From Hufsiella arboris (lineage in GTDB: Bacteria; Bacteroidota; Bacteroidia; Sphingobacteriales; Sphingobacteriaceae): a stretch of 64,000 nt of DNA. The stretch's first letter is position 1. Each line of letters starts with the position of its first letter. Shown here in pieces: positions 1 to 64,000 of this stretch. Below the pieces are notes generated by a model that was not told the origin of the DNA, made no database searches, and saw only the letters and a list, made by a program, of their open reading frames with translations. The DNA lies in the NCBI RefSeq assembly GCF_009834875.1, contig NZ_WVHT01000001.1:620001-684000 (forward strand), read 5' to 3'. Both the position numbers and the translations under genes were made by a program.

Positions 1-2
1 AT

Positions 3-1787
3 AATCCTTATTTTGTAAGGTATCAAAGCTACGAAGACGATGAACGTAATCGTTATATCGGCAATTTCAATGTAAACTGGGTGGCAACAAAATGGCTAAC
101 AGCTTTAGGCCGGGTTGCACTGGATACTTACCAGGAAAATCAGCAGGAACGGATTGCCGTTGGCGACGTGAATGTGCCTCAGTACGCGCGTTTCGATAAT
201 GGTTTCCGGGAAATCAACTTTGATTTACTACTTAATTTTAACGCTAATATTAGCGATAATATAAACTTTAAGGGTCTGCTAGGTTCGAATATCCGTCGGA
301 CAAGGTTTAATTCGACCCGCGCTGCCACTGTAGGTGGATTAATTGTACCCGGAATTTATTCGCTCGGAAATTCGGTAAGCTCTGTTTATCCAGTTGAGAG
401 ACTGACTGAGATTGAGGTTGATGGTATTTTTGCCGGTGCCACTTTCACTTATAAAGATTTCGTAACGCTCGATCTGACCGGAAGACGCGATCAGTCATCT
501 ACTTTGCCAAAGGATAACAATACTTATTATTATCCTTCAGCAGCCGTCAGTTTCTTGTTTTCGAAGTTAATACCTGATTCGAAATGGCTTACAAACGGTA
601 AATTCCGGCTAAACTATGCTGAAGTTGGTAACAGCGCACCGGCTTTGACAACTGCTGACACTTACGATAACATTAACACGAATCTTGATCCTAACCCCCT
701 GTTTGGTTCTACGCCAATTTTTTCAGTTGCAGGCACAAAAAACAATCCTGAGCTGAAGCCTGAAAAAACTAAAACCTATGAAATCGGTTTAGAAATGGGT
801 TTTTTACAAGACAGGTTAGGTTTCGATGCAACTTACTATAATGCACGGTCTGTAGACCAAATCGTTGCAGCGCCTGTTTCGCGTTCAACCGGTTATAGCT
901 TTAAATACATTAACTCCGGCGAAGTAAAAAATAAAGGTTTTGAACTATCGCTTTACGGAACTCCGGTTAAGGTGAAGGATTTTTCCTGGAACATCAATCT
1001 GAATTTCTCACGCAATGTAAGTGAAGTCACCGAACTTTTTGAAGGAGCAGATAACCTGGTTCTTCAATCGTACCAGGGGGGTGTAACAGTTAATGCCACG
1101 CTCGGGCAGCCATACGGCACCATCAGAGGATCAAATTTTGTATATGATAACCAGGGGCGAAAGATTATTGGTGCAAATGGTTATTATCAGCAGTCTGCGA
1201 CGTCTAACGAGGTAATTGGGAATGTAAATCCGGATTGGATTGGTGGCGTAAACAACGCATTTAAATACAGGGATTTCAATCTGAGCTTCTTGATAGATGT
1301 AAGGCATGGCGGTGACATTTTCTCGCTCGACCAATACTATGGGCTTGCGACAGGATTGTATCCATCGACTGCTGGATTAAACGATTTAGGTAACCCTCAA
1401 AGAAATACACTTGCCGATGGAGGCGGCGTGGTTCTTCCAGGGGTGCTTGCCGATGGATCAACTAATGCAAAACGTGTGAGCGCTACAAATTATGGCCTCT
1501 ACGGTTATGTGAGGAATCCGGCGGCAGCGTTTATTTATGATGCGAGTTTCGTGAAACTCAGAGAGGTTGCCTTAACCTATTCATTACCTGCAAAAGTAAT
1601 AGCCAAGTTAGGACCTGTTAAAGGAGTCGACTTATCACTGATCGGAAGGAATCTATGGATCATTCATAAGAATCTTCCTTATGCTGATCCGGAAGACGGG
1701 GTTAGCTCAGGTAACGCTCAGGGTTATCAGGTGGGAAGTTACCCGACAACCAGGACGTATGGTTTCAATGCCAGATTTAGATTTTAA
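3..1787 (+). CDS. SusC/RagA-family TonB-linked outer membrane protein, 3' part
   Basis: This is the C-terminal 594 residues of a SusC-type porin; the reading frame is open to the left window edge, so signal peptide, N-terminal domain and plug lie outside. What remains is barrel sequence: alternating aromatic strands, the SusC-typical stretch with NPELKPEKTKTYEIGLE, later a KNKGFELSLYGTPVK strand, and the C-terminal segment SFVKLREVALTYSLP followed by a terminal RFRF, the usual aromatic outer-membrane insertion signal. In the family the barrel imports glycans or peptides together with a SusD lid, using TonB energy. The SusD-like gene follows after 46 bp and is presumably co-transcribed. The substrate cannot be read from sequence. 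Family assignment is secure. Confidence 0.95.
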   Translation, partial: NPYFVRYQSYEDDERNRYIGNFNVNWVATKWLTALGRVALDTYQENQQERIAVGDVNVPQYARFDNGFREINFDLLLNFNANISDNINFKGLLGSNIRRTRFNSTRAATVGGLIVPGIYSLGNSVSSVYPVERLTEIEVDGIFAGATFTYKDFVTLDLTGRRDQSSTLPKDNNTYYYPSAAVSFLFSKLIPDSKWLTNGKFRLNYAEVGNSAPALTTADTYDNINTNLDPNPLFGSTPIFSVAGTKNNPELKPEKTKTYEIGLEMGFLQDRLGFDATYYNARSVDQIVAAPVSRSTGYSFKYINSGEVKNKGFELSLYGTPVKVKDFSWNINLNFSRNVSEVTELFEGADNLVLQSYQGGVTVNATLGQPYGTIRGSNFVYDNQGRKIIGANGYYQQSATSNEVIGNVNPDWIGGVNNAFKYRDFNLSFLIDVRHGGDIFSLDQYYGLATGLYPSTAGLNDLGNPQRNTLADGGGVVLPGVLADGSTNAKRVSATNYGLYGYVRNPAAAFIYDASFVKLREVALTYSLPAKVIAKLGPVKGVDLSLIGRNLWIIHKNLPYADPEDGVSSGNAQGYQVGSYPTTRTYGFNARFRF

Positions 1788-1833
1788 GGTGGTGCAGATA
1801 ACAGGTAAGTGCTATTAACGAAAAATTATTCCA

Positions 1834-3285
1834 ATGAAAAAGATTTTAATCATCATAACACTGATCGCCCTGGGAACTTCTTGTAAGAAAGATTTAACCA
1901 GTTTAAATGTTGATCAAAAAAGGCCGGCGGTAGTTCCGTCAGCTTCACTATTTGCAAGTGGGCAGCGAAATTTTTCCGACGCTTTAGCGAGTTCTAATGT
2001 CAATATTGGCATTTTCAGATTGCTTGCCCAGCAATGGACCGAAACAACTTATACAGACGAAAGCAACTACGACCTGAATACACGGGCGATTCCCGATAAC
2101 TGGTGGAATCGTTTATACCGGGATGTGCTGGAAGACCTCAATCAGGCCAAAACACTCGTTCCATCCGAAGGTCAGAGTGCTGCTGTTCAGGCCAATCAGC
2201 TTGCAGCAATCGATATCATGCAGGTTTATACCTATTCAGTATTGGTAAACACCTTCGGGAATGTCCCTTACTCAGAATCGTTGAACATTGCCAATGTTTT
2301 TCCTAAGTACGACGATGGAAAAGCTATTTATGAAGATTTACTTAAAAGGCTGAATGCTGATATAGCTGCGATCAGCCCGGTTGATGAAGGTTACGGAAGC
2401 AGTGATTTAATTTATGGAGGCGATATGGCCGCCTGGTTAAAATTCGCCAACAGCATTAAATTAAAATTGGCTATGACGATTGCTGATGATGATCCGCAAA
2501 CGGCCAGAACTGCCATTGAGCAGGCGGCACCAGGAGCATTTACATCAAATGCTGATAATGCGAAAGTAAATTATACGCAGGCACCGCCAAATACAAATCC
2601 GGTTTGGACTGACCTGGTGCAGAGCGGCCGTAAAGACTTTGTCGCAGCCAATACCGTTGTTGATGTAATGAACGGGCTTGATGATCCGCGCAGGCCATAT
2701 TATTTCACCTTTGATGCGACAGGCGTTTATACCGGGGGCGAATATGGCGCAAGTAATAATTATGCAACTTATTCAAAACCTGCGGGCCCACTCCTGGTTG
2801 CCGGATCTGTTGGAAAGATCACCAACCCTGACTTCCCGAGTGTGATATTGGATTACTCTCAAATTGAATTTTTAAGAGCTGAAGCGGTTGAAAGAGGTTT
2901 CAATATCGGAGCAGGAACCGCCCAATCTCACTATGATGCCGCCATAACGGCGTCTATAGAGTGGTGGACAGGATCAACAGCTACCGCAGCGGCTTACCTC
3001 GCAATGCCAGAGGTTAATTATGCAACAGCAGCGGGCGACTGGAAAGAAAAAATTGGAATTCAAAAATGGCTCGCGCTTTATAACCAGGGTTTTGATGCCT
3101 GGACAGAAGTGAGGAGATTGGATTATCCAAAGCTTGAAGCTCCGGAGGATGCCCAAAGTGATTATCCGCAACGGTTTACCTACCCGGTAACCGAGCAAAA
3201 TGTAAATACCGGTAATTACAACCAGGCGGCTTCAGCAATGGGTGGCGATGTTGTTGAAAGCAAAATTTTCTGGGATAAATATTAA
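1834..3285 (+). CDS. SusD/RagB-like nutrient-binding outer membrane lipoprotein
   Basis: A 483-residue lipoprotein with signal peptide and lipobox ending at Cys17 (LGTSC), followed by KKDLTS, a charged start typical of surface-exposed Bacteroidota lipoproteins. The body fits the SusD-like_2 type: an N-terminal TPR-like helical part with a WNRLYRDVLEDLNQAK helix, MQVYTYSVLVNTFGNVPYSESL, the KFANSIKLKLAM helix, and near the end WLALYNQGFDAWTEVRR, which is strongly conserved in this group. SusD proteins sit as a lid on the SusC barrel and bind the oligomeric ligand. Partner: the upstream SusC. A strong terminator follows within 50 bp, closing the first transcription unit. Confidence 0.94.
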   Translation: MKKILIIITLIALGTSCKKDLTSLNVDQKRPAVVPSASLFASGQRNFSDALASSNVNIGIFRLLAQQWTETTYTDESNYDLNTRAIPDNWWNRLYRDVLEDLNQAKTLVPSEGQSAAVQANQLAAIDIMQVYTYSVLVNTFGNVPYSESLNIANVFPKYDDGKAIYEDLLKRLNADIAAISPVDEGYGSSDLIYGGDMAAWLKFANSIKLKLAMTIADDDPQTARTAIEQAAPGAFTSNADNAKVNYTQAPPNTNPVWTDLVQSGRKDFVAANTVVDVMNGLDDPRRPYYFTFDATGVYTGGEYGASNNYATYSKPAGPLLVAGSVGKITNPDFPSVILDYSQIEFLRAEAVERGFNIGAGTAQSHYDAAITASIEWWTGSTATAAAYLAMPEVNYATAAGDWKEKIGIQKWLALYNQGFDAWTEVRRLDYPKLEAPEDAQSDYPQRFTYPVTEQNVNTGNYNQAASAMGGDVVESKIFWDKY

Positions 3286-3301
3286 TAATAAACTTGTTAC
3301 C

Positions 3302-3334
3302 AAAAAGGGAGTGTTTTTCAGCACTCCCTTTTTT
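3302..3334 (+). terminator. Rho-independent terminator after SusC/D pair 1
   Basis: Perfect 12-bp stem (3302-3313 with 3322-3333), loop TTTTTCAG, core GGGAGTG/CACTCCC, flanked by A-run and T-run. It separates pair 1 from the next SusC gene. Confidence 0.9.
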
Positions 3335-3418
3335 ACTAAAAACATTTTTTGCCTAAAAAAATCATTAATTTTGAAAAGGCGCCCGCCTGACTACATCAAT
3401 ACACTTAATCTTTTAATT

Positions 3419-6400
3419 ATGAAAAAACTCTTACCCAGTTTATTTCTGCTTCTATTCTTTTTGAAGGGATATGGACAGTCACAAACCGTAACAGGCACTG
3501 TTACGGACCGATCAGATGGAACAACCTTACCGGGAGTAAGCATCAAGGTGAAGGGAACATCCCTTGGAACGCAATCTGATGCTTCCGGTAATTACAGGAT
3601 TTCGGTTGATCAAGGTGCAACGCTGGTTTTTAGTTATATCGGTTACGATACCCAGGAACTCCAGGCAAATGCATCAACACTAAATGTTTCTCTCACTACG
3701 AATGCCCGGCAGCTTGGCGAAGTGGTAGTAGTAGCATACGGTACACAGAGTAAAGTAAAGCAAACCGGTGCAGTTGCCCAGGTTTCGTCATCTGCAATTG
3801 AGAACAGGCCGCAGGCATCGTTTGATCAAGCGCTTCAGGGACGCGTGCCAGGTTTGCAATCGATCGGCGCATCGGGGCAGCCCGGAGCTTCCCAGGATGT
3901 GAGGATCCGTGGAAACGGATCTTTTTCAGCAAGTTCATCGCCTCTTTATGTGATAGATGGAATACCGGTAAATTCCGGAGATTTGTCGCGGAACACAACC
4001 ACTGCAAATGCTTTGTCCGGCATCAATCCCAATGACATAGAAAGCATTTCTGTACTTAAAGATGCATCTGCCGCATCGGTTTACGGATCTCGCGCCGCCA
4101 ATGGCGTTATATTGGTTACAACAAAAAGTGGAAAAGCCGGCAAAACTAAAATTAGAGCAGATGCCGAGGGGGGATTTTCAAACAGGGCTTACTTCAACGA
4201 AAATACCCGCCCGATTACAACGGAAGAAAATATCACTTTATCCGAAGAAGGATTTTTAAACAATCCGTTTTATGTTCAAGAGTATGACCTGACCCCTGAC
4301 AACATCCGCGACTTTGTAATTGATTATTTCGGATATGATCCGAACGTCAATACAACCTGGTACGATGTTGTAAAACAAACCGGTACTTACCAGCAGTATA
4401 ATCTCTCTGCCGATGGCGGAAATGAAAAAACTCAGTTCCACCTTTCCGGCGGCTATTTTAAACAGGAAGGAACCATCAGGACAAGTAAGTATGATAGGTT
4501 TAGCGGAAATGTTAATCTCAAGCACCAGTATAATTCGAAGTTGATGTTCCAGGCCAATCTGCTAGCTTCATCATCAACGCAGGTCGGTCCGCTTAACTCT
4601 GGAAACTTCGCCAACCCGGTATTAAGTAATTTATTTTTAATGCCCAACCTCGAAGCGTATGATGCCAATGGCGAACCGAACACAAGCGGTAATCTGGCCA
4701 ACGGTGCAGGTCTTTTCAATCCGGCCGCAATTCTTGAGCTGGACAAGAACCACAACAGTACGCTGAAAAGCCTCGGCAGTATTTACGGCGAATACAAATT
4801 TTTGCCTAATCTGAAATTTTCAACCAAATACGGGATAGACTATAACGCCCTTGAAGAAGATGGTTATAACTCGCCTTTATATGGCGATGGTTATACTTAC
4901 CAAGGTTTAACTCAACGCGATTACTCGCGCTATTTTAACTGGGTCTGGACTAACCTCCTTGACTATAATTTCAATATAACAGCTGATAAAGAATTGAGTG
5001 CAAATGTGAAAGTTGGTTACGAAGCGCAAAAGTCTAAATTATATACATCTACTGCACAAGCCTCGAAAACACCCTTAAATGGTAATTATACCGATCCGGG
5101 CATTGGTGCAACGCCATTGATTTCGTCGGGCGGCCACGAAGGTTACAGCTTTTCATCCTTATTGTCATTGGCCAATGTATCCTATAAGGACCGCTACGTA
5201 GTATCCGGAAGTTTCCGGCGTGACGGATCATCACGGTTTGGATCAAATAATCGTTATGGAAATTTCTGGTCGGTTGGTGCAAGCTGGAATGCAGAGCAGG
5301 AAAGCTTTTTAAAAGATGTTGACTGGATAACCCAACTTAAGCTACGCGGATCGTATGGTATAAATGGAAACGCTGGTATCGGAAATTACAGCTGGCAGCC
5401 GCTGTATGGTTATACAAGATATTTAATTCCTACAGGTGCTCCTAACGCAGGTTCGACCATCAACTTTGTTTATAATGGGAATGTAGGAAGCGGTCCGGCC
5501 CAGATTGGAAATGAAAACCTCACCTGGGAAAAGAATAAAGCTTTCGACGTTGCAATCGACGCTGCATTTTTGAAAAGCCGAATTACGACAACTGTTGATT
5601 GGTACACCCGGAAGTCTACCAACCTGCTATCTTACACGCCAATTTCTGCTACGACAGGCTTCACAAGTTATCTTGATAATATCGGAGCCATGAAAAATCA
5701 GGGAATCGAAGTTAGCCTGACAGGTGTGCCGGTTCAAACAAAGGACCTTAAACTGGAACTTTACATAAATTACAGCTATAACAAGAATGAGGTCACATCG
5801 CTGGTAAATGATAAACAAATCTCAACGCCATTTATCCGCCAGGTTGGTGAAGACTACCAGTCATACTACCTGAGGTTATGGGCTGGTGTTGATCCGGCAA
5901 ATGGCGATCCGTTATGGTATACGGATGGAACCCGCAGCGCGACAACCAACAATTATAACGCAGCGCAGCGGGCTCTCACCGGCAAAAAAGCGTCGCCCGC
6001 AGGCTTTGGAAGTTTTGGTACCAATGTAAGCTACAAAGGAATTTCCTTAGATGCTATGTTTTACTACAGCTATGGCAGCTGGCTTTATGATCCCTATTAC
6101 CAGTATTTAAATAGCGGCGGTTACTATAATGGCAGTTATAATCAACGTGCGACTGAGTTAAACCGCTGGCAAAAACCAGGTGACTTAGCTCCTGTTCCGC
6201 GCATTGACTATGATGGCACTAACTCCTACCAGGTTTCCGACAGAATACTTACGCGTGGCGATTACATTCGTTTGCGTGATGTAACGTTGGGATATGATTT
6301 CCCAAAAGCCCTGGTTCAAAAAGCCAAACTAAACAATTTGCGGATTTTTGTAAGAGGAACGAATCTTGTGACATTTACACGTGATAAAAACCTTCCTTAC

Positions 6401-6490
6401 GATCCGGAGGCAGGCGGAGCTAGCGGATTAACGGATTTTGATATCGATGTTCCCAGAACCTGGGCCTTCGGTTTAAATGTAGGTTTATAG
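3419..6490 (+). CDS. SusC/RagA-family TonB-linked outer membrane protein (pair 2)
   Basis: A 1023-residue SusC. The chosen ATG opens a clear signal peptide (MKKLLPSLFLLLFFLKGYGQ); the frame is open further upstream, but that stretch runs through the preceding terminator and is not protein-like. Order: CarboxypepD_reg-like domain (about 22-105, with GVSIKVKGTSLGTQ and FSYIGYDTQE), TonB-box region GEVVVVAYG, plug (ALQGRVPGL, SASSSPLYVIDGIPV, DASAASVYGSRAANGVILVTT), then the barrel. There is no STN domain, so it is not the signalling subtype. The C-terminus reads GLNVGL, ending in Leu rather than the Phe seen in the other SusC proteins here. The SusD gene follows after 13 bp. Substrate unknown. 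Confidence 0.96.
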   Translation: MKKLLPSLFLLLFFLKGYGQSQTVTGTVTDRSDGTTLPGVSIKVKGTSLGTQSDASGNYRISVDQGATLVFSYIGYDTQELQANASTLNVSLTTNARQLGEVVVVAYGTQSKVKQTGAVAQVSSSAIENRPQASFDQALQGRVPGLQSIGASGQPGASQDVRIRGNGSFSASSSPLYVIDGIPVNSGDLSRNTTTANALSGINPNDIESISVLKDASAASVYGSRAANGVILVTTKSGKAGKTKIRADAEGGFSNRAYFNENTRPITTEENITLSEEGFLNNPFYVQEYDLTPDNIRDFVIDYFGYDPNVNTTWYDVVKQTGTYQQYNLSADGGNEKTQFHLSGGYFKQEGTIRTSKYDRFSGNVNLKHQYNSKLMFQANLLASSSTQVGPLNSGNFANPVLSNLFLMPNLEAYDANGEPNTSGNLANGAGLFNPAAILELDKNHNSTLKSLGSIYGEYKFLPNLKFSTKYGIDYNALEEDGYNSPLYGDGYTYQGLTQRDYSRYFNWVWTNLLDYNFNITADKELSANVKVGYEAQKSKLYTSTAQASKTPLNGNYTDPGIGATPLISSGGHEGYSFSSLLSLANVSYKDRYVVSGSFRRDGSSRFGSNNRYGNFWSVGASWNAEQESFLKDVDWITQLKLRGSYGINGNAGIGNYSWQPLYGYTRYLIPTGAPNAGSTINFVYNGNVGSGPAQIGNENLTWEKNKAFDVAIDAAFLKSRITTTVDWYTRKSTNLLSYTPISATTGFTSYLDNIGAMKNQGIEVSLTGVPVQTKDLKLELYINYSYNKNEVTSLVNDKQISTPFIRQVGEDYQSYYLRLWAGVDPANGDPLWYTDGTRSATTNNYNAAQRALTGKKASPAGFGSFGTNVSYKGISLDAMFYYSYGSWLYDPYYQYLNSGGYYNGSYNQRATELNRWQKPGDLAPVPRIDYDGTNSYQVSDRILTRGDYIRLRDVTLGYDFPKALVQKAKLNNLRIFVRGTNLVTFTRDKNLPYDPEAGGASGLTDFDIDVPRTWAFGLNVGL

Positions 6491-6503
6491 TAATACGATC
6501 ATC

Positions 6504-7910
6504 ATGAAAAGGAAAATTTTATATATCATAATAACGTTTATCGGAGTCGTTTTTTTAAATGCGTGCAAAGATGACTTTTTGGATCAAACTCCTTCAAACG
6601 CGGCTCCAACAGGCGAAGCCTTAAACACTGATAATGATGTTCTGACTGCATTAACCGGTGCATATGCAGGTTTGCGGTCCGTAAATCTTTATGGAAGAAC
6701 AATACCGGTTTCAGGAGATTTATTAGCCAATAATACGTTTGTTTCCCAGCGGAACTCAGGAAGATATACCGGTTTCGACCGGTATAGTTACACAGTAAGT
6801 AACACAGATGCGGCGGGGATGTGGAACAGCGCTTACGCTGTAATTTTAAGAGCTAATAACATTATCAATTCAACACCAACGGGCGACCAGGCAACCATTG
6901 ACCAATACAAAGGGGAAGCTTATGCGATTCGTGCTTTGATGTACTTTGAACTTGTTCGGTTTTTCGCTAAGCCTTATACTGATGACCCTTCTTCTCCGGG
7001 AGTTCCTATTGTATTAACTTTCGATTACTCGCTGAAGCCCGCAAGGAGTTCGGTTGAGGAGGTATATACGCAAATTTTGTCGGATCTGGATAAGGCTTAT
7101 ACCATGACGGCTGATTATAACGGTAGTTCCAGATTATCTAAATATTCAGCGCGCGCACTTGCAGCAAAAGTAAATCTATTTAAAGGTACGACAGCCTCAA
7201 ACGCGCTGGCGCTGGAATATGCCGACGACGTAATTGCAAACGGGGGATTTTTGTTGCTGCCAGCCGAGCGTGTTCAGGCATATTGGTCAGATCCTAAACC
7301 TCAGAGTGTAAAATTGGAAACATTGTTTGAAGTTGTTTCTGATGAAGTCGACAACTTAGGAACTGATGGATTCTCCTACATGTTCAGCCAGGATGGTTAT
7401 GGAGACATCCTTTCCAACCCGGCAGTTTATAATTTGTATTCGGATGATGACGCCAGAAAAGGCCTGATTGAGGAAGGTGCGCGTTCTGGAGGTGAAGATC
7501 CTGCATATATAATAAGTAAATTCCCGAATGTTTCAGGAGACGTCGACGATACAAAAGTCCTGAGGTTGTCCGAAGTGTTTTTAATTGCGGCCGAAGCTGC
7601 AGCCCGCACGGGAGATGAAACTCAGGCGCTGACATTGCTCAATACGTTAGTGTCTCAGAGAGATCCGTCTCTGGTATATGAATCATCAGGGGCTCAATTG
7701 GTAACTGATATCCTTCTTGAACGTAGAAAAGAAATGGCATTTGAAGGCGATTGGTTTCACGAACTAAACCGGTTGAAGCTTCCGATAACAGGTCGTGTGC
7801 ACAATCCAACCAGTGTTCCTTACGGGGATTACCGGCGCGTATTTCCAATTCCTCAAAGCGAGAAAGACGCAAATCCCGGCATACAGCAAAATGCCGGTTG
7901 GGGAGGATAA
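6504..7910 (+). CDS. Classical SusD/RagB-family outer membrane lipoprotein (pair 2)
   Basis: A 468-residue lipoprotein with lipobox Cys21 (FLNAC) followed by KDDFLDQTP, the canonical SusD start with a surface-export-like CKDD. The middle has helical repeat hallmarks (WNSAYAVILRANNIINS, GEAYAIRALMYFELVRFFAKPY, RSSVEEVYTQILSDLDKA), and the end has VLRLSEVFLIAAEAAAR and LLERRKEMAFEGDWFHELNR. This is the classical RagB/SusD architecture, unlike the SusD-like_2 type of the other pairs, so pair 2 is from a separate lineage. It should bind ligand over the SusC encoded 13 bp upstream. A terminator follows at once. Confidence 0.96.
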   Translation: MKRKILYIIITFIGVVFLNACKDDFLDQTPSNAAPTGEALNTDNDVLTALTGAYAGLRSVNLYGRTIPVSGDLLANNTFVSQRNSGRYTGFDRYSYTVSNTDAAGMWNSAYAVILRANNIINSTPTGDQATIDQYKGEAYAIRALMYFELVRFFAKPYTDDPSSPGVPIVLTFDYSLKPARSSVEEVYTQILSDLDKAYTMTADYNGSSRLSKYSARALAAKVNLFKGTTASNALALEYADDVIANGGFLLLPAERVQAYWSDPKPQSVKLETLFEVVSDEVDNLGTDGFSYMFSQDGYGDILSNPAVYNLYSDDDARKGLIEEGARSGGEDPAYIISKFPNVSGDVDDTKVLRLSEVFLIAAEAAARTGDETQALTLLNTLVSQRDPSLVYESSGAQLVTDILLERRKEMAFEGDWFHELNRLKLPITGRVHNPTSVPYGDYRRVFPIPQSEKDANPGIQQNAGWGG

Positions 7911-7932
7911 TGGTAATTGATAAATTTAGTTG

Positions 7933-7960
7933 AAGCCGCTTCCATTGAAGCGGCTTTTTT
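7933..7960 (+). terminator. Rho-independent terminator after pair 2
   Basis: Perfect 9-bp stem AAGCCGCTT/AAGCGGCTT with a 6-nt loop, followed by a T-run, 22 bp after the SusD stop codon. Confidence 0.9.
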
Positions 7961-8089
7961 ATTTTTGGCCATTCCCAGGTGAGCCCTGTCAAATACCATA
8001 TTCAATTTCGGTCCAAAAAATACATTTGCTACGTTGAAAGGCAGATTTTTGTTTGTAATTTTTTTATGACTGAAACTTATTTTCTTAAA

Positions 8090-8113
8090 TACTATGCTAG
8101 CATAGTAGTTTTG
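8090..8113 (+). promoter_or_regulatory. 18-bp palindromic operator candidate abutting a Bacteroidota -7 box
   Basis: TACTATGCTAGCATAGTA (8090-8107) is a perfect inverted repeat. Its last two bases begin TAGTTTTG (8106-8113), an exact match to the Bacteroidota -7 consensus TAnnTTTG. A good -33 TTG is not evident. This layout is typical of a repressor site inside a promoter; the regulator is unknown and none is encoded in this array. Confidence 0.55.
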
Positions 8114-8238
8114 CGGTTTAACATATTGATTATCTTGAAGATAGCGATTAAATAATTTTCAACAATTTGCCAAATTCATAATTTAAGTACGTAAAAATCA
8201 TATAAACCAATCGTAACAAAGCAGTTGCGTTGCCATTT

Positions 8239-8255
8239 TGTTAAAATTTGTTAAG
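8239..8255 (+). promoter_or_regulatory. Tandem TGTTAA boxes upstream of SusC pair 3
   Basis: TGTTAAA at 8239 and TGTTAAG at 8249 are spaced 10 bp apart, with TTTG at 8260-8263. The same boxes and spacing occur before the SusC genes starting at 13833 and 25717. They could be a regulator site or an A-tract UP-like element. Confidence 0.5.
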
Positions 8256-8318
8256 ATTTTTTGAATTTCATTTTGCAGATTTACGCCCTCATAATTAAAT
8301 CATTAACAAACAAACAGA

Positions 8319-11300
8319 ATGAAAAAACTTTTATCGAGTTTATTTGCTCTGCTCGCATTATCGCTTTCTGTATTTGCACAGGAACGAGCTGTTACCGGTA
8401 GAGTAACAGACAGGGCAGACAAATCTCCTTTACCGGGGGTGAGCGTAAAAATTAAAGGAACATCGGTAGGAACTCAAACGAATGTTGACGGAAAGTTCAG
8501 TATTCGAGTAAGCGACAACGCGACCTTAGTATTTACTTACATTGGCTATGGCAGCCAGGAAATAGCAGTTGGAACCCAAAGTTCAATCGACGTGGTTTTA
8601 GGCACGGATGCAAAGCAACTGGGAGAGGTTGTTGTAACTGCGCTGGGTATGTCAAGGGAGAAGAAAACTTTAGGGTACTCGTCCACGCAAGTGAACTCTG
8701 AAGAAATTAACAGAGCAGCCCCTACAAATATCGTTTCTGGTATACAGGGTAAGGTTGCAGGTGTTGATATATCTTCGACATCTGGTTCACCAGGCGGATC
8801 AAGTAAAGTAATATTGAGAGGTTTCTCATCCATCGGAGGAAATAATCAACCTTTGTATGTAATCGACGGTGTTCCGGTTAATAATAGCAGACCTGGTGAT
8901 GCATCACCTGTCGGCAGTATTGGGGATCTTTCCGAAAACTATGATTTCGGAAATGCTGCAAACGATATTAACCCGAACGATATCGAAAGTATCAGTATTT
9001 TGAAAGGCGCAGCAGCCAGCTCGCTTTACGGATCACGTGCGTCAAACGGCGTTATATTAATTACTACTAAAAAGGGAAAAGCAGGAAAATTTAAGATTGA
9101 TTTCTCAAGCGCAGCTTCATTTACAAACGTTTCTATTGTTCCAAATCTTCAGGACGTATTTGGTCAGGGATGGGGCAAAGAAAACTGGATCGCTGAGAAC
9201 GGTAGCTGGGGCCCAAAACTTGACGGCCAAGTCCGTCCTTACGGGTCTATCGTAGACGGTGAACAATTATCACGGCCATTTTCTGCAGTAAATGATAACT
9301 TTAGAAATGCCTTTGATACTGGAAAGGAATTTAATAATAACATCGCATTTAGCGGTGGCAATGAATCCTCTACATTCCATTTTTCTTACGGTAATATCAA
9401 TAGCAATGGTATTTTGCCAGGCGACAATGATTTATATAAACGAAACACACTTACTTTAAATGGGTCGACGAAATATAAAGCATTAACCTTAAGCGCCTCT
9501 GCAAACTATGTTGGTAAGAACACCAGAGCTGTGCAAACTGGGCAAGCTGTATCAGGTGTTGGTTCGTCGTTCTATGAAGATGTTCTGCAAATACCAATAA
9601 GCTATCCGTTTGCTGATCTGAAGGATTACAATAACAAGTTTTATAATATTGACAATTACTTCACTCCATACGCACAGAATCCGTACTACTCAATTTATGA
9701 GAATGGATCGAGATTTAAGAGTGATCGCTTTTATGGAAATGTTGATTTGAAACTAAAAGCTACTGACTGGTTGAGCTTACAATTCCAGCAAGGCGCCGAT
9801 GTTAATAATGTGGCTGATAAAATTTGGAATGCTAAAAACAATCCTGCTCCGGGAAGCTGGGCTGGTGGTGGCAATGACGAAGGATATGCCCGCCAGGAAA
9901 GTGTAGGAAACGTTATAGAGGGATCAGAGAGATATTACGAATTTGATTCCAAGTTTAACGCGATATTCAACAAAAAAATCAGTAATGATTTCCAATTCAA
10001 TGGTTTGGCTGGTGCTAACTTCAACGATCGCGGATTAAGATCATCGTATACAGGAGTTGAAAATTTAGCCATTCCTGGATTTTATCAAATTAACAACACT
10101 GCGAATAATCCCGTAAGTACCGGCCTTGAAAGTGAAAGAAGGTTGTTCGGCGTTTATGCTTCTGCAACGTTCGGATATAAAACATGGGCCTATTTAACGC
10201 TGAATGCCCGTAACGATTGGAGCTCAACTTTACCAGAAGCTAACAGAAGTTACTTTTATCCAGGTGCCAACCTGTCGCTGATTGTATCGGAAGCTTTGGA
10301 CTTATCATCTGCTAAGATTAGCTTGTTGAAATTAAGAGGAGCTTACGGAAAAACTGGTAGTGATACAGATCCTTATCGGATTTTTAATACATTATCACGT
10401 ACCAGCGTTGCGTTAGGATATGGAAATATCACCTTCCCGATTGATGGCGTACCCGGATATTCGGTATCGAATGTGCTTAATAACAGTAGCTTAAAGCCTG
10501 AAATTAGCACCGAAACAGAAGTAGGTGGTGAAATCAGATTTTTTAACAATCGTGTAGGTTTGGATGCTTCATATTATAATCGTGTTACCGATAACCAAAT
10601 TCTGCCGATCGTTACACCTCCTTCAACTGGTGTTACATCTCGAATTGTAAACTTTGGCAAGATTAGAAATCGAGGCGTTGAACTAGCGCTAAACGGAACT
10701 CCTGTGAAGACTCAAAATGTAACATGGGATCTTGGATACACATTCAGTAGGAATAGAAACAAGGTGCTCGAGTTGCCAAACGGCCTTGATAAAGTTGTTT
10801 TGAACAGTGCTTATGATGCTCAGTTCGTTGCGCAGGTAGGTCAACCATTAGGTGTTTTCCAGGCTCCTGTTCCTAAACTGGATCCGCAAGGGCATATTAT
10901 CGTTGCAAGTAATGGCTTCCCGGTTGTTGCTGACAATCTTGGTAGCTATGGAAGTTCACAGAGAGACTATATTATGGGATTAGTTAATACACTTCGTGTT
11001 AAAGACTTTACCCTTGCTTTCACTCTTGATTACAGAGAGGGCGGTCTCTTCTATTCAGGAACTGCTGACTTACTAAACTTTGTCGGAAACGATTACAAAA
11101 CATTATATAACGACAGGAGAACATTTATTGTTCCTAATTCTGTAGTAGAAGTAAAAGATGCTGCCGGCAAGGTTACTGGATATGCAGAAAACACTACTGC
11201 TATCTCCGAGGCTAATGTAAGTTCTTATTATTACACCAGCCAAGGTAAAGCTGTTGCATACCAAAACAGAATTTTAGATAAGTCATACTTTAAGCTAAGA

Positions 11301-11531
11301 GATGTAACGCTTACTTATGCTCTTCCAAAAAGTTTTGCATCAAAAATTAAAGCTGATCGGGCGACCCTTACTGCTTACGGAAGAAACTTATTGACGTGGC
11401 TTCCGCGTTCAAACCGCACTATCGATCCGGAAGTATCCAACTTCGGAAATGACCTAACCAGCGAATTCGGTGAATTCAGAACTGGTCCGTCAACTCGCAA
11501 CTTCGGATTATCATTAAATCTAACGTTCTAG
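8319..11531 (+). CDS. SusC/RagA-family TonB-linked outer membrane protein (pair 3)
   Basis: A 1070-residue SusC. Signal peptide of about 21 residues (MKKLLSSLFALLALSLSVFA), CarboxypepD_reg-like domain at about 22-103 (GVSVKIKGTSVGTQ, FTYIGYGSQE), TonB-box region GEVVVTALG, plug with GIQGKVAGV, NNQPLYVIDGVPV and AAASSLYGSRASNGVILITT, then a barrel ending NLTF. No STN domain. The signal peptide and first domain closely resemble those of the SusC genes at 13833, 19383 and 25717, so these four form a paralogous set. The SusD partner starts 5 bp after the stop. The long upstream region with palindrome and TGTTAA boxes suggests regulated transcription. Confidence 0.97.
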   Translation: MKKLLSSLFALLALSLSVFAQERAVTGRVTDRADKSPLPGVSVKIKGTSVGTQTNVDGKFSIRVSDNATLVFTYIGYGSQEIAVGTQSSIDVVLGTDAKQLGEVVVTALGMSREKKTLGYSSTQVNSEEINRAAPTNIVSGIQGKVAGVDISSTSGSPGGSSKVILRGFSSIGGNNQPLYVIDGVPVNNSRPGDASPVGSIGDLSENYDFGNAANDINPNDIESISILKGAAASSLYGSRASNGVILITTKKGKAGKFKIDFSSAASFTNVSIVPNLQDVFGQGWGKENWIAENGSWGPKLDGQVRPYGSIVDGEQLSRPFSAVNDNFRNAFDTGKEFNNNIAFSGGNESSTFHFSYGNINSNGILPGDNDLYKRNTLTLNGSTKYKALTLSASANYVGKNTRAVQTGQAVSGVGSSFYEDVLQIPISYPFADLKDYNNKFYNIDNYFTPYAQNPYYSIYENGSRFKSDRFYGNVDLKLKATDWLSLQFQQGADVNNVADKIWNAKNNPAPGSWAGGGNDEGYARQESVGNVIEGSERYYEFDSKFNAIFNKKISNDFQFNGLAGANFNDRGLRSSYTGVENLAIPGFYQINNTANNPVSTGLESERRLFGVYASATFGYKTWAYLTLNARNDWSSTLPEANRSYFYPGANLSLIVSEALDLSSAKISLLKLRGAYGKTGSDTDPYRIFNTLSRTSVALGYGNITFPIDGVPGYSVSNVLNNSSLKPEISTETEVGGEIRFFNNRVGLDASYYNRVTDNQILPIVTPPSTGVTSRIVNFGKIRNRGVELALNGTPVKTQNVTWDLGYTFSRNRNKVLELPNGLDKVVLNSAYDAQFVAQVGQPLGVFQAPVPKLDPQGHIIVASNGFPVVADNLGSYGSSQRDYIMGLVNTLRVKDFTLAFTLDYREGGLFYSGTADLLNFVGNDYKTLYNDRRTFIVPNSVVEVKDAAGKVTGYAENTTAISEANVSSYYYTSQGKAVAYQNRILDKSYFKLRDVTLTYALPKSFASKIKADRATLTAYGRNLLTWLPRSNRTIDPEVSNFGNDLTSEFGEFRTGPSTRNFGLSLNLTF

Positions 11532-11536
11532 AGAAA

Positions 11537-13045
11537 TTGAAAATGAAGAAAATATTTAAAATAACACAAGTAGCAGCACTTTCAACCCTTGTTTTGGTTG
11601 CAGGCTGTAAAAAACTTGATATAAACACAAGTCCGAATAATCCGTCTTTAGACGCGGCAACGGTTGAAACGCTCTTTCCGTCGGCAGTTATGTCCACGGC
11701 AGGAAGAACAGGTGGCGATCTTTCAATAATTGGTGGTCTGTGGGCGCAATACTGGACTCAAAATAATAATTCAAGTCAGTTTCGTACAGTTGACGCTTAT
11801 GATGTTGCAAATACATCGAATTTTGTTACTGGTCCTTATTCGGAACTTTTTGCAGGGGCGTTAACTGATTACCAATTAGGTATAAAAAAATCAGTTGCCG
11901 CAGGCGACTGGAGATATAACCTGATGAACACGGTTATGAAGGCCTATACATACCAGGTTCTTGTGGATTTGTTCGATAAGGTTCCTTATTCTGAAGCGCT
12001 GCAACCTGAAACAATCCTTCAGCCAAAATTTGATGACGGATATACTATTTACACTTCACTGATCTCAGAAATTGATGCGGCTTTAGCGAAAGATTTTAAA
12101 AGCGCTGAGTTTAGTGCTGCTCAAACTAAAACCGACTTCGTGTTCGGAGATCATGGCAATGCCGGGTTTTCAAATGAGATGTCTAACTGGGTTAAGTTCG
12201 CAAATACATTAAAATTGAAAATGTATTTGCGTATGATAAATGCAAAACCGGCCGAAGCTGAAGCTGGAATAAAGAAGCTGTATCAGGACAAAGTCCAGTT
12301 CCTTGACATAAGCGCAGGAGTCGACAATTTCGTAGACGTGCCTAACTCCAGTAACCCTTTCTATGAGTATAATTTCCGCAGGTTAAATACTCCTGATAAC
12401 CTAAAGGCTAGTAAAACCTTATCTAGCTGGTTGAATCTTAACAAAGATCCCAGAGCCAAAGCTTATTTTGGTAAGGATAATCCCGTTACATCAATTAACC
12501 AGGGAGATTATCTTGGAGGTTCCGCGCACCCGGAATATAATAGCGCCGTAAATCCGATAGTGAAAGCTACAGACCCGGTTTGGTTTATAAGCGAAGCTGA
12601 ATCATATTTCATGCAAGCGGAAGCATTAGAGCGTTACTTTGGCGGTGCCGGAGCGAAGGATTTCTATGACAAAGGTGTTCAGACTGCATTTGCGCAGGTT
12701 TCATTAACACCGGGCTCATTATTAACAACAGCTTACGCGTACCCTCAAACAGGAACGTTAGAAAACAAGGTAGAAGCTATTATAGTACAAAAATGGGCTT
12801 CTCTTTTCGGATCTCACGCTTTAGAGGCATTTTTTGAGCAAAACAGAACTGGATATCCTAGAACAAGTCCCGTTTACTCAACAGACGCGTCTTATCAGCC
12901 TGGACAAATTGTTTATACTCCTAACGGCGTAACAGGCAGTGGAAATTTCCCAAGGAGATTTGTTTTCCCGGACTTTGAGAAAAGCAGAAATACTAACACA
13001 CCGGCGCAAGTTCCGATTTATACGAAAGTTTGGTGGGGTAAATAA
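11537..13045 (+). CDS. SusD-like (SusD-like_2 type) outer membrane lipoprotein (pair 3)
   Basis: A 502-residue lipoprotein; the lipobox ends at Cys24 (VLVAGC), followed by KKLDINTSPNNPS, the N-terminal signature of the SusD-like_2 group. Further hallmarks are the Trp-rich LGGLWAQYW-like region (here IGGLWAQYWTQNNNS), MKAYTYQVLVDLFDKVPYSEAL, WVKFANTLKLKMYLRM, AESYFMQAEALERYFGG, and IVQKWASLFGSHALEAFFE near the end. It should cap the SusC encoded 5 bp upstream. A small lipoprotein gene follows after 19 bp, so the unit is at least three genes. Confidence 0.95.
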   Translation: MKMKKIFKITQVAALSTLVLVAGCKKLDINTSPNNPSLDAATVETLFPSAVMSTAGRTGGDLSIIGGLWAQYWTQNNNSSQFRTVDAYDVANTSNFVTGPYSELFAGALTDYQLGIKKSVAAGDWRYNLMNTVMKAYTYQVLVDLFDKVPYSEALQPETILQPKFDDGYTIYTSLISEIDAALAKDFKSAEFSAAQTKTDFVFGDHGNAGFSNEMSNWVKFANTLKLKMYLRMINAKPAEAEAGIKKLYQDKVQFLDISAGVDNFVDVPNSSNPFYEYNFRRLNTPDNLKASKTLSSWLNLNKDPRAKAYFGKDNPVTSINQGDYLGGSAHPEYNSAVNPIVKATDPVWFISEAESYFMQAEALERYFGGAGAKDFYDKGVQTAFAQVSLTPGSLLTTAYAYPQTGTLENKVEAIIVQKWASLFGSHALEAFFEQNRTGYPRTSPVYSTDASYQPGQIVYTPNGVTGSGNFPRRFVFPDFEKSRNTNTPAQVPIYTKVWWGK

Positions 13046-13064
13046 TTTATAAAGAAGAAGTAAA

Positions 13065-13550
13065 ATGACAAAAAATATAATTAAATGCGTTATGGCTGCA
13101 ATTATTGTTGTAAGCATGGCGTCATGTAAAAAAGATCCCGAAGTTGGCGGCACAGCTGTGCAGGATATGTCGGGTGATTGGTTTGTTCGAGTTAATGAAA
13201 CTGGACCATATATCGCTCTCTCTACATTTAATACGTCGGATAATGCACCCAATTTAATGTGGGTACAGTCTACAGGATTAAAGTCTGGTTCAACAGCAAT
13301 AGGTATTAAAGGCAAGGTATCGATAGATTATTCAAGCAAAGTAATGTCGGCTACCGGTGTTCAAAATATTGCAGCAACAAAAACAACGATTCCAGTATTT
13401 GATGTGGCTGGAAAAATTATTGCTAACGGGACTAAGGGTTTCAAATCCGGGACACCAACAGACTCAATCTATTTTGATCTGAAGATAAACAGCACTCAAT
13501 ATCGGGTTAGCGGATATCATAAAACCGGCTTTATGGAAGACCTTCCATAA
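13065..13550 (+). CDS. Small accessory lipoprotein, lipid-binding-like (pair 3 operon)
   Basis: A 161-residue predicted lipoprotein with lipobox Cys21 (SMASC) followed by KKDPEVGG. The mature part has few charges, begins with MSGDWFVRV, and looks like a small all-beta barrel (alternating strands ending in IYFDLKINSTQYRVSGYHKTGF). This resembles the Bacteroidota putative lipid-binding lipoprotein family (Pfam Lipid_bd), from memory and not searched. Position three in a SusC-SusD operon suggests a surface accessory protein, analogous in place to SusE/F but not homologous as far as visible. Terminator downstream. Confidence 0.75.
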   Translation: MTKNIIKCVMAAIIVVSMASCKKDPEVGGTAVQDMSGDWFVRVNETGPYIALSTFNTSDNAPNLMWVQSTGLKSGSTAIGIKGKVSIDYSSKVMSATGVQNIAATKTTIPVFDVAGKIIANGTKGFKSGTPTDSIYFDLKINSTQYRVSGYHKTGFMEDLP

Positions 13551-13623
13551 GTTAGTAATATTAAGCGTTGCTGGTCTGGCCAAACAGAGTTTCGCCACAG
13601 GTTAGCATATTAACAAATTCTTT

Positions 13624-13661
13624 AAAAGCGGCTTGCTCGGAAACGGGCAAGCCGCTTTTTG
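13624..13661 (+). terminator. Rho-independent terminator after pair 3
   Basis: Near-perfect 16-bp stem (13624-13639 with 13644-13659, one T-G pair) closed by a GAAA tetraloop, with A-run upstream and T-run downstream. One of the strongest hairpins in the window. Confidence 0.92.
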
Positions 13662-13715
13662 TTTTACACGTATTTGGTCAAAAAAATACACAAAATGATA
13701 ACCTGTACTCTATTA

Positions 13716-13747
13716 TGTTAAAGAAGTGTTAAAAAATGTTAAATTTG
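13716..13747 (+). promoter_or_regulatory. Triple TGTTAAA boxes upstream of SusC pair 4
   Basis: TGTTAAA at 13716, 13727 and 13737 (spacings 11 and 10 bp), ending directly at TTTG (13744-13747). The 17-bp core TGTTAAAAAATGTTAAA is identical to the block upstream of the SusC gene at 25717. Confidence 0.55.
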
Positions 13748-13832
13748 ATTAACCTGCCAAGTCACGAGCCGAACGGATTCGACTTATCCTAATACACCTT
13801 AGCATTCTTCATTTCTACTTAACAATTTAACA

Positions 13833-16800
13833 ATGAAAAAACTTTTACTGAGTTTATTCGCGTTGTTTGTGCTGGCTTTTTACGTACATGCACAAACCCG
13901 GACTGTAACAGGTACAGTTACCGCGAAAGAGGATGGCTTACCACTCCCTGGTGTAAGCGTAAAGATCAAGGGCGGCGCAACCGGTACACAAACATCGCCG
14001 GATGGCAGATTCTCAATCAGCGTACCTGCGGGTGCCGTCCTGGTATTCACTTATATTGGTTACGCCAGTCAGGAGGTGGCAGTTGGCAACAGTAACAACT
14101 TAGCTGTATCGCTTACTTCGGATACTAAACAACTTGGCGAAGTAGTGGTAACCGGAGCTTTGGGTATTAAACGGCAAGCGCGGGAAATTGGTTATTCGAC
14201 AACCAGGGTCTCCTCAAAAGAGCTTACTCAAACTAACGTGACCAATATTGCCAATGGCCTCACCGGAAAAGCTGCAGGTTTGCAGGTAAGTACAATTAAT
14301 AACGGCATCGATCCGCAAGTGCGTGTAACTCTTCGCGGTGCACGATCGATTAACGGTAATAACAATGCGTTGATTGTGGTCGATGGCGTTCCGATTCCAA
14401 ACGGAAGCCTTAATTCAGTCAATCCTAATGATATCGAAGATATTAATATTCTGAAAGGCGCCGGTGCATCGGCCTTGTATGGATCGGAGGCGTCTAACGG
14501 TGCGATTATAATTACCACTAAAAAAGGCACACGTTCGGGCAAGCCGATCATTAAGTATGCAAATTCTTTTCAGTTGAACCAGGTGTCATATTTTCCGGAA
14601 ATCCAAAGTAGCTATGGTCCATATGGTGGTGAAACTGTAGCCGACGGGTTTCGGGATCCGCTAACGGGTTTTTCGCTATTTACACCATACGAAAATCAGC
14701 TTTACGGCCCGGCTTATAACGGTGCACAATTTCAGTTGGGAGCGCCTACAGAAAGCGGCGAAGTAAACATCATTACCTATTCACCACAAAATGAAAATCC
14801 GATCAAAGCGTTCTTCGAAACGGGTATTACTGAGCAAAATGATTTTTCTTATCAAACCGGCGATAATGACAATGCATTCTATTTTTCTGCTCAGAACGTT
14901 TATACAACCGGTGTAGTGCAGGATGACCGGAACAAACGAACATCTGTAAGGCTGGCAGGCACTAAAAAATATGGAATCTTTAAAGCTGATCTCTCGGTGG
15001 ACTACGCACGGAGCAACATCAGCACATTTGGCATCAATTACTCCACCAATGCTACTACGCAGATAATGTACGCCAACTTGTTTCAGTTGCCGGCGTTTAT
15101 TAATATCAACGATCTGAAGGATGCGAATAACAGTAAGTTTTATAATCCTAACGATTATTACAGCGCCTATAATGTCAATCCATACTGGCAAATTCTCAAT
15201 TCACGAGTAAACAGGATTGGCGATACCTTTTTGGGTAATCTGAACTTAAATTTAAAACCAACCGATTGGTTTGATGCAACATACCGTTTATCGCAAAATT
15301 TTGGCGTGAATAACCTGAAATCCACACGCAAAGAACAGCAGTTTTCACAGTACGCCGCATCCGATCCGCTGGGCGTGAGTAATATTCCGTCGCGCTATGG
15401 CGCAGCAGCGAAGGCTCCGGGATTCGTGCAGGACTATACGCAGTATGGCGATGGCACAACCAATTTAAATTTCAATACGAACTCCGGAATGTCGCGTTTG
15501 CAGCAAGATATTCTGTTAAACTTTAATCATACTTTTCTGAACAATGATTTAAAGGCAGGTTTGCTGCTTGGTAATACCATCTGGCAGGCAAAAGTCCGCA
15601 CTCAGAATGATCAAAGTGGTAACCTGTTAATTCCCGGTTATTATAATATTAACGCAATCGCTGGAAATCCAACGGTGAATCAGTCTGAATATCTGATCAG
15701 GCAGATAGGCGCTTATGGATCATTGAACTTAAGCTACAAGGATTTCCTTTCAGTGCAGGCAACCGGTCGTAACGACTGGGATTCGCGGCTTTCAAAGGAT
15801 AACCGCTCTTTCTTCTATCCTTCGGTTAACGGTGCCTTTGTATTTACCAATGCTTTCGAAGCATTGAAAAGCAATCGCATTTTTTCTTATGGAAAAATAA
15901 GAGCCTCATATGCGCAGGTTGGGCAGGTGAGCGCGCCTCCATATTCGATCAATAACACTTACACTGCTGCTTCTGGATTTCCCTACGGAGGTTTGGGCGG
16001 CTTCAGCTTAGGCATTATCAACAATAATCCAAATCTGAAACCGGAGAAAGTAAAAGAGATTGAATTCGGCCTTGAATACGGATTGTTTTCAAACCGTATA
16101 AATGGTTCGGCCGCTTATTACAAAGCTAACAGCCGAAATCAAACACTACAAGTTTTAACCTCGGCTTCAGCCGGATTCACTGCGGCTACCGTTAATGCCG
16201 GGGAAATTGAAAATACTGGCTGGGAGTTGGATTTGAGAGGAGAGGTCCTTCAGCAATCAAAGAGTAACTTTGGATTGACTCTGGGCGGTAATTTCGCTAT
16301 TTATGATTCGGAAGTAATTTCGCTTATTCCCGGAAGCGACCAATTTCAAATCGCAGGAACCTCCACTTCAATTTACGCGGTAGTTGGTCAACCATACCCC
16401 TCTCTCATCGGCACCGATTTTAATCGTGATCCGCAGGGTCGTGTCGTCGTAAATGCGACAGGTTCTACAGCGGGATACCCAACGGTGAGTTCAACACAGC
16501 GGAATTACGGCAGAACTACTCCAAAATATGTGCTGGGACTAAATTTACAGGCTAGTTACAAGTTCGTTACGCTCTCTGCCGTTGCAGAATATAAAAGCGG
16601 ATATGTAATTTATAACGCCATCGGCTCAACAATGAATTTTGGCGGTCTTTCGGCGATGAGCGCTTCCGCAGGACGCCAGCGCTTCATTTATCCGAATTCT
16701 GTAATTCAAACATCTCCTGGCGTTTACGAGCCTAACACAAGCGTTGCTGTTGTAGATGGTAATTACGGATTCTGGCAATCATCGCAATTTAACAGTGCCA

Positions 16801-17069
16801 TCACACCATTTGTTAACAGCGCAGCATTCTGGAAATTAAGAGAAGTTAATCTTTCATTTAACCTGGATAAATTCGTAACAAAATCTAAAGCAATTAAGGG
16901 ATTAACCTTTGCGCTTACTGGTAGAAATCTGCTGATGTTCAGACCTAAAGATAATGTTTGGACTGATCCCGAGTACAACCTGGATGCTACGAATGCAGTA
17001 GGTGTTACAAATGCGAATCAATTGCCTCCGTTACGGGTTTACGGAGCAAATCTTCAGGTTACTTTTTAA
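13833..17069 (+). CDS. SusC/RagA-family TonB-linked outer membrane protein (pair 4)
   Basis: A 1078-residue SusC: signal peptide to about residue 21 (MKKLLLSLFALFVLAFYVHA), CarboxypepD_reg-like domain (GVSVKIKGGATGTQ, FTYIGYASQE), GEVVVTGALG, then the plug with GLTGKAAGL, NNNALIVVDGVPI and GAGASALYGSEASNGAIIITT, and a barrel ending NLQVTF. One small difference from siblings is GSEASNG where most SusC proteins have GSRA(S/A)NG. No STN domain. The SusD partner starts 9 bp downstream, followed by a DUF1735-like lipoprotein. Its upstream region lacks the promoter block shared by 19383 and 25717 but has the triple TGTTAAA boxes. Confidence 0.97.
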   Translation: MKKLLLSLFALFVLAFYVHAQTRTVTGTVTAKEDGLPLPGVSVKIKGGATGTQTSPDGRFSISVPAGAVLVFTYIGYASQEVAVGNSNNLAVSLTSDTKQLGEVVVTGALGIKRQAREIGYSTTRVSSKELTQTNVTNIANGLTGKAAGLQVSTINNGIDPQVRVTLRGARSINGNNNALIVVDGVPIPNGSLNSVNPNDIEDINILKGAGASALYGSEASNGAIIITTKKGTRSGKPIIKYANSFQLNQVSYFPEIQSSYGPYGGETVADGFRDPLTGFSLFTPYENQLYGPAYNGAQFQLGAPTESGEVNIITYSPQNENPIKAFFETGITEQNDFSYQTGDNDNAFYFSAQNVYTTGVVQDDRNKRTSVRLAGTKKYGIFKADLSVDYARSNISTFGINYSTNATTQIMYANLFQLPAFININDLKDANNSKFYNPNDYYSAYNVNPYWQILNSRVNRIGDTFLGNLNLNLKPTDWFDATYRLSQNFGVNNLKSTRKEQQFSQYAASDPLGVSNIPSRYGAAAKAPGFVQDYTQYGDGTTNLNFNTNSGMSRLQQDILLNFNHTFLNNDLKAGLLLGNTIWQAKVRTQNDQSGNLLIPGYYNINAIAGNPTVNQSEYLIRQIGAYGSLNLSYKDFLSVQATGRNDWDSRLSKDNRSFFYPSVNGAFVFTNAFEALKSNRIFSYGKIRASYAQVGQVSAPPYSINNTYTAASGFPYGGLGGFSLGIINNNPNLKPEKVKEIEFGLEYGLFSNRINGSAAYYKANSRNQTLQVLTSASAGFTAATVNAGEIENTGWELDLRGEVLQQSKSNFGLTLGGNFAIYDSEVISLIPGSDQFQIAGTSTSIYAVVGQPYPSLIGTDFNRDPQGRVVVNATGSTAGYPTVSSTQRNYGRTTPKYVLGLNLQASYKFVTLSAVAEYKSGYVIYNAIGSTMNFGGLSAMSASAGRQRFIYPNSVIQTSPGVYEPNTSVAVVDGNYGFWQSSQFNSAITPFVNSAAFWKLREVNLSFNLDKFVTKSKAIKGLTFALTGRNLLMFRPKDNVWTDPEYNLDATNAVGVTNANQLPPLRVYGANLQVTF

Positions 17070-17078
17070 TCGATTACC

Positions 17079-18638
17079 ATGAAAAAAATAATTTCTATCA
17101 TAGCATTGTCTTTAACGATCGGCGTGGCTGGTTGTAAAAAAGATTTTTTGGATCTAGAGACAAATCCAAATACGCCCTCTACGGCTAGCCCGCAATTGCT
17201 TTTATCGGGTGCATTGGTAACCACGGCCAACTTGTTTAATGTTCCTACAACAAACACCGGCGCAATAAGTCTTACCACTCAATCATACGTTTCGACGACG
17301 GGAGTTTGGATGGGCTATTGGACAAGTAGTGGCAATTACGTGCCCAGTTCCGTATTGAATACCAATAATTTTACCAATGCCAATTACCAGATTTTTACGC
17401 CTTTTTTCCTAAACGCGACAAACTACAACAATCTTGCAAATACTGCCGGATCCGACCCTTCGGCTGATTATTACGTGTCGGTCGCCAATATTATGAAGGC
17501 CTATGTGTTCCAGGAATTGGTCGATACCTATAATAATGTACCTTATACAGAAGCATTTAAGGGCCTGGAAGATATTACGCCGGCTTACGACAAAGGTGAG
17601 GCTATTTATGACGACTTGTTAAAGCAGCTCGATGCGTCGATTGCCCGGATAAAAGGCTCTTCCGCCAGTGTTTCCGCCGCGTTTAAAACTGCGGATGTCA
17701 GCTTTAAAGGCGATATGACAAAGTGGATTAAATTTGCAAATACTTTAAAACTTCGTATCGTGCTGCGGCAATGGCTGGCTTTACCCGCTAAACAGGCTGC
17801 ATTAGCCTCGGCGATAGCGTCCACTTCAGGTGATGGATATATTGATGATACTTTCCAGGCCATTGTTAATCCCGGATATACCAATGATGATGCGAACGGA
17901 CTTCGTCAAAGCCCATTTTATGTAGCTTATGCGTTCAATGCAGCCGGAGCGATATCATTACCAGGTGACTATTACAAAGCAAATGCGTATGTGATTAGTA
18001 AGCTAAAAGCGACTAATGATCCGCGTATCGAGAGATTATATACTCACCCGTCTGTAGGAGCGCCGCCCGCAGGTTCAGCTCCGGGAACACCTAACGACTT
18101 CTTTGGTAATATTTATGGATCGTCAGCACCAAAAAATAACGCCGGAACAAGCAGCATCGGGCCTGGTTTACTGAAAGGGTTTAATATGGATGCGGTGTTG
18201 CTCTCCTCTTCCGAGTCATTGTTCCTGCAGGCTGAAGCAGCCGATAAAGGTTTGATAGCAGGAAGCGCACAGTCGTTTTATGAACGCGGAATAACGGCGT
18301 CATTTGTTACCCTTGGTGTGGCTGACGCAGTAACCGCAGCAGCGGCATATTATGCTCAGCCTATTGTAAATGTCGGCTGGGCCGCGTCCGACGATAAATT
18401 ACAGGCTATCATCAACCAAAAATGGACCGCCTTAAATGGTTATGGCAATATGGAGGCTTACAACGAATACCGAAGAACCGGCTTTCCATTAGATGTTCCT
18501 GTGTCAACCCAGTCGGCTCAGCCGGTCATTCCCACCCGTTTATTTTATCCACAATCCGAATATCAACAGAACGGTGAAAATGCCACAGCAGAAGGAACAA
18601 TCAATCAGTTTTCATCCAAAATATTTTGGGCTAAATAA
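17079..18638 (+). CDS. SusD-like (SusD-like_2 type) outer membrane lipoprotein (pair 4)
   Basis: A 519-residue lipoprotein; lipobox ends at Cys19 (GVAGC), then KKDFLDLETNPNTPS. Typical elements: MKAYVFQELVDTYNNVPYTEAF, the WIKFANTLKLRIVLRQW helix, SESLFLQAEAADKG, and INQKWTALNGYGNMEAYNEYRR. The region around 30-110 is rich in Thr/Asn/Ser with aromatics, as in related SusD-like proteins with long loops. It partners the SusC 9 bp upstream; the next lipoprotein starts 8 bp downstream, so the three are tightly linked. Confidence 0.95.
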   Translation: MKKIISIIALSLTIGVAGCKKDFLDLETNPNTPSTASPQLLLSGALVTTANLFNVPTTNTGAISLTTQSYVSTTGVWMGYWTSSGNYVPSSVLNTNNFTNANYQIFTPFFLNATNYNNLANTAGSDPSADYYVSVANIMKAYVFQELVDTYNNVPYTEAFKGLEDITPAYDKGEAIYDDLLKQLDASIARIKGSSASVSAAFKTADVSFKGDMTKWIKFANTLKLRIVLRQWLALPAKQAALASAIASTSGDGYIDDTFQAIVNPGYTNDDANGLRQSPFYVAYAFNAAGAISLPGDYYKANAYVISKLKATNDPRIERLYTHPSVGAPPAGSAPGTPNDFFGNIYGSSAPKNNAGTSSIGPGLLKGFNMDAVLLSSSESLFLQAEAADKGLIAGSAQSFYERGITASFVTLGVADAVTAAAAYYAQPIVNVGWAASDDKLQAIINQKWTALNGYGNMEAYNEYRRTGFPLDVPVSTQSAQPVIPTRLFYPQSEYQQNGENATAEGTINQFSSKIFWAK

Positions 18639-18646
18639 TCAGAATC

Positions 18647-19177
18647 ATGAAAAATGCGCTATATAAATTTATACCCGGCCTGCTTGCTGTTCTTACGTTA
18701 AGTTTCAGCTCCTGCCTAAAAGAAAACGAGGATACATATGTCGATTTTACGAAAGTCGGCACAACCGTTGAGCTCCCGTTGGCTGCATTGAACCAGGAAA
18801 CTAGCGTTAAGGTAAAAGTACAAACCTATACAGCTGCCGATGCCGCTACCTTGCCCGTGGTTATAAACGTTGCGTCACCGGAGCCGTTAAAGAAAGATCT
18901 GGCGGTTACTCTGGGCATTAACGCTAACGACGCTTTAACAGCATTTAACACGGCGAATAAAACCGCCTATGTTTTACTTCCTGCCACCGCTTACACTGTC
19001 TCGAGTCTGTCGGCAACTATTCCTTCAGGGCAACGAACAGCTACAATTACCTTCCAAATTAATACAGCTATTGTAGGAACAACTACGAATTATGTTCTTC
19101 CGGTGACGCTTATTGACGCAAGCGGGGAAAAAATCAGTAACTATAATACCGTATTTTATAATATAGTTATTCGATAA
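18647..19177 (+). CDS. DUF1735 (BT_3987-like) domain lipoprotein (pair 4 operon)
   Basis: A 176-residue lipoprotein with lipobox Cys23 (SFSSC) followed by LKENEDTY. The mature part resembles the DUF1735/BT_3987 N-terminal beta-sandwich found in many accessory lipoproteins of Bacteroidota uptake loci: pattern VDFTKVGTTVELP, then ALNQETSVKVKVQ, an Ala/Asp/Thr-rich strand set, YTVSSLSATIPSGQRTATITF, and YVLPVTLIDASGEKISN. Such proteins often carry a C-terminal ligand or catalytic domain, but here only the single domain is present. The role is probably surface glycan binding or scaffolding (inference). It is the last gene before a terminator. Confidence 0.8.
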   Translation: MKNALYKFIPGLLAVLTLSFSSCLKENEDTYVDFTKVGTTVELPLAALNQETSVKVKVQTYTAADAATLPVVINVASPEPLKKDLAVTLGINANDALTAFNTANKTAYVLLPATAYTVSSLSATIPSGQRTATITFQINTAIVGTTTNYVLPVTLIDASGEKISNYNTVFYNIVIR

Positions 19178-19195
19178 AGGCGTAAATGTTTTTTT

Positions 19196-19230
19196 AAAGG
19201 TCGCGATCAGGAAGATTGCGACCTTTTTTT
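19196..19230 (+). terminator. Rho-independent terminator after pair 4
   Basis: Stem AAAGGTCGCGATC (19196-19208) with GATTGCGACCTTT (19214-19226), one G-T pair, 5-nt loop, followed by a T-run. Confidence 0.9.
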
Positions 19231-19313
19231 TGAGCCGATATTTGCAATGAGCCATTTAAATGGCAAATTTTGCTCAAAAATCTATCAATATTTCCAACAA
19301 AATGGTTTAAAAA

Positions 19314-19346
19314 TTTTGATTTCATAAACTTCATACGCATATTTAC
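19314..19346 (+). promoter_or_regulatory. Promoter-like block shared with the SusC gene at 25717
   Basis: TTTTGATT (19314-19321), 11 bp, then ATACGCATATTTAC (19333-19346), 36 bp before the start codon. The block before the 25717 gene has TTTTGATT, 11 bp, ATACACATTTTTAC at the same distance from its ATG. It reads as a -33 TTTG with a diverged -7 box. Confidence 0.55.
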
Positions 19347-19382
19347 TAATTATCAATCATTAACAAAAGAAAAAATTAGCGT

Positions 19383-22300
19383 ATGAAAAAACTTTTATTA
19401 AGTTTATTCGCCTCTTTTGTGCTCGTTCTAACCGTTCTGGCGCAAAATCGAACTGTTACCGGTACGGTAACAGCAAAGGACGATGGACAGCCACTCCCAG
19501 GAGTGAGTGTTAAGGTGAAAGGTTCCTCTAATGGTACCCAAACAGGACCAAACGGCCGGTATAGCTTGTCAGTACCAGCAAATGCAGTTTTGGTATTTTC
19601 TTACATTGGATTTACACAACGTGAAATTCCGGTCGGAGCATCCGAAAACGTTAGTATTGCCTTAGCTACAGATGCAAAACAATTGACTGAGGTGATTGTA
19701 ACTGGCGCCTATGGATTAAAGCAATCGTCCCGGGCAGCCTCATCCGACGCGCAGGTTGTCTCACAAGAACAATTAAATCCAATTCGTCAGACAAATTTAA
19801 ACAATGGCCTGGCTGGTAAGGTTGCCGGTATCCAGGTACGTAGCCAATCAGCAGCAACCCTGGGTAGAAACACAGAAATCCGTTTACGTGGGGCCTCAGG
19901 GTTTGGAACTGGAAGTGGTGCTTTGTATGTTGTGGACGGTACAATTGTTCCTAATATTGACGACATCAACCTTGATGACATTGATAATGTGTCAGTTTTA
20001 CAGGGGCCTGCTTCATCAGCTCAGTTTGGTTCTCAGGGCGCAAATGGTGCGATTGTAATAACCACCTCGAGGGGTAAAAAGGCCGACGGCGTAGGTATCA
20101 CTTTAAACCTCGGTGCGAATTTTGATAATGCTTATGTTTTACCAAATTACCAGAATACTTATGCAGGCGGAGCAGCTGGCGACTTAATGCAGTATAATTG
20201 GAAGCAAGGTGATCCTGAAGAATGGAAAGCATTAGACGGCAAATATTATCATGATTATTCGGACGATAGCAGCTGGGGACCAAAAATGGTTGGCCAGGAG
20301 TACGTTCCATGGTATGCTTGGTATCCCGGAACCAAATATTCTTATAAAACCGCAAGCCTTAACCCCCAAAAAGATAATGCAAAGGATTATTTCAATACTG
20401 GTGTTACTTTAAATAACGGTCTCATCATTTCGAAGGCGGCAGATAATTTTGCTTATAAGTTATCTTACAATAATCAATATGTTCGTGGTTTAATACCAAA
20501 TAGCGACCTTAAAAAGAATGTGTTAAATTTTAACACCAGCTACGATTTGAACAAATATTTTACCGCTTCTGCCAATATAAACTACGTTACGCAAAAAGTA
20601 GGCGGTGAGGGCGGCGATGGAAGCAATGATTATGATGCGTATTCAAGTCAGTCGTCAGGTTCGTTCAACCAGTGGTTCCATCGGGATTTAGATATGAATA
20701 TCATGAATGAGTTACGTGGTCTGACGGTTCCTGACGCAACCACACCCGTTGGTTTATATGGAAGTTGGAATCACGCGAATCCGTCTTCTTATGATCCGTC
20801 AAATCCAAGAGCGTTTTATGCAGGAAATTATTGGTACAATTTCTACACTTATTACGACTTAGCTAATGTAGTAAACCAACGCGACCGTTTATATGGTGAT
20901 GTTGCTTTCACATATAAAGTAAATAACGATTTGAAGTTCACAGCTACTTATCGTAAAAATTTGACAACCACATTGGGTGAAGCAAAATACAGCTCACAGC
21001 TAAATTATAGTGGTCTTCAAACTACCGGTAATAATCCTACTGCTAAAGGATTCTATGGCACAGCAGAAACTTATTCAAATCGTCAGAACTATGAGTTTCT
21101 TGCATCTTATAATAAACAGATTCAAGACTTCACCATCGGCGTAAATGCGGGAACAGATATTTTCAGCTGGGATTACAAAGATAACGCAGCAAGTACTGTT
21201 AACGGATTAAGTGTAGATGACTTATTCACCGTTGGAAACTCAGTGGATCAACCGGCTATCGGCAACGGACGTGTTCAGGAGAAGTACCGTGCTGTTCTTG
21301 GAACAGCGTCAGTTGGCTACAAAAACTTTTTGTTCTTAAATGCTACATTGAGAAATGACTGGTTCTCAACACTGCCTGCAGATAACAACAGTATCTTATC
21401 GAAGTCATTCGGGGGCTCATTTGTATTCAGTGACTTATTGCCGTCAACCAAACCATGGTTAAGTTATGGTAAAGCCCGCGTTTCATATGGTGAAATTCCA
21501 CAGGCACTAGGCACATCCACTACCACATTCGGAGCCTATCGCTACCCGGGTGGTTTGTACGGTGTAAGTCAGTATAAATACGGAACGAACATTTTAATGT
21601 CAACTCCTGATCAGTTTGTCGATCCAAGTATCCAGGGAACAGTAACTGCATCTACTGAATTCGGGTTAGAATTATCTTTCCTGAACAACAGGTTGAATGT
21701 GGAAGGAACATACTACACAGGTAAGGATAAAAATATTCCTCAATCATTAGGTGTTAACGGAGCAAGTGGTTATTCTACTATTTTAACAAATATAGGTTTG
21801 ATTAAAAGAACTGGATTGGAATTGACATTGGGAGGTACTCCGGTTAAATCTCCAAACTTCCAGTGGAATATCAACGCTACTTTTTCCCGCCTTCTTAAGA
21901 ACGACGTAGAAGAGGTTAGTAAAAAATATGATGTAACCCGAATTACTCCTTCCGGTGCGCAGGTTTGGGGATCGACTATGCCTTATCTTGTGCATGAAGA
22001 AGGTAAACGTTGGGGCCAGATTTATGGTAACGGTATCAAGCGTAATGAAAATGGAGTTCCATTGTTAACGTCTTCAGGTGCGTATATCAACGATCCAAAT
22101 GTTTATTTCGGAAGTGTTTTGCCGATGTATACAGGCGGTCTTCAGAACTCATTTACTGTAATGAAAGATTTCGTAGTCAACGTAAATATTGATTATCAGT
22201 ATGGCGGTAAATTTGTTTCGCTCTCGAATATGTGGGGATCATATAGTGGATTAACTGCACGTACTGCAGCATTAAACGACAAAGGAGTTCCTGTTCGTGA

Positions 22301-22673
22301 TGCAGTAGCAGATGGCGGAGGCGTTCACGTCTTTGGAGTTGATCAAACCACTGGAAGTCCCGCAGATTACTACGTAGATGCAAAAACATACTACCAGAAT
22401 CTTTACAACAACAAAACGTTTGATGATTATATCTACGATTTAAGTTTTATTAAACTTCGTGAGCTTTCAATAGGATATAAAATTCCAGTTAAAAAGCTGA
22501 ATATCAATAAATATGTGAAAAATGCAACCGTTTCGTTAACCGGTAGAAACTTGTGGTTATTGTATTCAACAACCAAAGATTTTGATCCGTCAGAAGTGAG
22601 TTATATATATGGTGAAACAGCTCAATTGCCAGGTACCAGAGGTTTTGGATTTAATTTAAGAGTTGGTTTTTAA
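19383..22673 (+). CDS. SusC/RagA-family TonB-linked outer membrane protein (pair 5)
   Basis: A 1096-residue SusC, the longest here. Signal peptide MKKLLLSLFASFVLVLTVLA, almost identical to that of the 25717 gene; CarboxypepD_reg-like domain (GVSVKVKGSSNGTQ, FSYIGFTQRE), EVIVTGAYG, then the plug with GLAGKVAGI, GTGSGALYVVDGTIV and GPASSAQFGSQGANGAIVITT. The last motif departs from the common LYGSRASNG, a visible plug-loop variation. The barrel ends FNLRVGF and has a Gly/Asp/Ser-rich extracellular loop (GGEGGDGSNDYDAYSS). The SusD-like gene follows after 24 bp, then a two-domain lipoprotein. Substrate unknown. Confidence 0.97.
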   Translation: MKKLLLSLFASFVLVLTVLAQNRTVTGTVTAKDDGQPLPGVSVKVKGSSNGTQTGPNGRYSLSVPANAVLVFSYIGFTQREIPVGASENVSIALATDAKQLTEVIVTGAYGLKQSSRAASSDAQVVSQEQLNPIRQTNLNNGLAGKVAGIQVRSQSAATLGRNTEIRLRGASGFGTGSGALYVVDGTIVPNIDDINLDDIDNVSVLQGPASSAQFGSQGANGAIVITTSRGKKADGVGITLNLGANFDNAYVLPNYQNTYAGGAAGDLMQYNWKQGDPEEWKALDGKYYHDYSDDSSWGPKMVGQEYVPWYAWYPGTKYSYKTASLNPQKDNAKDYFNTGVTLNNGLIISKAADNFAYKLSYNNQYVRGLIPNSDLKKNVLNFNTSYDLNKYFTASANINYVTQKVGGEGGDGSNDYDAYSSQSSGSFNQWFHRDLDMNIMNELRGLTVPDATTPVGLYGSWNHANPSSYDPSNPRAFYAGNYWYNFYTYYDLANVVNQRDRLYGDVAFTYKVNNDLKFTATYRKNLTTTLGEAKYSSQLNYSGLQTTGNNPTAKGFYGTAETYSNRQNYEFLASYNKQIQDFTIGVNAGTDIFSWDYKDNAASTVNGLSVDDLFTVGNSVDQPAIGNGRVQEKYRAVLGTASVGYKNFLFLNATLRNDWFSTLPADNNSILSKSFGGSFVFSDLLPSTKPWLSYGKARVSYGEIPQALGTSTTTFGAYRYPGGLYGVSQYKYGTNILMSTPDQFVDPSIQGTVTASTEFGLELSFLNNRLNVEGTYYTGKDKNIPQSLGVNGASGYSTILTNIGLIKRTGLELTLGGTPVKSPNFQWNINATFSRLLKNDVEEVSKKYDVTRITPSGAQVWGSTMPYLVHEEGKRWGQIYGNGIKRNENGVPLLTSSGAYINDPNVYFGSVLPMYTGGLQNSFTVMKDFVVNVNIDYQYGGKFVSLSNMWGSYSGLTARTAALNDKGVPVRDAVADGGGVHVFGVDQTTGSPADYYVDAKTYYQNLYNNKTFDDYIYDLSFIKLRELSIGYKIPVKKLNINKYVKNATVSLTGRNLWLLYSTTKDFDPSEVSYIYGETAQLPGTRGFGFNLRVGF

Positions 22674-22697
22674 TCATTTAAGTGATAAAAGAATTAT

Positions 22698-24152
22698 ATG
22701 AAAAAGATTTTTAAATACGCGCTTTTCACGGCATTTGCATTCATTGTAACAAGTTGTGAGAAAATAAAGGACTTTGGTGATACCAATACAAGTCCGGATG
22801 GAACGACTATTCCAAATATCTCCGCATTATTAACCAATGTAGAGGCTGGCGGAATAGGCTCCTTTGCGTCAAACGGCACTCCTGCAATTAATGGAGCCCA
22901 ATACGCTCAATATTTTACAGAGACGCAATATCCTTCCACATCGTTATATGCATTGCCTCAAATAAGCTTTGCCGGATATTATAGCGGTAACTTGTATGAT
23001 TTGCAGAATATCATCAATCTGAATCAGAGCAAAAACATGAATAATGTTGCGACTATACTGCAGCAATATATTTTCTGGGTGATGACCGATTCTTGGGGAG
23101 ATATTCCATACAGCGAAGCCTTAAAAGGAATTGAAAAAGTAACTCCAAAATATGATACACAGGAGCAAGTTTATAAGGGAATTATTTCTACTCTGACAGC
23201 GACTGTCTCTGCCTTTGATAATTCACCAATCACAGGCGATATAATTTACAACGGTGATGTTGCTTCCTGGAAAAGAATGGCTAACTCGCTTCGTATGATG
23301 GCAGTTATACAACTGTCTAAACGCTATCCAAATGCAAGCGACTATGCCGGAACTGAATTCAGCAAGGCATTGACTGATGCCGGTGGTTATATAACATCAA
23401 ACGCTCAAAACTTTGACATCAATTATGAAGGCTCAAATTATAAAAGCAACTGGTGGAGTTTATATGACGGTCGTAAAGATTACGCCGAAAGCAAAACAGT
23501 TACTGACTTAACGGGATCGTTGGGAGATGGCCGCCAAAACGCGTTCGGTGGCTCAAGTGAAGTTCCAGGATCAACAGGTACTTCGAATGTTGGTATTCCC
23601 TATGGTCTTGACAGAACAGGCGCCACTGCATTCACTGATGCCAATACAAATTGGGCAAGAGTTTTAAGAGGTGATCTGAGAAATACAAATGGAACAGTTG
23701 TAATGATTGGCGCCGCAGATGTTGCACTTGCCCGCGCGGAAGCAGCTGACCGCGGATGGACGTCAGAAAACCTGACATCGGTTTATCAAGGCGGTATAGC
23801 TTTGTCTTTTGAACAATGGGGCATAGCAGCACCTTCATCAGGTTATCTAAATCAAAGCAATGTAGCCGTATCAGCGGCCCCTGGTACCGGAGCAAATATC
23901 AAAAATATCTCCGTTCAAAGATATCTTGCTGCTTACCCGGATGGCCATAAAGGATGGAATGTTTGGAGAAAATCCGGATTTCCCGCTTTAACACCTGCTC
24001 CGGCAGCAACTAACAGCAGTAAGCAAATTGTCCGGAGATTCACCTATGCACCAACAGAAGCCAGTACAAATGGTGCAAGCCTTAAGGAAGCAATTTCCAG
24101 GATACCAGGTGGTGTTGATTCACAGGATGCAAAAGTTTGGTGGGATCAATAA
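22698..24152 (+). CDS. SusD-like (SusD-like_2 type) outer membrane lipoprotein (pair 5)
   Basis: A 484-residue lipoprotein with lipobox Cys20 (IVTSC), then EKIKDFGDTNTSPDGTT. Features: LLTNVEAGG, GAQYAQYFTETQYPS (Tyr/Gln-rich), ILQQYIFWVMTDSWGDIPYSEA with the conserved D.WGDIPYSEA, WKRMANSLRMMAVIQLSKR, ALARAEAADRGW and ISVQRYLAAYPDGHKGWNVWRK. The last replaces the more usual QKW..L....EAW.E pattern, a recognised sub-branch feature. It should lid the SusC barrel encoded upstream. The next lipoprotein starts 24 bp downstream. Confidence 0.94.
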   Translation: MKKIFKYALFTAFAFIVTSCEKIKDFGDTNTSPDGTTIPNISALLTNVEAGGIGSFASNGTPAINGAQYAQYFTETQYPSTSLYALPQISFAGYYSGNLYDLQNIINLNQSKNMNNVATILQQYIFWVMTDSWGDIPYSEALKGIEKVTPKYDTQEQVYKGIISTLTATVSAFDNSPITGDIIYNGDVASWKRMANSLRMMAVIQLSKRYPNASDYAGTEFSKALTDAGGYITSNAQNFDINYEGSNYKSNWWSLYDGRKDYAESKTVTDLTGSLGDGRQNAFGGSSEVPGSTGTSNVGIPYGLDRTGATAFTDANTNWARVLRGDLRNTNGTVVMIGAADVALARAEAADRGWTSENLTSVYQGGIALSFEQWGIAAPSSGYLNQSNVAVSAAPGTGANIKNISVQRYLAAYPDGHKGWNVWRKSGFPALTPAPAATNSSKQIVRRFTYAPTEASTNGASLKEAISRIPGGVDSQDAKVWWDQ

Positions 24153-24176
24153 ATTTAAAATCTCAAATCGTAGAAA

Positions 24177-25184
24177 ATGAAAAATATTTTAAAATACACG
24201 TTCTTTGGTGCATTTGCCTTACTGATTAGTTTCAGTTGCCGAAAGGATGCTTTTGAAGGAACTGAAACAGGAGACTCAGGAACCACCCATATCAAGGTTG
24301 AAGAAGGGGGAGAAATTAAACAGTTTTTTGGACCGTTCACAGACATAAAACTAGCCCATTTATTTAGCCTTCGAAGAGACGCTGCTAACAACGCTGATCT
24401 GAATAAAACCAATACAATTAAATTGGAATCAAATGCAGGGATCATTGAAAAATACAATGAGGATAATGATGAATCTTTTGAGGAATTGCCGGCCAGTTTT
24501 TACACACTGGCATCAGATGCAGGGATTAATAAAACCAGTACCGGCTATGATTTTTTATTTAGCTCTGGTGAGTTTTCTAAAAACTTCAAAATTAAGTTAG
24601 ATGGAAGTAAGTGGGTCGATTTAAGTAAGAAGTATTCATTGGCGTTCAGAATAACTGATTATAACGGACTTACTCCAACTGCCGCAACCAGTGATAGTAT
24701 AATCGTACTGTTCAGCATTAAGAATAAATATGACGGCGTGTACGAAGTGACCGGAACAATGATTGATGTCACAAATCCGGCATATACACATGTGAATGAC
24801 GTTTTAGGCGCTGATGCCCCAACGCATTTACAATTACGGACAATATCGCCAACCAAATGCGTATTGTATGATGATTACTATATTGGAGGCTATTTTGTAG
24901 GCTTTAATGCTAACGGAAGTGGATCTTATTATGGAGCTTTCTGCCCGGTATTTGAGTTTGATCCTGCTACGGATAAAATTATCTCTGTGACAAACTATTA
25001 CGGACAACCGGCACCTAATACCAGATCTGCGAAATTAGACCCGTCTGGCATTAATCAATTTGATGCTGAAAGCAGAACAATGAGTGTTACTTATAATATG
25101 TTGCAGCCGAGTGTTGTTACGACTCCTCCGAACATCAGAGTGACATGGCAAGAAGTATGGAAGTTTATTGAAGAAAGACAATAA
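24177..25184 (+). CDS. DUF1735-type two-domain accessory lipoprotein (pair 5 operon)
   Basis: A 335-residue lipoprotein with lipobox Cys21 (SFSC after a hydrophobic stretch), then RKDAFEGTETGDSG. The N-terminal part (about 35-185) fits a DUF1735/BT_3987-like beta-sandwich (IIEKYNEDNDESFEELPASFYTLASD and YSLAFRITDYNG). The C-terminal part (about 187-335) starts IKNKYDGVYEVTGTMIDVTNP and continues with aromatic strands, resembling the DUF4361-like C-terminal domain that often follows DUF1735. The function is inferred as surface ligand binding beside SusCD; no catalytic motif is visible. Terminator downstream. Confidence 0.78.
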   Translation: MKNILKYTFFGAFALLISFSCRKDAFEGTETGDSGTTHIKVEEGGEIKQFFGPFTDIKLAHLFSLRRDAANNADLNKTNTIKLESNAGIIEKYNEDNDESFEELPASFYTLASDAGINKTSTGYDFLFSSGEFSKNFKIKLDGSKWVDLSKKYSLAFRITDYNGLTPTAATSDSIIVLFSIKNKYDGVYEVTGTMIDVTNPAYTHVNDVLGADAPTHLQLRTISPTKCVLYDDYYIGGYFVGFNANGSGSYYGAFCPVFEFDPATDKIISVTNYYGQPAPNTRSAKLDPSGINQFDAESRTMSVTYNMLQPSVVTTPPNIRVTWQEVWKFIEERQ

Positions 25185-25206
25185 CCAAAAATATTTCTGA
25201 AATTTT

Positions 25207-25236
25207 AAAAAGGGCTTGCAAAACAAGCCCTTTTTA
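25207..25236 (+). terminator. Rho-independent terminator after pair 5
   Basis: Perfect 12-bp stem AAAAAGGGCTTG/CAAGCCCTTTTT with a CAAAA loop and terminal T-run, about 20 bp past the stop. Confidence 0.92.
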
Positions 25237-25613
25237 TTTATACTCAAATGCCTTTCGGCTTTACAAAATAATCGGGAAACGCTATATTTTATCTTGACGT
25301 TTGATAATAGTTGAGATGGATAGCAACAGTTTTACTCCTGCTTTAAGGTTTCCAACCAAGCTCTGTTCCTGAAAACCTCGTTATAAATAGATAAACGACA
25401 CGTGTACATCTGGACTTTAACCGCTAAGTGGGATTTCGTTAAATAATAAATTTTCTATTTAAAGTCAATCAGCTCTATCGTTAGAGTGTTTTTTTCTTCA
25501 TAGCATTTTACGTGCCAATTTTTAAAATTGCTGTTTATCAGTTGTTTATGTGAGAAATTTTATCTCATGCTTAATTGCAAATTTTTTAATTACGTGTCTT
25601 TAAAGCATGTCAA
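25237..25613 (+). other. Non-coding stretch upstream of pair 6
   Basis: About 380 bp between the terminator of pair 5 and the TGTTAAA boxes of pair 6. No convincing reading frame, RNA gene or repeat is seen. It is AT-rich, most strongly toward the downstream end. Confidence 0.5.
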
Positions 25614-25641
25614 CATTAAAAAAATGTTAAAAAATGTTAAA
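25614..25641 (+). promoter_or_regulatory. TGTTAAA box array upstream of SusC pair 6
   Basis: CATTAAA at 25614, TGTTAAA at 25625 and 25635 (spacings 11 and 10 bp), the same periodicity as the array before 13833. TTTTG follows 6 bp later. Confidence 0.55.
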
Positions 25642-25646
25642 AAAAA

Positions 25647-25679
25647 TTTTGATTGTAACATTCTGATACACATTTTTAC
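25647..25679 (+). promoter_or_regulatory. Promoter-like block shared with the SusC gene at 19383
   Basis: TTTTGATT (25647-25654), 11 bp, then ATACACATTTTTAC (25666-25679), 37 bp before the ATG. Spacing matches the block before 19383, suggesting a retained promoter after duplication. Confidence 0.55.
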
Positions 25680-25716
25680 CCTTCATTATTAATCATTAAA
25701 CAACAAAAATTAGCGT

Positions 25717-28700
25717 ATGAAAAAACTTTTATTAAGTTTATTCGCCTCATTTGTGTTAGTACTAAGTGTACTGGCACAAGAACGAACCGTTACAGGAACC
25801 GTAACGGCAAAGGAAGATGGTGGACCTCTTCCAGGTGTGAGTGTTAAAGTGAAGGGTTCTAATACAGGAACTCAGACAGCTGCAAATGGACGTTATTCCA
25901 TTTCAGTTCCTGCTAACTCTACCTTAGTCTTTACTTATATCGGTTATGGTTCTCAGGAACTTGCGGTTGGCAGCAAAACAACAGTAAACGCTTCTTTGAC
26001 TACTGATGCCAAGCAGTTGACAGAAGTTGTTGTAACAGCGGCCGGTATAAAAAAAGACAAAAAGAATTTAGGATACTCAGCAGACAACGTTTCTAATCAA
26101 GAGTTAACGGAAGGTCGCCAGACCAATATGATTAACGGATTGACTGGAAAGGTTCCCGGTTTACAGATTGGTCGTTCAAGCGGAGGTGTTAATACAGCAA
26201 CAAGGATCACCTTACGTGGACAGCGATCTTTAAATGGAAACAATCAACCATTGTTTGTAATTGACGGTATTCCCGTTGATAACTCAAGTATTCAGCCATC
26301 TTCAACTTCATCCAACCAGGTAGACGTTGGAAATCGTATTGGTGACATCAACCCTGACGATATTGAATCGGTGACAGTTTTAAAAGGCCCTAACGCAGCC
26401 GCGTTATATGGATCGCAGGCAACCAACGGCGCTATTGTCATTACCACTAAAAGTGGAAAAGACGCAGCGAGTCGTGGCAAGAAATTTGAAGTGTCTTATA
26501 ATTCAGCGTTTCTTTTGGATCAGGTTCAAAAGTTACCTACCCTGCAAAATGAGTATGGGTCAGGTTATGAAAACGGGACCGGCAATCCTTCAGTTTATGA
26601 TGAAATAGAAAACACTAACTGGGGTCCTAAATTTGACGGATCAATGGTTCAGTCTGGTCCAACTTTGGCGGACGGCTCTAAACTGATGATCCCTTACAGC
26701 GCCGTTCCGGATAACACAAAGAATTTTTTCGATAAAGGGCATAACATCCAAAATTCCATTTCTTTTTCAGGCGGCGGTGAAAAGGGTTCTTTTTATGGCT
26801 CTTTTTCGGATAATGAAGTTAGAGGGGTAATTCCAGGTGATAAGTTTAGAAGAAACACTGTCAACTTAAGTGGTAATGCTAAGCTAGCTAATCATTTTAC
26901 AATAAGCGGAAAAGTATCTTATAACAAAAACTTAACTAATACTTCTTTTCAAGGTGGAGGCGGTGCTTCAGGTGTTTATAACGCAGTGATTAATACCAGC
27001 CGCCAGATAAATCTATCTGATTTCAAGGATTGGAGAAATTATAAATTTGCTGCACCAAACGGTTATTTTGATGGTTACTATCCAAATCCATATTATGCTT
27101 TGGATAACAACCGCTTTAATAGTAACCTTGACAGGGTTTTAGGTAACATCCAAGTTGGATTTGATCCATACAAATGGTTAAATATTACCTATCGTTTGGG
27201 AACTGATTTTAGTTCAGACCGCCGTCACCAGACTTTTGAAAAAACCAGCTATACAACCGCTTATCAGCGTCCAAGCAGTACAACAGGTGGTATTACAGAT
27301 GATGCTATTACCAGACGTATCTTGAACTCAGATCTATTAGTAACATTTAAAAAAGATTTTGGCACTGATTTTACAACGTCACTTACTTTGTTAAATAATA
27401 TCCGTCAGGATGATAACAGGCAGTTAACTGCAAAAGCTACCGCAATCTCAATTCCTGGCTTTTTTAATTTATCAAACCGGGTTGGTGAGTTGAACAGTGA
27501 CGGTACACAACCCGAACAATCATTCAAATCACGTTTGGTTGGTTTTGCTGGTGATTTGAACATCGGCTTCCGCGACTATTTGTTCCTGAATGGTACTATC
27601 AGAAATGATGTATCTTCAACGTTGCCGAAAGAAAATCGCTCATACTGGTATCCGTCCGTTAACCTTAGCTTTGTTGTGACTGACGCGATATCTGCACTGA
27701 AAGATAACAACATTCTTTCTTATGCTAAATTGAGAGGTGGTGTTGCCAAAGTTGGAAGCACTGCAGATCCGTATGTGTTGCTTAATACATTCGGCGCTGG
27801 ATCTGGATTTCCTTTTGGATCGTTAGCTTCGTTTACGCTTTCAAATACAACAAACAACCCTGATTTGAAGCCAGAGTTTACGACTTCTTATGAAGCAGGA
27901 ACAGAATTGTCATTCTTGCAGGACAAACTTGGACTGGATTTCACTTATTATCGTACTTCTACGGATAATCAAATTATTCCGGTATCTGTTGCTCCTTCAA
28001 CTGGTTTTACAAGAGCTACTGTTAACGCTGGAAATATTTTAAACAAAGGTATCGAGGTCGCTTTGCGTATTAATCCGTTCAGGGGGCCGTTTTCCTGGAA
28101 TTTAAACTTTAATTATACCCACAATACAAGTACTGTGGAATCACTGTATCAGGATTCTAAAGAATTTCCATTTGGATCAGGAAATCCTGTGCCGGTAGCA
28201 ATTGTTGGGCAGCCGTGGCCGCTCTTAAAAGGAACAGCCTATTTGAGAGATCCGCAAGGAAATGTTGTTGTAGACGCCACAACGGGTTACATAAAAACCG
28301 ATCCAACGCAAAGAACTTTTGGGCAGGTAAATCCAAAGCATATATTTGGTTTAGCTAATACTTTTTCATATAAAGGGTTTTCGTTGTCGACTACGTTTGA
28401 TTACCGTACAGGAAACGTAATTTATTCAGGAACAAAGAATACGTTGACATTTACAGGTTCGACATTAGAAACAACACAATACGGCCGGGAACGTTTTATC
28501 TGGCCAAATTCAGTAATCGAAACGTCACCAGGGGTATTTACGCCAAATACTACAGTTAAAACCCGTAGCGGAAACTTTGATTTCTGGTATAGCAACTATA
28601 ACCAATTCGCAGAGTCAAGTATTATAGATGCAGCATTTATTAAATTAAGGGATGTGTCTTTTCAATACCAGTTTCCAAAGCAATGGCTTTCTAAAACACC

Positions 28701-28878
28701 ATTTGGTAGAGCTAGCCTTGCTTTGACCGGTGCAAATATCTTATTGTGGACACCTAAATCCAATATGTATATTGACCCTGAAGCGAATATTTTTGGTACT
28801 TCAAATTCTCAGGGAAGAGAGATAACAAATACACCATCGACCGCGAGCTACGGAATTACTTTAAATGCTACTTTTTAA
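25717..28878 (+). CDS. SusC/RagA-family TonB-linked outer membrane protein (pair 6)
   Basis: A 1053-residue SusC: signal peptide MKKLLLSLFASFVLVLSVLA, CarboxypepD_reg-like domain (GVSVKVKGSNTGTQ, FTYIGYGSQE), EVVVTAAGIKKDKKNLGYS, plug with GLTGKVPGL, NNQPLFVIDGIPV and GPNAAALYGSQATNGAIVITT, barrel ending GITLNATF. The post-TonB-box stretch (GIKKDKKNLGYS) is close to that of the 8319 SusC (GMSREKKTLGYS), whereas the leader and signal peptide match the 19383 gene, so the paralogs look mosaic. The SusD partner starts 18 bp downstream. Confidence 0.97.
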   Translation: MKKLLLSLFASFVLVLSVLAQERTVTGTVTAKEDGGPLPGVSVKVKGSNTGTQTAANGRYSISVPANSTLVFTYIGYGSQELAVGSKTTVNASLTTDAKQLTEVVVTAAGIKKDKKNLGYSADNVSNQELTEGRQTNMINGLTGKVPGLQIGRSSGGVNTATRITLRGQRSLNGNNQPLFVIDGIPVDNSSIQPSSTSSNQVDVGNRIGDINPDDIESVTVLKGPNAAALYGSQATNGAIVITTKSGKDAASRGKKFEVSYNSAFLLDQVQKLPTLQNEYGSGYENGTGNPSVYDEIENTNWGPKFDGSMVQSGPTLADGSKLMIPYSAVPDNTKNFFDKGHNIQNSISFSGGGEKGSFYGSFSDNEVRGVIPGDKFRRNTVNLSGNAKLANHFTISGKVSYNKNLTNTSFQGGGGASGVYNAVINTSRQINLSDFKDWRNYKFAAPNGYFDGYYPNPYYALDNNRFNSNLDRVLGNIQVGFDPYKWLNITYRLGTDFSSDRRHQTFEKTSYTTAYQRPSSTTGGITDDAITRRILNSDLLVTFKKDFGTDFTTSLTLLNNIRQDDNRQLTAKATAISIPGFFNLSNRVGELNSDGTQPEQSFKSRLVGFAGDLNIGFRDYLFLNGTIRNDVSSTLPKENRSYWYPSVNLSFVVTDAISALKDNNILSYAKLRGGVAKVGSTADPYVLLNTFGAGSGFPFGSLASFTLSNTTNNPDLKPEFTTSYEAGTELSFLQDKLGLDFTYYRTSTDNQIIPVSVAPSTGFTRATVNAGNILNKGIEVALRINPFRGPFSWNLNFNYTHNTSTVESLYQDSKEFPFGSGNPVPVAIVGQPWPLLKGTAYLRDPQGNVVVDATTGYIKTDPTQRTFGQVNPKHIFGLANTFSYKGFSLSTTFDYRTGNVIYSGTKNTLTFTGSTLETTQYGRERFIWPNSVIETSPGVFTPNTTVKTRSGNFDFWYSNYNQFAESSIIDAAFIKLRDVSFQYQFPKQWLSKTPFGRASLALTGANILLWTPKSNMYIDPEANIFGTSNSQGREITNTPSTASYGITLNATF

Positions 28879-28896
28879 CAATTAACAAGAGAAAAG

Positions 28897-30408
28897 ATGA
28901 AAGCAAAAAATATATTAAAAAAGGTAGCCCTTGTTTCATTGCCACTATTTATGGCAAGTTGTGAAAAGGATTTCCTGGATATAAACACTAATCCTAACTT
29001 ACCAACATCCTCTACGCCGGAGCTTGTATTACCATCCGCTTTAGCGAATACCGGTTCGGTGACCAATAATGATCTAAATATCTTAGGTAATCTATTGTCC
29101 GGGCATTGGGCTCAGTCACCTGATTATCTATTTTACAATGCTCAGGAAACATATCAATTTACTCCAAGCACTTATAATGCTACCTGGGTTTCCCTTTACT
29201 CAGGCGGGTTAGAAGATTATCAGTATGTTGACGCAGAGGCTACTAAATCAGGTAAGAAAAACTTATCGGCAATCGCTAAAATCATGCAAGCTTATAACTA
29301 TCAGTTATTAGTTGATGCATGGGGTGATGTTCCCTTTAGTGAATCATTGCAGGGTACAGGTAACCTCGCTCCAAAATACGAAGCAGCTACTACTGTTTAT
29401 GATGGGATACTAAAACTCATCGATGCGGGATTGGCAAGTATTGACGTGTCAGCTACGGCCGATAAGCCAGGAACTAACGATATCGTTTTTGCTGGTAATA
29501 TGGATAAATGGAAACGATTTGCAAATACGTTAAAACTTCGTGTTTTATTACGTCAATCGCTAACTGCGTCCAGAGCATCTCAGGTTACAGCGGGATTTGC
29601 TACACTCACTGGGGCAACCTTTTTAGGCGCCGGGGAAAATGCGGGTACAAATCCCGGGTATGCAAATCAAACAGGAAAATTCAGTCCGCTTTACGGAGCA
29701 ATTGGCTTTACTGTAACCGGTGCGGAGACCTCAAACTTTACCGCTACAAGGGGGAATAAATATTCTGTTGATTTCGTAAATGCAACTGCAGATCCTCGTG
29801 TTTCATTGCTTTTCAGGCCTGCTAAAAATAGCGGTAATTATGTCGGTGTTTATCCTGGTACTACAGCAACACCAACAACAAAAAATGCAGACTATTCAGC
29901 TGTTGGGCCCGGTATTTTACCTGCCTCGGCAAATAATGGTTTTGCAAAGCCGGCTTATTTAATAACAGCTACCGAAAGTTACTTTTTACAGGCCGAAGCT
30001 TATCTGAAAGGATTTTTGCCGGGTGGTGTGGCTGCGGCACAAACTGCCTATCAAACAGGTATCGAAGAATCATTTAAGCTGCTTGGATCAACTTCTGCGG
30101 CTGCACAAGCTTTTTACAGTACATCAGCCAATCCTTTAGTTAACTGGACTGCGGCCACTGCTGCGAATCGACAGTTTGAGGCTGTAATAACTCAAAAATG
30201 GCTAGCATTGAATGGTGTTGATGGCTTTGAAGCATGGAGCGAGTTTAGAAGAACAGGTTATCCTGTAAATACTCCAATGCCTCTAAATAACATCAGCGGT
30301 GGAAAACATCCACTACGTATACCATATGTGCAGGATGAAATTGGCGCGAATTCTGCCAATGTGCCTCAGGTCGATATTTTTTCAACCAAGATATTTTGGG
30401 AACAATAA
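28897..30408 (+). CDS. SusD-like (SusD-like_2 type) outer membrane lipoprotein (pair 6)
   Basis: A 503-residue lipoprotein; lipobox Cys22 (LFMASC), then EKDFLDINTNPNLPT. Features: LGNLLSGHWAQSPDYLFYN, IAKIMQAYNYQLLVDAWGDVPFSESL, the WKRFANTLKLRVLLRQ helix, ESYFLQAEAYLKGF and ITQKWLALNGVDGFEAWSEFRR, all standard for SusD-like_2. It partners the SusC 18 bp upstream. No extra lipoprotein follows; a terminator comes 15 bp after the stop, ending the array. Confidence 0.95.
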   Translation: MKAKNILKKVALVSLPLFMASCEKDFLDINTNPNLPTSSTPELVLPSALANTGSVTNNDLNILGNLLSGHWAQSPDYLFYNAQETYQFTPSTYNATWVSLYSGGLEDYQYVDAEATKSGKKNLSAIAKIMQAYNYQLLVDAWGDVPFSESLQGTGNLAPKYEAATTVYDGILKLIDAGLASIDVSATADKPGTNDIVFAGNMDKWKRFANTLKLRVLLRQSLTASRASQVTAGFATLTGATFLGAGENAGTNPGYANQTGKFSPLYGAIGFTVTGAETSNFTATRGNKYSVDFVNATADPRVSLLFRPAKNSGNYVGVYPGTTATPTTKNADYSAVGPGILPASANNGFAKPAYLITATESYFLQAEAYLKGFLPGGVAAAQTAYQTGIEESFKLLGSTSAAAQAFYSTSANPLVNWTAATAANRQFEAVITQKWLALNGVDGFEAWSEFRRTGYPVNTPMPLNNISGGKHPLRIPYVQDEIGANSANVPQVDIFSTKIFWEQ

Positions 30409-30422
30409 TCACATTACATTGG

Positions 30423-30453
30423 ACGGGCTTTAGTTTACTAAAGCCCGTTTTTA
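30423..30453 (+). terminator. Rho-independent terminator after pair 6
   Basis: Perfect 11-bp stem ACGGGCTTTAG/CTAAAGCCCGT with a TTTA tetraloop, followed by T-rich sequence. Confidence 0.92.
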
Positions 30454-30465
30454 TTTAAAGTAGCT

Positions 30466-31119
30466 ATGAAAACATTTTTAATAATCTTAGTGAGCTGTAT
30501 TTCTTTGTCAGCAAACGCACAACTGGTTAGAGAAGTTAATAGGGAAACACCCCAGGAAAAAAAATATATAAATATTGAAGGCAGCCCTTATCTTAAGCCC
30601 GCCTGGACAGATGGAATTGTAACATTTGAAGGTGGCAAAACTTTGGCTATTAAGAAATTGAATTTCGACGAGGTATTAGGCAAACCTATCTTTTCCCAAG
30701 CGTCGTATGAGGTGCTTGAGTTTGATGAGCCGGTAAATGGATTTAAATTCCAGGATAGCTCTGGTGTGCAAATTTTTAAGAATCATTTGACATTGCCTGA
30801 TAACGAGAATTACAATACGTATTACCAAATTTTATTTGACGGGACGATTGTTCTTGCGAAACTTAACAAGAAAGTTATTGAAGACACCCGTAAGTTTAGT
30901 AACGCGACAACTGATAGGACTTTTGCTTCCCGTGATCAATATTTTATAATCAGGTCAAATAAACTGTATAAAATTTCGAATGAGAAAAGTTTGGTTTCAT
31001 CTTTTGACGGAGATCAAAAAGGCAAAGTCAGTGAATATATTAAAGAGAAAGACATATCTTATAAAAACGAAGGACAGCTGATTGATTTGGTATCAGAGCT
31101 GAATCAGTTGTTAAAATAA
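30466..31119 (+). CDS. Secreted protein of unknown family
   Basis: A 217-residue protein with a clear signal peptide (MKTFLIILVSCISLSANA, cleavage before QLVREV). The mature part contains a beta-rich region with YLKPAWTDGIVTFEGGKTL and FDEVLGKPIFSQASYEVLEFDEPV and a Lys/Glu-rich C-terminal helix (KGKVSEYIKEKDISYKNEGQLIDLVSELNQLLK region). No Cys lipobox at the cleavage site and no catalytic motif recognised. It lies between the pair 6 terminator and its own terminator, so it is probably transcribed separately, and a link to SusC/D is not supported. Real gene, function unknown. Confidence 0.75.
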   Translation: MKTFLIILVSCISLSANAQLVREVNRETPQEKKYINIEGSPYLKPAWTDGIVTFEGGKTLAIKKLNFDEVLGKPIFSQASYEVLEFDEPVNGFKFQDSSGVQIFKNHLTLPDNENYNTYYQILFDGTIVLAKLNKKVIEDTRKFSNATTDRTFASRDQYFIIRSNKLYKISNEKSLVSSFDGDQKGKVSEYIKEKDISYKNEGQLIDLVSELNQLLK

Positions 31120-31149
31120 TGAACAATAGAAGCTAGTTTCTACTCTGAT

Positions 31150-31190
31150 ATAATTACGGGCCAGACAGTGTTTAGCCCGTAATTATTTTT
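31150..31190 (+). terminator. Rho-independent terminator after the secreted protein gene
   Basis: Perfect 12-bp stem ATAATTACGGGC/GCCCGTAATTAT with a 13-nt loop, followed by a T-run. Confidence 0.85.
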
Positions 31191-31553
31191 CCCAGCTGTT
31201 GATCTTTGATAAAGTTGTCCAGATCTATTGTCCTGGTGCTTAAAGTATTTAGAAAGATTTCTTTTCTTTTTTGCGCTTAATCGGTTTCTGTCTTTACAAG
31301 ATAATAGAGAGCTTAAGTTGTTGCCCGGTTAGTAAATACTTGGTTCCGTTAGTTGTTTAAGATAAAACCTTGAACAGATGCACGAATAAACTGGTCGCTT
31401 CACTGGCTGAAACAAGATATTATCCCCCTATTATAATAATAGTTGATCGTCATTAATCTGACGGTATCCGTTGTCTTTGTTATCAAAAGAAAAAACTTCG
31501 GTGTTATTTTCATTGCTGATGTCAGTTTAGATATTTCTAACAATAGACGAAAA
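31191..31553. other. Non-coding gap between convergent genes
   Basis: About 360 bp between the terminator of the secreted protein gene and the 3' end of the TonB-linked receptor. Apart from a weak AT-only palindrome (CTATTATAATAATAG near 31429) nothing recognisable is seen. Confidence 0.5.
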
Positions 31554-34421
31554 TTACCCACCAATCGGCGGCCCGCCCGGCCCAGGTCCTCCACCCGGCA
31601 TTCCTCCGTCTCTTCTAAAGCGGTCTCTTCCCGGCATCATCATGTTATCAGGTTGTTTACCGGCAAATTTTTGAAGTCGCATGGTAAAACTCAGCATAAA
31701 ATACCGTCCGATACTGTTACTGCGGGTATCAATTTGTGAGTTATTGGTCACCGTACGGCCGACATTAGTATTCTCGTCAAAGAGGTTGTATCCCTGAATT
31801 TTTAAAGACGCTTTCTTTTTTAGCAGTTGTTTTTCCAGATAGGTGTTTAAGATCAATGGATTGGTTGCCACGGATCCGGTGTAGCCAATGTTATAATTCT
31901 TGCTGATATCAGCACCGAAAATAAACGTTTTCAGGAAATAGAATTTTCCGTCGGCATTGAGTGTCCAGGTCTGTACTTCGCTTGAATTTTGCTCGGAAAG
32001 AGAATAGCTGTTTTTATTATAGGTATAACCTACTGAAGGGTATAATTCGATCCAGTCGGCCGGGTTTACCTGTGTACGCAGGCGTTGCGTCAGAACTAAG
32101 TTCTTTCCAATATTTTTCTCGCTGTTGGTAAAAGTAACGTTGTTCGTATAGTTGGCAGATCCCGAAAAACCGAATTGATATTTACGTTCGGCGACAGGAA
32201 TATTCCAGGAATAAAAACCGTTAAGAGTGTAATAGCCATCGGTGTTTACATAACGTGTTTCCTGGATGATCGCGCCAGAAGCATCGCGTGTAGCGACAGT
32301 GTTGGCAACGATCTTATCCTGGGTGAAGGTAGCTGAAATGTTGGTGAATAAAGTTTTACCGGTTTTAAAATCAAAATTGTTATAACGCATATTGAGCGTA
32401 TGATTGAACTCCGCATTCAGGGCAGGGTTTCCAACAACAGGATACAGCGGGTTTGTACGATCAGTGATCGGCTGAATTTGCGTATAACTTGGTTCCGTAC
32501 TGCGGCCCGAATAGTTAAAATTAAATTCCTTAGTACGTGAAAACTTATAGCTGAAGCGTGCAACGGGAACAAAGTTGAAACCTGTTCGATGGATGCCTGC
32601 GTTACCGGAAACTGATTGACCGGATAATAACGTTGGCTGGGCACTTAATCCTAATGAGTAATTATATTTTGTATCGCTGAAACGATAGGTCAGGCCGATA
32701 TTGTTTGTTGTAAATGCGTAGTTGAAGATATTGCTCAACGAGTCAACCCTGACATCGCCTTTCAGCAAATCGAAGGTTTCCCGGTCGTTATCATAAGCGG
32801 TGCGTGTATAATTCCAGTTAAGTTCCAGTGTGCCTCTTTTAGATACCGGCTCGATAAATAAAAATCTGGAAGTTGTATTGAAACTACTGTTATCTGTCGT
32901 CAATCGTTGATTTTGAAGAGAGTCTTTGGTCAGAATGTCGTTTTCCATGTAACGCAATTCATTATTAGCCAGCTGCTCTGCTTTTGTGTCTGTATGATTT
33001 AAGGAAGCATTCAACGACACATTTCGCCTTGGTTTGCTAAACCTGTGGTTATACAACACATTAGCTCCTAAAGTTGGATTTTGTGTCGACGAGGTGCCTG
33101 TCGACAATTGCATTTGCGGACTAAAATTTTGGGAAATGGACGAGTTACTCTGCGCGTCAACATTGCTGAAGGTAAAACTCGGACTTACTTTCAGGTAGTT
33201 AACGGTATCCGGTTTATATTCAAAATTCCAGTTGAACCGGTGATTGTTGCTTATATTATTTGAATTAGTACTCTGATCGATTAACGCTGTTGCCTGGCCG
33301 GGATAGAAATTTTCCTGGTGGATTTGTGAAACCACATCGTTATCGCGGTTAAAGTAACTGTAACTTCCGTAAGACGTTAGTTTTTTACTCCAGTCATCCC
33401 GGTAATTAAAACCGATAGATCCAACTGAAGTGACGCCCGTATTGCCTGTCGATGAACCGAAGTTTCCACCGCCGCCAAAACCACCGCCACCTCCCCGGGT
33501 TCCTCCACCTCCAAAATTGCCACCGCCGCCACCGCGATTTCCACCTCCACCGCCGCTATTGCCGCCGGTGGAGCCGCCGAAATTAAACAGTGAGGCGTTT
33601 GTATTATTCAAATTTCCTAAAAAGGCGATCTGCTGGCTATTGTTAAAATAGTTTCCAACGCCGGTGAGTTGATAGCGGTCTTCATTGCCGAGGCCTGCGG
33701 TTGCATTGGCGAAATAACCTTTATTTTTATCGGGCCGGATCTGAATGTTTAAAACCTTGTCAGGATCGCCGGTTTTTGAGCCGGTTAAATTCGCCTGGTC
33801 ACCGTAGTCGTCAACGATCTGAATTTTTTCTATCAGGTCCGCCGGTAGATTCTGCGTGGCGGTTTTAACATCGCCGCCGAAGAAATCCTTCCCGTTTACA
33901 CGCACTTTAGTGACGCTTTTCCCCTGAGCCGTAACATTTCCATCTTTGTCAACTTCTACGCCAGGAAGTTTTTTTAACAGGTCTTCGGTAACTGCATTAT
34001 CATGTAAGGTGTAATCGCTGGCCTTATACTCAACCGTATCTTCTTTCATCACAACGGAAGGCGCACCTTTCACTACCACCTCCTTAAGCATGTTGGTTTC
34101 CGTTTTCAAAACTATTGGATCCAGTGTTAACTTTTCGGTGCCATTATTATAAAGAAAACGCTTATTTAAGGTTCTGAAACCCAGGCTGGAGATACTGACG
34201 GTGAATTGGGAAGATTTAACATTACTAAAGCTAAACTCACCGTCGGCATTACTTCTGGTAAATAAAGAATCAGAGGGAGATGTAAGTTTAACAGTTGCTG
34301 CAATAACACTATTTCCGGTCGAATCGCGCACTATTCCGCTGACAATTCGGCCCTGTGCAAATATGTTGGTTGCGATGAAAAATATAAGAGATAAGAGTAA
34401 TAAGGTTTTGCGTTGGATCAT
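31554..34421 (-). CDS. TonB-linked outer membrane beta-barrel protein with Gly-rich insert
   Basis: A 955-residue protein: signal peptide (1-22), CarboxypepD_reg-like domain (about 26-105, with DSTGNSVIAATVKL and ISSLGFRTLNK), EVVVKGAP, plug-like domain (about 118-230, LLKKLPGVEVDKDGNV and VNGKDFFGGD), then a barrel of the OMP_b-brl_3 type rather than SusC. Residues 282-328 are almost pure Gly with Asn/Arg/Phe. After the last barrel strand (FTMRL) there is a tail of about 35 residues rich in Gly, Pro, Met and Arg instead of the usual aromatic end. The start ATG overlaps the stop of the upstream gene by 4 nt, implying translational coupling. Cargo unknown; such receptors occur outside SusCD loci and may take peptides or siderophores (inference). 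Confidence 0.9.
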   Translation of the reverse strand: MIQRKTLLLLSLIFFIATNIFAQGRIVSGIVRDSTGNSVIAATVKLTSPSDSLFTRSNADGEFSFSNVKSSQFTVSISSLGFRTLNKRFLYNNGTEKLTLDPIVLKTETNMLKEVVVKGAPSVVMKEDTVEYKASDYTLHDNAVTEDLLKKLPGVEVDKDGNVTAQGKSVTKVRVNGKDFFGGDVKTATQNLPADLIEKIQIVDDYGDQANLTGSKTGDPDKVLNIQIRPDKNKGYFANATAGLGNEDRYQLTGVGNYFNNSQQIAFLGNLNNTNASLFNFGGSTGGNSGGGGGNRGGGGGNFGGGGTRGGGGGFGGGGNFGSSTGNTGVTSVGSIGFNYRDDWSKKLTSYGSYSYFNRDNDVVSQIHQENFYPGQATALIDQSTNSNNISNNHRFNWNFEYKPDTVNYLKVSPSFTFSNVDAQSNSSISQNFSPQMQLSTGTSSTQNPTLGANVLYNHRFSKPRRNVSLNASLNHTDTKAEQLANNELRYMENDILTKDSLQNQRLTTDNSSFNTTSRFLFIEPVSKRGTLELNWNYTRTAYDNDRETFDLLKGDVRVDSLSNIFNYAFTTNNIGLTYRFSDTKYNYSLGLSAQPTLLSGQSVSGNAGIHRTGFNFVPVARFSYKFSRTKEFNFNYSGRSTEPSYTQIQPITDRTNPLYPVVGNPALNAEFNHTLNMRYNNFDFKTGKTLFTNISATFTQDKIVANTVATRDASGAIIQETRYVNTDGYYTLNGFYSWNIPVAERKYQFGFSGSANYTNNVTFTNSEKNIGKNLVLTQRLRTQVNPADWIELYPSVGYTYNKNSYSLSEQNSSEVQTWTLNADGKFYFLKTFIFGADISKNYNIGYTGSVATNPLILNTYLEKQLLKKKASLKIQGYNLFDENTNVGRTVTNNSQIDTRSNSIGRYFMLSFTMRLQKFAGKQPDNMMMPGRDRFRRDGGMPGGGPGPGGPPIGG

Positions 34422-35215
34422 TTGTTTTGTTTGATAAGAGTAGCTTTTATCCAGAAATCAGTAGCTTGAAATAAAGGATTTCTGTTTGAATAGCCTGATG
34501 GATATCTCATGCCATTGCCGTACATTCCACCATACATGCCTCTGTTGCCGTAATTAGGATTGTTATTATTTTGATTTGGAACTTGTGGGCCGGTAAAGCC
34601 GTTTATTTTAATATTGCAGGCGAGTACGTTTTCCGATGACGACTCAAGCTCGAATTGCTGTAATGGCACCGCGAGTTCGTAAATTAAATTATTCTTTTCA
34701 TCATAACCAACCGCAGCCCGGATGCCATATTCATTTTGTAGTGAAATGCTTCCATCAACAATTTCCTTCATACCGGATACCTTAATTTCCTTAATATTCG
34801 ACAAGATTTGGTTGCGTAGCTGTACGGAATCCGGTTTTGATTTTTGCGGGGGATTGGCTCGTAATGCAGCTTTGTCTAATATTGGAAAGGTTACTGTCGG
34901 CCCTAATTTCTTTTTGCCGTTAATGTTCACGCTAAAACTTATGCCGCCAACCAATATTTTAGTTGTTGTCTGTTTATCCGACGACTTAATAACCAGGTAA
35001 ATATTCTGATCATCATTGGCCAGGTCGTATGAAATTTTACTTTGCGGATTATAGTATTTCAAGGAATCGCCCCACTCGGTGGATTTCCCGTCAACTTTGA
35101 CCTGTTGTGGTGCGGTACTGTTTACGATAACATCCGATGCGATTTTTTGCGAAAATCCTTTCGTTGCAATGAAGCTGAAAAATATTATGGAAAACAGTTG
35201 AAGTTTCGTTTTCAT
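34418..35215 (-). CDS. Secreted CBM9-like (DOMON-fold-like) protein coupled to the receptor
   Basis: A 265-residue secreted protein with signal peptide (MKTKLQLFSIIFFSFIATKGFS). Residues 35-75 (VKVDGKSTEWGDSLKYYNP and YDLANDDQNIYLVIKSSD) show the start of a CBM9/DOMON-like beta-sandwich: the DG..EW motif followed by ...A.DD.NLY..i... The C-terminus has a low-complexity Asn/Gly/Tyr/Met stretch (NQNNNNPNYGNRGMYGG) before ATDFWIKATLIKQ. The partner receptor also carries Gly-rich segments and starts inside this gene's stop codon, so the two are likely made in step and may interact on the cell surface (inference). No catalytic residues seen. Confidence 0.72.
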   Translation of the reverse strand: MKTKLQLFSIIFFSFIATKGFSQKIASDVIVNSTAPQQVKVDGKSTEWGDSLKYYNPQSKISYDLANDDQNIYLVIKSSDKQTTTKILVGGISFSVNINGKKKLGPTVTFPILDKAALRANPPQKSKPDSVQLRNQILSNIKEIKVSGMKEIVDGSISLQNEYGIRAAVGYDEKNNLIYELAVPLQQFELESSSENVLACNIKINGFTGPQVPNQNNNNPNYGNRGMYGGMYGNGMRYPSGYSNRNPLFQATDFWIKATLIKQNK

Positions 35216-35352
35216 TTCTTTATTGGGTAAGTAACAATTAATTTAAAATATCATCTGTAAAAGTTCTGATACGTTTTTTTTAAATCAAACTGCTTCAGCG
35301 GCATTCTATGTTCAGCTGAGTCGGTTTGACGTAATTAACAAACAAAGGTTTA

Positions 35353-36603
35353 TTAGGATTCGTCATGCCATATGCATGCCAGATTTATAATAGTTTCAAC
35401 AGCCTTTTGCATATCCTGAACAGACACCCATTCCAGCCTGCTGTGAAAGGCATGTTCGCCGGCAAAAATGTTTGGGCAGGGCAATCCCATAAACGACAAT
35501 CGTGAACCGTCTGTTCCTCCCCTGATACTTTGCAGTTTGACATCCAAGCCTGATTTTTCAATAGCTTTAACAGCGAATTCCGTAACCTTCGGGTATTGGT
35601 CAAGAACCGACTTCATGTTGCGATATTGCTCTTTTATTTCGAGTTTAAAAGAAGAGTCCGGATAATCGGTCAGAACATCCCGACAAATAGCGTTTAATCT
35701 CAAACCAAGTTCCGCGAGGTTGTCGTTATCGAAGTCACGTAAAATCAGTTCAACAGTAGCTTCTTCAACATGGCCGCTGATTGATACCGGGTGCATAAAG
35801 CCTTGTTTTTGATTAGTGTTTTCGGGAGAAAGATCTGCGGGCAATGCCGCTACAATTTCAGAAGCAATTTTAATGGCACTTTGCATTTTTCCTTTCGCAA
35901 ACCCTGGATGCGTGCTAACACCGGAAATTTTTATTTTGGCGCCATCTGCTGAAAAAGTTTCATTTTCGACTGAACCTAATGTTTCTCCGTCAATCGTGTA
36001 CGCAAAATCTGCCGCCAGTCTTTTCAAGTCAACTTTATCAACTCCCCTGCCGATTTCTTCATCGGGGGTAAACAAAATTTTTATGGTTCCATGTTTGATT
36101 TCCGGGTGACTTATAAGAAAATTGGCCGCTTCCATGATTTCTGCCAAACCCGCTTTATTATCTGCGCCAAGTAAGGTAGTTCCGCTTGCGGTAATGATGT
36201 CGTTGCCCAGCTGGTTCCTGAGGTCGGCATGGTCTGCCATTTTTAAAATCTGTGAAGGGTCATCCGGCAGTACTATATCCCCGCCCTGGTAATTTTTATG
36301 AATGATGGGTTTTACATTTTCACCGCTGCAATCCGGAGACGTATCCATATGCGAGCAGAAACATACTACCGGGACTGTTTTGCTGCTGTTAGCCGGAATC
36401 GTTGCATAGACGTAACCGAACTCGTCGAGTTCAGCGTCACTGATCCCGATTTTTTTTAGTTCGTTCACCAAAACATTTCCAAGATTTTTTTGCTTTGATG
36501 TCGATGGGTAAGTTTCAAACTGTGGATCAGATTGCGTATCTATTTGTACGTAATTTAGAAATCTGTCAGAAACAGTAAACTTATAATTTGAGAAATCTGG
36601 CAT
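35353..36603 (-). CDS. pepT: Peptidase T (tripeptide aminopeptidase)
   Basis: A 416-residue M20 metallopeptidase of PepT type, cleaving the N-terminal residue from tripeptides in the cytoplasm. Visible zinc-site motifs: CSHMDTSPD (His85, Asp87), LLGADNKAG (Asp148), TPDEEIGRG (Glu182/183), the YTIDGE aspartate (205), and a C-terminal AGEHAFHSRLE His. SIRGGTDGSRLSFMG and PCPNIF match the substrate-binding loop of PepT. Length is as expected (about 410). No signal peptide. Transcribed alone on this strand, divergent from the barrel gene at 36712. Confidence 0.96.
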   Translation of the reverse strand: MPDFSNYKFTVSDRFLNYVQIDTQSDPQFETYPSTSKQKNLGNVLVNELKKIGISDAELDEFGYVYATIPANSSKTVPVVCFCSHMDTSPDCSGENVKPIIHKNYQGGDIVLPDDPSQILKMADHADLRNQLGNDIITASGTTLLGADNKAGLAEIMEAANFLISHPEIKHGTIKILFTPDEEIGRGVDKVDLKRLAADFAYTIDGETLGSVENETFSADGAKIKISGVSTHPGFAKGKMQSAIKIASEIVAALPADLSPENTNQKQGFMHPVSISGHVEEATVELILRDFDNDNLAELGLRLNAICRDVLTDYPDSSFKLEIKEQYRNMKSVLDQYPKVTEFAVKAIEKSGLDVKLQSIRGGTDGSRLSFMGLPCPNIFAGEHAFHSRLEWVSVQDMQKAVETIINLACIWHDES

Positions 36604-36711
36604 GAGAATTATCCGTTGTTTGTTAAAATTTTTATAAAGTTAAAGTGCCTTAGTTTGTTATTTGATAAATATTCAGTTACTTTACGATTACTTGAACCAA
36701 ACTTTATCGCG

Positions 36712-37410
36712 TTGAAAAAAATTGTATTCTTATTCATCATAAGTATTGTTTCTCTATCAGCATCAGCGCAAATTAATTTTTATAAGCTTTCGGTAGGCCT
36801 TAACGGCGGAATAAACCGATATATCGGAGATATAACCTACGAGCCAAAATTCAAGCCAACCATAGCGCTGACAGGAGATTTTAATATCACGCCATTCAGC
36901 TCAGTGGGACTGGAAATTCAAAAAGGAACGCTATCAGCCGGCGACAGCATCAAAGATCCTCACCAAAGGTATTTTAAAAATAGCTATACAACTATCATAA
37001 TAGGTGGAAAAGTTGGACTTGGCCAGGTGGTGAATACGGATAACAACAAATTTCTTACAGCAGTTAAAGGATTTTATTTAGGTACTGGTGTTGGTTTCAT
37101 GATGAATAACATGAAAGAAATAAACAGATATACAGATAACGGTGAAGGCGGGCAGTATAAATTTCCGGGGAAAGATAAAGCGACAAACTTGCTTATACCA
37201 GCCAATATCGGCTTCAATTTCCCGTTTCAGGATCACTGGGGATATACCCGTGTAACACTCAATGTAAATTACCAGTTCAATTACTCGCTGGGAGAAGATA
37301 TGGATGGCTATGACGATCCACCGTCGAAGTTCGAGAATCACTATTATGACACTTATCACAATTTTACAGTTGGCGTTAAGTATTCGTTTGGTCCTGAAGG
37401 GATTTTCTGA
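36712..37410 (+). CDS. Outer membrane beta-barrel protein (porin-like fold)
   Basis: A 232-residue protein from a TTG start that opens a good signal peptide (LKKIVFLFIISIVSLSASA, cleavage before QINFYK). The frame stays open upstream to 36616, but the extra N-terminus is hydrophobic junk before the signal and is less likely. The mature part is made of amphipathic strands with Gly turns (LSVGLNGGINRYIGDITYEP, ITPFSSVGLEIQKG, KGFYLGTGVGFMMN) and ends YDTYHNFTVGVKYSFGPEG, as in small OmpA-like or PorT-like barrels of this phylum. Role unknown. The rhomboid gene begins 26 bp downstream, so they may share a transcript. Confidence 0.75.
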   Translation: MKKIVFLFIISIVSLSASAQINFYKLSVGLNGGINRYIGDITYEPKFKPTIALTGDFNITPFSSVGLEIQKGTLSAGDSIKDPHQRYFKNSYTTIIIGGKVGLGQVVNTDNNKFLTAVKGFYLGTGVGFMMNNMKEINRYTDNGEGGQYKFPGKDKATNLLIPANIGFNFPFQDHWGYTRVTLNVNYQFNYSLGEDMDGYDDPPSKFENHYYDTYHNFTVGVKYSFGPEGIF

Positions 37411-37436
37411 TACTATTATTACTCATAATATACTAA

Positions 37437-38051
37437 ATGGAAGAGCTTCTTCGTAATTCCCCCGTTTCTTCCTTCATTTTTCTGATCACAATCGTAACAA
37501 GTCTTTACGCCTTTTATAACGAAGGTGTTTACGGGAAGTTTATGCTGCATCCTTACAGCGTAAGCCGGGGAAAGAGTTTATATACGTTCATTACCAGCGG
37601 GCTTATTCATCGTGACTGGGGTCATTTGTTTATGAATATGCTTTCCTATTATTTCTTCGCTTTTACGCTGGAAGGAATAATCGGAAGTTGGCAATTTGGT
37701 GTTTTATATATGGCAAGTTTGGTATTGTCAGACATCAGCACGGTAATTAAATACAAAGATCACTACGCATATCACAGCCTGGGCGCTTCGGGAGCAGTTT
37801 CTGCCGTTGTTTTCAGCTATATCTTATTTGATCCGCTTACAAAGTTCATCATATTCCCGCTGCCAATCCCAATCCCAGCGGTAATTTTTGGTGTTTTATA
37901 CCTGGCATATAGTGTGTATGCATCGAGGCAGTCAAGCAGCATAAATCATGATGCACATTTTTACGGCGCCTTAAGCGGAATAATAATTACGATCGTTTTT
38001 TATCCGCAGGTTATTGGAATGTTTTTTTCAAAACTTGGATTATCCCACTAA
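37437..38051 (+). CDS. Rhomboid-family intramembrane serine protease
   Basis: A 204-residue membrane protein of about six hydrophobic helices. Catalytic Ser in GASGA (HSLGASGAVSAVVFSY) and catalytic His in the last helix region (NHDAHFYGALSGI); the TM2 region has HRDWGHLFMNMLSYYFF, matching the rhomboid H..x.HLl.N motif. It cleaves transmembrane substrates within the bilayer; substrate unknown. The C-terminus overlaps the 3' end of the opposite-strand gene by 4 bp. It lies 26 bp after a beta-barrel gene on the same strand. Confidence 0.9.
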   Translation: MEELLRNSPVSSFIFLITIVTSLYAFYNEGVYGKFMLHPYSVSRGKSLYTFITSGLIHRDWGHLFMNMLSYYFFAFTLEGIIGSWQFGVLYMASLVLSDISTVIKYKDHYAYHSLGASGAVSAVVFSYILFDPLTKFIIFPLPIPIPAVIFGVLYLAYSVYASRQSSSINHDAHFYGALSGIIITIVFYPQVIGMFFSKLGLSH

Positions 38052-39025
38052 GCCAGCGCCAGATTTTTGCAGTCGTTGAAAGTCGCTTCGTGTGAGGTTA
38101 TAAAACTCATCGGCGCCTCTGGATCTTTAATTATTTCGAATAAGGAATAGCCCCAGGGTTTCCAGAAGTTTTCCAATACCTGTCCGTATGTTTTTACCTG
38201 CCATGTGTCAAAAACCGGCTTGCTGCTGATACTTTGCAAAGGCATTGATTCGATAAATATCGTGTCGGCTGTTGGCAGGATCGTATAATCCGGAAGGCGG
38301 TTAAAAAGATAGGCAGAATAATAAAACCTCGCGCATAATTCTTCAAACTGGATAGGATGCAATGTTTTACCTGCCGACTCTTTTAAAATTTGCTGATGAA
38401 ACTTCTTGTTAGCGCCATTGTCCTGGAGATTTGCAATGATCCCAAAGTCATTCATCCTGATAGAGAATGTAAGGGTATTTATTTCATCGCGGTAGCTGAA
38501 TGTCTGCCCTGCATTATTAACAGGAAAAACGCTGATTGACCAGGGTAATTGTCCTTCAAACTCCACCGGCCGGGCCAAAGACTGCAGCATCAGGTGAAAA
38601 TTGCTGAACTTATGAACCAGGCTCTGAGAAAAGTTGAACCGCTCTCCTATTGCTGCCTGCTGTCGGATACCGGTAATTGTTTCATGGTAGATAAGTCCGT
38701 ATACGATTTTTGCCATCCATTGAAATAACAACAATTCATCCAGTTGTTTAACAGCGTCATATCCTTCTTTAAAAGCTTTTTCAATAGTATTTTCGAGCTT
38801 TTTTATCGCTTCGAAACTGTTTTGGGAACATGGAACCTTTATATCCTGGTAAGTGATAATGCTTTCATCGAGTAGCTTAAACGGCTTGTCGCGTAAGTTG
38901 AATTCGTCGAGCAGCCATTGGCCGAAAACCGTTATTTTATGCTTTTCCAGCAGTTGTTCTCCGCTTAAAAAACAAATTTTATCACTAAAATTTAACCGTT
39001 CAAAAGGCCTGAAGATTTGGTCCAT
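38048..39025 (-). CDS. Conserved protein of unknown function
   Basis: A 325-residue soluble protein; the ATG chosen gives MDQIFRPFERLNFSDK, while an upstream in-frame TTG would add 26 less convincing residues. No signal peptide, transmembrane helix or known catalytic motif is recognised. Visible: CFLSGEQLLEKHKITVFG near the N-terminus, a charged helical stretch (AIKKLENTIEKAFKEGYDAVKQLDELL), and aromatic-rich segments late (WKPWGYSLFEIIKDPEAP). Similar proteins probably exist in Sphingobacteriaceae (inference). It is convergent with and overlaps by 4 bp the rhomboid gene, and is divergent from the epimerase gene with 93 bp between start codons. Confidence 0.65.
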   Translation of the reverse strand: MDQIFRPFERLNFSDKICFLSGEQLLEKHKITVFGQWLLDEFNLRDKPFKLLDESIITYQDIKVPCSQNSFEAIKKLENTIEKAFKEGYDAVKQLDELLLFQWMAKIVYGLIYHETITGIRQQAAIGERFNFSQSLVHKFSNFHLMLQSLARPVEFEGQLPWSISVFPVNNAGQTFSYRDEINTLTFSIRMNDFGIIANLQDNGANKKFHQQILKESAGKTLHPIQFEELCARFYYSAYLFNRLPDYTILPTADTIFIESMPLQSISSKPVFDTWQVKTYGQVLENFWKPWGYSLFEIIKDPEAPMSFITSHEATFNDCKNLALA

Positions 39026-39118
39026 CGGGCAAAGGTAGGGTTCATTTGTCAAATTGAAATCGTAATTTTTGATTTGACCTTTGAATTGAAATGTAATTGA
39101 CAAAACTCATATTTGCTT

Positions 39119-40135
39119 ATGATTCAACTGAGCTATAAGCCATTTCAGCTAAACCTTAAATATCCCTTTACTATTGCCAAGTTTTCGAGGACATATACTC
39201 CGATCATGTTAATTGAACTGCATTACGAAGGTTTTACTGGTTTAGGCGAGGCGAGCATGGTTCCGTATATGGGTGAAGATTACGAATCCGCGGCAGCTTT
39301 TCTAAAGAAGATTGATTGGAGTAAGATCGCTTACCCGTTTAATTACGATGAAATTCGTAAATATCTCGGCGGACTTTCGGCGGGATTGCCAGCAATAAAG
39401 GCCGCGGTTGATATCGCCTTGCATGACCTTGAAGGAAAATTAACCGGAACCCCTTGTTATAAATTCTTCGAATCTGAAAAACTACTAATGCCCGAAACGT
39501 CGGTAACCATTGGCATTGATGTTCCTGAGATTATTGCACAAAAGCTGTCGGATGCGGGACCGGCAAAGATTATTAAAGTGAAACTTGGCCGCGACAATGA
39601 CAGAGAATTGATTAACACGATCAGGAGCATAACGGATAAACCTTTGTTTGTTGATGCAAACCAGGGATGGACGGATAAATATGAGGCTTTAGATAAAGTT
39701 CAATGGCTGGCAGCGAAAAATGTGGCGTTAATCGAACAGCCGATGGATAAAACCAATTTCGAGGACAATAAATGGATTACGGAACGAAGTCCGATAGCTA
39801 TAATCGGTGATGAGGCGGTTCAAAGGCTTGAAGATGTTGATAAGGCTGCAGGGATTTATCACGGCATCAACGTAAAGCTGATGAAAAGTGCTGGTATGCA
39901 CGAGGCGTATCTTATGATAAAAAGAGCCAAAGAATTGAACCTGAAAATTTTGATTGGCTGTATGAGCGAAACCAGCATAGCCACGATGGCGGCCGCCGCT
40001 TTAGCGCCTTTATGCGATTGGGCGGATTTGGATGGACCATTTTTAACCAGCAATAATCCGTTTCCAAATCCCGGATTTGAGAATGGAAAATGGCTTTTGC
40101 CCGACGTTCCGGGCTTGGGCGTTCCGGAGATATGA
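39119..40135 (+). CDS. Dipeptide epimerase (L-Ala-D/L-Glu epimerase-like, enolase superfamily)
   Basis: A 338-residue member of the muconate-lactonizing/mandelate-racemase branch of the enolase superfamily. Acid/base Lys in KVKLG (Lys153/155) and VKLMKSAG (Lys253); metal ligands Asp179 (VDANQGW), Glu206 (IEQPMD) and Asp231 (GDEA). GCMSETSIATMAAAALAP is characteristic of Ala-Glu epimerases that recycle murein peptides. The closing WADLDGPFLTSNNPF also fits. Start: ATG at 39119; an in-frame TTG lies 6 bp earlier. Cytoplasmic. The exact dipeptide preference cannot be told from sequence. Confidence 0.9.
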   Translation: MIQLSYKPFQLNLKYPFTIAKFSRTYTPIMLIELHYEGFTGLGEASMVPYMGEDYESAAAFLKKIDWSKIAYPFNYDEIRKYLGGLSAGLPAIKAAVDIALHDLEGKLTGTPCYKFFESEKLLMPETSVTIGIDVPEIIAQKLSDAGPAKIIKVKLGRDNDRELINTIRSITDKPLFVDANQGWTDKYEALDKVQWLAAKNVALIEQPMDKTNFEDNKWITERSPIAIIGDEAVQRLEDVDKAAGIYHGINVKLMKSAGMHEAYLMIKRAKELNLKILIGCMSETSIATMAAAALAPLCDWADLDGPFLTSNNPFPNPGFENGKWLLPDVPGLGVPEI

Positions 40136-40174
40136 TTGCAATAAGATAATCCTGGTATCAGGAATAGTACAAAT

Positions 40175-40366
40175 CTATTTGCGGTTTCTTACGTATTGTT
40201 TCACCTCTTTCACCAGCCGGATTTTAAGATAAACCAGCATAATTACAATAAAAACGATTCCGGCAATCAGCGCATAATGCTGATGATTTACGGCCCAAAG
40301 CAGTATAGCTCCCATAATTATGAGAGCTATATTGTAGAAAATATTTAAAGCAATTCTTTTGCCCAT
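40175..40366 (-). CDS. Small two-helix membrane protein
   Basis: A 63-residue protein with two hydrophobic helices (about 8-25 and 30-49) and a basic tail (KIRLVKEVKQYVRNRK). It resembles small uncharacterised Sphingobacteriales membrane proteins (possibly DUF6358, from memory). It begins 21 bp after the rhodanese gene on the same strand, so the two probably form an operon. Function unknown. Confidence 0.7.
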   Translation of the reverse strand: MGKRIALNIFYNIALIIMGAILLWAVNHQHYALIAGIVFIVIMLVYLKIRLVKEVKQYVRNRK

Positions 40367-40387
40367 TTTGTTGGAACAGGATAAGTT

Positions 40388-40705
40388 TTAGTAAACCTGC
40401 ATTTCAGGCTCAAATTCGGCTTTCCATGCCAGGATCCCGCCTTTTAAGTTATACAGATTTTGCAGACCTAATTGCTGTTCTACCTGGTTAACGGCTGCTG
40501 CGCTGCGTGCTCCACTACGGCACTGCATGATAACAGGTTTGTCGCGTGCAATTTTATCGGTTTCTATCAAAATGCCGGCAAGTGGAATGTTAAGACCATT
40601 TAAGTTTGACATTTCATACTCAAAGGGCTCGCGTACGTCAATCAGCTGAAAATCTTCCCGATTGTCAATTTTCTGTTTTAATTCCTGAACGGTTATTTCC
40701 TTCAT
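40388..40705 (-). CDS. Rhodanese-like sulfurtransferase domain protein
   Basis: A 105-residue single-domain rhodanese. Active-site loop QCRSGARS with Cys62, the persulfide-forming residue; N-terminal LIDVREPFEYEMSNL and C-terminal LKGGILAWKAEFE are family hallmarks. Single-domain rhodaneses transfer sulfane sulfur to acceptors; the acceptor is unknown. Cytoplasmic, no signal peptide. Followed closely by the small membrane protein gene. Confidence 0.92.
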   Translation of the reverse strand: MKEITVQELKQKIDNREDFQLIDVREPFEYEMSNLNGLNIPLAGILIETDKIARDKPVIMQCRSGARSAAAVNQVEQQLGLQNLYNLKGGILAWKAEFEPEMQVY

Positions 40706-40853
40706 GGCTAAAGTTTTTTCAAAAGTATTTAAAAATGAGCAACAACAAAACGCAGCTGACTGTCAAGGGCATATAAATATTTTTATGGCGATGTAACAAC
40801 TTGATTAGCCGGGCGTTTATAAAACATAAGCATTTTAGCGATGTTTGTTTTCC

Positions 40854-41972
40854 ATGAAGAAAATCACTGACTTTTTCTGGTTCTGTTCCGGAGCCCATGT
40901 TGATACATTAAAAAAATTTCCTACAGATCATAACAAATATGTCGGCGTAGGCGCTACTATTTTTTTTACTGCATTGTTCGCCTCATTATCAGGTGGATAT
41001 GCGATGTACTTCGTGTTCTCCGGCAACGCCGCAGCTGTGATTTTCGCTATCATATTTGGCGCGATCTGGGGACTCGCCATTTTTAATATGGACCGGTACA
41101 TTGTCTCGAGTATCGATAAAAGTGGCTCGACAAACAGGCAGATCATGCAGGCGACGCCGCGTATTTTACTGGCGATTATGATCGGCGTGGTTATTTCGCG
41201 GCCGCTAGAACTTAAAATATTCGATAAGGAAATAAGGAATAAGCTAAAAACCAGCTACCTGAATGGCCAGCGTTCAAAAATCGATACCCTCAACAACACA
41301 TTCTCCAAAAAATATTCTATTGAGCTTGGTAAAACGAAAGAGTTAAAGGCCGAACAGGATTCTTTGGTAAGAGAAATCAAGCAGTCACAATACGTTTTGA
41401 ATCAGGAAGTTTTCGGCGATAAAACCAATCAAACATCCGGGCTAACGGGCTTTGGGACATATGCAAAGCAAAAACAAGGAATTATTGGCCAAAAGGAAGA
41501 GCGTTTAAATTATGTACGCGCGGAATTGCAGCGTTTAGAAAATTTCATCAACCAGCGGAAAGATTTCGATGGATTGTCCTCTCAAAGAATGTTCAGCGGG
41601 AAGCAACTCGACAGCTTGTCGAATGTTGCAGGTTTTGCCGACCGGAATTGGGCGCTTGGACAGTTATCCTTCAAGGAAGACGGCTCGCGTGACCTTGACA
41701 CCTATCTCGCCATCAGTTTTATCGGTTTATTGTTTATTTTATTTGAATGCTTGCCGGTTTTTGTGAAACTGATGAGCAACCGCGGTCCCTATGACATCGC
41801 TTTGCAAAATGCAGAGGAATCATCTGTTCACGGCTCTTTCAAAAACCGTGATTACGAAATGTCTGTAACGGATGGTGTACAGGAAACGAAAATCGATACC
41901 GAGATTGATAAGCAAAAGCAGATCATCAGGGGGCGCTCAGCACGTGAGCTGGAGAACTATCCCTGGGACTAA
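40854..41972 (+). CDS. DUF4407 family membrane protein
   Basis: A 372-residue inner membrane protein. The N-terminus has the family pattern FWFCSGAHVDTLKKFPTDHNKYVGVGATIFFTA... then hydrophobic helices around 31-55, 60-82 and 98-115, a predicted coiled-coil/hydrophilic loop (about 130-270, rich in Lys/Glu/Gln), and one further helix near 285-308 (LAISFIGLLFILFECLPVFVKL). This matches DUF4407 architecture. Start ATG at 40854; a TTG 9 bp earlier is in frame. Role unknown. Next gene (M28 peptidase) starts 47 bp later. Confidence 0.88.
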   Translation: MKKITDFFWFCSGAHVDTLKKFPTDHNKYVGVGATIFFTALFASLSGGYAMYFVFSGNAAAVIFAIIFGAIWGLAIFNMDRYIVSSIDKSGSTNRQIMQATPRILLAIMIGVVISRPLELKIFDKEIRNKLKTSYLNGQRSKIDTLNNTFSKKYSIELGKTKELKAEQDSLVREIKQSQYVLNQEVFGDKTNQTSGLTGFGTYAKQKQGIIGQKEERLNYVRAELQRLENFINQRKDFDGLSSQRMFSGKQLDSLSNVAGFADRNWALGQLSFKEDGSRDLDTYLAISFIGLLFILFECLPVFVKLMSNRGPYDIALQNAEESSVHGSFKNRDYEMSVTDGVQETKIDTEIDKQKQIIRGRSARELENYPWD

Positions 41973-42019
41973 CTTGCCGGACTGTTGCTAATTGTTATTT
42001 TAGTCGTCAAATTAGCACC

Positions 42020-43327
42020 ATGAAAAATAAGAACCTAGCCTTCCTGTCATTATTAGCTCTGACAACATCCTGCGCTGTTAAAAAGCAGTCGACACAAGTA
42101 AGCGATAACGATGTGTCGCGAATTATCAAAACGCTTACCTCTGACGATATGCAGGGCCGTGGCACATTTACTCCCGGAATAGCAAAGGCATCATCTTTTA
42201 TTGAAAAGGAATTCAAGAATATCGGTTTAGAGCCATTGAAAGGCGAATCGGGGTTTGCCCAAAGCTTTACGGTTACTCAGATCGCTCCCGCCTCATCCGA
42301 AGTTATTATAGACGGAAGTAAAATCGCCGATGGAAATGTAATTGTGGTTTCTGATCAGGCAGGGCTGGACTGGAATACAGATCCGTCAGTTGAAGTTCAG
42401 CATATAAAAGCGGGTGAAACGTTCTTTAACCGGTATCGCACCATAACGCGATCGGGAAAGAAAACAATCGTGTATGTCGACGAAAGTTTTTCAGATGCGT
42501 TCAAGCGGATAAGAGAATACACGATATCCGGTCATATCAAACAAGGTCCCGGAAATTCGGGTTCGTCGGTATTTATTTTAGGAATTAACGATGCAAAATC
42601 GTTCCGCGTAAATGCCACTAATAAAATTGAAGAAAAGCAATTAAATAACGTTGCCGGAATGATCCCAGGAAAATCAAAGGCTTCGCAGATAGTTGTTTTT
42701 TCGGGCCATTATGATCATTTAGGTATAATAAAACCCGTAAACGGCGATTCAATCGCAAATGGCGCCGACGATGACGCTTCGGGCGTTACTGCAGTTATCT
42801 CGTTGGCGAAGTATTACAAGGCGCTGAATAACAATGAGCGGACCTTAATCTTCGTGGCGTTTACAGCAGAGGAAATAGGTGGTTACGGCTCTCATTATTT
42901 TTCTGAAAAGCTAAATCCGGATAGTGTGACCGCGATGTTCAATATTGAGATGATCGGAAAAGACTCAAAGTTCGGAAAGAATACGGCGTTTATCACCGGC
43001 TATGAGAAATCCGACTTCGGGCAAATTCTTCAAAAAAACCTTGAAGGCACTGATTTCAAGTTCTATCCGGATCCATATCCATCTCAAAATTTATTTTACC
43101 GCAGTGACAATGCCACGCTCGCGGCTTTAGGCGTACCGGCGCATACCATCTCGACCGATCAGATCGATGTTGATAAATTTTATCATACGGTTGACGATGA
43201 GTTTGAAACGCTGGATGTTCAGAATATTATCGCGACAATTAAAGCGATCGCCCTAAGCTCACGAAGCATTGTTTCCGGCACAGATACCCCAAAAAGAATT
43301 CCACCGCTAACGGACCAAAAGCGATAG
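42020..43327 (+). CDS. M28-family zinc metallopeptidase lipoprotein
   Basis: A 435-residue protein with lipobox Cys18 (TTSC) after a short signal peptide. The catalytic domain follows a PA-type insertion (about 90-210). Zinc-site motifs: VFSGHYDHLG (His230), GADDDASG (Asp250), FTAEEIGGYGS (Glu284/285), IEMIG, and a late AHTISTDQ His. M28 enzymes are aminopeptidases or carboxypeptidases; exact specificity unknown. As a lipoprotein it should act in the periplasm or at the surface. The stop codon abuts the 3' end of the opposite-strand GNAT gene with no gap. Confidence 0.93.
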   Translation: MKNKNLAFLSLLALTTSCAVKKQSTQVSDNDVSRIIKTLTSDDMQGRGTFTPGIAKASSFIEKEFKNIGLEPLKGESGFAQSFTVTQIAPASSEVIIDGSKIADGNVIVVSDQAGLDWNTDPSVEVQHIKAGETFFNRYRTITRSGKKTIVYVDESFSDAFKRIREYTISGHIKQGPGNSGSSVFILGINDAKSFRVNATNKIEEKQLNNVAGMIPGKSKASQIVVFSGHYDHLGIIKPVNGDSIANGADDDASGVTAVISLAKYYKALNNNERTLIFVAFTAEEIGGYGSHYFSEKLNPDSVTAMFNIEMIGKDSKFGKNTAFITGYEKSDFGQILQKNLEGTDFKFYPDPYPSQNLFYRSDNATLAALGVPAHTISTDQIDVDKFYHTVDDEFETLDVQNIIATIKAIALSSRSIVSGTDTPKRIPPLTDQKR

Positions 43328-43807
43328 TTACAAAGCTTTTCTCATCACGTAATCGTTTAACACGAATTCGTAATACGGTATATCAACCGTTTGATAAACT
43401 TCAAAGCCCAGCTTTTTATAAAATTCAAAAGCTGGGTTATTGCGGTTTACGTTCAATTCTAAGCATTGGAAATAGTTGGCTCTGGCAATATCAGCAACAT
43501 GATCAATGATCTTTTTGCCCAGGCCTTTTCCCTGAGCGCGCGGCAGCAGGTAGATTTTGTGAAGTTTATATGCTGATTCTTCGGCGCAGTGCCCCGCAAA
43601 AGCTATTGGTCCGTCTTCATCGTTTACCAGAAGAAACTGCATGCCTTCATTCATCTGCTGAAGTAAAGCTTCTTCAGAATACATGTTTTCAAGCATAAAG
43701 CTTATTTGTTCAGCCGAAATGACTTCGCTGTAGGTAGGCCACCAAATTTCGTGGGCAAGCTTATGAATGGTAGGTAAATCGTTTACGGTTGCAGTCTCAA
43801 ATATCAT
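43328..43807 (-). CDS. GNAT-family N-acetyltransferase
   Basis: A 159-residue GNAT protein. Acetyl-CoA-binding motif A is clear: LHKIYLLPRAQGKGLGKKI (R90-A-Q-G-K-G-L-G97), followed by CLELNVNRNNPAFEFYKKLGFEVYQ, a standard motif B. The acetyl acceptor is not predictable. The start ATG is 1 bp from the stop of the upstream gene, so the two share a transcript. Confidence 0.93.
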   Translation of the reverse strand: MIFETATVNDLPTIHKLAHEIWWPTYSEVISAEQISFMLENMYSEEALLQQMNEGMQFLLVNDEDGPIAFAGHCAEESAYKLHKIYLLPRAQGKGLGKKIIDHVADIARANYFQCLELNVNRNNPAFEFYKKLGFEVYQTVDIPYYEFVLNDYVMRKAL

Positions 43808-43808
43808 G

Positions 43809-44372
43809 TTAAATTTCTTCGGCGATAAAAGCGAGGATCTGGTTGAATACTAATGAGTAAAATCCGTCCTTTTCGGTTTCAAATATCGATTCATTTACCG
43901 GTTTCAGGCCGGTACTTTTTAATTCGCTGATTTCCGATAACAAATGGATGGTTTCGCCGGATTGCTTCCATTTGCTGAAGCCGCTGGTTACCGGAAATAT
44001 TTTCAGTTTCGGTGTATAAATAACGAGGTTTATCTTGTCCGCATACAAGGCATAATCTTTCAATTTAAAGGAGGTATCAATGATATTTACGGAAGGATAT
44101 TGTTCGCCAACCAGGTATTTTAAACCATCTCCCAGTACGTCACTTTCAGTCGGAATTAGCCTGGTGGCGGGCTGCAGAGCCATTTCCTTCCCTGTGATCA
44201 TGAAATCGATTTTAATTCCCAGTGACTCGACATAGTCAACAGCGTCATCCGAGACAAGCACGGTTGGGCTCCATTCAAGTAACTGTCCCAAGTTTTCCGG
44301 GTCAAAACCCGTGGGATCGATAATTAGAAGTGCAGGTTCCTGTTTTTCGCGGACGATGTGATGTGAGGACAT
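43809..44372 (-). CDS. Thiamine pyrophosphokinase-like protein with altered active site
   Basis: A 187-residue protein; the ATG at 44372 is preferred over an upstream in-frame TTG. The N-terminal fold resembles thiamine pyrophosphokinase: ALLIIDPTGF, then WSPTVLVSDDAVDYVESLGIKIDFMITGKEM, which parallels the TPK pattern DGGA...LG.kPD.iiGDfDS, but with DDAV for DGGA and TGKEM for GDFDS, so the catalytic Asp motifs are not intact. The C-terminal ELKSTGLKPVNESIFE parallels the TPK .vtT.GLkwpL..... segment. It may be a TPK paralog with a different or non-catalytic role. In one transcript with the GNAT gene. No database check was possible. Confidence 0.6.
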   Translation of the reverse strand: MSSHHIVREKQEPALLIIDPTGFDPENLGQLLEWSPTVLVSDDAVDYVESLGIKIDFMITGKEMALQPATRLIPTESDVLGDGLKYLVGEQYPSVNIIDTSFKLKDYALYADKINLVIYTPKLKIFPVTSGFSKWKQSGETIHLLSEISELKSTGLKPVNESIFETEKDGFYSLVFNQILAFIAEEI

Positions 44373-44553
44373 AGTTGTTATGAAATACAAAGGTAGGTGG
44401 AATGATGATCTTTGGCAAAAGCGAATACTGCAGGTATCAAACCCCTTACAGATTTATTTCAAAGCGGAATTTATAACCGGTAAATTTAGAAAAGCTTGGA
44501 TACTCCGAATCTTCGTGTTCAATCCCTTCATGTAAAGGGTTAAAGCGATAAGT

Positions 44554-44670
44554 TTTTGAAAAGGAGGTTTTGGTTTTCAACGGTTAGTTTAGCCCTGCTT
44601 TACATTCCAAGTCCGCACTCGTACCTCGCTTGCGGGCTTTCCATTTCAATCAGGTTTAAAATGCAGTGAC
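44554..44670 (+). repeat. Dispersed intergenic repeat, copy A (short)
   Basis: Shares TTTTGAAAAG (44554), then, 44 bp later, CTTTACATTC, followed by a CCATTTCAATC-like segment and GTTTAAAATGCAGTG. The same order and spacing occur in copies B and C. The 3' portion of those copies is not seen here. Confidence 0.6.
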
Positions 44671-44703
44671 CATTCATCTATTGACGTTTAAAGATCCCAC
44701 GCC

Positions 44704-44727
44704 GAGGTTTGTGTCTTCACAAACCTC
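44704..44727. terminator. Perfect 10-bp hairpin near helicase 3' end
   Basis: GAGGTTTGTG and CACAAACCTC with a TCTT loop, 18 bp past the helicase stop. It may be a terminator for the - strand, but no T-run follows, so this is uncertain. Confidence 0.4.
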
Positions 44728-44744
44728 AATTGGCATTCATACAG

Positions 44745-47700
44745 TTAAAGCTCTTCCGCTTCCTCACTTCCCGCCTGCTCCAAAATATCCTGCGGCTTCT
44801 GGAAATTACTTCGCACAAACTGGCACCAGGTACAGTCCTCTTTGCCACAGCCAGTGAACTCATGATTTTTGATGCGCGAATAAGTATCGATGATCTGTTC
44901 CGTTACCACCAGGATATCCTCCGGCCGGATTATTACTTTTTCCTTCACATATTCATCCTTGTCCGGCTCAATAAAATCAAATTCTGAGCTCACTACCTGC
45001 CAGTCTTTCCGACGGTCATTGTCGACCAAAATCTTATAAAAAATAGCCTGCCGCCAGTAGTCTCCGCCAAGCGGCGTTTTCTCATCCGGGCGCTTGAACT
45101 TCGGTTTTGCTTTTTCGAAGCTCCCGGTTTTGTAATCGACTACGTTCACCTGGTTACCGTGAAACTCCAGCTTATCGATCATTCCTTTGATCGGAATCCC
45201 CTGTACTTCTACATTCTTGATCGGGTACTCGGTAACGGTTACCTTTTCCCAGGTGTTGATGTATTTGTTGTAGTATTCAGGGAGGATCTTGTTTCCGTAA
45301 TCCATCCGGCGCTTAAATTGCTCGGAAGTAAAAGCCTCGCGGTTACGGTTCATGTACCAGTAGAAATCATTCAGCAACTGCTCGATGCTTCCAAATTCAT
45401 TTCCGTTGTCGGGAAGCGAACGGAACAACTTATTGAGCGCCCAGTGCACCGCCGAACCGAAGGTCATCGTTTCGTTTTTTCCGCATGGCACCTGGATGAG
45501 ATTTTGGAAATAGAATTTCAGCGGGCAATCCAGGTAGTTGTTCAAATGAGTCACGCTGAGCACATATTTCTCCAGCAGCTGATCCACGTAGTCTTTGTCG
45601 ATCAATCCAAGATCAGGCTTATCCTGCTCGGTAAACTGGAGAATAAAGAAATCGGTCAGCACATCATCGGAAACTTCCTGGCGTTGAACAGTTAGATCCG
45701 TTTTTGAAAGTATCTCGCCGATAAAAACAGTTGGTTCCAGGTCCTTTCCCTTATTATCGTATTCCGGATAGGAGATGTATAAATGTTTTTTTGCTCGCGT
45801 AATGGCCACATAAAATAACCGCCTGAGTTCTTCTTCATCACTTGAATTCGGCAAAGATGAAAATATGGTATCAGGGAATTTATAACCCGACGACATTTTG
45901 CGTTTTCCCTCCCAGACTTTTTTGTTGCAGCCAATGAAAAATACGTACTCAAATTCCAAACCCTTTGAACCGTGACAGGTCAGGAAGTTAACGCCCTGCT
46001 GGTTAAAGATGGTTTGATTCAGATCGAGCGATAGATCATTCTCTTTTAAAAGATCAAGCCTCAAAACAAACTCATGCAAATTCAGCGATGGATCTTTCCT
46101 GCTTTCATCCTTCAGGAAATTAAACAGCGAGGCGAGCACCTGCATGTACCAGGTTTTTTCGGATGATCGCAGAATGTAAGCGAGAATTCCGCCGCGCACC
46201 ATGATCTTTTCGAACAGGTTTTGCAGCGTTAGGTTATGGCTTTCTTTGATCCAGTATTCCAGGTCGTCGCTTAAGCGCTTAATCGATTTTCGGCTTTCCG
46301 AATCAAATAAAGTCTGACCGGTTTTGAATGCGATCTCCTGTATTTTGGAACGGATCGAAACCTTGTCGCGGTGCGAACGATTGTACTCACTTACCTCCAC
46401 GCTGATCTTTGCGATATCGATGGGGGCGATCTCGTAAAAATCGTAATGCATGATCTCGAACAACAGCTCGTCGCCACTGAAAGCAAACTCATTTTCTGCC
46501 GCGATATAACGCAGAATATTGATGAGCTTTTGCCCGAACGGTTCGGTCAGGATATTCACCTTTCGTTTCGTGTGAACCGGAATTCCTTTCAGCTGAAAGT
46601 ACTTTCCAAGTTCCTGCCCGGAACGGTGTTCTTTATAAATGACAGCAATTTCTTCCGGCGCAATGCCACCTTGTATCAATCTGCCAACCTCGTGCGTTAC
46701 TGCCGCAAATTCATGAAACTGCGATTGGTACGAACGCAACTGGGGATGATATTTTGCACCCAGGTAACGGTCGTTTTTTGCCAGCAGATGCTTACTCAAT
46801 CCCGGCAGGTTCACTCGTTCCATGTTATGCCCGATCAGCTCCCGCGAAATGTCCAGGATTTCCTGTGCGGAGCGATAATTATCCGTCAGCATGATGCGGT
46901 ACAGATCCGCCGAATATTTTGAGTTGTAAGCTTCGATGTTTTGCACGTTCGCTCCCTGGAAACGGAAGATCGATTGATCGTCATCGCCTACCACAAAGAT
47001 ATTCGGCTTTTCCCAGTAGCTAATCAGTAGGTTAATCAGTTCATTCTGCGAACCGCTGGTATCCTGGTACTCATCTACCAGCACATACTGATATTTTTCT
47101 TGGTAATTGAGCAGCAGATTCTCATCATTTTTAAACGCGTTCAGCACCCACAGGATCATGTCGTCATAATCGTACCGGCCGGCATCCAACATCAGCTTCT
47201 GGTAAGCCGGGAATTCATTTACGGCCGCCCGAAGTTTCTCCAGGTTTTCACAAAATGTGGTGTAAGCCGGCTTAAGCGATCCCGCCGGTTTGTCGAGGTA
47301 TTTCCGGGTGTATTTATAATCTTTATAGTAAGGCGAATCCGGCTCACAAACTTCCACCAAATCCTTAAATTCATCAATTTTAGCACTGATATATTCCGGC
47401 GACCAGTCCTCGCGCTTCATCGTGGAAAACAATTCCTGCAAGCGCCTGATCTCAAAATACACATCTCCCCGAAAACGCTTCAGCGGATGGTTAGGTGAAA
47501 AACTATCCACCAGTGTGCGGAACACATCGATACGTTCCAAATCAGAAATCGGATCAAGATCCAGCTTGCCGAAGTAATCCAGGTTTTCCTGGATGATGTC
47601 GTTACAAAAAGCGTGGAAAGTATAAATGTTCACCCGGTGCGCCTCCGGACCAATAAAATCAAACAACCTTTTCCGCATCGCCACGGCGCCGGCATCCGTG

Positions 47701-47909
47701 TAAGTTAAACACAAAATGTTGTGCGGCTGCGTGTCCGTATCCAGCAATATCTTTCCAATCCGCGCCGCCAGGATTTGCGTTTTACCTGTCCCCGGACCAG
47801 CGATCACCAGCACCGGCCCTTCGATCTGGTTCACCGCTTTAAGCTGGTTTTCATTCAGGCGTTGTAAAGCTTCCTGGAAGTTCTGGTTGTATTTGGAAAG
47901 CAGTTGCAT
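44745..47909 (-). CDS. UvrD/AddA-type helicase with C-terminal Cys-cluster nuclease
   Basis: A 1054-residue ATP-dependent DNA helicase of superfamily 1. Walker A GPGTGKT (38-44), Walker B/Q motif LVDEYQDTSGSQNE, VGDDDQSIFRFQGAN, and LTCHGSKGLEFEYVFFIG. The C-terminal part is a PD-(D/E)XK-type nuclease: YLDCPLKFYF, GMIDKLEF, VVDYKTGS, and a terminal Cys trio (GCGKEDCTWCQF), matching the iron-sulfur nuclease arrangement of AddB/AdnB-like proteins. So it is a helicase-nuclease in one chain, probably for DNA end processing or repair, with possible action on foreign DNA. No AddB-like partner gene is in the window. Confidence 0.93.
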   Translation of the reverse strand: MQLLSKYNQNFQEALQRLNENQLKAVNQIEGPVLVIAGPGTGKTQILAARIGKILLDTDTQPHNILCLTYTDAGAVAMRKRLFDFIGPEAHRVNIYTFHAFCNDIIQENLDYFGKLDLDPISDLERIDVFRTLVDSFSPNHPLKRFRGDVYFEIRRLQELFSTMKREDWSPEYISAKIDEFKDLVEVCEPDSPYYKDYKYTRKYLDKPAGSLKPAYTTFCENLEKLRAAVNEFPAYQKLMLDAGRYDYDDMILWVLNAFKNDENLLLNYQEKYQYVLVDEYQDTSGSQNELINLLISYWEKPNIFVVGDDDQSIFRFQGANVQNIEAYNSKYSADLYRIMLTDNYRSAQEILDISRELIGHNMERVNLPGLSKHLLAKNDRYLGAKYHPQLRSYQSQFHEFAAVTHEVGRLIQGGIAPEEIAVIYKEHRSGQELGKYFQLKGIPVHTKRKVNILTEPFGQKLINILRYIAAENEFAFSGDELLFEIMHYDFYEIAPIDIAKISVEVSEYNRSHRDKVSIRSKIQEIAFKTGQTLFDSESRKSIKRLSDDLEYWIKESHNLTLQNLFEKIMVRGGILAYILRSSEKTWYMQVLASLFNFLKDESRKDPSLNLHEFVLRLDLLKENDLSLDLNQTIFNQQGVNFLTCHGSKGLEFEYVFFIGCNKKVWEGKRKMSSGYKFPDTIFSSLPNSSDEEELRRLFYVAITRAKKHLYISYPEYDNKGKDLEPTVFIGEILSKTDLTVQRQEVSDDVLTDFFILQFTEQDKPDLGLIDKDYVDQLLEKYVLSVTHLNNYLDCPLKFYFQNLIQVPCGKNETMTFGSAVHWALNKLFRSLPDNGNEFGSIEQLLNDFYWYMNRNREAFTSEQFKRRMDYGNKILPEYYNKYINTWEKVTVTEYPIKNVEVQGIPIKGMIDKLEFHGNQVNVVDYKTGSFEKAKPKFKRPDEKTPLGGDYWRQAIFYKILVDNDRRKDWQVVSSEFDFIEPDKDEYVKEKVIIRPEDILVVTEQIIDTYSRIKNHEFTGCGKEDCTWCQFVRSNFQKPQDILEQAGSEEAEEL

Positions 47910-47970
47910 GTTTTATGAAAATACAAAAATAGGGGAAAGGGTTGGTGTTTTAGGTGTCATAAAACGCAAA

Positions 47971-48025
47971 TCGTCATTGCGAGCGAAGTAAAGGAAAAGT
48001 AGCGATGGAGTGTGGCAATCTTACT
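47971..48025 (+). repeat. GTCATTGCGAG dispersed repeat
   Basis: TCGTCATTGCGAGCGAAGT ... GTGGCAATCTT; the ATTGC and GCAAT ends can pair. This sequence resembles a dispersed repeat common in Bacteroidota genomes (from memory). Confidence 0.55.
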
Positions 48026-48079
48026 AAACTGTGCCGTTTTGGCGAACGAGTATCCAGGCATGATCCAAACATTAGCTTC

Positions 48080-48275
48080 TTTTGAAAAGCAAAGTCTGTT
48101 TTATATCGGCTGCGTTAGCCGGGCTTTACATTCATACGCCTGCAGGCATTAGTCACGGGCCGGTATCCATTTCAATCCCGTTTAGAATGCAAGGGCGGTA
48201 GCTCTTCGTTAAAGAACCTGGTTTAATCATTGAAATGGAGAAAAGGTTCACGATCAGCGCGTATGCCGGAGAAGG
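48080..48275 (+). repeat. Dispersed structured intergenic repeat, copy B
   Basis: TTTTGAAAAG (48080-48089), CTTTACATTC 44 bp later, GGGCCGGTATCC, TTTAGAATGCAAGGGC, and at the far end GCGTATGCCGG (48259-48269). CCGGTAT (near 48160) pairs with ATGCCGG at the far end via one G-U pair. Copy C at 57425 has the same layout with a full Watson-Crick pair. Confidence 0.6.
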
Positions 48276-48376
48276 CGATTAAGTTAATATCAAAGAGGTG
48301 GACTAAAAACCTTTTCTGAAAAAGGTATGCTAACAGCATCATACAGGCAGTTAAATAAAATTATACTTGTCTAATC

Positions 48377-51300
48377 CTACTGGCGGGGTTGAGAGTTGGA
48401 ATGATCAGGCAAACCAATAATACAGGAGGCAACCCTACTCCACATATTGACAATTAGTGGAGCTTCGATATAGATTTTTTGAAGCATTTCATTTGTTAGT
48501 TCGATCGATTTCTCTTTTCGCAAATCGAGCAAGGATAAAACTTTTTTATCCTTTTTCTTTTGAGCGCGTTTTTTTTGGGCAAGAATAGGCGTAAAAATAT
48601 CTAACCATTGCTGCGAAAAATGGTAATAGTCGATATTATATTCCTCATCAATGATGCGGGGTTCAAACATATCCAGTACTCGCTTGATCAGTTTTTTGCG
48701 AATGGGATCCTTTTCTGAAAATTTAAGCTGCTTCTCAAGAATCACTTTGGCAACCTCGATTGCCCTTTTACGCTTGCTAGGTAGCATATTTATTTCATTG
48801 TATAACAGAAGTTTTATATAGCGGTCGAGTTCTTGCTGAACTGAGTCTGACCATTTCATTTCCCAGTGTTGGGTACTCGCAATATGATGCCTTAACTGCT
48901 GACAAACCTCGGTAAGTTCCACGGATATTTTTTGATTGGCATCAACAAAATACCACCTAGGCGAAATAGCTCTGGTTCCTTTAACGGCCAGAAATATCCA
49001 AGGATTTGCTGATCGCCCGATACTGAGTTTCACTTTAACGCTGGCATCTACATCTTTCCAGGTTTCGTAAGTTTCTGGATCAATTAGTGTATTTTCACCC
49101 TCATATAGTTCATGAACACTGTTAAAAGCATCTTGTACCCCGGCCCATAAATACTCTTGGTCCTTATTCTCTTTCATGGCTTTTATCATCTCCTCTGGCC
49201 TAATCACATGATCCAAGTGTTGTCCCAAGATTTCATCGGGTATAGTAAAATTAGATCCAATTAAGCTTTCTGTGTCAAAAGAGGTTTTGATAAGCCGTTC
49301 GTCTGAACGTAAGGCAAATTCTTCACTATCCATCGGCCAATATATTTTGATTTTGGTATGCGGGCTATCTAACCGGTCAATGCGGCCGATACGCTGCTCG
49401 GCAATACGTAGTACACTGGGCATATCCAAGAACATTAATGCTGATGCCTGCTGAAGATTTACACCCTCTGACATTGAATCTGAGCATAAAGCCAACACAT
49501 TTTGACTGGTTGAACCGAGATCAAATTTTTTAAGAATGCTGGCAATAGCAGTTTTAGAGGATGCGCCGGTGCCGATGTAATGGTCAATACCCTTATCTGA
49601 ATGATGAGTACTTATCAGTTTACCTAGGAAGTCGAGCGTCAGAACTGTACTGTCGAAAGCCAATACTAAAGCATTCTCTTTAAATAATTTGAGTAGCTCA
49701 CTGATCTTTTTAAGCTCTCTTGACAGGCTTAAATTAATCGACAATAACGCTATTTGTTCGTAAATAGCTATCTCCTCACGGCAGGCTTGTTGATAGGTTG
49801 CTAAGTCGGTTAGCCATTCTGGACAAACCGATTTTAGCTGATTTTTTGGCAGCGCTTCGCTGAGTTTGCGGATGGTGCCGATTATATTACCTGACTTATC
49901 TTTGCCGGATTTAAACTTATATTCTTTCAAGGCTGCGTCTGTGCCTTTCAGATGCTCCAATAGTGCGGCTTTAGAAGAACGCATTTTCGCTTGGATATTG
50001 TACTTGGATAACGCCTTACCCGCCCGTAAACGCAAATCCACGTAGTATGATTCGTCTTTACCCTCCAGGTCGTCTGGCTTTATAATGCTTTGTAAATAAA
50101 CTAGTCCTTTCAACTCGTCGGCGAGCCGATTGATCTCCCGGGCGATGCTCTGGTCGTCCTTTGTTTCTCCCGTCTTATAAATCTTTGGCGAATTTTCAGG
50201 ATAACGGCAGCGTTCGCCCTGTCGGTTTAAATACAATTCTGGCTCGCGGTCAATCAGTTTATTTAATTGTGTTTTTGTTCTACGAACGATAAATTTCTCG
50301 ATATAAGTTTTGAGCGCGGCGAACTCTGGTGAATTGCTTTTGATATGTCTCTGCTTTTTAAGTGCTTTGAAATCTTCCAGCTCCTGATCACCTAAGTTGT
50401 CTACTCCTAATAACTCGATCAGCCGCATTAGGTCTTTCGGTTTTTTATTGATCGGTGTAGCGGTCGCTAAAATAATATTGTCCGAAGTATGCTCCGCCAC
50501 GCTCATACTTCGAAATGAATGCAGGTTTAAAAAATTATGTGCTTCATCAACAACCAAAATATTGGCGTTCCGGATTTCTTTTAGATGTGTCCCGTGGTTA
50601 TGCCCTTTAGTATAGCTCAATGCGCCCATAGATATCTGTCCACTTTGCGAAAATTCGATATCAACAAACTCTTTGTGCCAACTATCTTTAACCAACGGCG
50701 GACAAATCGTGACCGCATAAGATCTGTTTCGTCGACCAGTTTCCCAAAGCCAATGATATAATACTAATTGCAATGTGCTGACCATTTTAGTTTTGCCCGA
50801 TCCTGTCGGATCGGCAATCAACACACAACCTTGGGTTTGGAGGATATACATTGCCTGGCCCAGTCCCAAACGCTGGGAAGGCCATAACTTCAGGCTGTTC
50901 AACTTATTGTAAAGCTCCGGAATATCATTCAGCCAAGGTTTATCCAATAGCTCGGCTATCGCACGAGCCAATGCTTCCTGCCAAGTGACAAGTTTAAGCA
51001 GTGCTTTTAATAACTCAATAATAGTTTCATTATAAGGCTTACCCAAGCAGTAATAATTTTCAGCGATCTGTTTAATCTGAAGGTACTGTCCTTCCTCAAC
51101 CGGGTTTAATGGATCATTCACTATCCTGATATTTGCCTCATGCTGCAATGTTAAGCCGTTCTTACTGAAATTAGCCGATCCAAGAATTACATGCAAGTCA
51201 CCTACATAGATTTTAGCATGAAGACCATCGGATAAACGGAAACTAACACGATCTTCCTTGATCAATTCTATCACCTTGATCACAACACCACCATTCAACA

Positions 51301-51670
51301 GAGAATAGTGTTGAGTCGCCCAATATTCTTTAATATCTTTATCTAATTCCGCACTCTTCCACAACTTACGCTCGCGCAATTCCGGTTCAAAACCTAGTAC
51401 TATCCGTACATTTTTTAAGCGGCCAAAACGGATTTTACCGCCAAACAACTCTATGATGTGTGCTAAAGACGTAAAGCCGGTTACCACCAAATAATTTTCA
51501 CTTGCTGCAATATCTTCGAGCACTACATCCAATACAGTACGTCTACTTACAAGATCTTTAAGATTTAAAGGAAAAGCATGATTGTCTGGCCACACGACCA
51601 GTGGGGGTGGTGGATTTTCAAAATCCATTACCTGCTGAACTATTGGGGTTTTAACTTTAACTCGCGCCAC
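48377..51670 (-). CDS. PLD-nuclease/SNF2-like helicase fusion protein
   Basis: A 1097-residue protein. N-terminal phospholipase-D-type nuclease with one HKD motif: HAKIYVGD (His151, Lys153) then LGSANFSKNGL (Ser165, Asn167). SNF2/DEAH helicase: ADPTGSGKT (Walker A near 286-294), VVDEAH, ATATPINKK, a long insertion (about 440-690), then SDSMSEGVNLQQASALMF and EQRIGRIDRLDSP. The arrangement recalls type IV restriction enzymes such as SauUSI and SNF2-PLD proteins of phage-defence loci; a modified-DNA or phage-DNA target is inferred. Start GTG; an ATG at 51628 is an alternative. It follows the HNH gene by 112 bp on the same strand. Confidence 0.88.
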   Translation of the reverse strand: MARVKVKTPIVQQVMDFENPPPPLVVWPDNHAFPLNLKDLVSRRTVLDVVLEDIAASENYLVVTGFTSLAHIIELFGGKIRFGRLKNVRIVLGFEPELRERKLWKSAELDKDIKEYWATQHYSLLNGGVVIKVIELIKEDRVSFRLSDGLHAKIYVGDLHVILGSANFSKNGLTLQHEANIRIVNDPLNPVEEGQYLQIKQIAENYYCLGKPYNETIIELLKALLKLVTWQEALARAIAELLDKPWLNDIPELYNKLNSLKLWPSQRLGLGQAMYILQTQGCVLIADPTGSGKTKMVSTLQLVLYHWLWETGRRNRSYAVTICPPLVKDSWHKEFVDIEFSQSGQISMGALSYTKGHNHGTHLKEIRNANILVVDEAHNFLNLHSFRSMSVAEHTSDNIILATATPINKKPKDLMRLIELLGVDNLGDQELEDFKALKKQRHIKSNSPEFAALKTYIEKFIVRRTKTQLNKLIDREPELYLNRQGERCRYPENSPKIYKTGETKDDQSIAREINRLADELKGLVYLQSIIKPDDLEGKDESYYVDLRLRAGKALSKYNIQAKMRSSKAALLEHLKGTDAALKEYKFKSGKDKSGNIIGTIRKLSEALPKNQLKSVCPEWLTDLATYQQACREEIAIYEQIALLSINLSLSRELKKISELLKLFKENALVLAFDSTVLTLDFLGKLISTHHSDKGIDHYIGTGASSKTAIASILKKFDLGSTSQNVLALCSDSMSEGVNLQQASALMFLDMPSVLRIAEQRIGRIDRLDSPHTKIKIYWPMDSEEFALRSDERLIKTSFDTESLIGSNFTIPDEILGQHLDHVIRPEEMIKAMKENKDQEYLWAGVQDAFNSVHELYEGENTLIDPETYETWKDVDASVKVKLSIGRSANPWIFLAVKGTRAISPRWYFVDANQKISVELTEVCQQLRHHIASTQHWEMKWSDSVQQELDRYIKLLLYNEINMLPSKRKRAIEVAKVILEKQLKFSEKDPIRKKLIKRVLDMFEPRIIDEEYNIDYYHFSQQWLDIFTPILAQKKRAQKKKDKKVLSLLDLRKEKSIELTNEMLQKIYIEAPLIVNMWSRVASCIIGLPDHSNSQPRQ

Positions 51671-51782
51671 ATTGTCGAATTAGGAAAATTGAATATAGTG
51701 ATTTATAAAGGAATCTAACTCCACAGTCGGCCCGAGCGTCTCGCTCATATACATCCATATTATTTACAATCCAATCTTTCCA

Positions 51783-52745
51783 TCACCCTTTAAACACATT
51801 CTCCCTATGCCACCTTACATTTTCCGCCGCCGGATAACAACGCGCTGAAGACGGTAAATGCATCGGTTTCCCTTCCAACTGTTTCAGGCTATACGCATGG
51901 TCGGCAACCTCAAAAACATGTTGCGAAATAATTATACGGTAATCTGTATCAAGAGTAACCAGTCCACGGTCAAACGCCCGGTGCATATTTGGACAGAGTG
52001 CAATCCCGTTACTCATCTTATCGTCCTGTGAAATGCTGAACGGCACAATGTGGCATGCGTCGATTAACGTATGACCAAATGTGGTTTGCAATTTCATTCC
52101 GGTAAAGCTGCATGTCTGATCATAAACTTTAGGCACTAGTTTTTTAAACATCCGGTTACGTACAAACACATCTTCTTCCGTTTGCGGCTCAACCCGCCTG
52201 TATCGTACTTTAGGTTCATTCAACAGGTACGCTTCCAGTTCATGCAGGTAACCACCTTCCGTTTGCTTGCTGATATCAAACAGGGTTTCGCTTTCCGGGA
52301 AAACGGTATTAAGTAAAAACTTCCTTATCGTATTACGGCTTACCGGATTGAGCATAAGAGAATAAAGATCTTCCGATAAGCTGGCGTGATCCGTTAACAC
52401 AGCGATCTTATTAATACTGCTTGTTTTAGGATCCAGATCATAACCCGGTTTTTGTGTCAAAAACCAGAACGGTTGCCCACCAATCCGATCGTTCTGCATA
52501 TACCAAAAGGGCTGCTTAAAGTCCGGCTGGTGATCGGTGCGAACTAAGAGCTTCCAGTTTTCCAGGAATAAGCCCACCAGGCTTTCGTCGATACAGATCC
52601 TGTTTCCGGATACCAGCCCCTTCTCAAAAAGCTCTGTAATTGTGATCAGCAATACCAGCTTATGCGGCGCTGTCCCATAACGCGTTGGCGCCCTCTTAAC
52701 TTTGGAAAGTCCATGGAGATATTTGTCAAGCAGCGCCGGTTGCAT
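51783..52745 (-). CDS. HNH endonuclease with ScoMcrA-like N-terminal domain
   Basis: A 320-residue protein. HNH domain at about 208-262: YDQTCSFTGMKLQ, DACHIVPFS (Cys231-His232), then NGIALCPNMHRAFDRGL, an HNH_2-type finger. The N-terminus (about 5-150), with TRYGTAPHKLVLLITITELF, then KQPFWYM and QPFWFL, resembles the sulfur-binding domain of ScoMcrA-type restriction enzymes that recognise phosphorothioated DNA (APHK...LL and PFW patterns; from memory). So it is a candidate modification-dependent (type IV) endonuclease. Upstream of the PLD-SNF2 gene on the same strand, possibly one module. ATG start. Confidence 0.82.
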   Translation of the reverse strand: MQPALLDKYLHGLSKVKRAPTRYGTAPHKLVLLITITELFEKGLVSGNRICIDESLVGLFLENWKLLVRTDHQPDFKQPFWYMQNDRIGGQPFWFLTQKPGYDLDPKTSSINKIAVLTDHASLSEDLYSLMLNPVSRNTIRKFLLNTVFPESETLFDISKQTEGGYLHELEAYLLNEPKVRYRRVEPQTEEDVFVRNRMFKKLVPKVYDQTCSFTGMKLQTTFGHTLIDACHIVPFSISQDDKMSNGIALCPNMHRAFDRGLVTLDTDYRIIISQHVFEVADHAYSLKQLEGKPMHLPSSARCYPAAENVRWHRENVFKG

Positions 52746-52802
52746 GTGCGAATATAACTAAAGTGCTTATCGGTTTTTGTTCGACCAATCCGATAAGATC
52801 AC

Positions 52803-53654
52803 TTATACCCCGCTTATTTTCCTAACTCTGTAATACCTGTACCAAACCCACACTCCAACACCCACCAAAATAAACACCCACAAATTCATGATCGCGATAA
52901 CGATCCGTAGAAAATAATTCCAGCCATTCGCAAACGCATCGCTCATACTCCTGCTGAACGGAAGCTGGTAATATGACAGGTCAGTATTAGCAACAATTTC
53001 TTTCCGGATAGCGGCATCCTGGTAGAATGAAAGTTCTATCGTGCTGTATTGCACATCCCGGTTGATCTGCCGGTTCGAAACCAGATTATCTATGGCCTGA
53101 TCTTTCTGCCCGATCAGATCGATCGCTTCGCCGGTTTTATGTTTTTTGTTTAATTCATTTTCATATAGCCGGTCGCGGTTTTGCTGCTTTAGCCGGGAGG
53201 AGAGGTATTGAAAGCTTTTATCTTCCACCAGCACATTCAGGCTCTTGATATAATCCGCGTTAACGGAAACCTGTTCCAGAAAATGGTCGAGATTTTCCGC
53301 CGGAACCCGAACCAGCATATTGGCTTTGGTTACATAAGAGGTGATTACCTGCATCGAGTCGTTGCTGACTTGAAGTGTCTTGCTGCCGTCCTCATAGGAA
53401 TCTATCGTCTGGTTAGTAACTAAGCCGCGTTGTTCTGCAACGGCTTTCTTAAGTGCATTGGCGCTATTGTACACATCTTTCACTTTGAAGTCTATCGTAG
53501 CCGACTTAACAAGTTTCACAGAATCATTTGCTGAGTAATTAGTTGTTACAGAATCGGAAGCTTCGGCAGTTGCTTCACTTTCGGTTTTATTGGCATTGCA
53601 GGAAAAAAGAAGTGCTGCTCCTGAAAGAATAGTAATTAAAAAGATTTTTTTCAT
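52803..53654 (-). CDS. DUF4349 family lipoprotein with C-terminal transmembrane helix
   Basis: A 283-residue protein; the ATG at 53654 starts MKKIFLITILSGAALLFSC, a lipobox ending at Cys19, and is preferred to an upstream ATG adding seven residues. The middle is a DUF4349 region: KSATIDFKVKDVYNSANALKKAV, ANMLVRVPAENLDHFLEQV and SSRLKQQNRDRLYENELNKK (coiled-coil-like), followed by RDVQYSTIELSFYQ. A hydrophobic helix (about 250-272, IVIAIMNLWVFILVGVGVWVW) sits near the end, with a basic tail. Envelope role unknown. It lies 57 bp upstream of the HNH gene on the same strand but is unlike it. Confidence 0.85.
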   Translation of the reverse strand: MKKIFLITILSGAALLFSCNANKTESEATAEASDSVTTNYSANDSVKLVKSATIDFKVKDVYNSANALKKAVAEQRGLVTNQTIDSYEDGSKTLQVSNDSMQVITSYVTKANMLVRVPAENLDHFLEQVSVNADYIKSLNVLVEDKSFQYLSSRLKQQNRDRLYENELNKKHKTGEAIDLIGQKDQAIDNLVSNRQINRDVQYSTIELSFYQDAAIRKEIVANTDLSYYQLPFSRSMSDAFANGWNYFLRIVIAIMNLWVFILVGVGVWVWYRYYRVRKISGV

Positions 53655-53809
53655 GGCTGTTAGGTTTATAATCATTAATACGGGCGTTATTGAAAATGTA
53701 ACCTAGAGCAGATTCATCACTTGTTATAAAACTAAAATTGTAATTTAGATAGACCAATCACGCAATCTATCACCGACGATACCAATCAATTAAACCAAAT
53801 AACAACAAC

Positions 53810-54163
53810 ATGAAATCCATCGAAATCATTTCCATCCCCGTAAGCGACCAGCAGGCCGCCAAAGAGTTTTACCAGAAGATAGGTTTTAACCTGATCGTTG
53901 AAGCGCCTATTGGCGACGGCAACAACTGGGTGCAACTGGGTTTGCCCGATCAGAAAACTTCTATCACTTTAGTGAACTGGTTCTCGCAAATGCCTGCCGG
54001 CAGTATGCACGGTCTTGTTTTAAAAAGTGACGATATCAAAAAGGAAGTCGCTGAACTGAAAGCGAAAGGTGTGAATGTTAAGGACATCGACCCAACGCCC
54101 TGGGGTAAGTTTGCAACGTTCCATGATCCGGATGGGAATAGTATGACGCTGCATCAGGAGTAA
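53810..54163 (+). CDS. VOC family (glyoxalase-like) protein
   Basis: A 117-residue single-domain VOC protein: IEIISIPVSDQQAAKEFYQKIGF at the N-terminus, GLVLKSDDIKKEVAELKAKGV, and FATFHDPDGNSMTLHQE at the end, a pattern typical of glyoxalase/bleomycin-resistance/dioxygenase folds. Substrate unknown. Cytoplasmic. Divergent from the DUF4349 gene. Confidence 0.9.
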   Translation: MKSIEIISIPVSDQQAAKEFYQKIGFNLIVEAPIGDGNNWVQLGLPDQKTSITLVNWFSQMPAGSMHGLVLKSDDIKKEVAELKAKGVNVKDIDPTPWGKFATFHDPDGNSMTLHQE

Positions 54164-54376
54164 AAAATCTTCAATACGATTGATTCGAAGCAAGATTATA
54201 ATTTCCAGACCAGGACTTAACCAATGACGCCAAGGTTAGTCTCAGGCTGTCGACGATTATTGGTTAGCCGACGTAATAATTCTGTTTAGGGATTTTACCT
54301 GTACCAGTCCGAAACTATCTGATACGATTAACGGACTGGCCAAGTATCTCAAAAATCACGATTATCATGCGTCTAA
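54164..54376. other. Gap with two inverted repeats
   Basis: Non-coding. TAACCAAT (54218) pairs with ATTGGTTA (54259), and CCAGTCCG (54304) with CGGACTGG (54332). Neither has a T-run; they could be structured RNA or weak terminators. Confidence 0.4.
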
Positions 54377-54982
54377 CTATTCAGCAACTTTATCCTGCTC
54401 TGGCGTTTCGTTATACCCACTAACTTCCTTTTCATTTTTTTCACCGGTTTCCTGCGCGTCTTTTTTCTCATCGTTTTCCTTATCATTGGGTTGCTCAGCA
54501 GTCGAACCGCTGTCTTTATTTTCCAGGTAATCTTTCAGGTTAGCCAGTTGCTTTTCCCAGCCTTCCCGATGAGGAAGTAGCGCCTCTTCACTGATAAAAT
54601 TGTTTTGCTTGATCTGCAGACTGCTCCCATTGTCTGATACGGAAAAATGAATCGATAGTTCAAACTCACCCTTACCAACCTCATCGGCGGCAACATTCCA
54701 GTTCCACGAATAAACCAGCGCTTCGTTTTCTTTTACTTCCTTATATTCTCCGGAAATGTCAAACGCCTTATTGCCCGTTTTGTCGTTAAATTCATATTGA
54801 ACTTTTCCACCTTTGCGGATGTCGGCCGAAGCGTGAGCCAACAGGCATTCAAAGGGCTTCCACCATTGTTTTAAATCATCCTCGACAGTCCATGCCTTGT
54901 AAAGATATTCTTTTGAAACTTCGAAGTTTTGAGAGATTTCGATTGTTAAATCTTTTCCGTTTTCCATGATATGATGTTTCAT
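54377..54982 (-). CDS. SRPBCC (AHSA1-like) domain protein with charged tail
   Basis: A 201-residue protein; the ATG at 54982 is chosen (one at 54967 is also possible). An AHSA1/START-like domain spans about 12-150 (LTIEISQNFEVSKEYLYKAW, LKQWWKPF, KVQYEFNDKTGNKAF and EGWEKQLANLKDYL), a fold for hydrophobic ligand binding. The last about 50 residues are a low-complexity Glu/Lys/Asp/Asn tail (KDSGSTAEQPNDKENDEKK), unlike the normal domain end. Function unknown. Divergent from the thioredoxin-like gene, with 104 bp between starts. Confidence 0.8.
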   Translation of the reverse strand: MKHHIMENGKDLTIEISQNFEVSKEYLYKAWTVEDDLKQWWKPFECLLAHASADIRKGGKVQYEFNDKTGNKAFDISGEYKEVKENEALVYSWNWNVAADEVGKGEFELSIHFSVSDNGSSLQIKQNNFISEEALLPHREGWEKQLANLKDYLENKDSGSTAEQPNDKENDEKKDAQETGEKNEKEVSGYNETPEQDKVAE

Positions 54983-55059
54983 AAACAACAGTGCCGGAAT
55001 TAGATTGTTACATCATATTCAATTTAACCATGTGATTTCGATGATTTGATATATCATAC

Positions 55060-55067
55060 TATATTTG
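55060..55067 (+). promoter_or_regulatory. -7 box candidate for the thioredoxin-like gene
   Basis: TATATTTG matches TAnnTTTG and lies 19 bp upstream of the start codon. The adjacent TGATATATCA (55047-55056) is palindromic. No good -33 TTG at the right spacing. Confidence 0.45.
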
Positions 55068-55086
55068 TCTACCATTTTAATAGAGT

Positions 55087-55584
55087 ATGAAAAAGATCCT
55101 GGCTTTTGCCTTCTTATTTTTAAGCGCCTCCGTTTTTGCTCAGCAAAACGAGCCTAAGTTGTACCACCCGGAAGCCGATGCTAAAGCCGACATCAAAAAC
55201 GCTGTCGATAAGGCGTCGAAAGAAGGCAAGCATGTCCTTTTACAGATCGGCGGCAACTGGTGTGTATGGTGTTTGCGCTTCAACAAGCTGGTGACGGAGA
55301 ACGACACTCTTCGAAATGAGATTGCATCCAACTACGAAGTTGTCCATGTTAATTATAGCAAGGAAAACAAGAACGAAGCGGTACTGGCATCGCTGGGCTA
55401 CCCGCAGCGCTTTGGTTTCCCGGTGTTCGTCATCCTCGACGGAAAAGGCAAGGTAATTCATATCCAAAACAGTGGTTACCTGGAAGAAGGAAAAGGCCAC
55501 AGCTCAGCGAAAGTCCTTGAATTTTTAGAAAGCTGGACGCCAAAGGCGGTGGATCCGAAAACGTATCAGACGACTAGCAAGTAG
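55087..55584 (+). CDS. Secreted thioredoxin-like protein
   Basis: A 165-residue protein with signal peptide (cleavage near residue 18, after VFA). Thioredoxin fold with GGNWCVWCLRF (Cys59, Cys62; a WCxWC variant of the CxxC site), then RFGFPVFVILDGKGKVIHIQ with the conserved cis-Pro (FPVFV). It probably handles disulfide or redox chemistry in the periplasm. Transcribed alone; the following 126 bp before the carboxylesterase has no gene. Confidence 0.9.
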   Translation: MKKILAFAFLFLSASVFAQQNEPKLYHPEADAKADIKNAVDKASKEGKHVLLQIGGNWCVWCLRFNKLVTENDTLRNEIASNYEVVHVNYSKENKNEAVLASLGYPQRFGFPVFVILDGKGKVIHIQNSGYLEEGKGHSSAKVLEFLESWTPKAVDPKTYQTTSK

Positions 55585-55710
55585 ATAGTATAAAGTAGTC
55601 ACTAATAGGTAACTATCAGTTAGCATAAGGCAGATCGGTTTCGCGACTATTATCTTTCGGTCTTCCGGACTTCCCGTCTATGGACTATTGTCTATAAGCT
55701 GTTAACGACC

Positions 55711-57336
55711 TCACTTCTTATTAATCTTATCCAACAACTCATACCTTACCCTCGTCTCATCCGTTACCTGCTGCGTTTTCACATCGATCTCCATAACTTT
55801 TTCTGAGTTCTTTTTTGAAGCATCCCATTGCGGCAGACCTTTCCCATTCGGGTTGCCGGCTTTGATGAAATTCGCAAAGTAATCCTGCATGATTTTCGAA
55901 ACCGCATAATCGTCGGGAGTCCAGGCGAAAACTTTATTTCCCGGCAAATTTCCCAGCGCATACTCTATTTCCGCCGAGTGAACTGCTCCGCTTGCGGGAG
56001 GAGCGGCCGGTGTTTTATCATCTTTAACAACGCCGCCCGCCAGTCCGGCTTTAGCGTTACCCATCGCCGCGGTCATTGCCGGACGCGGACGCATATAATA
56101 GTAGCGGTAAACCGGCTTACCCGTTTTTAATTGCTCATCATACCATTTCCAGGTGCTGTGGGCGATAAACCGGTCGCTGGCTAGTTCGCGGCCCGACTTT
56201 AGAATATCAGCTGTCGACATTCCCGGGTATTGGCTCAGAATGTCAGAAGCATATTCCGGGTACAACTTTTTAATCGCCGCCGTATAATTTTCGGGGGTTG
56301 GAGCCTGGCCGGCCAATATATTGCCGGCAGAACCTTCCTCCGAATTCCAGCCAAGCAGCAGAGGAATTTTTGACTGTCCTCCGGATTCGTAGATCTTGTA
56401 TGGCGATTCAGGGAAAAAGTAATTGTCTACCGTAGGGTTGAACCACACGTTTGATTTACCCGCTGCATCTAGAATTTTTTCCGCGGGCATCGCGCGCAGC
56501 TCCGACAAGGAAGCGGCACCGGCCGTGCTTGCAAATTTTTCTCCTTTTTTCTCTTCTTCACTAAGCGAATTGGCAGGCAACGCACCCAATATAGAACCAC
56601 TTTCGCCTATTGCCTGCGCAAACAGATGCCTTGATAAAGGCGAGGCCATTAATCCTGATACCGCGATAGAGCCGGCCGATTCACCAGCAATGGTCACTTT
56701 CGCCGGGTCTCCGCCAAACGCAGCGATGTTCTGCTGCACCCATTTCAGCGCCGAATACTGATCAAGCAAACCATAATTTCCCGAGCCGTTGTGTCCCGAT
56801 TCTTTAGACAATCCCGAATAGACCAGGAAACCAAAAACTCCTAACCGGTAATTCACAGTAACGGAAACAATGCCTTTTGTCGCCATGCTTTCACCATCGT
56901 AACGGGGTTCTGAGCCGTCGCCGGCGGCAAATCCTCCACCATAAAAGTACACGAGAACAGGAAGTTTTTCTTTTGCCGATTTTGCCGGGCTCCACACATT
57001 CAGGTACAAACAATCCTCACTCATACCGTTCGAGCGAAAATTCATATCACCAAAAATTGGCAATTGCATCGCGCGCGGACCAAACTTATCTGCCTGGCGG
57101 ATACCCGTCCAATTCGCGGCAGGCTGAGGCTCTTTCCATCTAAAATCGCCTACTGGCGGTGCCGCAAAAGGAATTCCCTTAAAGCTTCGCACGCCCGATG
57201 GTTCTTTTGCCCCTTGCACAGTACCATTTGCCGTTTGGGCAAGGTTATTGGCCAACGAAATTTTCGGTGATTTTTGAGCGCAACAAGTGAACAGTCCGAG
57301 ACTGAATATTAAGGTGTTTATCAATGGCTTTATCAT
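55711..57336 (-). CDS. Type-B carboxylesterase/lipase-family hydrolase
   Basis: A 541-residue secreted alpha/beta hydrolase. N-terminal signal peptide with a possible lipobox (LFTCCAQ). Nucleophile Ser220 in IAGESAGS; oxyanion GGGF (YFYGGGFAAGDGS) upstream; catalytic His in AVHSAEIEYALGN; SEDCLYLNVWSP and GESMATKGIVSVTVNYRLGVFGF are typical. Substrate could be an ester of a plant polysaccharide or lipid; unknown. Transcribed from its own promoter; a non-coding gap of 450 bp lies upstream. Confidence 0.92.
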   Translation of the reverse strand: MIKPLINTLIFSLGLFTCCAQKSPKISLANNLAQTANGTVQGAKEPSGVRSFKGIPFAAPPVGDFRWKEPQPAANWTGIRQADKFGPRAMQLPIFGDMNFRSNGMSEDCLYLNVWSPAKSAKEKLPVLVYFYGGGFAAGDGSEPRYDGESMATKGIVSVTVNYRLGVFGFLVYSGLSKESGHNGSGNYGLLDQYSALKWVQQNIAAFGGDPAKVTIAGESAGSIAVSGLMASPLSRHLFAQAIGESGSILGALPANSLSEEEKKGEKFASTAGAASLSELRAMPAEKILDAAGKSNVWFNPTVDNYFFPESPYKIYESGGQSKIPLLLGWNSEEGSAGNILAGQAPTPENYTAAIKKLYPEYASDILSQYPGMSTADILKSGRELASDRFIAHSTWKWYDEQLKTGKPVYRYYYMRPRPAMTAAMGNAKAGLAGGVVKDDKTPAAPPASGAVHSAEIEYALGNLPGNKVFAWTPDDYAVSKIMQDYFANFIKAGNPNGKGLPQWDASKKNSEKVMEIDVKTQQVTDETRVRYELLDKINKK

Positions 57337-57786
57337 AAGTGGTTCGTTTCAACTAACTTAAGAATTAGCGATTGGATTGCAAAGTGGCATCATCAAAGCA
57401 TAAATATTTGCTAAAAGAGTATTGTTTTGAAAAGCAGGGTTCAACCAAATTAGGATGATTCAGTCCCGTCTTTCATTCATACGCCTTCAGGCCTTAAGCT
57501 CAGGCCGGTATCCATTTCAGCCGGGTTTGAATTGCAGGGCAGGTACATCTATTATTGTTCGACCGGCGCCATAATTTCAAAGGATGAACAGAAGTACAAT
57601 AAACGTGATTGCAGCGTATACCGGCCAGGTGGCTAAGGCCTGTGCAGTATGAGCGGAAAGCGCGGCTATCCATTGACAGGATTACTGCGGCTGCTTTTCA
57701 CATAAATTCTAACTGCTAAACCAACATTCCTTCAGCGCTTATAGAGTTTTACAATAAAGCTTAAATTATGTAACTGCGTGGCTTAG
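57337..57786. other. Non-coding gap with a structured repeat
   Basis: No gene. Contains copy C of the dispersed structured repeat (57425-57640). The remaining sequence near the 3' end of the DUF1905 gene shows no recognised element. Confidence 0.55.
57425..57640 (+). repeat. Dispersed structured intergenic repeat, copy C
   Basis: TTTTGAAAAG (57425-57434), CTTTCATTC 45 bp later, GGCCGGTAT (57503-57511), TTTGAATTGCAGGGC, and far-end ATACCGGCC (57618-57626). GGCCGGTAT and ATACCGGCC are perfect inverted repeats 106 bp apart. Same order as copy B. Confidence 0.65.
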
Positions 57787-58257
57787 TTAAGGTATTCTCA
57801 CATTCTTCACATTATTTCGAAGTTGATCCAGGACTTTGTTGATATTTTTTTGAAGCGTTTCCTCGGTTTTGACGTAACTCAGGTATTTCAGAATATCCTT
57901 TTTTCGGGTTGGCGATAAACCTTCAAACTCGTCGACTAAATTAGTCGATTGCAACTGGTCAAGCAGTTGCGCGGGCATCGGGTATTGTTTTTCTATCGCT
58001 GTAAAATTCTGTTTAATATTAAACGACACTTCATCTCCCTCGACCGCTTTGCCGCCTTTCAACATAATAAAGTTCACAAACAACCGATAAGGGCCGTTCT
58101 TAACGGGCACCAGCGTTTGTATAAAATTAAAGCCGTTGATAGTTCCCTTAATCCGAATATATCCTTTCGTTGGTTTCATGGTGTCAGTTACCTCTCGGGG
58201 AACATCAACACACAAATTTATCTCAACTCTATATATCCGGGCCTTAAAATTCATCAA
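57787..58257 (-). CDS. DUF1905/YdeI-like protein
   Basis: A 156-residue protein with N-terminal DUF1905 (about 1-90: FKARIYRVEINLCVDVPREV, KGYIRIKGTINGFNFIQTLVPV and GPYRLFVNFIMLKGGKAVEGD) and a C-terminal YdeI/OmpD-associated-like part (about 110-156, EGLSPTRKKDILKYLSYVKTEETLQKNI). The pair of domains is common in Bacteroidota; function unknown. Downstream of the GH43 gene's start but on the same strand, ending 15 bp before it in coordinates, so this gene is transcribed after the GH43 gene. Confidence 0.87.
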   Translation of the reverse strand: MMNFKARIYRVEINLCVDVPREVTDTMKPTKGYIRIKGTINGFNFIQTLVPVKNGPYRLFVNFIMLKGGKAVEGDEVSFNIKQNFTAIEKQYPMPAQLLDQLQSTNLVDEFEGLSPTRKKDILKYLSYVKTEETLQKNINKVLDQLRNNVKNVRIP

Positions 58258-58272
58258 CGTTAATTTCGTCGG

Positions 58273-59349
58273 CTATTTAGCAATCTTCCTTGCTTCAACA
58301 CCTTCGTTCGTAATCTTTACCGGTAAAATATTTCCGTCCTTGTCGAAGTACATATGTTCTATACAAGTTTCGCGATGGTTGCCATTTGTGGTTGTTAACG
58401 GCCTGCGATGGTAAATGATGTACCAGTCGTCAGTTCCGGGAATGTTGATAACCGAATGGTGACCGGCACCTTTTGCGATTTTAGGATCTTGCTGCAGAAT
58501 TTTAGCTACACGTTTGAACGGTCCGAACGGAGAATCACTTACCGCATAAGCCACGCTATAATCCGGCCCGGTCCAGCCGCCTTCCGACCACATCAGGTAA
58601 TACTTTTTATTACGCACAAACATAAATGGGCCTTCCACATAATGCTCGGGAGTAATTGATTTAAATAGTTCACCATTTTCAAACGGCACAAAACCTGTAA
58701 AATCGGCTTTCATCTTACCGATGTTACAATGCTGCCAGCCACCGTAAATAAGATAATATTGGCCGTCGGTATCTTTAAAAATGAATTGGTCGATCGGTTG
58801 CGCACCGTTGTAAAACTTGTTGATCAGAGGCTTTCCTAAGTAATCCTTAAATGGGCCTCCCGGTTTATCAGAAACCGCTATACCAATACCACCAGGCTGA
58901 TTGTCATTCTGAATGTCATTAGCCCCGAAAAACAAATAATACTTCCCGTCTTTTTCCGTGATAGATGGCGCCCAAACAGAGTAAGCTGCCCATTTCACGT
59001 CTTTGATATCCAGCACATGCGGATGTTTGGTCCAGTGAACCAGATCGGCTGACGAAAACGCATCCAGGAAAGTTTGCTTGAGGTAATCCTTATTTATGGT
59101 ATTGGCCTGGAGCTTCTTCTGCACGTCCGTTAGGTCCTTTGAACGGGCTGGCACTTTGTCGCCATAGTCGTCAGAATAAGTTGGATAAACCCAATACGAC
59201 TTTCCAAAAATTCTGGCTTCAGGATCAGCATACCAACCGGGGAAGATGGGGTTGCCGGATTTGGCGGCAGGTTTTTTATTTTGTGAAAATGCAGTTGTGC
59301 ATATTAACAGTGCAAATGACAGAAATGCGGCAAGTCGAAAATTTTTCAT
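58273..59349 (-). CDS. GH43-like glycoside hydrolase, secreted
   Basis: A 358-residue protein, start ATG at 59349 opening a signal peptide (MKNFRLAAFLSFALLICTTAFS); an in-frame upstream ATG is less likely. Five-bladed beta-propeller features: GWYADPEARIFG (base Asp42), WAAYSVWAPSITEKDGKYYLFF, IDQFIFKDTDGQYYLIYGG (pKa-modulating Asp region), HYVEGPFMFVRNKKYYLMWSEGG (acid Glu). Activity type (arabinofuranosidase, xylosidase, other) cannot be told. It is the only carbohydrate-active enzyme seen in the window. The DUF1905-like gene follows 15 bp downstream. Confidence 0.9.
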   Translation of the reverse strand: MKNFRLAAFLSFALLICTTAFSQNKKPAAKSGNPIFPGWYADPEARIFGKSYWVYPTYSDDYGDKVPARSKDLTDVQKKLQANTINKDYLKQTFLDAFSSADLVHWTKHPHVLDIKDVKWAAYSVWAPSITEKDGKYYLFFGANDIQNDNQPGGIGIAVSDKPGGPFKDYLGKPLINKFYNGAQPIDQFIFKDTDGQYYLIYGGWQHCNIGKMKADFTGFVPFENGELFKSITPEHYVEGPFMFVRNKKYYLMWSEGGWTGPDYSVAYAVSDSPFGPFKRVAKILQQDPKIAKGAGHHSVINIPGTDDWYIIYHRRPLTTTNGNHRETCIEHMYFDKDGNILPVKITNEGVEARKIAK

Positions 59350-59830
59350 TTGATTGATATAAATGGCGGGAGCAAGATAAGAAAGTTGATTAAAGATTGG
59401 GAACATCGTTTAAGAACGCTTATAAAATATTTGCAGAAAATGCTGATGCCTGTGAAAACGGAGCGACTGTTCATGCAATTTATTGGTCTTTACTTCCAAA
59501 TCTTCAGAGGCCGGGTGCTTCGATCAATGGAACAAAACATGAAACTTTGCATCCTACCGTCGATGAATGATTGTCACATTCCATCGTGGCATTGCATCAT
59601 TCAGCGCTACGCAGGTTGGCGTGAAATTCTGTGAGCGGCGGGCTTAAAGATGCTTCGGCTTGCCGCTCAGCATTCGGGCCACGCGTTAGACGGTGGGAGG
59701 AAGCTCATTTCTTTTCTTGATTTTTGGGTACTTTTTATCAAGAAAAAGTGCCTAGCCAGCCGCCGGCAATGAGGCGGACTGACGTTCGATAAGTATCCGC
59801 TTTATATTTTTCTGTCTAGTATTTTAAAAA
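59350..59830. other. Non-coding gap with inverted repeats
   Basis: No gene. Contains TGAGCGGC/GCCGCTCA (59632, 59662), TGAATGAT/ATCATTCA near 59565-59602, and a TTTTCTTGAT/ATCAAGAAAA pair (59712-59746) that overlaps a second pair GGTACTTTTT/AAAAAGTGCC (59727-59752), giving two mutually exclusive hairpins. Confidence 0.5.
59712..59752. repeat. Overlapping inverted repeats (switch-like)
   Basis: TTTTCTTGAT at 59712 pairs with ATCAAGAAAA at 59737 (10 bp). GGTACTTTTT at 59727 can pair with AAAAAGTGCC at 59743 (one G-T). The two stems overlap. Similar sequence recurs as a dispersed repeat in Bacteroidota (from memory). Confidence 0.45.
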
Positions 59831-62041
59831 TTAAACTTCTGCTCCCATCACCTTATCCGGCGTAATCGGCAACTCCCGTATCCTTTTTCCTGTTGCATGA
59901 TAAACGGCATTTGCTATAGCCGCAGCGAAACCGATCAGCGCGATTTCACCCATTCCCTTTGCACCCATCGGGTTGATTATAGGATCAGGCTTATTGATAA
60001 AAATCGTATCAATGTGTGGAACATCGGCGTGGACAGGAACATGATAATCCGCCAGGTTATTGTTAATGAACTTACCGAAGCGATCGTCGAAAACACCTTC
60101 TTCTGTCAGCGCCATTCCGATACCGCCTGTTACACCTCCAATCATTTGACCCGCAGCCGTTTTTTCGCTTATGATCTTTCCTGAATCTGCAACAGTAGCC
60201 ACCTGGACAACGCGAACAACGCCGGTTAAAGGATGGACATGCACCTTCGCAAAATGTACCGAGAAAGAATACATAGAATATTTTTGCAATTCCTCGTTGC
60301 CTTTCGATTCAAGGGTTACGGCAATTGACGGAACATTTTTCTTTTTCAGCAAGTCTGTTATCGCTACTTTCTTAGATCGGGAAAGTAAGATATCTCCATC
60401 CTCGAACTTGACATCTTCAAATTTGGATTGATATAAAGGTGAGTCCTGCTCGGCAGCTGCAATTTCGTGCAGTTGCTTTTTTAAAGCGAGGCAGGTGTCA
60501 AAAACGGCTGAACCAAGTGCTGAAGTCGTTCCCGATCCGCCCTGGGTAGGTCCCGGCGGTAAGGCCGAATCGCCAAGAATAAACGAAGTCTTTGAAGCGT
60601 CAATTCCAAAGCTTTCGGAAGCAATTTGAACCATTGAAGTAGCAGTACCCGGACCACAATCGCTTACAGCACTCTGTACAACCAGCGTTCCGTCTGCATT
60701 GATCCTGGCACTGGCTGTTGCTTCCCAGCGAAAAGCACCAAAAGTCCCGCTGCTCATTCCGTAACCTACCAGCATACCGTCTTCCTTCATTGAAGCCGGC
60801 TTGCGATTGCGATCATACCATCCAATCTTTTCTGCGCCCAGCTTATAAGCTTCATCAAGGTGTTTACTTGAAAAAGGCTTGCCGTTCTCGGGATCCACCT
60901 CCGCGTAGTTTTTCATCCGGAATTCCAATGGATCGAGATCAAGTTTGTAGGCCAGCTCATCCATAGCACATTCCAATGCAAAGGAGCCTGTCGCTTCACC
61001 CGGACCACGCATCCAGGTTGGCACGCTGACATCCATCTGCACAAGGCGATACCGGGTATTGGCATTGGCGCATTTATACATGAACTTTGACATGTTTACC
61101 GTCGCTTCGGTGAACTCTTCGTACCGCGATGTTTGAGCGGTTGCTTCATGTGTAATGCCGGTTAGTTTTCCATCCTTAGTGGCGCCCAATCCCATTTTCA
61201 TCCTGGTATAAGGCCGATAACCCACCATGGTGAACATCTGCATCCGGTTTAATACAAGCTTTACGGGCCTGCCTGTTTTCTTCGCGCCGAGAAGTGCCGC
61301 GATCTCATGCGGCCAGGTTCGAAGCGCTGAGCCGAAACCACCGCCAACATATTCGGCAATCACCTGCACATTTTCCTGTGGCAGTTTGAAGGTTTTACTG
61401 ATGCTTTCCTGCGTGTCTTTTATGCCTTGTGTTTTATCGTAAACTTTTACTTTGTCATCGGCTAACCAATGAGCGATGATTGCATGAAGCTCCATCGGAT
61501 TGTGTACTTCGAGTGGCATCAGGTATTCTTCTTCCAGACTAACCTCCGCTTTCTTATAGGCATCAGCCTCACCACGAACATAATCTTTCATGCGGGGATT
61601 TCCCGGCAGCTTGGCGTTCGCCAGATTCTTATCCACGCTGGTTTCAGACTTGTCTTTATTGTAGGTTACCTTCACGAGTGTAGCAGCGTGTAAAGCACGT
61701 TCAAACGAATCGGCAACTACGAGCGCCACAGGCTGGCCATAAAACAGAACCTTGTTGTTGAAAAATACTTTCAGGCCGTAGAATTTATCGTCGTACCCGG
61801 GAATTTTTGGTGAATTTAAATGCGAGATAACTGCTTTCACTCCCGGCGCCCACTCGGCGGCCTTACTGTCAATAGAGGCAATGGTTCCTTTCGCAATCGT
61901 ACTATCAACCAGCACGCCGTAAAGCATTCCGTCGATCGGATGTTCAGCCGCATATCGGGCTTTTCCGGTAACTTTATGTTTTCCGTCAACACGGCTTGGT
62001 CCGTCGACGATACTTTTATTATTAGAAGAGAGATCTTTCAT
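59831..62041 (-). CDS. Molybdopterin-binding subunit of an aldehyde oxidoreductase (PaoC/YagR-like)
   Basis: A 736-residue large subunit of a xanthine-dehydrogenase-family enzyme. Features: SRVDGKHKVTGKARYAAE near the N-terminus, PMELHAIIA, GGGFGSALRTWPHEIAALLG, LRGPGEATG-like RGPGEATGSFALECAMDELA, GGSGTTSALGSAVFD, and catalytic Glu in MGAKGMGEIALIG near the C-terminus. Together with the two genes upstream it forms the order 2Fe-2S, FAD, Mo subunit, as in E. coli PaoABC, a periplasmic aldehyde detoxifying enzyme. It lacks its own signal peptide, consistent with export in complex with the Tat-signal subunit. Starts 6 bp after the FAD gene. No Pao chaperone (PaoD) gene in the window. Confidence 0.93.
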   Translation of the reverse strand: MKDLSSNNKSIVDGPSRVDGKHKVTGKARYAAEHPIDGMLYGVLVDSTIAKGTIASIDSKAAEWAPGVKAVISHLNSPKIPGYDDKFYGLKVFFNNKVLFYGQPVALVVADSFERALHAATLVKVTYNKDKSETSVDKNLANAKLPGNPRMKDYVRGEADAYKKAEVSLEEEYLMPLEVHNPMELHAIIAHWLADDKVKVYDKTQGIKDTQESISKTFKLPQENVQVIAEYVGGGFGSALRTWPHEIAALLGAKKTGRPVKLVLNRMQMFTMVGYRPYTRMKMGLGATKDGKLTGITHEATAQTSRYEEFTEATVNMSKFMYKCANANTRYRLVQMDVSVPTWMRGPGEATGSFALECAMDELAYKLDLDPLEFRMKNYAEVDPENGKPFSSKHLDEAYKLGAEKIGWYDRNRKPASMKEDGMLVGYGMSSGTFGAFRWEATASARINADGTLVVQSAVSDCGPGTATSMVQIASESFGIDASKTSFILGDSALPPGPTQGGSGTTSALGSAVFDTCLALKKQLHEIAAAEQDSPLYQSKFEDVKFEDGDILLSRSKKVAITDLLKKKNVPSIAVTLESKGNEELQKYSMYSFSVHFAKVHVHPLTGVVRVVQVATVADSGKIISEKTAAGQMIGGVTGGIGMALTEEGVFDDRFGKFINNNLADYHVPVHADVPHIDTIFINKPDPIINPMGAKGMGEIALIGFAAAIANAVYHATGKRIRELPITPDKVMGAEV

Positions 62042-62047
62042 TTTTAC

Positions 62048-63031
62048 TTAGCTTAAACCTGACGCCTTACTTAAAGCTTCGACAATAGCAGCAGGAGCCA
62101 TCTTCAGCTTGAAATCGTTATAACCGAATGATTTTGCACCCGCCATGGACAGTTTTGCAGCTTGTTCGAAATTCTCCGCGGAAGCTTTTTTTCCCGCAAG
62201 GAATTTTTCAGCTTCCGAAAGGCGCCATGGCTTATGTGCAACTCCTCCCATTGCCAGGCGGCAAGCTTTGATCGTTTGTCCATCAAGGGATAAAGCCGCC
62301 GCTACCGATACAAGAGCAAAAGCGTATGAGGCACGGTCCCTTAACTTCAGGTAGTAAGAATTTTTAGCAAAATCATTTTCCGGTATCGAAACCGATTCAA
62401 TCAGCTCACCTTTCTGCAGTATGTTATCTTTCTCGGGATTCTGACCGGGCAGCTTGTGGAAATCTCCAAAAGGAATCTTCCTCGATCCTTTCGGACCGCT
62501 AACCGTAACAGTTGCTTCAAGAGCTGTCAAAGCAACACACATATCGCTCGGGTGCACAGCGATACACTGGTTACTGGTTCCGAAAATGGCATGCATGCGG
62601 TTGTAGCCGCCGATCGCGCCGCATCCCGAACCTGGCTTACGCTTGTTACACGGCATCGCCGTATCGTAAAAATACGGACAGCGTGTTCGCTGCATCATGT
62701 TGCCGCCAACGGTAGCCATATTCCTCAACTGCGGGGAGGCTCCTGATTTCAGCGCCATCGAAAGCAACGGCTGCTGTTTTATGATCAGCTCATTTTCAGA
62801 AACATCAGAATTAAGCGCCAGTGCGCCAATAGTTATTGATGTTTTATCCGATTTTACGTCCTTTAGCGGCAGGTTATTGATGTCGATCAATTTCTGCGGA
62901 GCGGTAACTCCGCGTTTCATCAGATCCACCAGGTTGGTGCCCCCTGCAATGAATTGTCCGTCGCCGGCTTTTGCTAAAGTGCCGATTGCCTCTTTAACCG
63001 TGGAGGCACGCACATACTGAAAATTGATCAT
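62048..63031 (-). CDS. FAD-binding subunit of an aldehyde oxidoreductase (PaoB/YagS-like)
   Basis: A 327-residue subunit; ATG at 63031 chosen, giving MINFQYVRAS and a 4-bp ATGA overlap with the upstream gene. FAD motif FIAGGTNLVDLMKRG, then GALALNSDVSENE, TVGGNMMQRTRCPYFYD and the Cys cluster (CPYFYDTAMPC, KPGSGCGAIGG) typical of PaoB, which holds an extra 4Fe-4S cluster. Electron transfer between Mo and 2Fe-2S subunits. Translationally coupled to the 2Fe-2S gene, followed by the Mo subunit after 6 bp. Confidence 0.93.
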   Translation of the reverse strand: MINFQYVRASTVKEAIGTLAKAGDGQFIAGGTNLVDLMKRGVTAPQKLIDINNLPLKDVKSDKTSITIGALALNSDVSENELIIKQQPLLSMALKSGASPQLRNMATVGGNMMQRTRCPYFYDTAMPCNKRKPGSGCGAIGGYNRMHAIFGTSNQCIAVHPSDMCVALTALEATVTVSGPKGSRKIPFGDFHKLPGQNPEKDNILQKGELIESVSIPENDFAKNSYYLKLRDRASYAFALVSVAAALSLDGQTIKACRLAMGGVAHKPWRLSEAEKFLAGKKASAENFEQAAKLSMAGAKSFGYNDFKLKMAPAAIVEALSKASGLS

Positions 63032-63669
63032 GCCTTTTGCCCTCCGTTCTTTACATCTGCGATCGCATCGACTATATTGGGATAAGCGCCACACCGGCAA
63101 ATGTTGCCGCTCATAAATTCACGGATTTCATCTTTTGAATTTGCATGCCCTTCATTGATACAAGCAACTGCCGACATAATTTGCCCTGGGGTACAATAGC
63201 CACACTGGAAACCGTCATGTTTGATGAAAGCTTCCTGCATAGGATGCAGTTCATCGCCGTTGGCCAGACCCTCGATCGTGGTGATCTTTTTACCCTGATG
63301 CATTACAGCTAATGAAAGGCAGGAATTAACCCGTTTGCCGTCAACATGTACGGTGCATGCTCCGCATTGCCCATGGTCACAACCTTTCTTGGTGCCGGTA
63401 AGTTGTAGTTGCTCGCGTAGAAAATCAAGTAAAGTAACTCGCGGTTCAACATTTACCTGTTGCATTTTTCCGTTTACTTCGATGCTTAAGGGAAGTTGTT
63501 CGAGCGCCGACGCGAACTTTTCGTCAAGTTCGGCTTCTGCAGCTTTAATCAGACTTCCGGGTGCAAGGGAAATAGCGGTGAGAAGAGAAGACTTTTTAAG
63601 AAAGTCGCGCCTCTCAGTATGCTTTATGTGCCGATGCGGCTTCTCGTTAGAAGTATCTTCAGGTTTCAT
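63028..63669 (-). CDS. 2Fe-2S subunit with Tat signal (PaoA/YagT-like)
   Basis: A 213-residue protein with a twin-arginine leader (ERRDFLKKSSLLTAISLAPG). Ferredoxin-like 2Fe-2S domain (about 60-135): KKGCDHGQCGACTVHVDG, then a second all-helical 2Fe-2S domain (about 145-210) with FQCGYCTPGQIM and GNICRCGAYPNI. Both cluster sets are complete. It carries the complex to the periplasm. First gene of the operon on this strand. No promoter identified in the 199 bp to the divergent YciI-like gene. Confidence 0.94.
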   Translation of the reverse strand: MKPEDTSNEKPHRHIKHTERRDFLKKSSLLTAISLAPGSLIKAAEAELDEKFASALEQLPLSIEVNGKMQQVNVEPRVTLLDFLREQLQLTGTKKGCDHGQCGACTVHVDGKRVNSCLSLAVMHQGKKITTIEGLANGDELHPMQEAFIKHDGFQCGYCTPGQIMSAVACINEGHANSKDEIREFMSGNICRCGAYPNIVDAIADVKNGGQKA

Positions 63670-63868
63670 AAAAGACGACTTTTGAAAAGTTAAATTAAGA
63701 AATAAATCTAAGCGGGATTCTCATTAAAAATAATTCAAAATCAGTCTAAATGTTTTATTAGCAAAAATTGAAGTAGTTGTCCAATCCTGCTGGTCACGCT
63801 TGTTATGATGTTATAAATCAAAATCATTAACTTGACTGGTAACAACCAGGCACTAAATTAAAAAGACA

Positions 63869-64000
63869 ATGGATGAGTATGTTTTAATTATGAGACACGA
63901 AGATGGCAGCAAGATCGCGTCGCCGGAGCAAATGCAGGAATGGATGAAGCAAACAATGGACTGGATCGGCGGGATTGCCGCACAAAACAAGTTTGTATCA
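63869..64000 (+). CDS. YciI-like protein, 5' part (truncated by window edge)
   Basis: Open to the right edge; 44 residues visible: MDEYVLIMRHEDGSKIASP, then EQMQEWMKQTMDWIGGIAAQ. The start LIMRHE and the W..W.. pattern fit the YCII-related (DGPF/PhnB-associated) family found next to RNA polymerase sigma genes. ATG start with AAAAGA upstream. Role unknown. Confidence 0.8.
   Translation, partial: MDEYVLIMRHEDGSKIASPEQMQEWMKQTMDWIGGIAAQNKFVS

What the first reader, a model, noticed from the sequence alone, without database searches (positions are those of the whole stretch)
48377..52745. Candidate restriction module: PLD-SNF2 fusion plus ScoMcrA-like HNH enzyme
Seen: a single-HKD PLD nuclease fused to a DEAH/SNF2 helicase, directly downstream of an HNH endonuclease with an APHK...PFW N-terminal domain. 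Known: SauUSI (PLD plus helicase) and ScoMcrA (sulfur-binding domain plus HNH) are type IV restriction enzymes. Inference: a two-gene modification-sensing defence system, an arrangement I do not recognise as described.
Basis: partly seen in the sequence, partly recalled or inferred. Interest (0 to 1): 0.75.

Follow-up and report, generated by a model that had tools for sequence, protein, structure and literature searches.

The report
Two adjacent DNA-cutting defence genes
Two genes that probably cut invading DNA sit side by side in a bacterial chromosome; each is a recognisable kind of defence nuclease, their pairing is not a conserved two-gene system, but the larger one belongs to an unnamed mobile family that turns up beside quite different defence partners elsewhere.

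Summary
The two genes are real and intact: an HNH endonuclease (51783-52745, minus) and, 112 nt downstream, a 1097-aa PLD-SNF2 fusion (48377-51670, minus). The HNH N-terminus is homologous to sulfur-binding domains (SBDHga1, E = 2.8e-16 with a family profile) and keeps published pocket residues; it is the SRA-less SprMcrA/EcoWI type but scores below NCBI's cut-off for phosphorothioate-dependent enzymes. The PLD-SNF2 protein is not SauUSI: it lacks DUF3427 and falls far below curated helicase families. It is rare and horizontally mobile (full-length in 6, broken in 1, of 301 family genomes; 83% identical in a Flavobacterium). The two-gene system is not supported: SBD-HNH lies within 3 kb in 2 of 10 PLD-SNF2 loci (one PLD-SNF2 broken), was not found in the 3 closest relatives' genomes, and co-occurrence is at background. 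Best reading: two independent restriction nucleases, PLD-SNF2 perhaps a plug-in effector.

The parts
51783..52745 (-). SBD-HNH endonuclease, 320 aa: N-terminal sulfur-binding-domain homologue (about residues 5-151) and C-terminal HNH_2 nuclease (212-266)
52293..52733 (-). region of the HNH gene coding the SBD-homologous part (residues 5-151), with H28 K29, P79 F80, W94
   Evidence: residue functions from PMC6224610
51948..52112 (-). region coding the HNH_2 nuclease domain (residues 212-266), with H232, N246, N253, H255
48377..51670 (-). PLD-SNF2 fusion, 1097 aa: single HKD PLD nuclease domain, SWI2/SNF2 helicase, about 270-residue C-terminal part without a Pfam match
51110..51337 (-). region matched by PLDc_2 (residues 112-187), HKD motif at residues 151-169
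49373..50812 (-). region coding the SNF2 helicase core (Walker A 287-294 to the QRxGRxxR motif 759-766)
51671..51782 (-). 112-nt intergenic gap; about 45 nt next to the PLD-SNF2 start are alignable in the three closest PLD-SNF2 relatives, so that gene may carry its own leader

Best explanation
Two separately inherited DNA-targeting defence nucleases lie next to each other. (1) The HNH protein is an SBD-HNH type IV-like restriction enzyme of the SRA-less SprMcrA/EcoWI kind: its SBD pocket reads a modified (most likely phosphorothioated) backbone in incoming DNA and the HNH domain, probably as a dimer, cuts nearby. SBD homology and residues are shown; ligand and cleavage are inferred. (2) The PLD-SNF2 protein is an ATP-driven DNA translocase with a single-HKD nuclease that probably dimerises to form one active site and breaks DNA through a phosphohistidine step. 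Domains and motifs are shown; translocation and cleavage are inferred. Its trigger is unknown: either its own C-terminal 270 residues or a partner protein that differs from locus to locus. The two genes do not form an obligate system; they may act in parallel on the same invaders.
For: Domains and motifs. SBD homology, E = 1.2e-7 with one sequence and 2.8e-16 with the A4 profile. NF045808 PT-DNA_restrict matches the window protein over residues 22-319 and all 16 A4 members at E <= 1e-10 (window score below its cut-off). No DndC in the host genome at E <= 1e-20. PLD-SNF2 is patchy and mobile: 6 full-length and 1 broken in 301 family genomes, 83% identity in Flavobacterium and 82% in two Mucilaginibacter, with similarity ending at the stop codon. 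In 8 of 10 loci no SBD-HNH is within 3 kb, and other restriction or defence genes lie near it in several. SBD-HNH matches occur in 60 of 301 family genomes, 58 of them without PLD-SNF2.
Against: The pair sits alone among housekeeping-type genes, co-directional, with no terminator-like site found between the genes, which would fit co-transcription. G104 has the same two families within 1.2 kb. SBD-HNH recurrently neighbours another PLD-helicase type, so a functional link between the two activities is conceivable. The window HNH has L30 where the other 15 of 16 aligned rows have P, and scores half of the NF045808 cut-off. Two DndC-positive genomes carry an intact SBD-HNH (G013, G096), which does not fit simple phosphorothioate targeting unless the sequence specificities differ. 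No usable structure model was obtained.
Confidence: 0.62

Rival explanations
1. A genuine two-gene modification-sensing system: the SBD-HNH finds and cuts modified DNA and PLD-SNF2 loads at the break and degrades it.
For: Adjacent, co-directional, 112 nt apart, no terminator-like site found between them; no recognisable defence gene among the ten further ORFs scanned around; the same two families within 1.2 kb in G104; 11 of 60 SBD-HNH loci have a PLD-helicase of one of two types within 8 kb.
Against: The only other co-localised case is on the opposite strand with a broken PLD-SNF2. In the 3 closest PLD-SNF2 relatives no SBD-HNH was found in the genome. No genome-level co-occurrence (2 of 7 against 58 of 294, p = 0.63). 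PLD-SNF2 may carry its own leader.
Confidence: 0.15
2. PLD-SNF2 is a plug-in effector without its own sensor: it is recruited by whichever recognition module lies upstream (SBD-HNH here, Argonaute in G546, ABC-3C proteins in G241, an unknown trio in two Mucilaginibacter).
For: In G546 it is the last of four tightly packed genes after PD-(D/E)XK, Argonaute and an Aga_Unknown protein (ORFs overlap by 4 nt); in G241 its ORF starts 24 nt after an ABC-3C / Lamassu-like trio; in two Mucilaginibacter it follows three co-directional genes of unknown family by 83 nt.
Against: Four loci (F. subsaxonicum, G153, G293, G272) show no close co-directional partner of known type, so it can stand alone; each partner context is seen once or, in near relatives, twice.
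Confidence: 0.2
3. The SBD-HNH is an ordinary type II restriction enzyme of a 5mC methyltransferase/Vsr system, its SBD-like domain reading unmodified sequence; in the window it is an orphan remnant of such a system.
For: Vsr lies within 8 kb in 8 of 60 and a C5-methyltransferase-like gene in 9 of 60 SBD-HNH loci, Vsr within 35 bp in 4 of the 8 (examples confirmed by Pfam Vsr and DNA_methylase).
Against: 48 of 60 loci show neither within 8 kb, although 16 of the 60 stretches have less than 7 kb on one side; the window has no methyltransferase among the 15 ORFs scanned; the sulfur-pocket residues are invariant.
Confidence: 0.12

Closest known systems
SprMcrA / EcoWI-type SBD-HNH phosphorothioate-dependent endonucleases (PMC7461809, PMC7470945)
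   Same: SBD N-terminus, HNH C-terminus, no SRA, about 300 aa, mostly without a dnd cluster nearby
   Different: About half of the NCBIfam NF045808 cut-off (87.5 of 180 bits); Y164 of ScoMcrA corresponds to Q78 here and A168 to Y82; no activity data
ScoMcrA (PMC6224610)
   Same: SBD pocket residues H116, R117(K), P165 and core residue F166 conserved; HNH nuclease
   Different: No SRA domain between SBD and HNH in the window protein
SauUSI (PLD-motor-DUF3427 type IV enzyme; PMC3874153)
   Same: N-terminal PLD nuclease domain followed by an SF2 motor
   Different: SNF2-type motor; no DUF3427; different C-terminus; no significant similarity to a SauUSI-type protein outside short motifs
HKD + Swi2/Snf2 helicase effector of 'Type-2 BREX-related' systems (PMC12839542, passages)
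   Same: HKD nuclease at the N-terminus of a Swi2/Snf2 helicase, the same architecture
   Different: Those come with DUF499 ATPase, N6-methyltransferase and DUF3780; no such domain was found in the window neighbours scanned
PbeA (HKD + SF2 helicase) and SBD/wHTH-SRA-HNH endonucleases of Dnd neighbourhoods (PMC10853773, passages)
   Same: Both protein classes are already described as restriction components near Dnd genes
   Different: No DndC in the genome; the PLD-helicase is SNF2-type and no PbeA model is among its PADLOC hits
DISARM DrmD/DrmC and Dpd DpdE/DpdK
   Same: Best partial NCBIfam hits of the PLD-SNF2 protein are DpdE (80.8 bits) and DrmD (51.4 bits)
   Different: Far below cut-offs of 500 and 610 bits

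Membership tests
SBD-HNH phosphorothioate-dependent endonuclease | N-terminus homologous to a sulfur-binding domain | tested here: met
   8h0l SBDHga1, E = 1.2e-7 and 2.8e-16 with profile A4 over residues 5-151; sequence homology only, no usable fold model
SBD-HNH phosphorothioate-dependent endonuclease | Sulfur-pocket residues H116, R117/K, P165 of ScoMcrA | tested here: met
   H28, K29, P79 invariant in 16 of 16 rows; equivalences by motif and by the 8h0l alignment, functions from PMC6224610
SBD-HNH phosphorothioate-dependent endonuclease | Score over the NCBIfam NF045808 cut-off (180 bits) | tested here: not met
   87.5 bits in the window protein; all 16 A4 members match the model, but their scores were not printed one by one
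SBD-HNH phosphorothioate-dependent endonuclease | Intact HNH nuclease | tested here: met
   HNH_2 1-66 of 66, 44 bits; H232, N246, N253, H255 invariant in 16 of 16
SBD-HNH phosphorothioate-dependent endonuclease | Host free of the phosphorothioation machinery it would cut | tested here: inconclusive
   No DndC in G000 at E <= 1e-20; 30 of 301 family genomes over the cut-off; of 37 genomes with intact HNH 2 have DndC, p = 0.56; Ssp genes not searched
SBD-HNH phosphorothioate-dependent endonuclease | Cuts phosphorothioated but not plain DNA | not testable with these tools
   needs purified protein
ScoMcrA proper (SBD-SRA-HNH) | SRA domain between SBD and HNH | tested here: not met
   Pfam finds only HNH domains in the 320-aa protein at E <= 0.1
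SauUSI type IV enzymes | PLD nuclease + SF2 motor in one chain | tested here: met
SauUSI type IV enzymes | C-terminal DUF3427 | tested here: not met
   no hit at E <= 0.1, while the two SauUSI-type proteins of the same bacterial family that I scanned give DUF3427 at 1e-28 and 9e-30
SauUSI type IV enzymes | Match to PADLOC mREase_IV models | tested here: not met
   none among the 20 families listed; the SauUSI-type L126 protein scores 770.9 bits
Two-gene SBD-HNH/PLD-SNF2 system | Conserved co-location in independent genomes | tested here: not met
   2 of 10 PLD-SNF2 loci within 3 kb, one with PLD-SNF2 broken and on the opposite strand
Two-gene SBD-HNH/PLD-SNF2 system | Genome-level co-occurrence above background | tested here: not met
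   2 of 7 against 58 of 294 genomes, p = 0.63
Type-2 BREX-related system | DUF499 ATPase, N6-methyltransferase and DUF3780 beside the HKD-Swi2/Snf2 helicase | tested here: not met
   none among the 15 window ORFs scanned with Pfam between 40388 and 62041; other and smaller ORFs not scanned
DISARM / Dpd | Scores over curated DrmD, DrmC, DpdE, DpdK cut-offs | tested here: not met

The most novel reading that the evidence does not exclude
The PLD-SNF2 family is an undescribed mobile helicase-nuclease effector that is plugged in behind unrelated invader sensors: a prokaryotic Argonaute pair, an ABC-3C (Lamassu-like) trio, an unknown trio and, in the window, a phosphorothioate-sensing SBD-HNH. It would be a common executioner shared by guide-directed, structure-directed and modification-directed immunity.
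Probability: 0.2. Interest if true: 0.68.

Novelty: new variant of a known kind. Interest (0 to 1): 0.42.

Why it matters
Each part is of a known kind, so as 'a restriction module' the finding is moderate. It leads to two testable points: an unnamed PLD-SNF2 family that no model of the libraries searched claims above its cut-off as a whole (only Pfam domains; far below the NCBIfam cut-offs for DrmD, DpdE and the PLD antiphage protein) and that follows Argonaute, ABC-3C and SBD-HNH genes; and a recurrent SauUSI-type PLD-helicase / SBD-HNH neighbourhood in Bacteroidota, often with a Nudix gene, that would combine two modification-dependent restriction enzymes. If the effector is really shared, it would show how immune systems swap executioners.

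Tried and rejected
Structure prediction gave nothing usable: HNH alone, mean pLDDT 31.7, and PLD-SNF2 with 4 sequences, 36.5; no fold search was made on such models. Viral contigs gave no PLD-SNF2 relative and one partial HNH hit. Phage records had no PLD-SNF2 match and 3 partial, C-terminal matches for the HNH. Plasmid records: 6 with a remote PLD-SNF2 match, none covering 80% of the query; 72 with an HNH match, 18 of them over 80%.

Considered and rejected: the neighbouring UvrD-PD-(D/E)XK gene (44745-47909) as a third component. It scores on GajB models, as a UvrD-type helicase would, is found at E <= 1e-100 in 12 of 31 genomes, the window's own counted, with up to 78% identity in the others, and in the six other stretches looked at stands without HNH or PLD-SNF2.

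A test of phosphorothioate targeting by exclusion from DndC-positive genomes was inconclusive: 2 of 37 genomes with intact HNH have DndC (p = 0.56). Broken or partial copies: 3 of 5 in DndC-positive against 16 of 51 in the others (p = 0.32); one search had counted 20 of 55 (p = 0.36) by taking four genomes with only remote matches as broken. Truncated SBD-HNH genes lie beside dnd clusters in two genomes (L125, L126), suggestive only.

The Fisher tests compare SBD-HNH near DUF3427 helicases (9 of 20 genomes within 6 kb) with SBD-HNH near dndC (2 of 30), p = 0.004, and PLD-SNF2 (2 of 9, the two Mucilaginibacter counted once) with dndC (1 of 30 within 3 kb), p = 0.13, so the window's pair is not shown to exceed what defence genes show among themselves. 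None is corrected for kinship: 3 of the 9 are one genus and 2 another. The 20 leaves out 4 of 24 matching genomes, those with only 32-42% identity. In several of the 9 one gene is damaged: HNH truncated or broken in G056 and G054, helicase split in G047, partial beside the HNH in G030, with an internal stop in G053 and G054. The SauUSI-type helicase also lies about 1.5 kb from dndC in G171 and G225, so its company is not only SBD-HNH.


Full report
WHAT IS THERE. The two ORFs exist as described, both on the minus strand: HNH 51783-52745 (320 aa) and PLD-SNF2 48377-51670 (1097 aa, GTG start), separated by 112 nt. Pfam finds HNH_2 in the first and PLDc_2, SNF2-rel_dom and Helicase_C in the second. 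Catalytic motifs are intact and, where tested, invariant among relatives: the HxK...GSxN of the PLD domain, Walker A, DEAH and the QRxGRxxR motif in 8 of 8 rows (the D of HKD varies, D/E/N), and H232/N246/N253/H255 of the HNH domain in 16 of 16 rows. These are real, intact genes and not chance frames. Ten further ORFs between 40388 and 62041 are housekeeping-type by Pfam (rhodanese, DUF4407, peptidase, acetyltransferase, glyoxalase, AHSA1, thioredoxin-like, carboxylesterase, GH43, molybdopterin enzyme), so no defence island is visible around the pair. The large UvrD-PD-(D/E)XK gene next to it (44745-47909) is found in 12 of 31 genomes at E <= 1e-100, with up to 78% identity, and in six other stretches stands without the pair; in one of them (G004) it is followed directly by a homologue of the window's gene at 55087-55584, so the interval that holds the pair is empty there.

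THE HNH PROTEIN. Its N-terminus is homologous to a solved sulfur-binding domain, SBDHga1 (8h0l): E = 1.2e-7 with one sequence and 2.8e-16 over residues 5-151 with a 16-row profile. A structure model failed (mean pLDDT 31.7), so this is sequence homology. ScoMcrA reads the phosphorothioate sulfur with H116, R117 (lysine in most homologues), Y164, P165 and A168 (PMC6224610, passages). The equivalents here are H28, K29, Q78, P79 and Y82; H28, K29, P79, F80 and W94 are invariant in 16 of 16 rows. That paper reports Y164 and A168 as less conserved. The window protein has L30 where the other 15 rows have P. There is no SRA domain, so the architecture is that of SprMcrA/EcoWI and not of ScoMcrA itself (PMC7461809: abstract and sections 23, 24 and 27 read; PMC7470945: passages). 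NCBI's model for phosphorothioate-dependent enzymes (NF045808) is the best NCBIfam hit, spanning residues 22-319, but at 87.5 bits against a cut-off of 180; 16 of 16 rows hit it. So: SBD homology shown, phosphorothioate dependence likely but unproven.

WHERE THE HNH FAMILY OCCURS. A match is found in 60 of 301 genomes of the bacterial family: by my count 37 with an apparently intact copy, 19 with only broken or partial ones (some perhaps cut by contig ends) and 4 with only a remote match; and in 29 of 395 genomes drawn from the class at E <= 1e-30. I took 64 stretches, 60 of which hold an intact copy (two from G104; some hits near contig ends were not taken; 16 of the 60 have less than 7 kb on one side), and compared neighbours within 8 kb with eight query proteins only: Nudix 11, SauUSI-type PLD-helicase 9 (6 of them with Nudix), Vsr 8, C5-methyltransferase-like 9 (4 + 5 for two queries), a MazG-like/GIY-YIG pair 4, PLD-SNF2 2. 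These labels rest on blastp; examples were checked with profiles: PLDc_2, ResIII and DUF3427 in L126 and L072, mREase_IV in L126, Nudix = PADLOC candidate PDC-S07 in L126, Vsr and DNA_methylase; the L144 helicase is only 33% identical to the query, and the MazG-like and GIY-YIG names are from reading only. Three of the 9 helicases are split, partial or carry an internal stop (L053, L058, L168). Seen from the other side, 20 of 251 family genomes have a SauUSI-type helicase of at least 50% identity (24 at E <= 1e-60), and in 9 of those 20 an SBD-HNH gene or remnant lies within 6 kb, against 2 of 30 dndC loci (p = 0.004, not corrected for kinship). Gene order and orientation vary, so this is an association and not a fixed operon. 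In three genomes of one genus (L156, L159, L160) the helicase ends about 27 nt before the HNH gene.

DNDC TEST. A phosphorothioate-cutting enzyme should avoid hosts that make phosphorothioates. The window's genome has no DndC at E <= 1e-20; 30 of 301 family genomes have one over the cut-off. Of 37 genomes with an apparently intact HNH, 2 also have DndC (p = 0.56, inconclusive). Truncated HNH genes lie beside dnd genes in two genomes: G014, where only residues 3-66 remain, about 130 bp before the dndC ORF, which is followed by dndD- and dndE-like genes; and G056, where a 127-aa remnant lies about 1.8 kb from a cysteine desulfurase named from reading, with DndC about 5.5 kb away. This fits a conflict between the two but proves nothing. 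PMC7461809 reports dnd clusters near fewer than 3.6% of such enzymes.

THE PLD-SNF2 PROTEIN. It is no SauUSI: no DUF3427, no mREase_IV hit, and only short motif-level similarity to a SauUSI-type protein. Best NCBIfam hits are DpdE (80.8 bits, cut-off 500), DrmD (51.4, cut-off 610) and an antiphage PLD family (38.3, cut-off 1100), all partial. HKD-Swi2/Snf2 fusions are known as effectors of 'Type-2 BREX-related' systems (PMC12839542, passages) and HKD-SF2 helicases as PbeA near Dnd genes (PMC10853773, passages), so the architecture is not new; the family as a whole fits none of the models searched. It is rare: in the family search 9 of 301 genomes matched, of which 6 are full-length members, 1 is broken (G104) and 2 are remote; in the class search only the window and G546 of 395 are full-length members, the other 50 matching genomes giving remote helicases. 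Such identity across orders, with DNA similarity fading at the stop codon and about 45 nt before the start, indicates horizontal transfer as a one-gene unit.

IS IT A TWO-GENE SYSTEM? Of 10 PLD-SNF2 loci (window, L042-L049, L119), SBD-HNH is within 3 kb in two: the window, and G104 (L049), where an intact HNH is 1.2 kb away on the opposite strand and PLD-SNF2 is broken (residues about 229-736 missing). Genome-wide, a match was found in 3 of the 10 genomes (G000, G104, G546). In 301 genomes it is 2 of 7 with PLD-SNF2 against 58 of 294 without (p = 0.63). Hence no sign of an obligate pair. Other partners: in G546 PLD-SNF2 is the last of four tightly packed genes after a PD-(D/E)XK protein (PDC-S26), an Argonaute of 765 aa related to EcAgo (23wq) and 6d8a, and an Aga_Unknown protein, the last two ORFs overlapping by 4 nt when each is drawn from its first start codon (46% identity to the window protein). 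In G241 its ORF starts 24 nt after an ABC-3C / Lamassu-like trio. In two Mucilaginibacter it follows, by 83 nt, three co-directional genes without a Pfam match above cut-off. McrBC genes lie near it in G153 and G272, a Vsr/C5-methyltransferase pair also in G272, and in G153 a gene with an HNH domain of another Pfam family (PF01844) lies 0.6 kb away in the opposite direction; that genome has no match to the SBD-HNH. In F. subsaxonicum, G153, G293 and G272 no close co-directional partner of known type is evident.

MECHANISM. Shown: domain content, intact motifs, SBD homology, mobility, neighbourhoods. From family knowledge: SBD-HNH enzymes of this type bind and cut phosphorothioated DNA (PMC7461809); single-HKD nucleases dimerise and act through a phosphohistidine, and SNF2 motors translocate on duplex DNA (both recalled, not tested here). 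Inferred: the HNH cuts modified incoming DNA; PLD-SNF2 moves along and cuts DNA on an unknown trigger. Whether they cooperate is open; the comparative evidence leans against an obligate link.

PRINT. Searches for the pairing or for Nudix/DUF3427/SBD-HNH/Argonaute combinations listed no paper whose title or shown abstract describes it; I read passages or sections of seven papers only, and the library holds open-licence papers only, so absence from print is not established.

Noticed in passing
   Followed up: partly
L156, L159, L160, L138, L168, L144, L072, L053, L058 and L126: SBD-HNH genes near a SauUSI-type PLD-helicase: 9 of 60 intact SBD-HNH loci, 6 of these 9 with a Nudix gene (PDC-S07 type), plus the truncated copy in L126, in varying order and orientation.
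   Followed up: partly
G171:C6:2087-8050 and G225:C51:10719-16682: SauUSI-type PLD-helicase about 1.5 kb from dndC in two genomes.
   Followed up: no
   Followed up: partly
L125:8661-10298 and L126:14834-15217: Truncated SBD-HNH genes beside dnd phosphorothioation genes in two genomes, as if the dnd cluster and the enzyme that would cut its product cannot stay together.
   Followed up: partly
   Followed up: no
L063, L066, L068, L070, L162: SBD-HNH beside a Vsr mismatch endonuclease gene on the opposite strand (6-526 bp), with a C5-methyltransferase-like gene within 5 kb in four of the five.
   Followed up: partly
family-wide table: Many SBD-HNH copies are broken or partial: by my count 19 of the 60 genomes with a match have only such copies, some perhaps cut by contig ends; this points to fast turnover.
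   Followed up: no
window:44745-47909 (-): 1054-aa UvrD helicase with a PD-(D/E)XK nuclease domain, found at E <= 1e-100 in 12 of 31 genomes but not in the only other genus member held; a patchily kept AddAB-like gene.
   Followed up: partly
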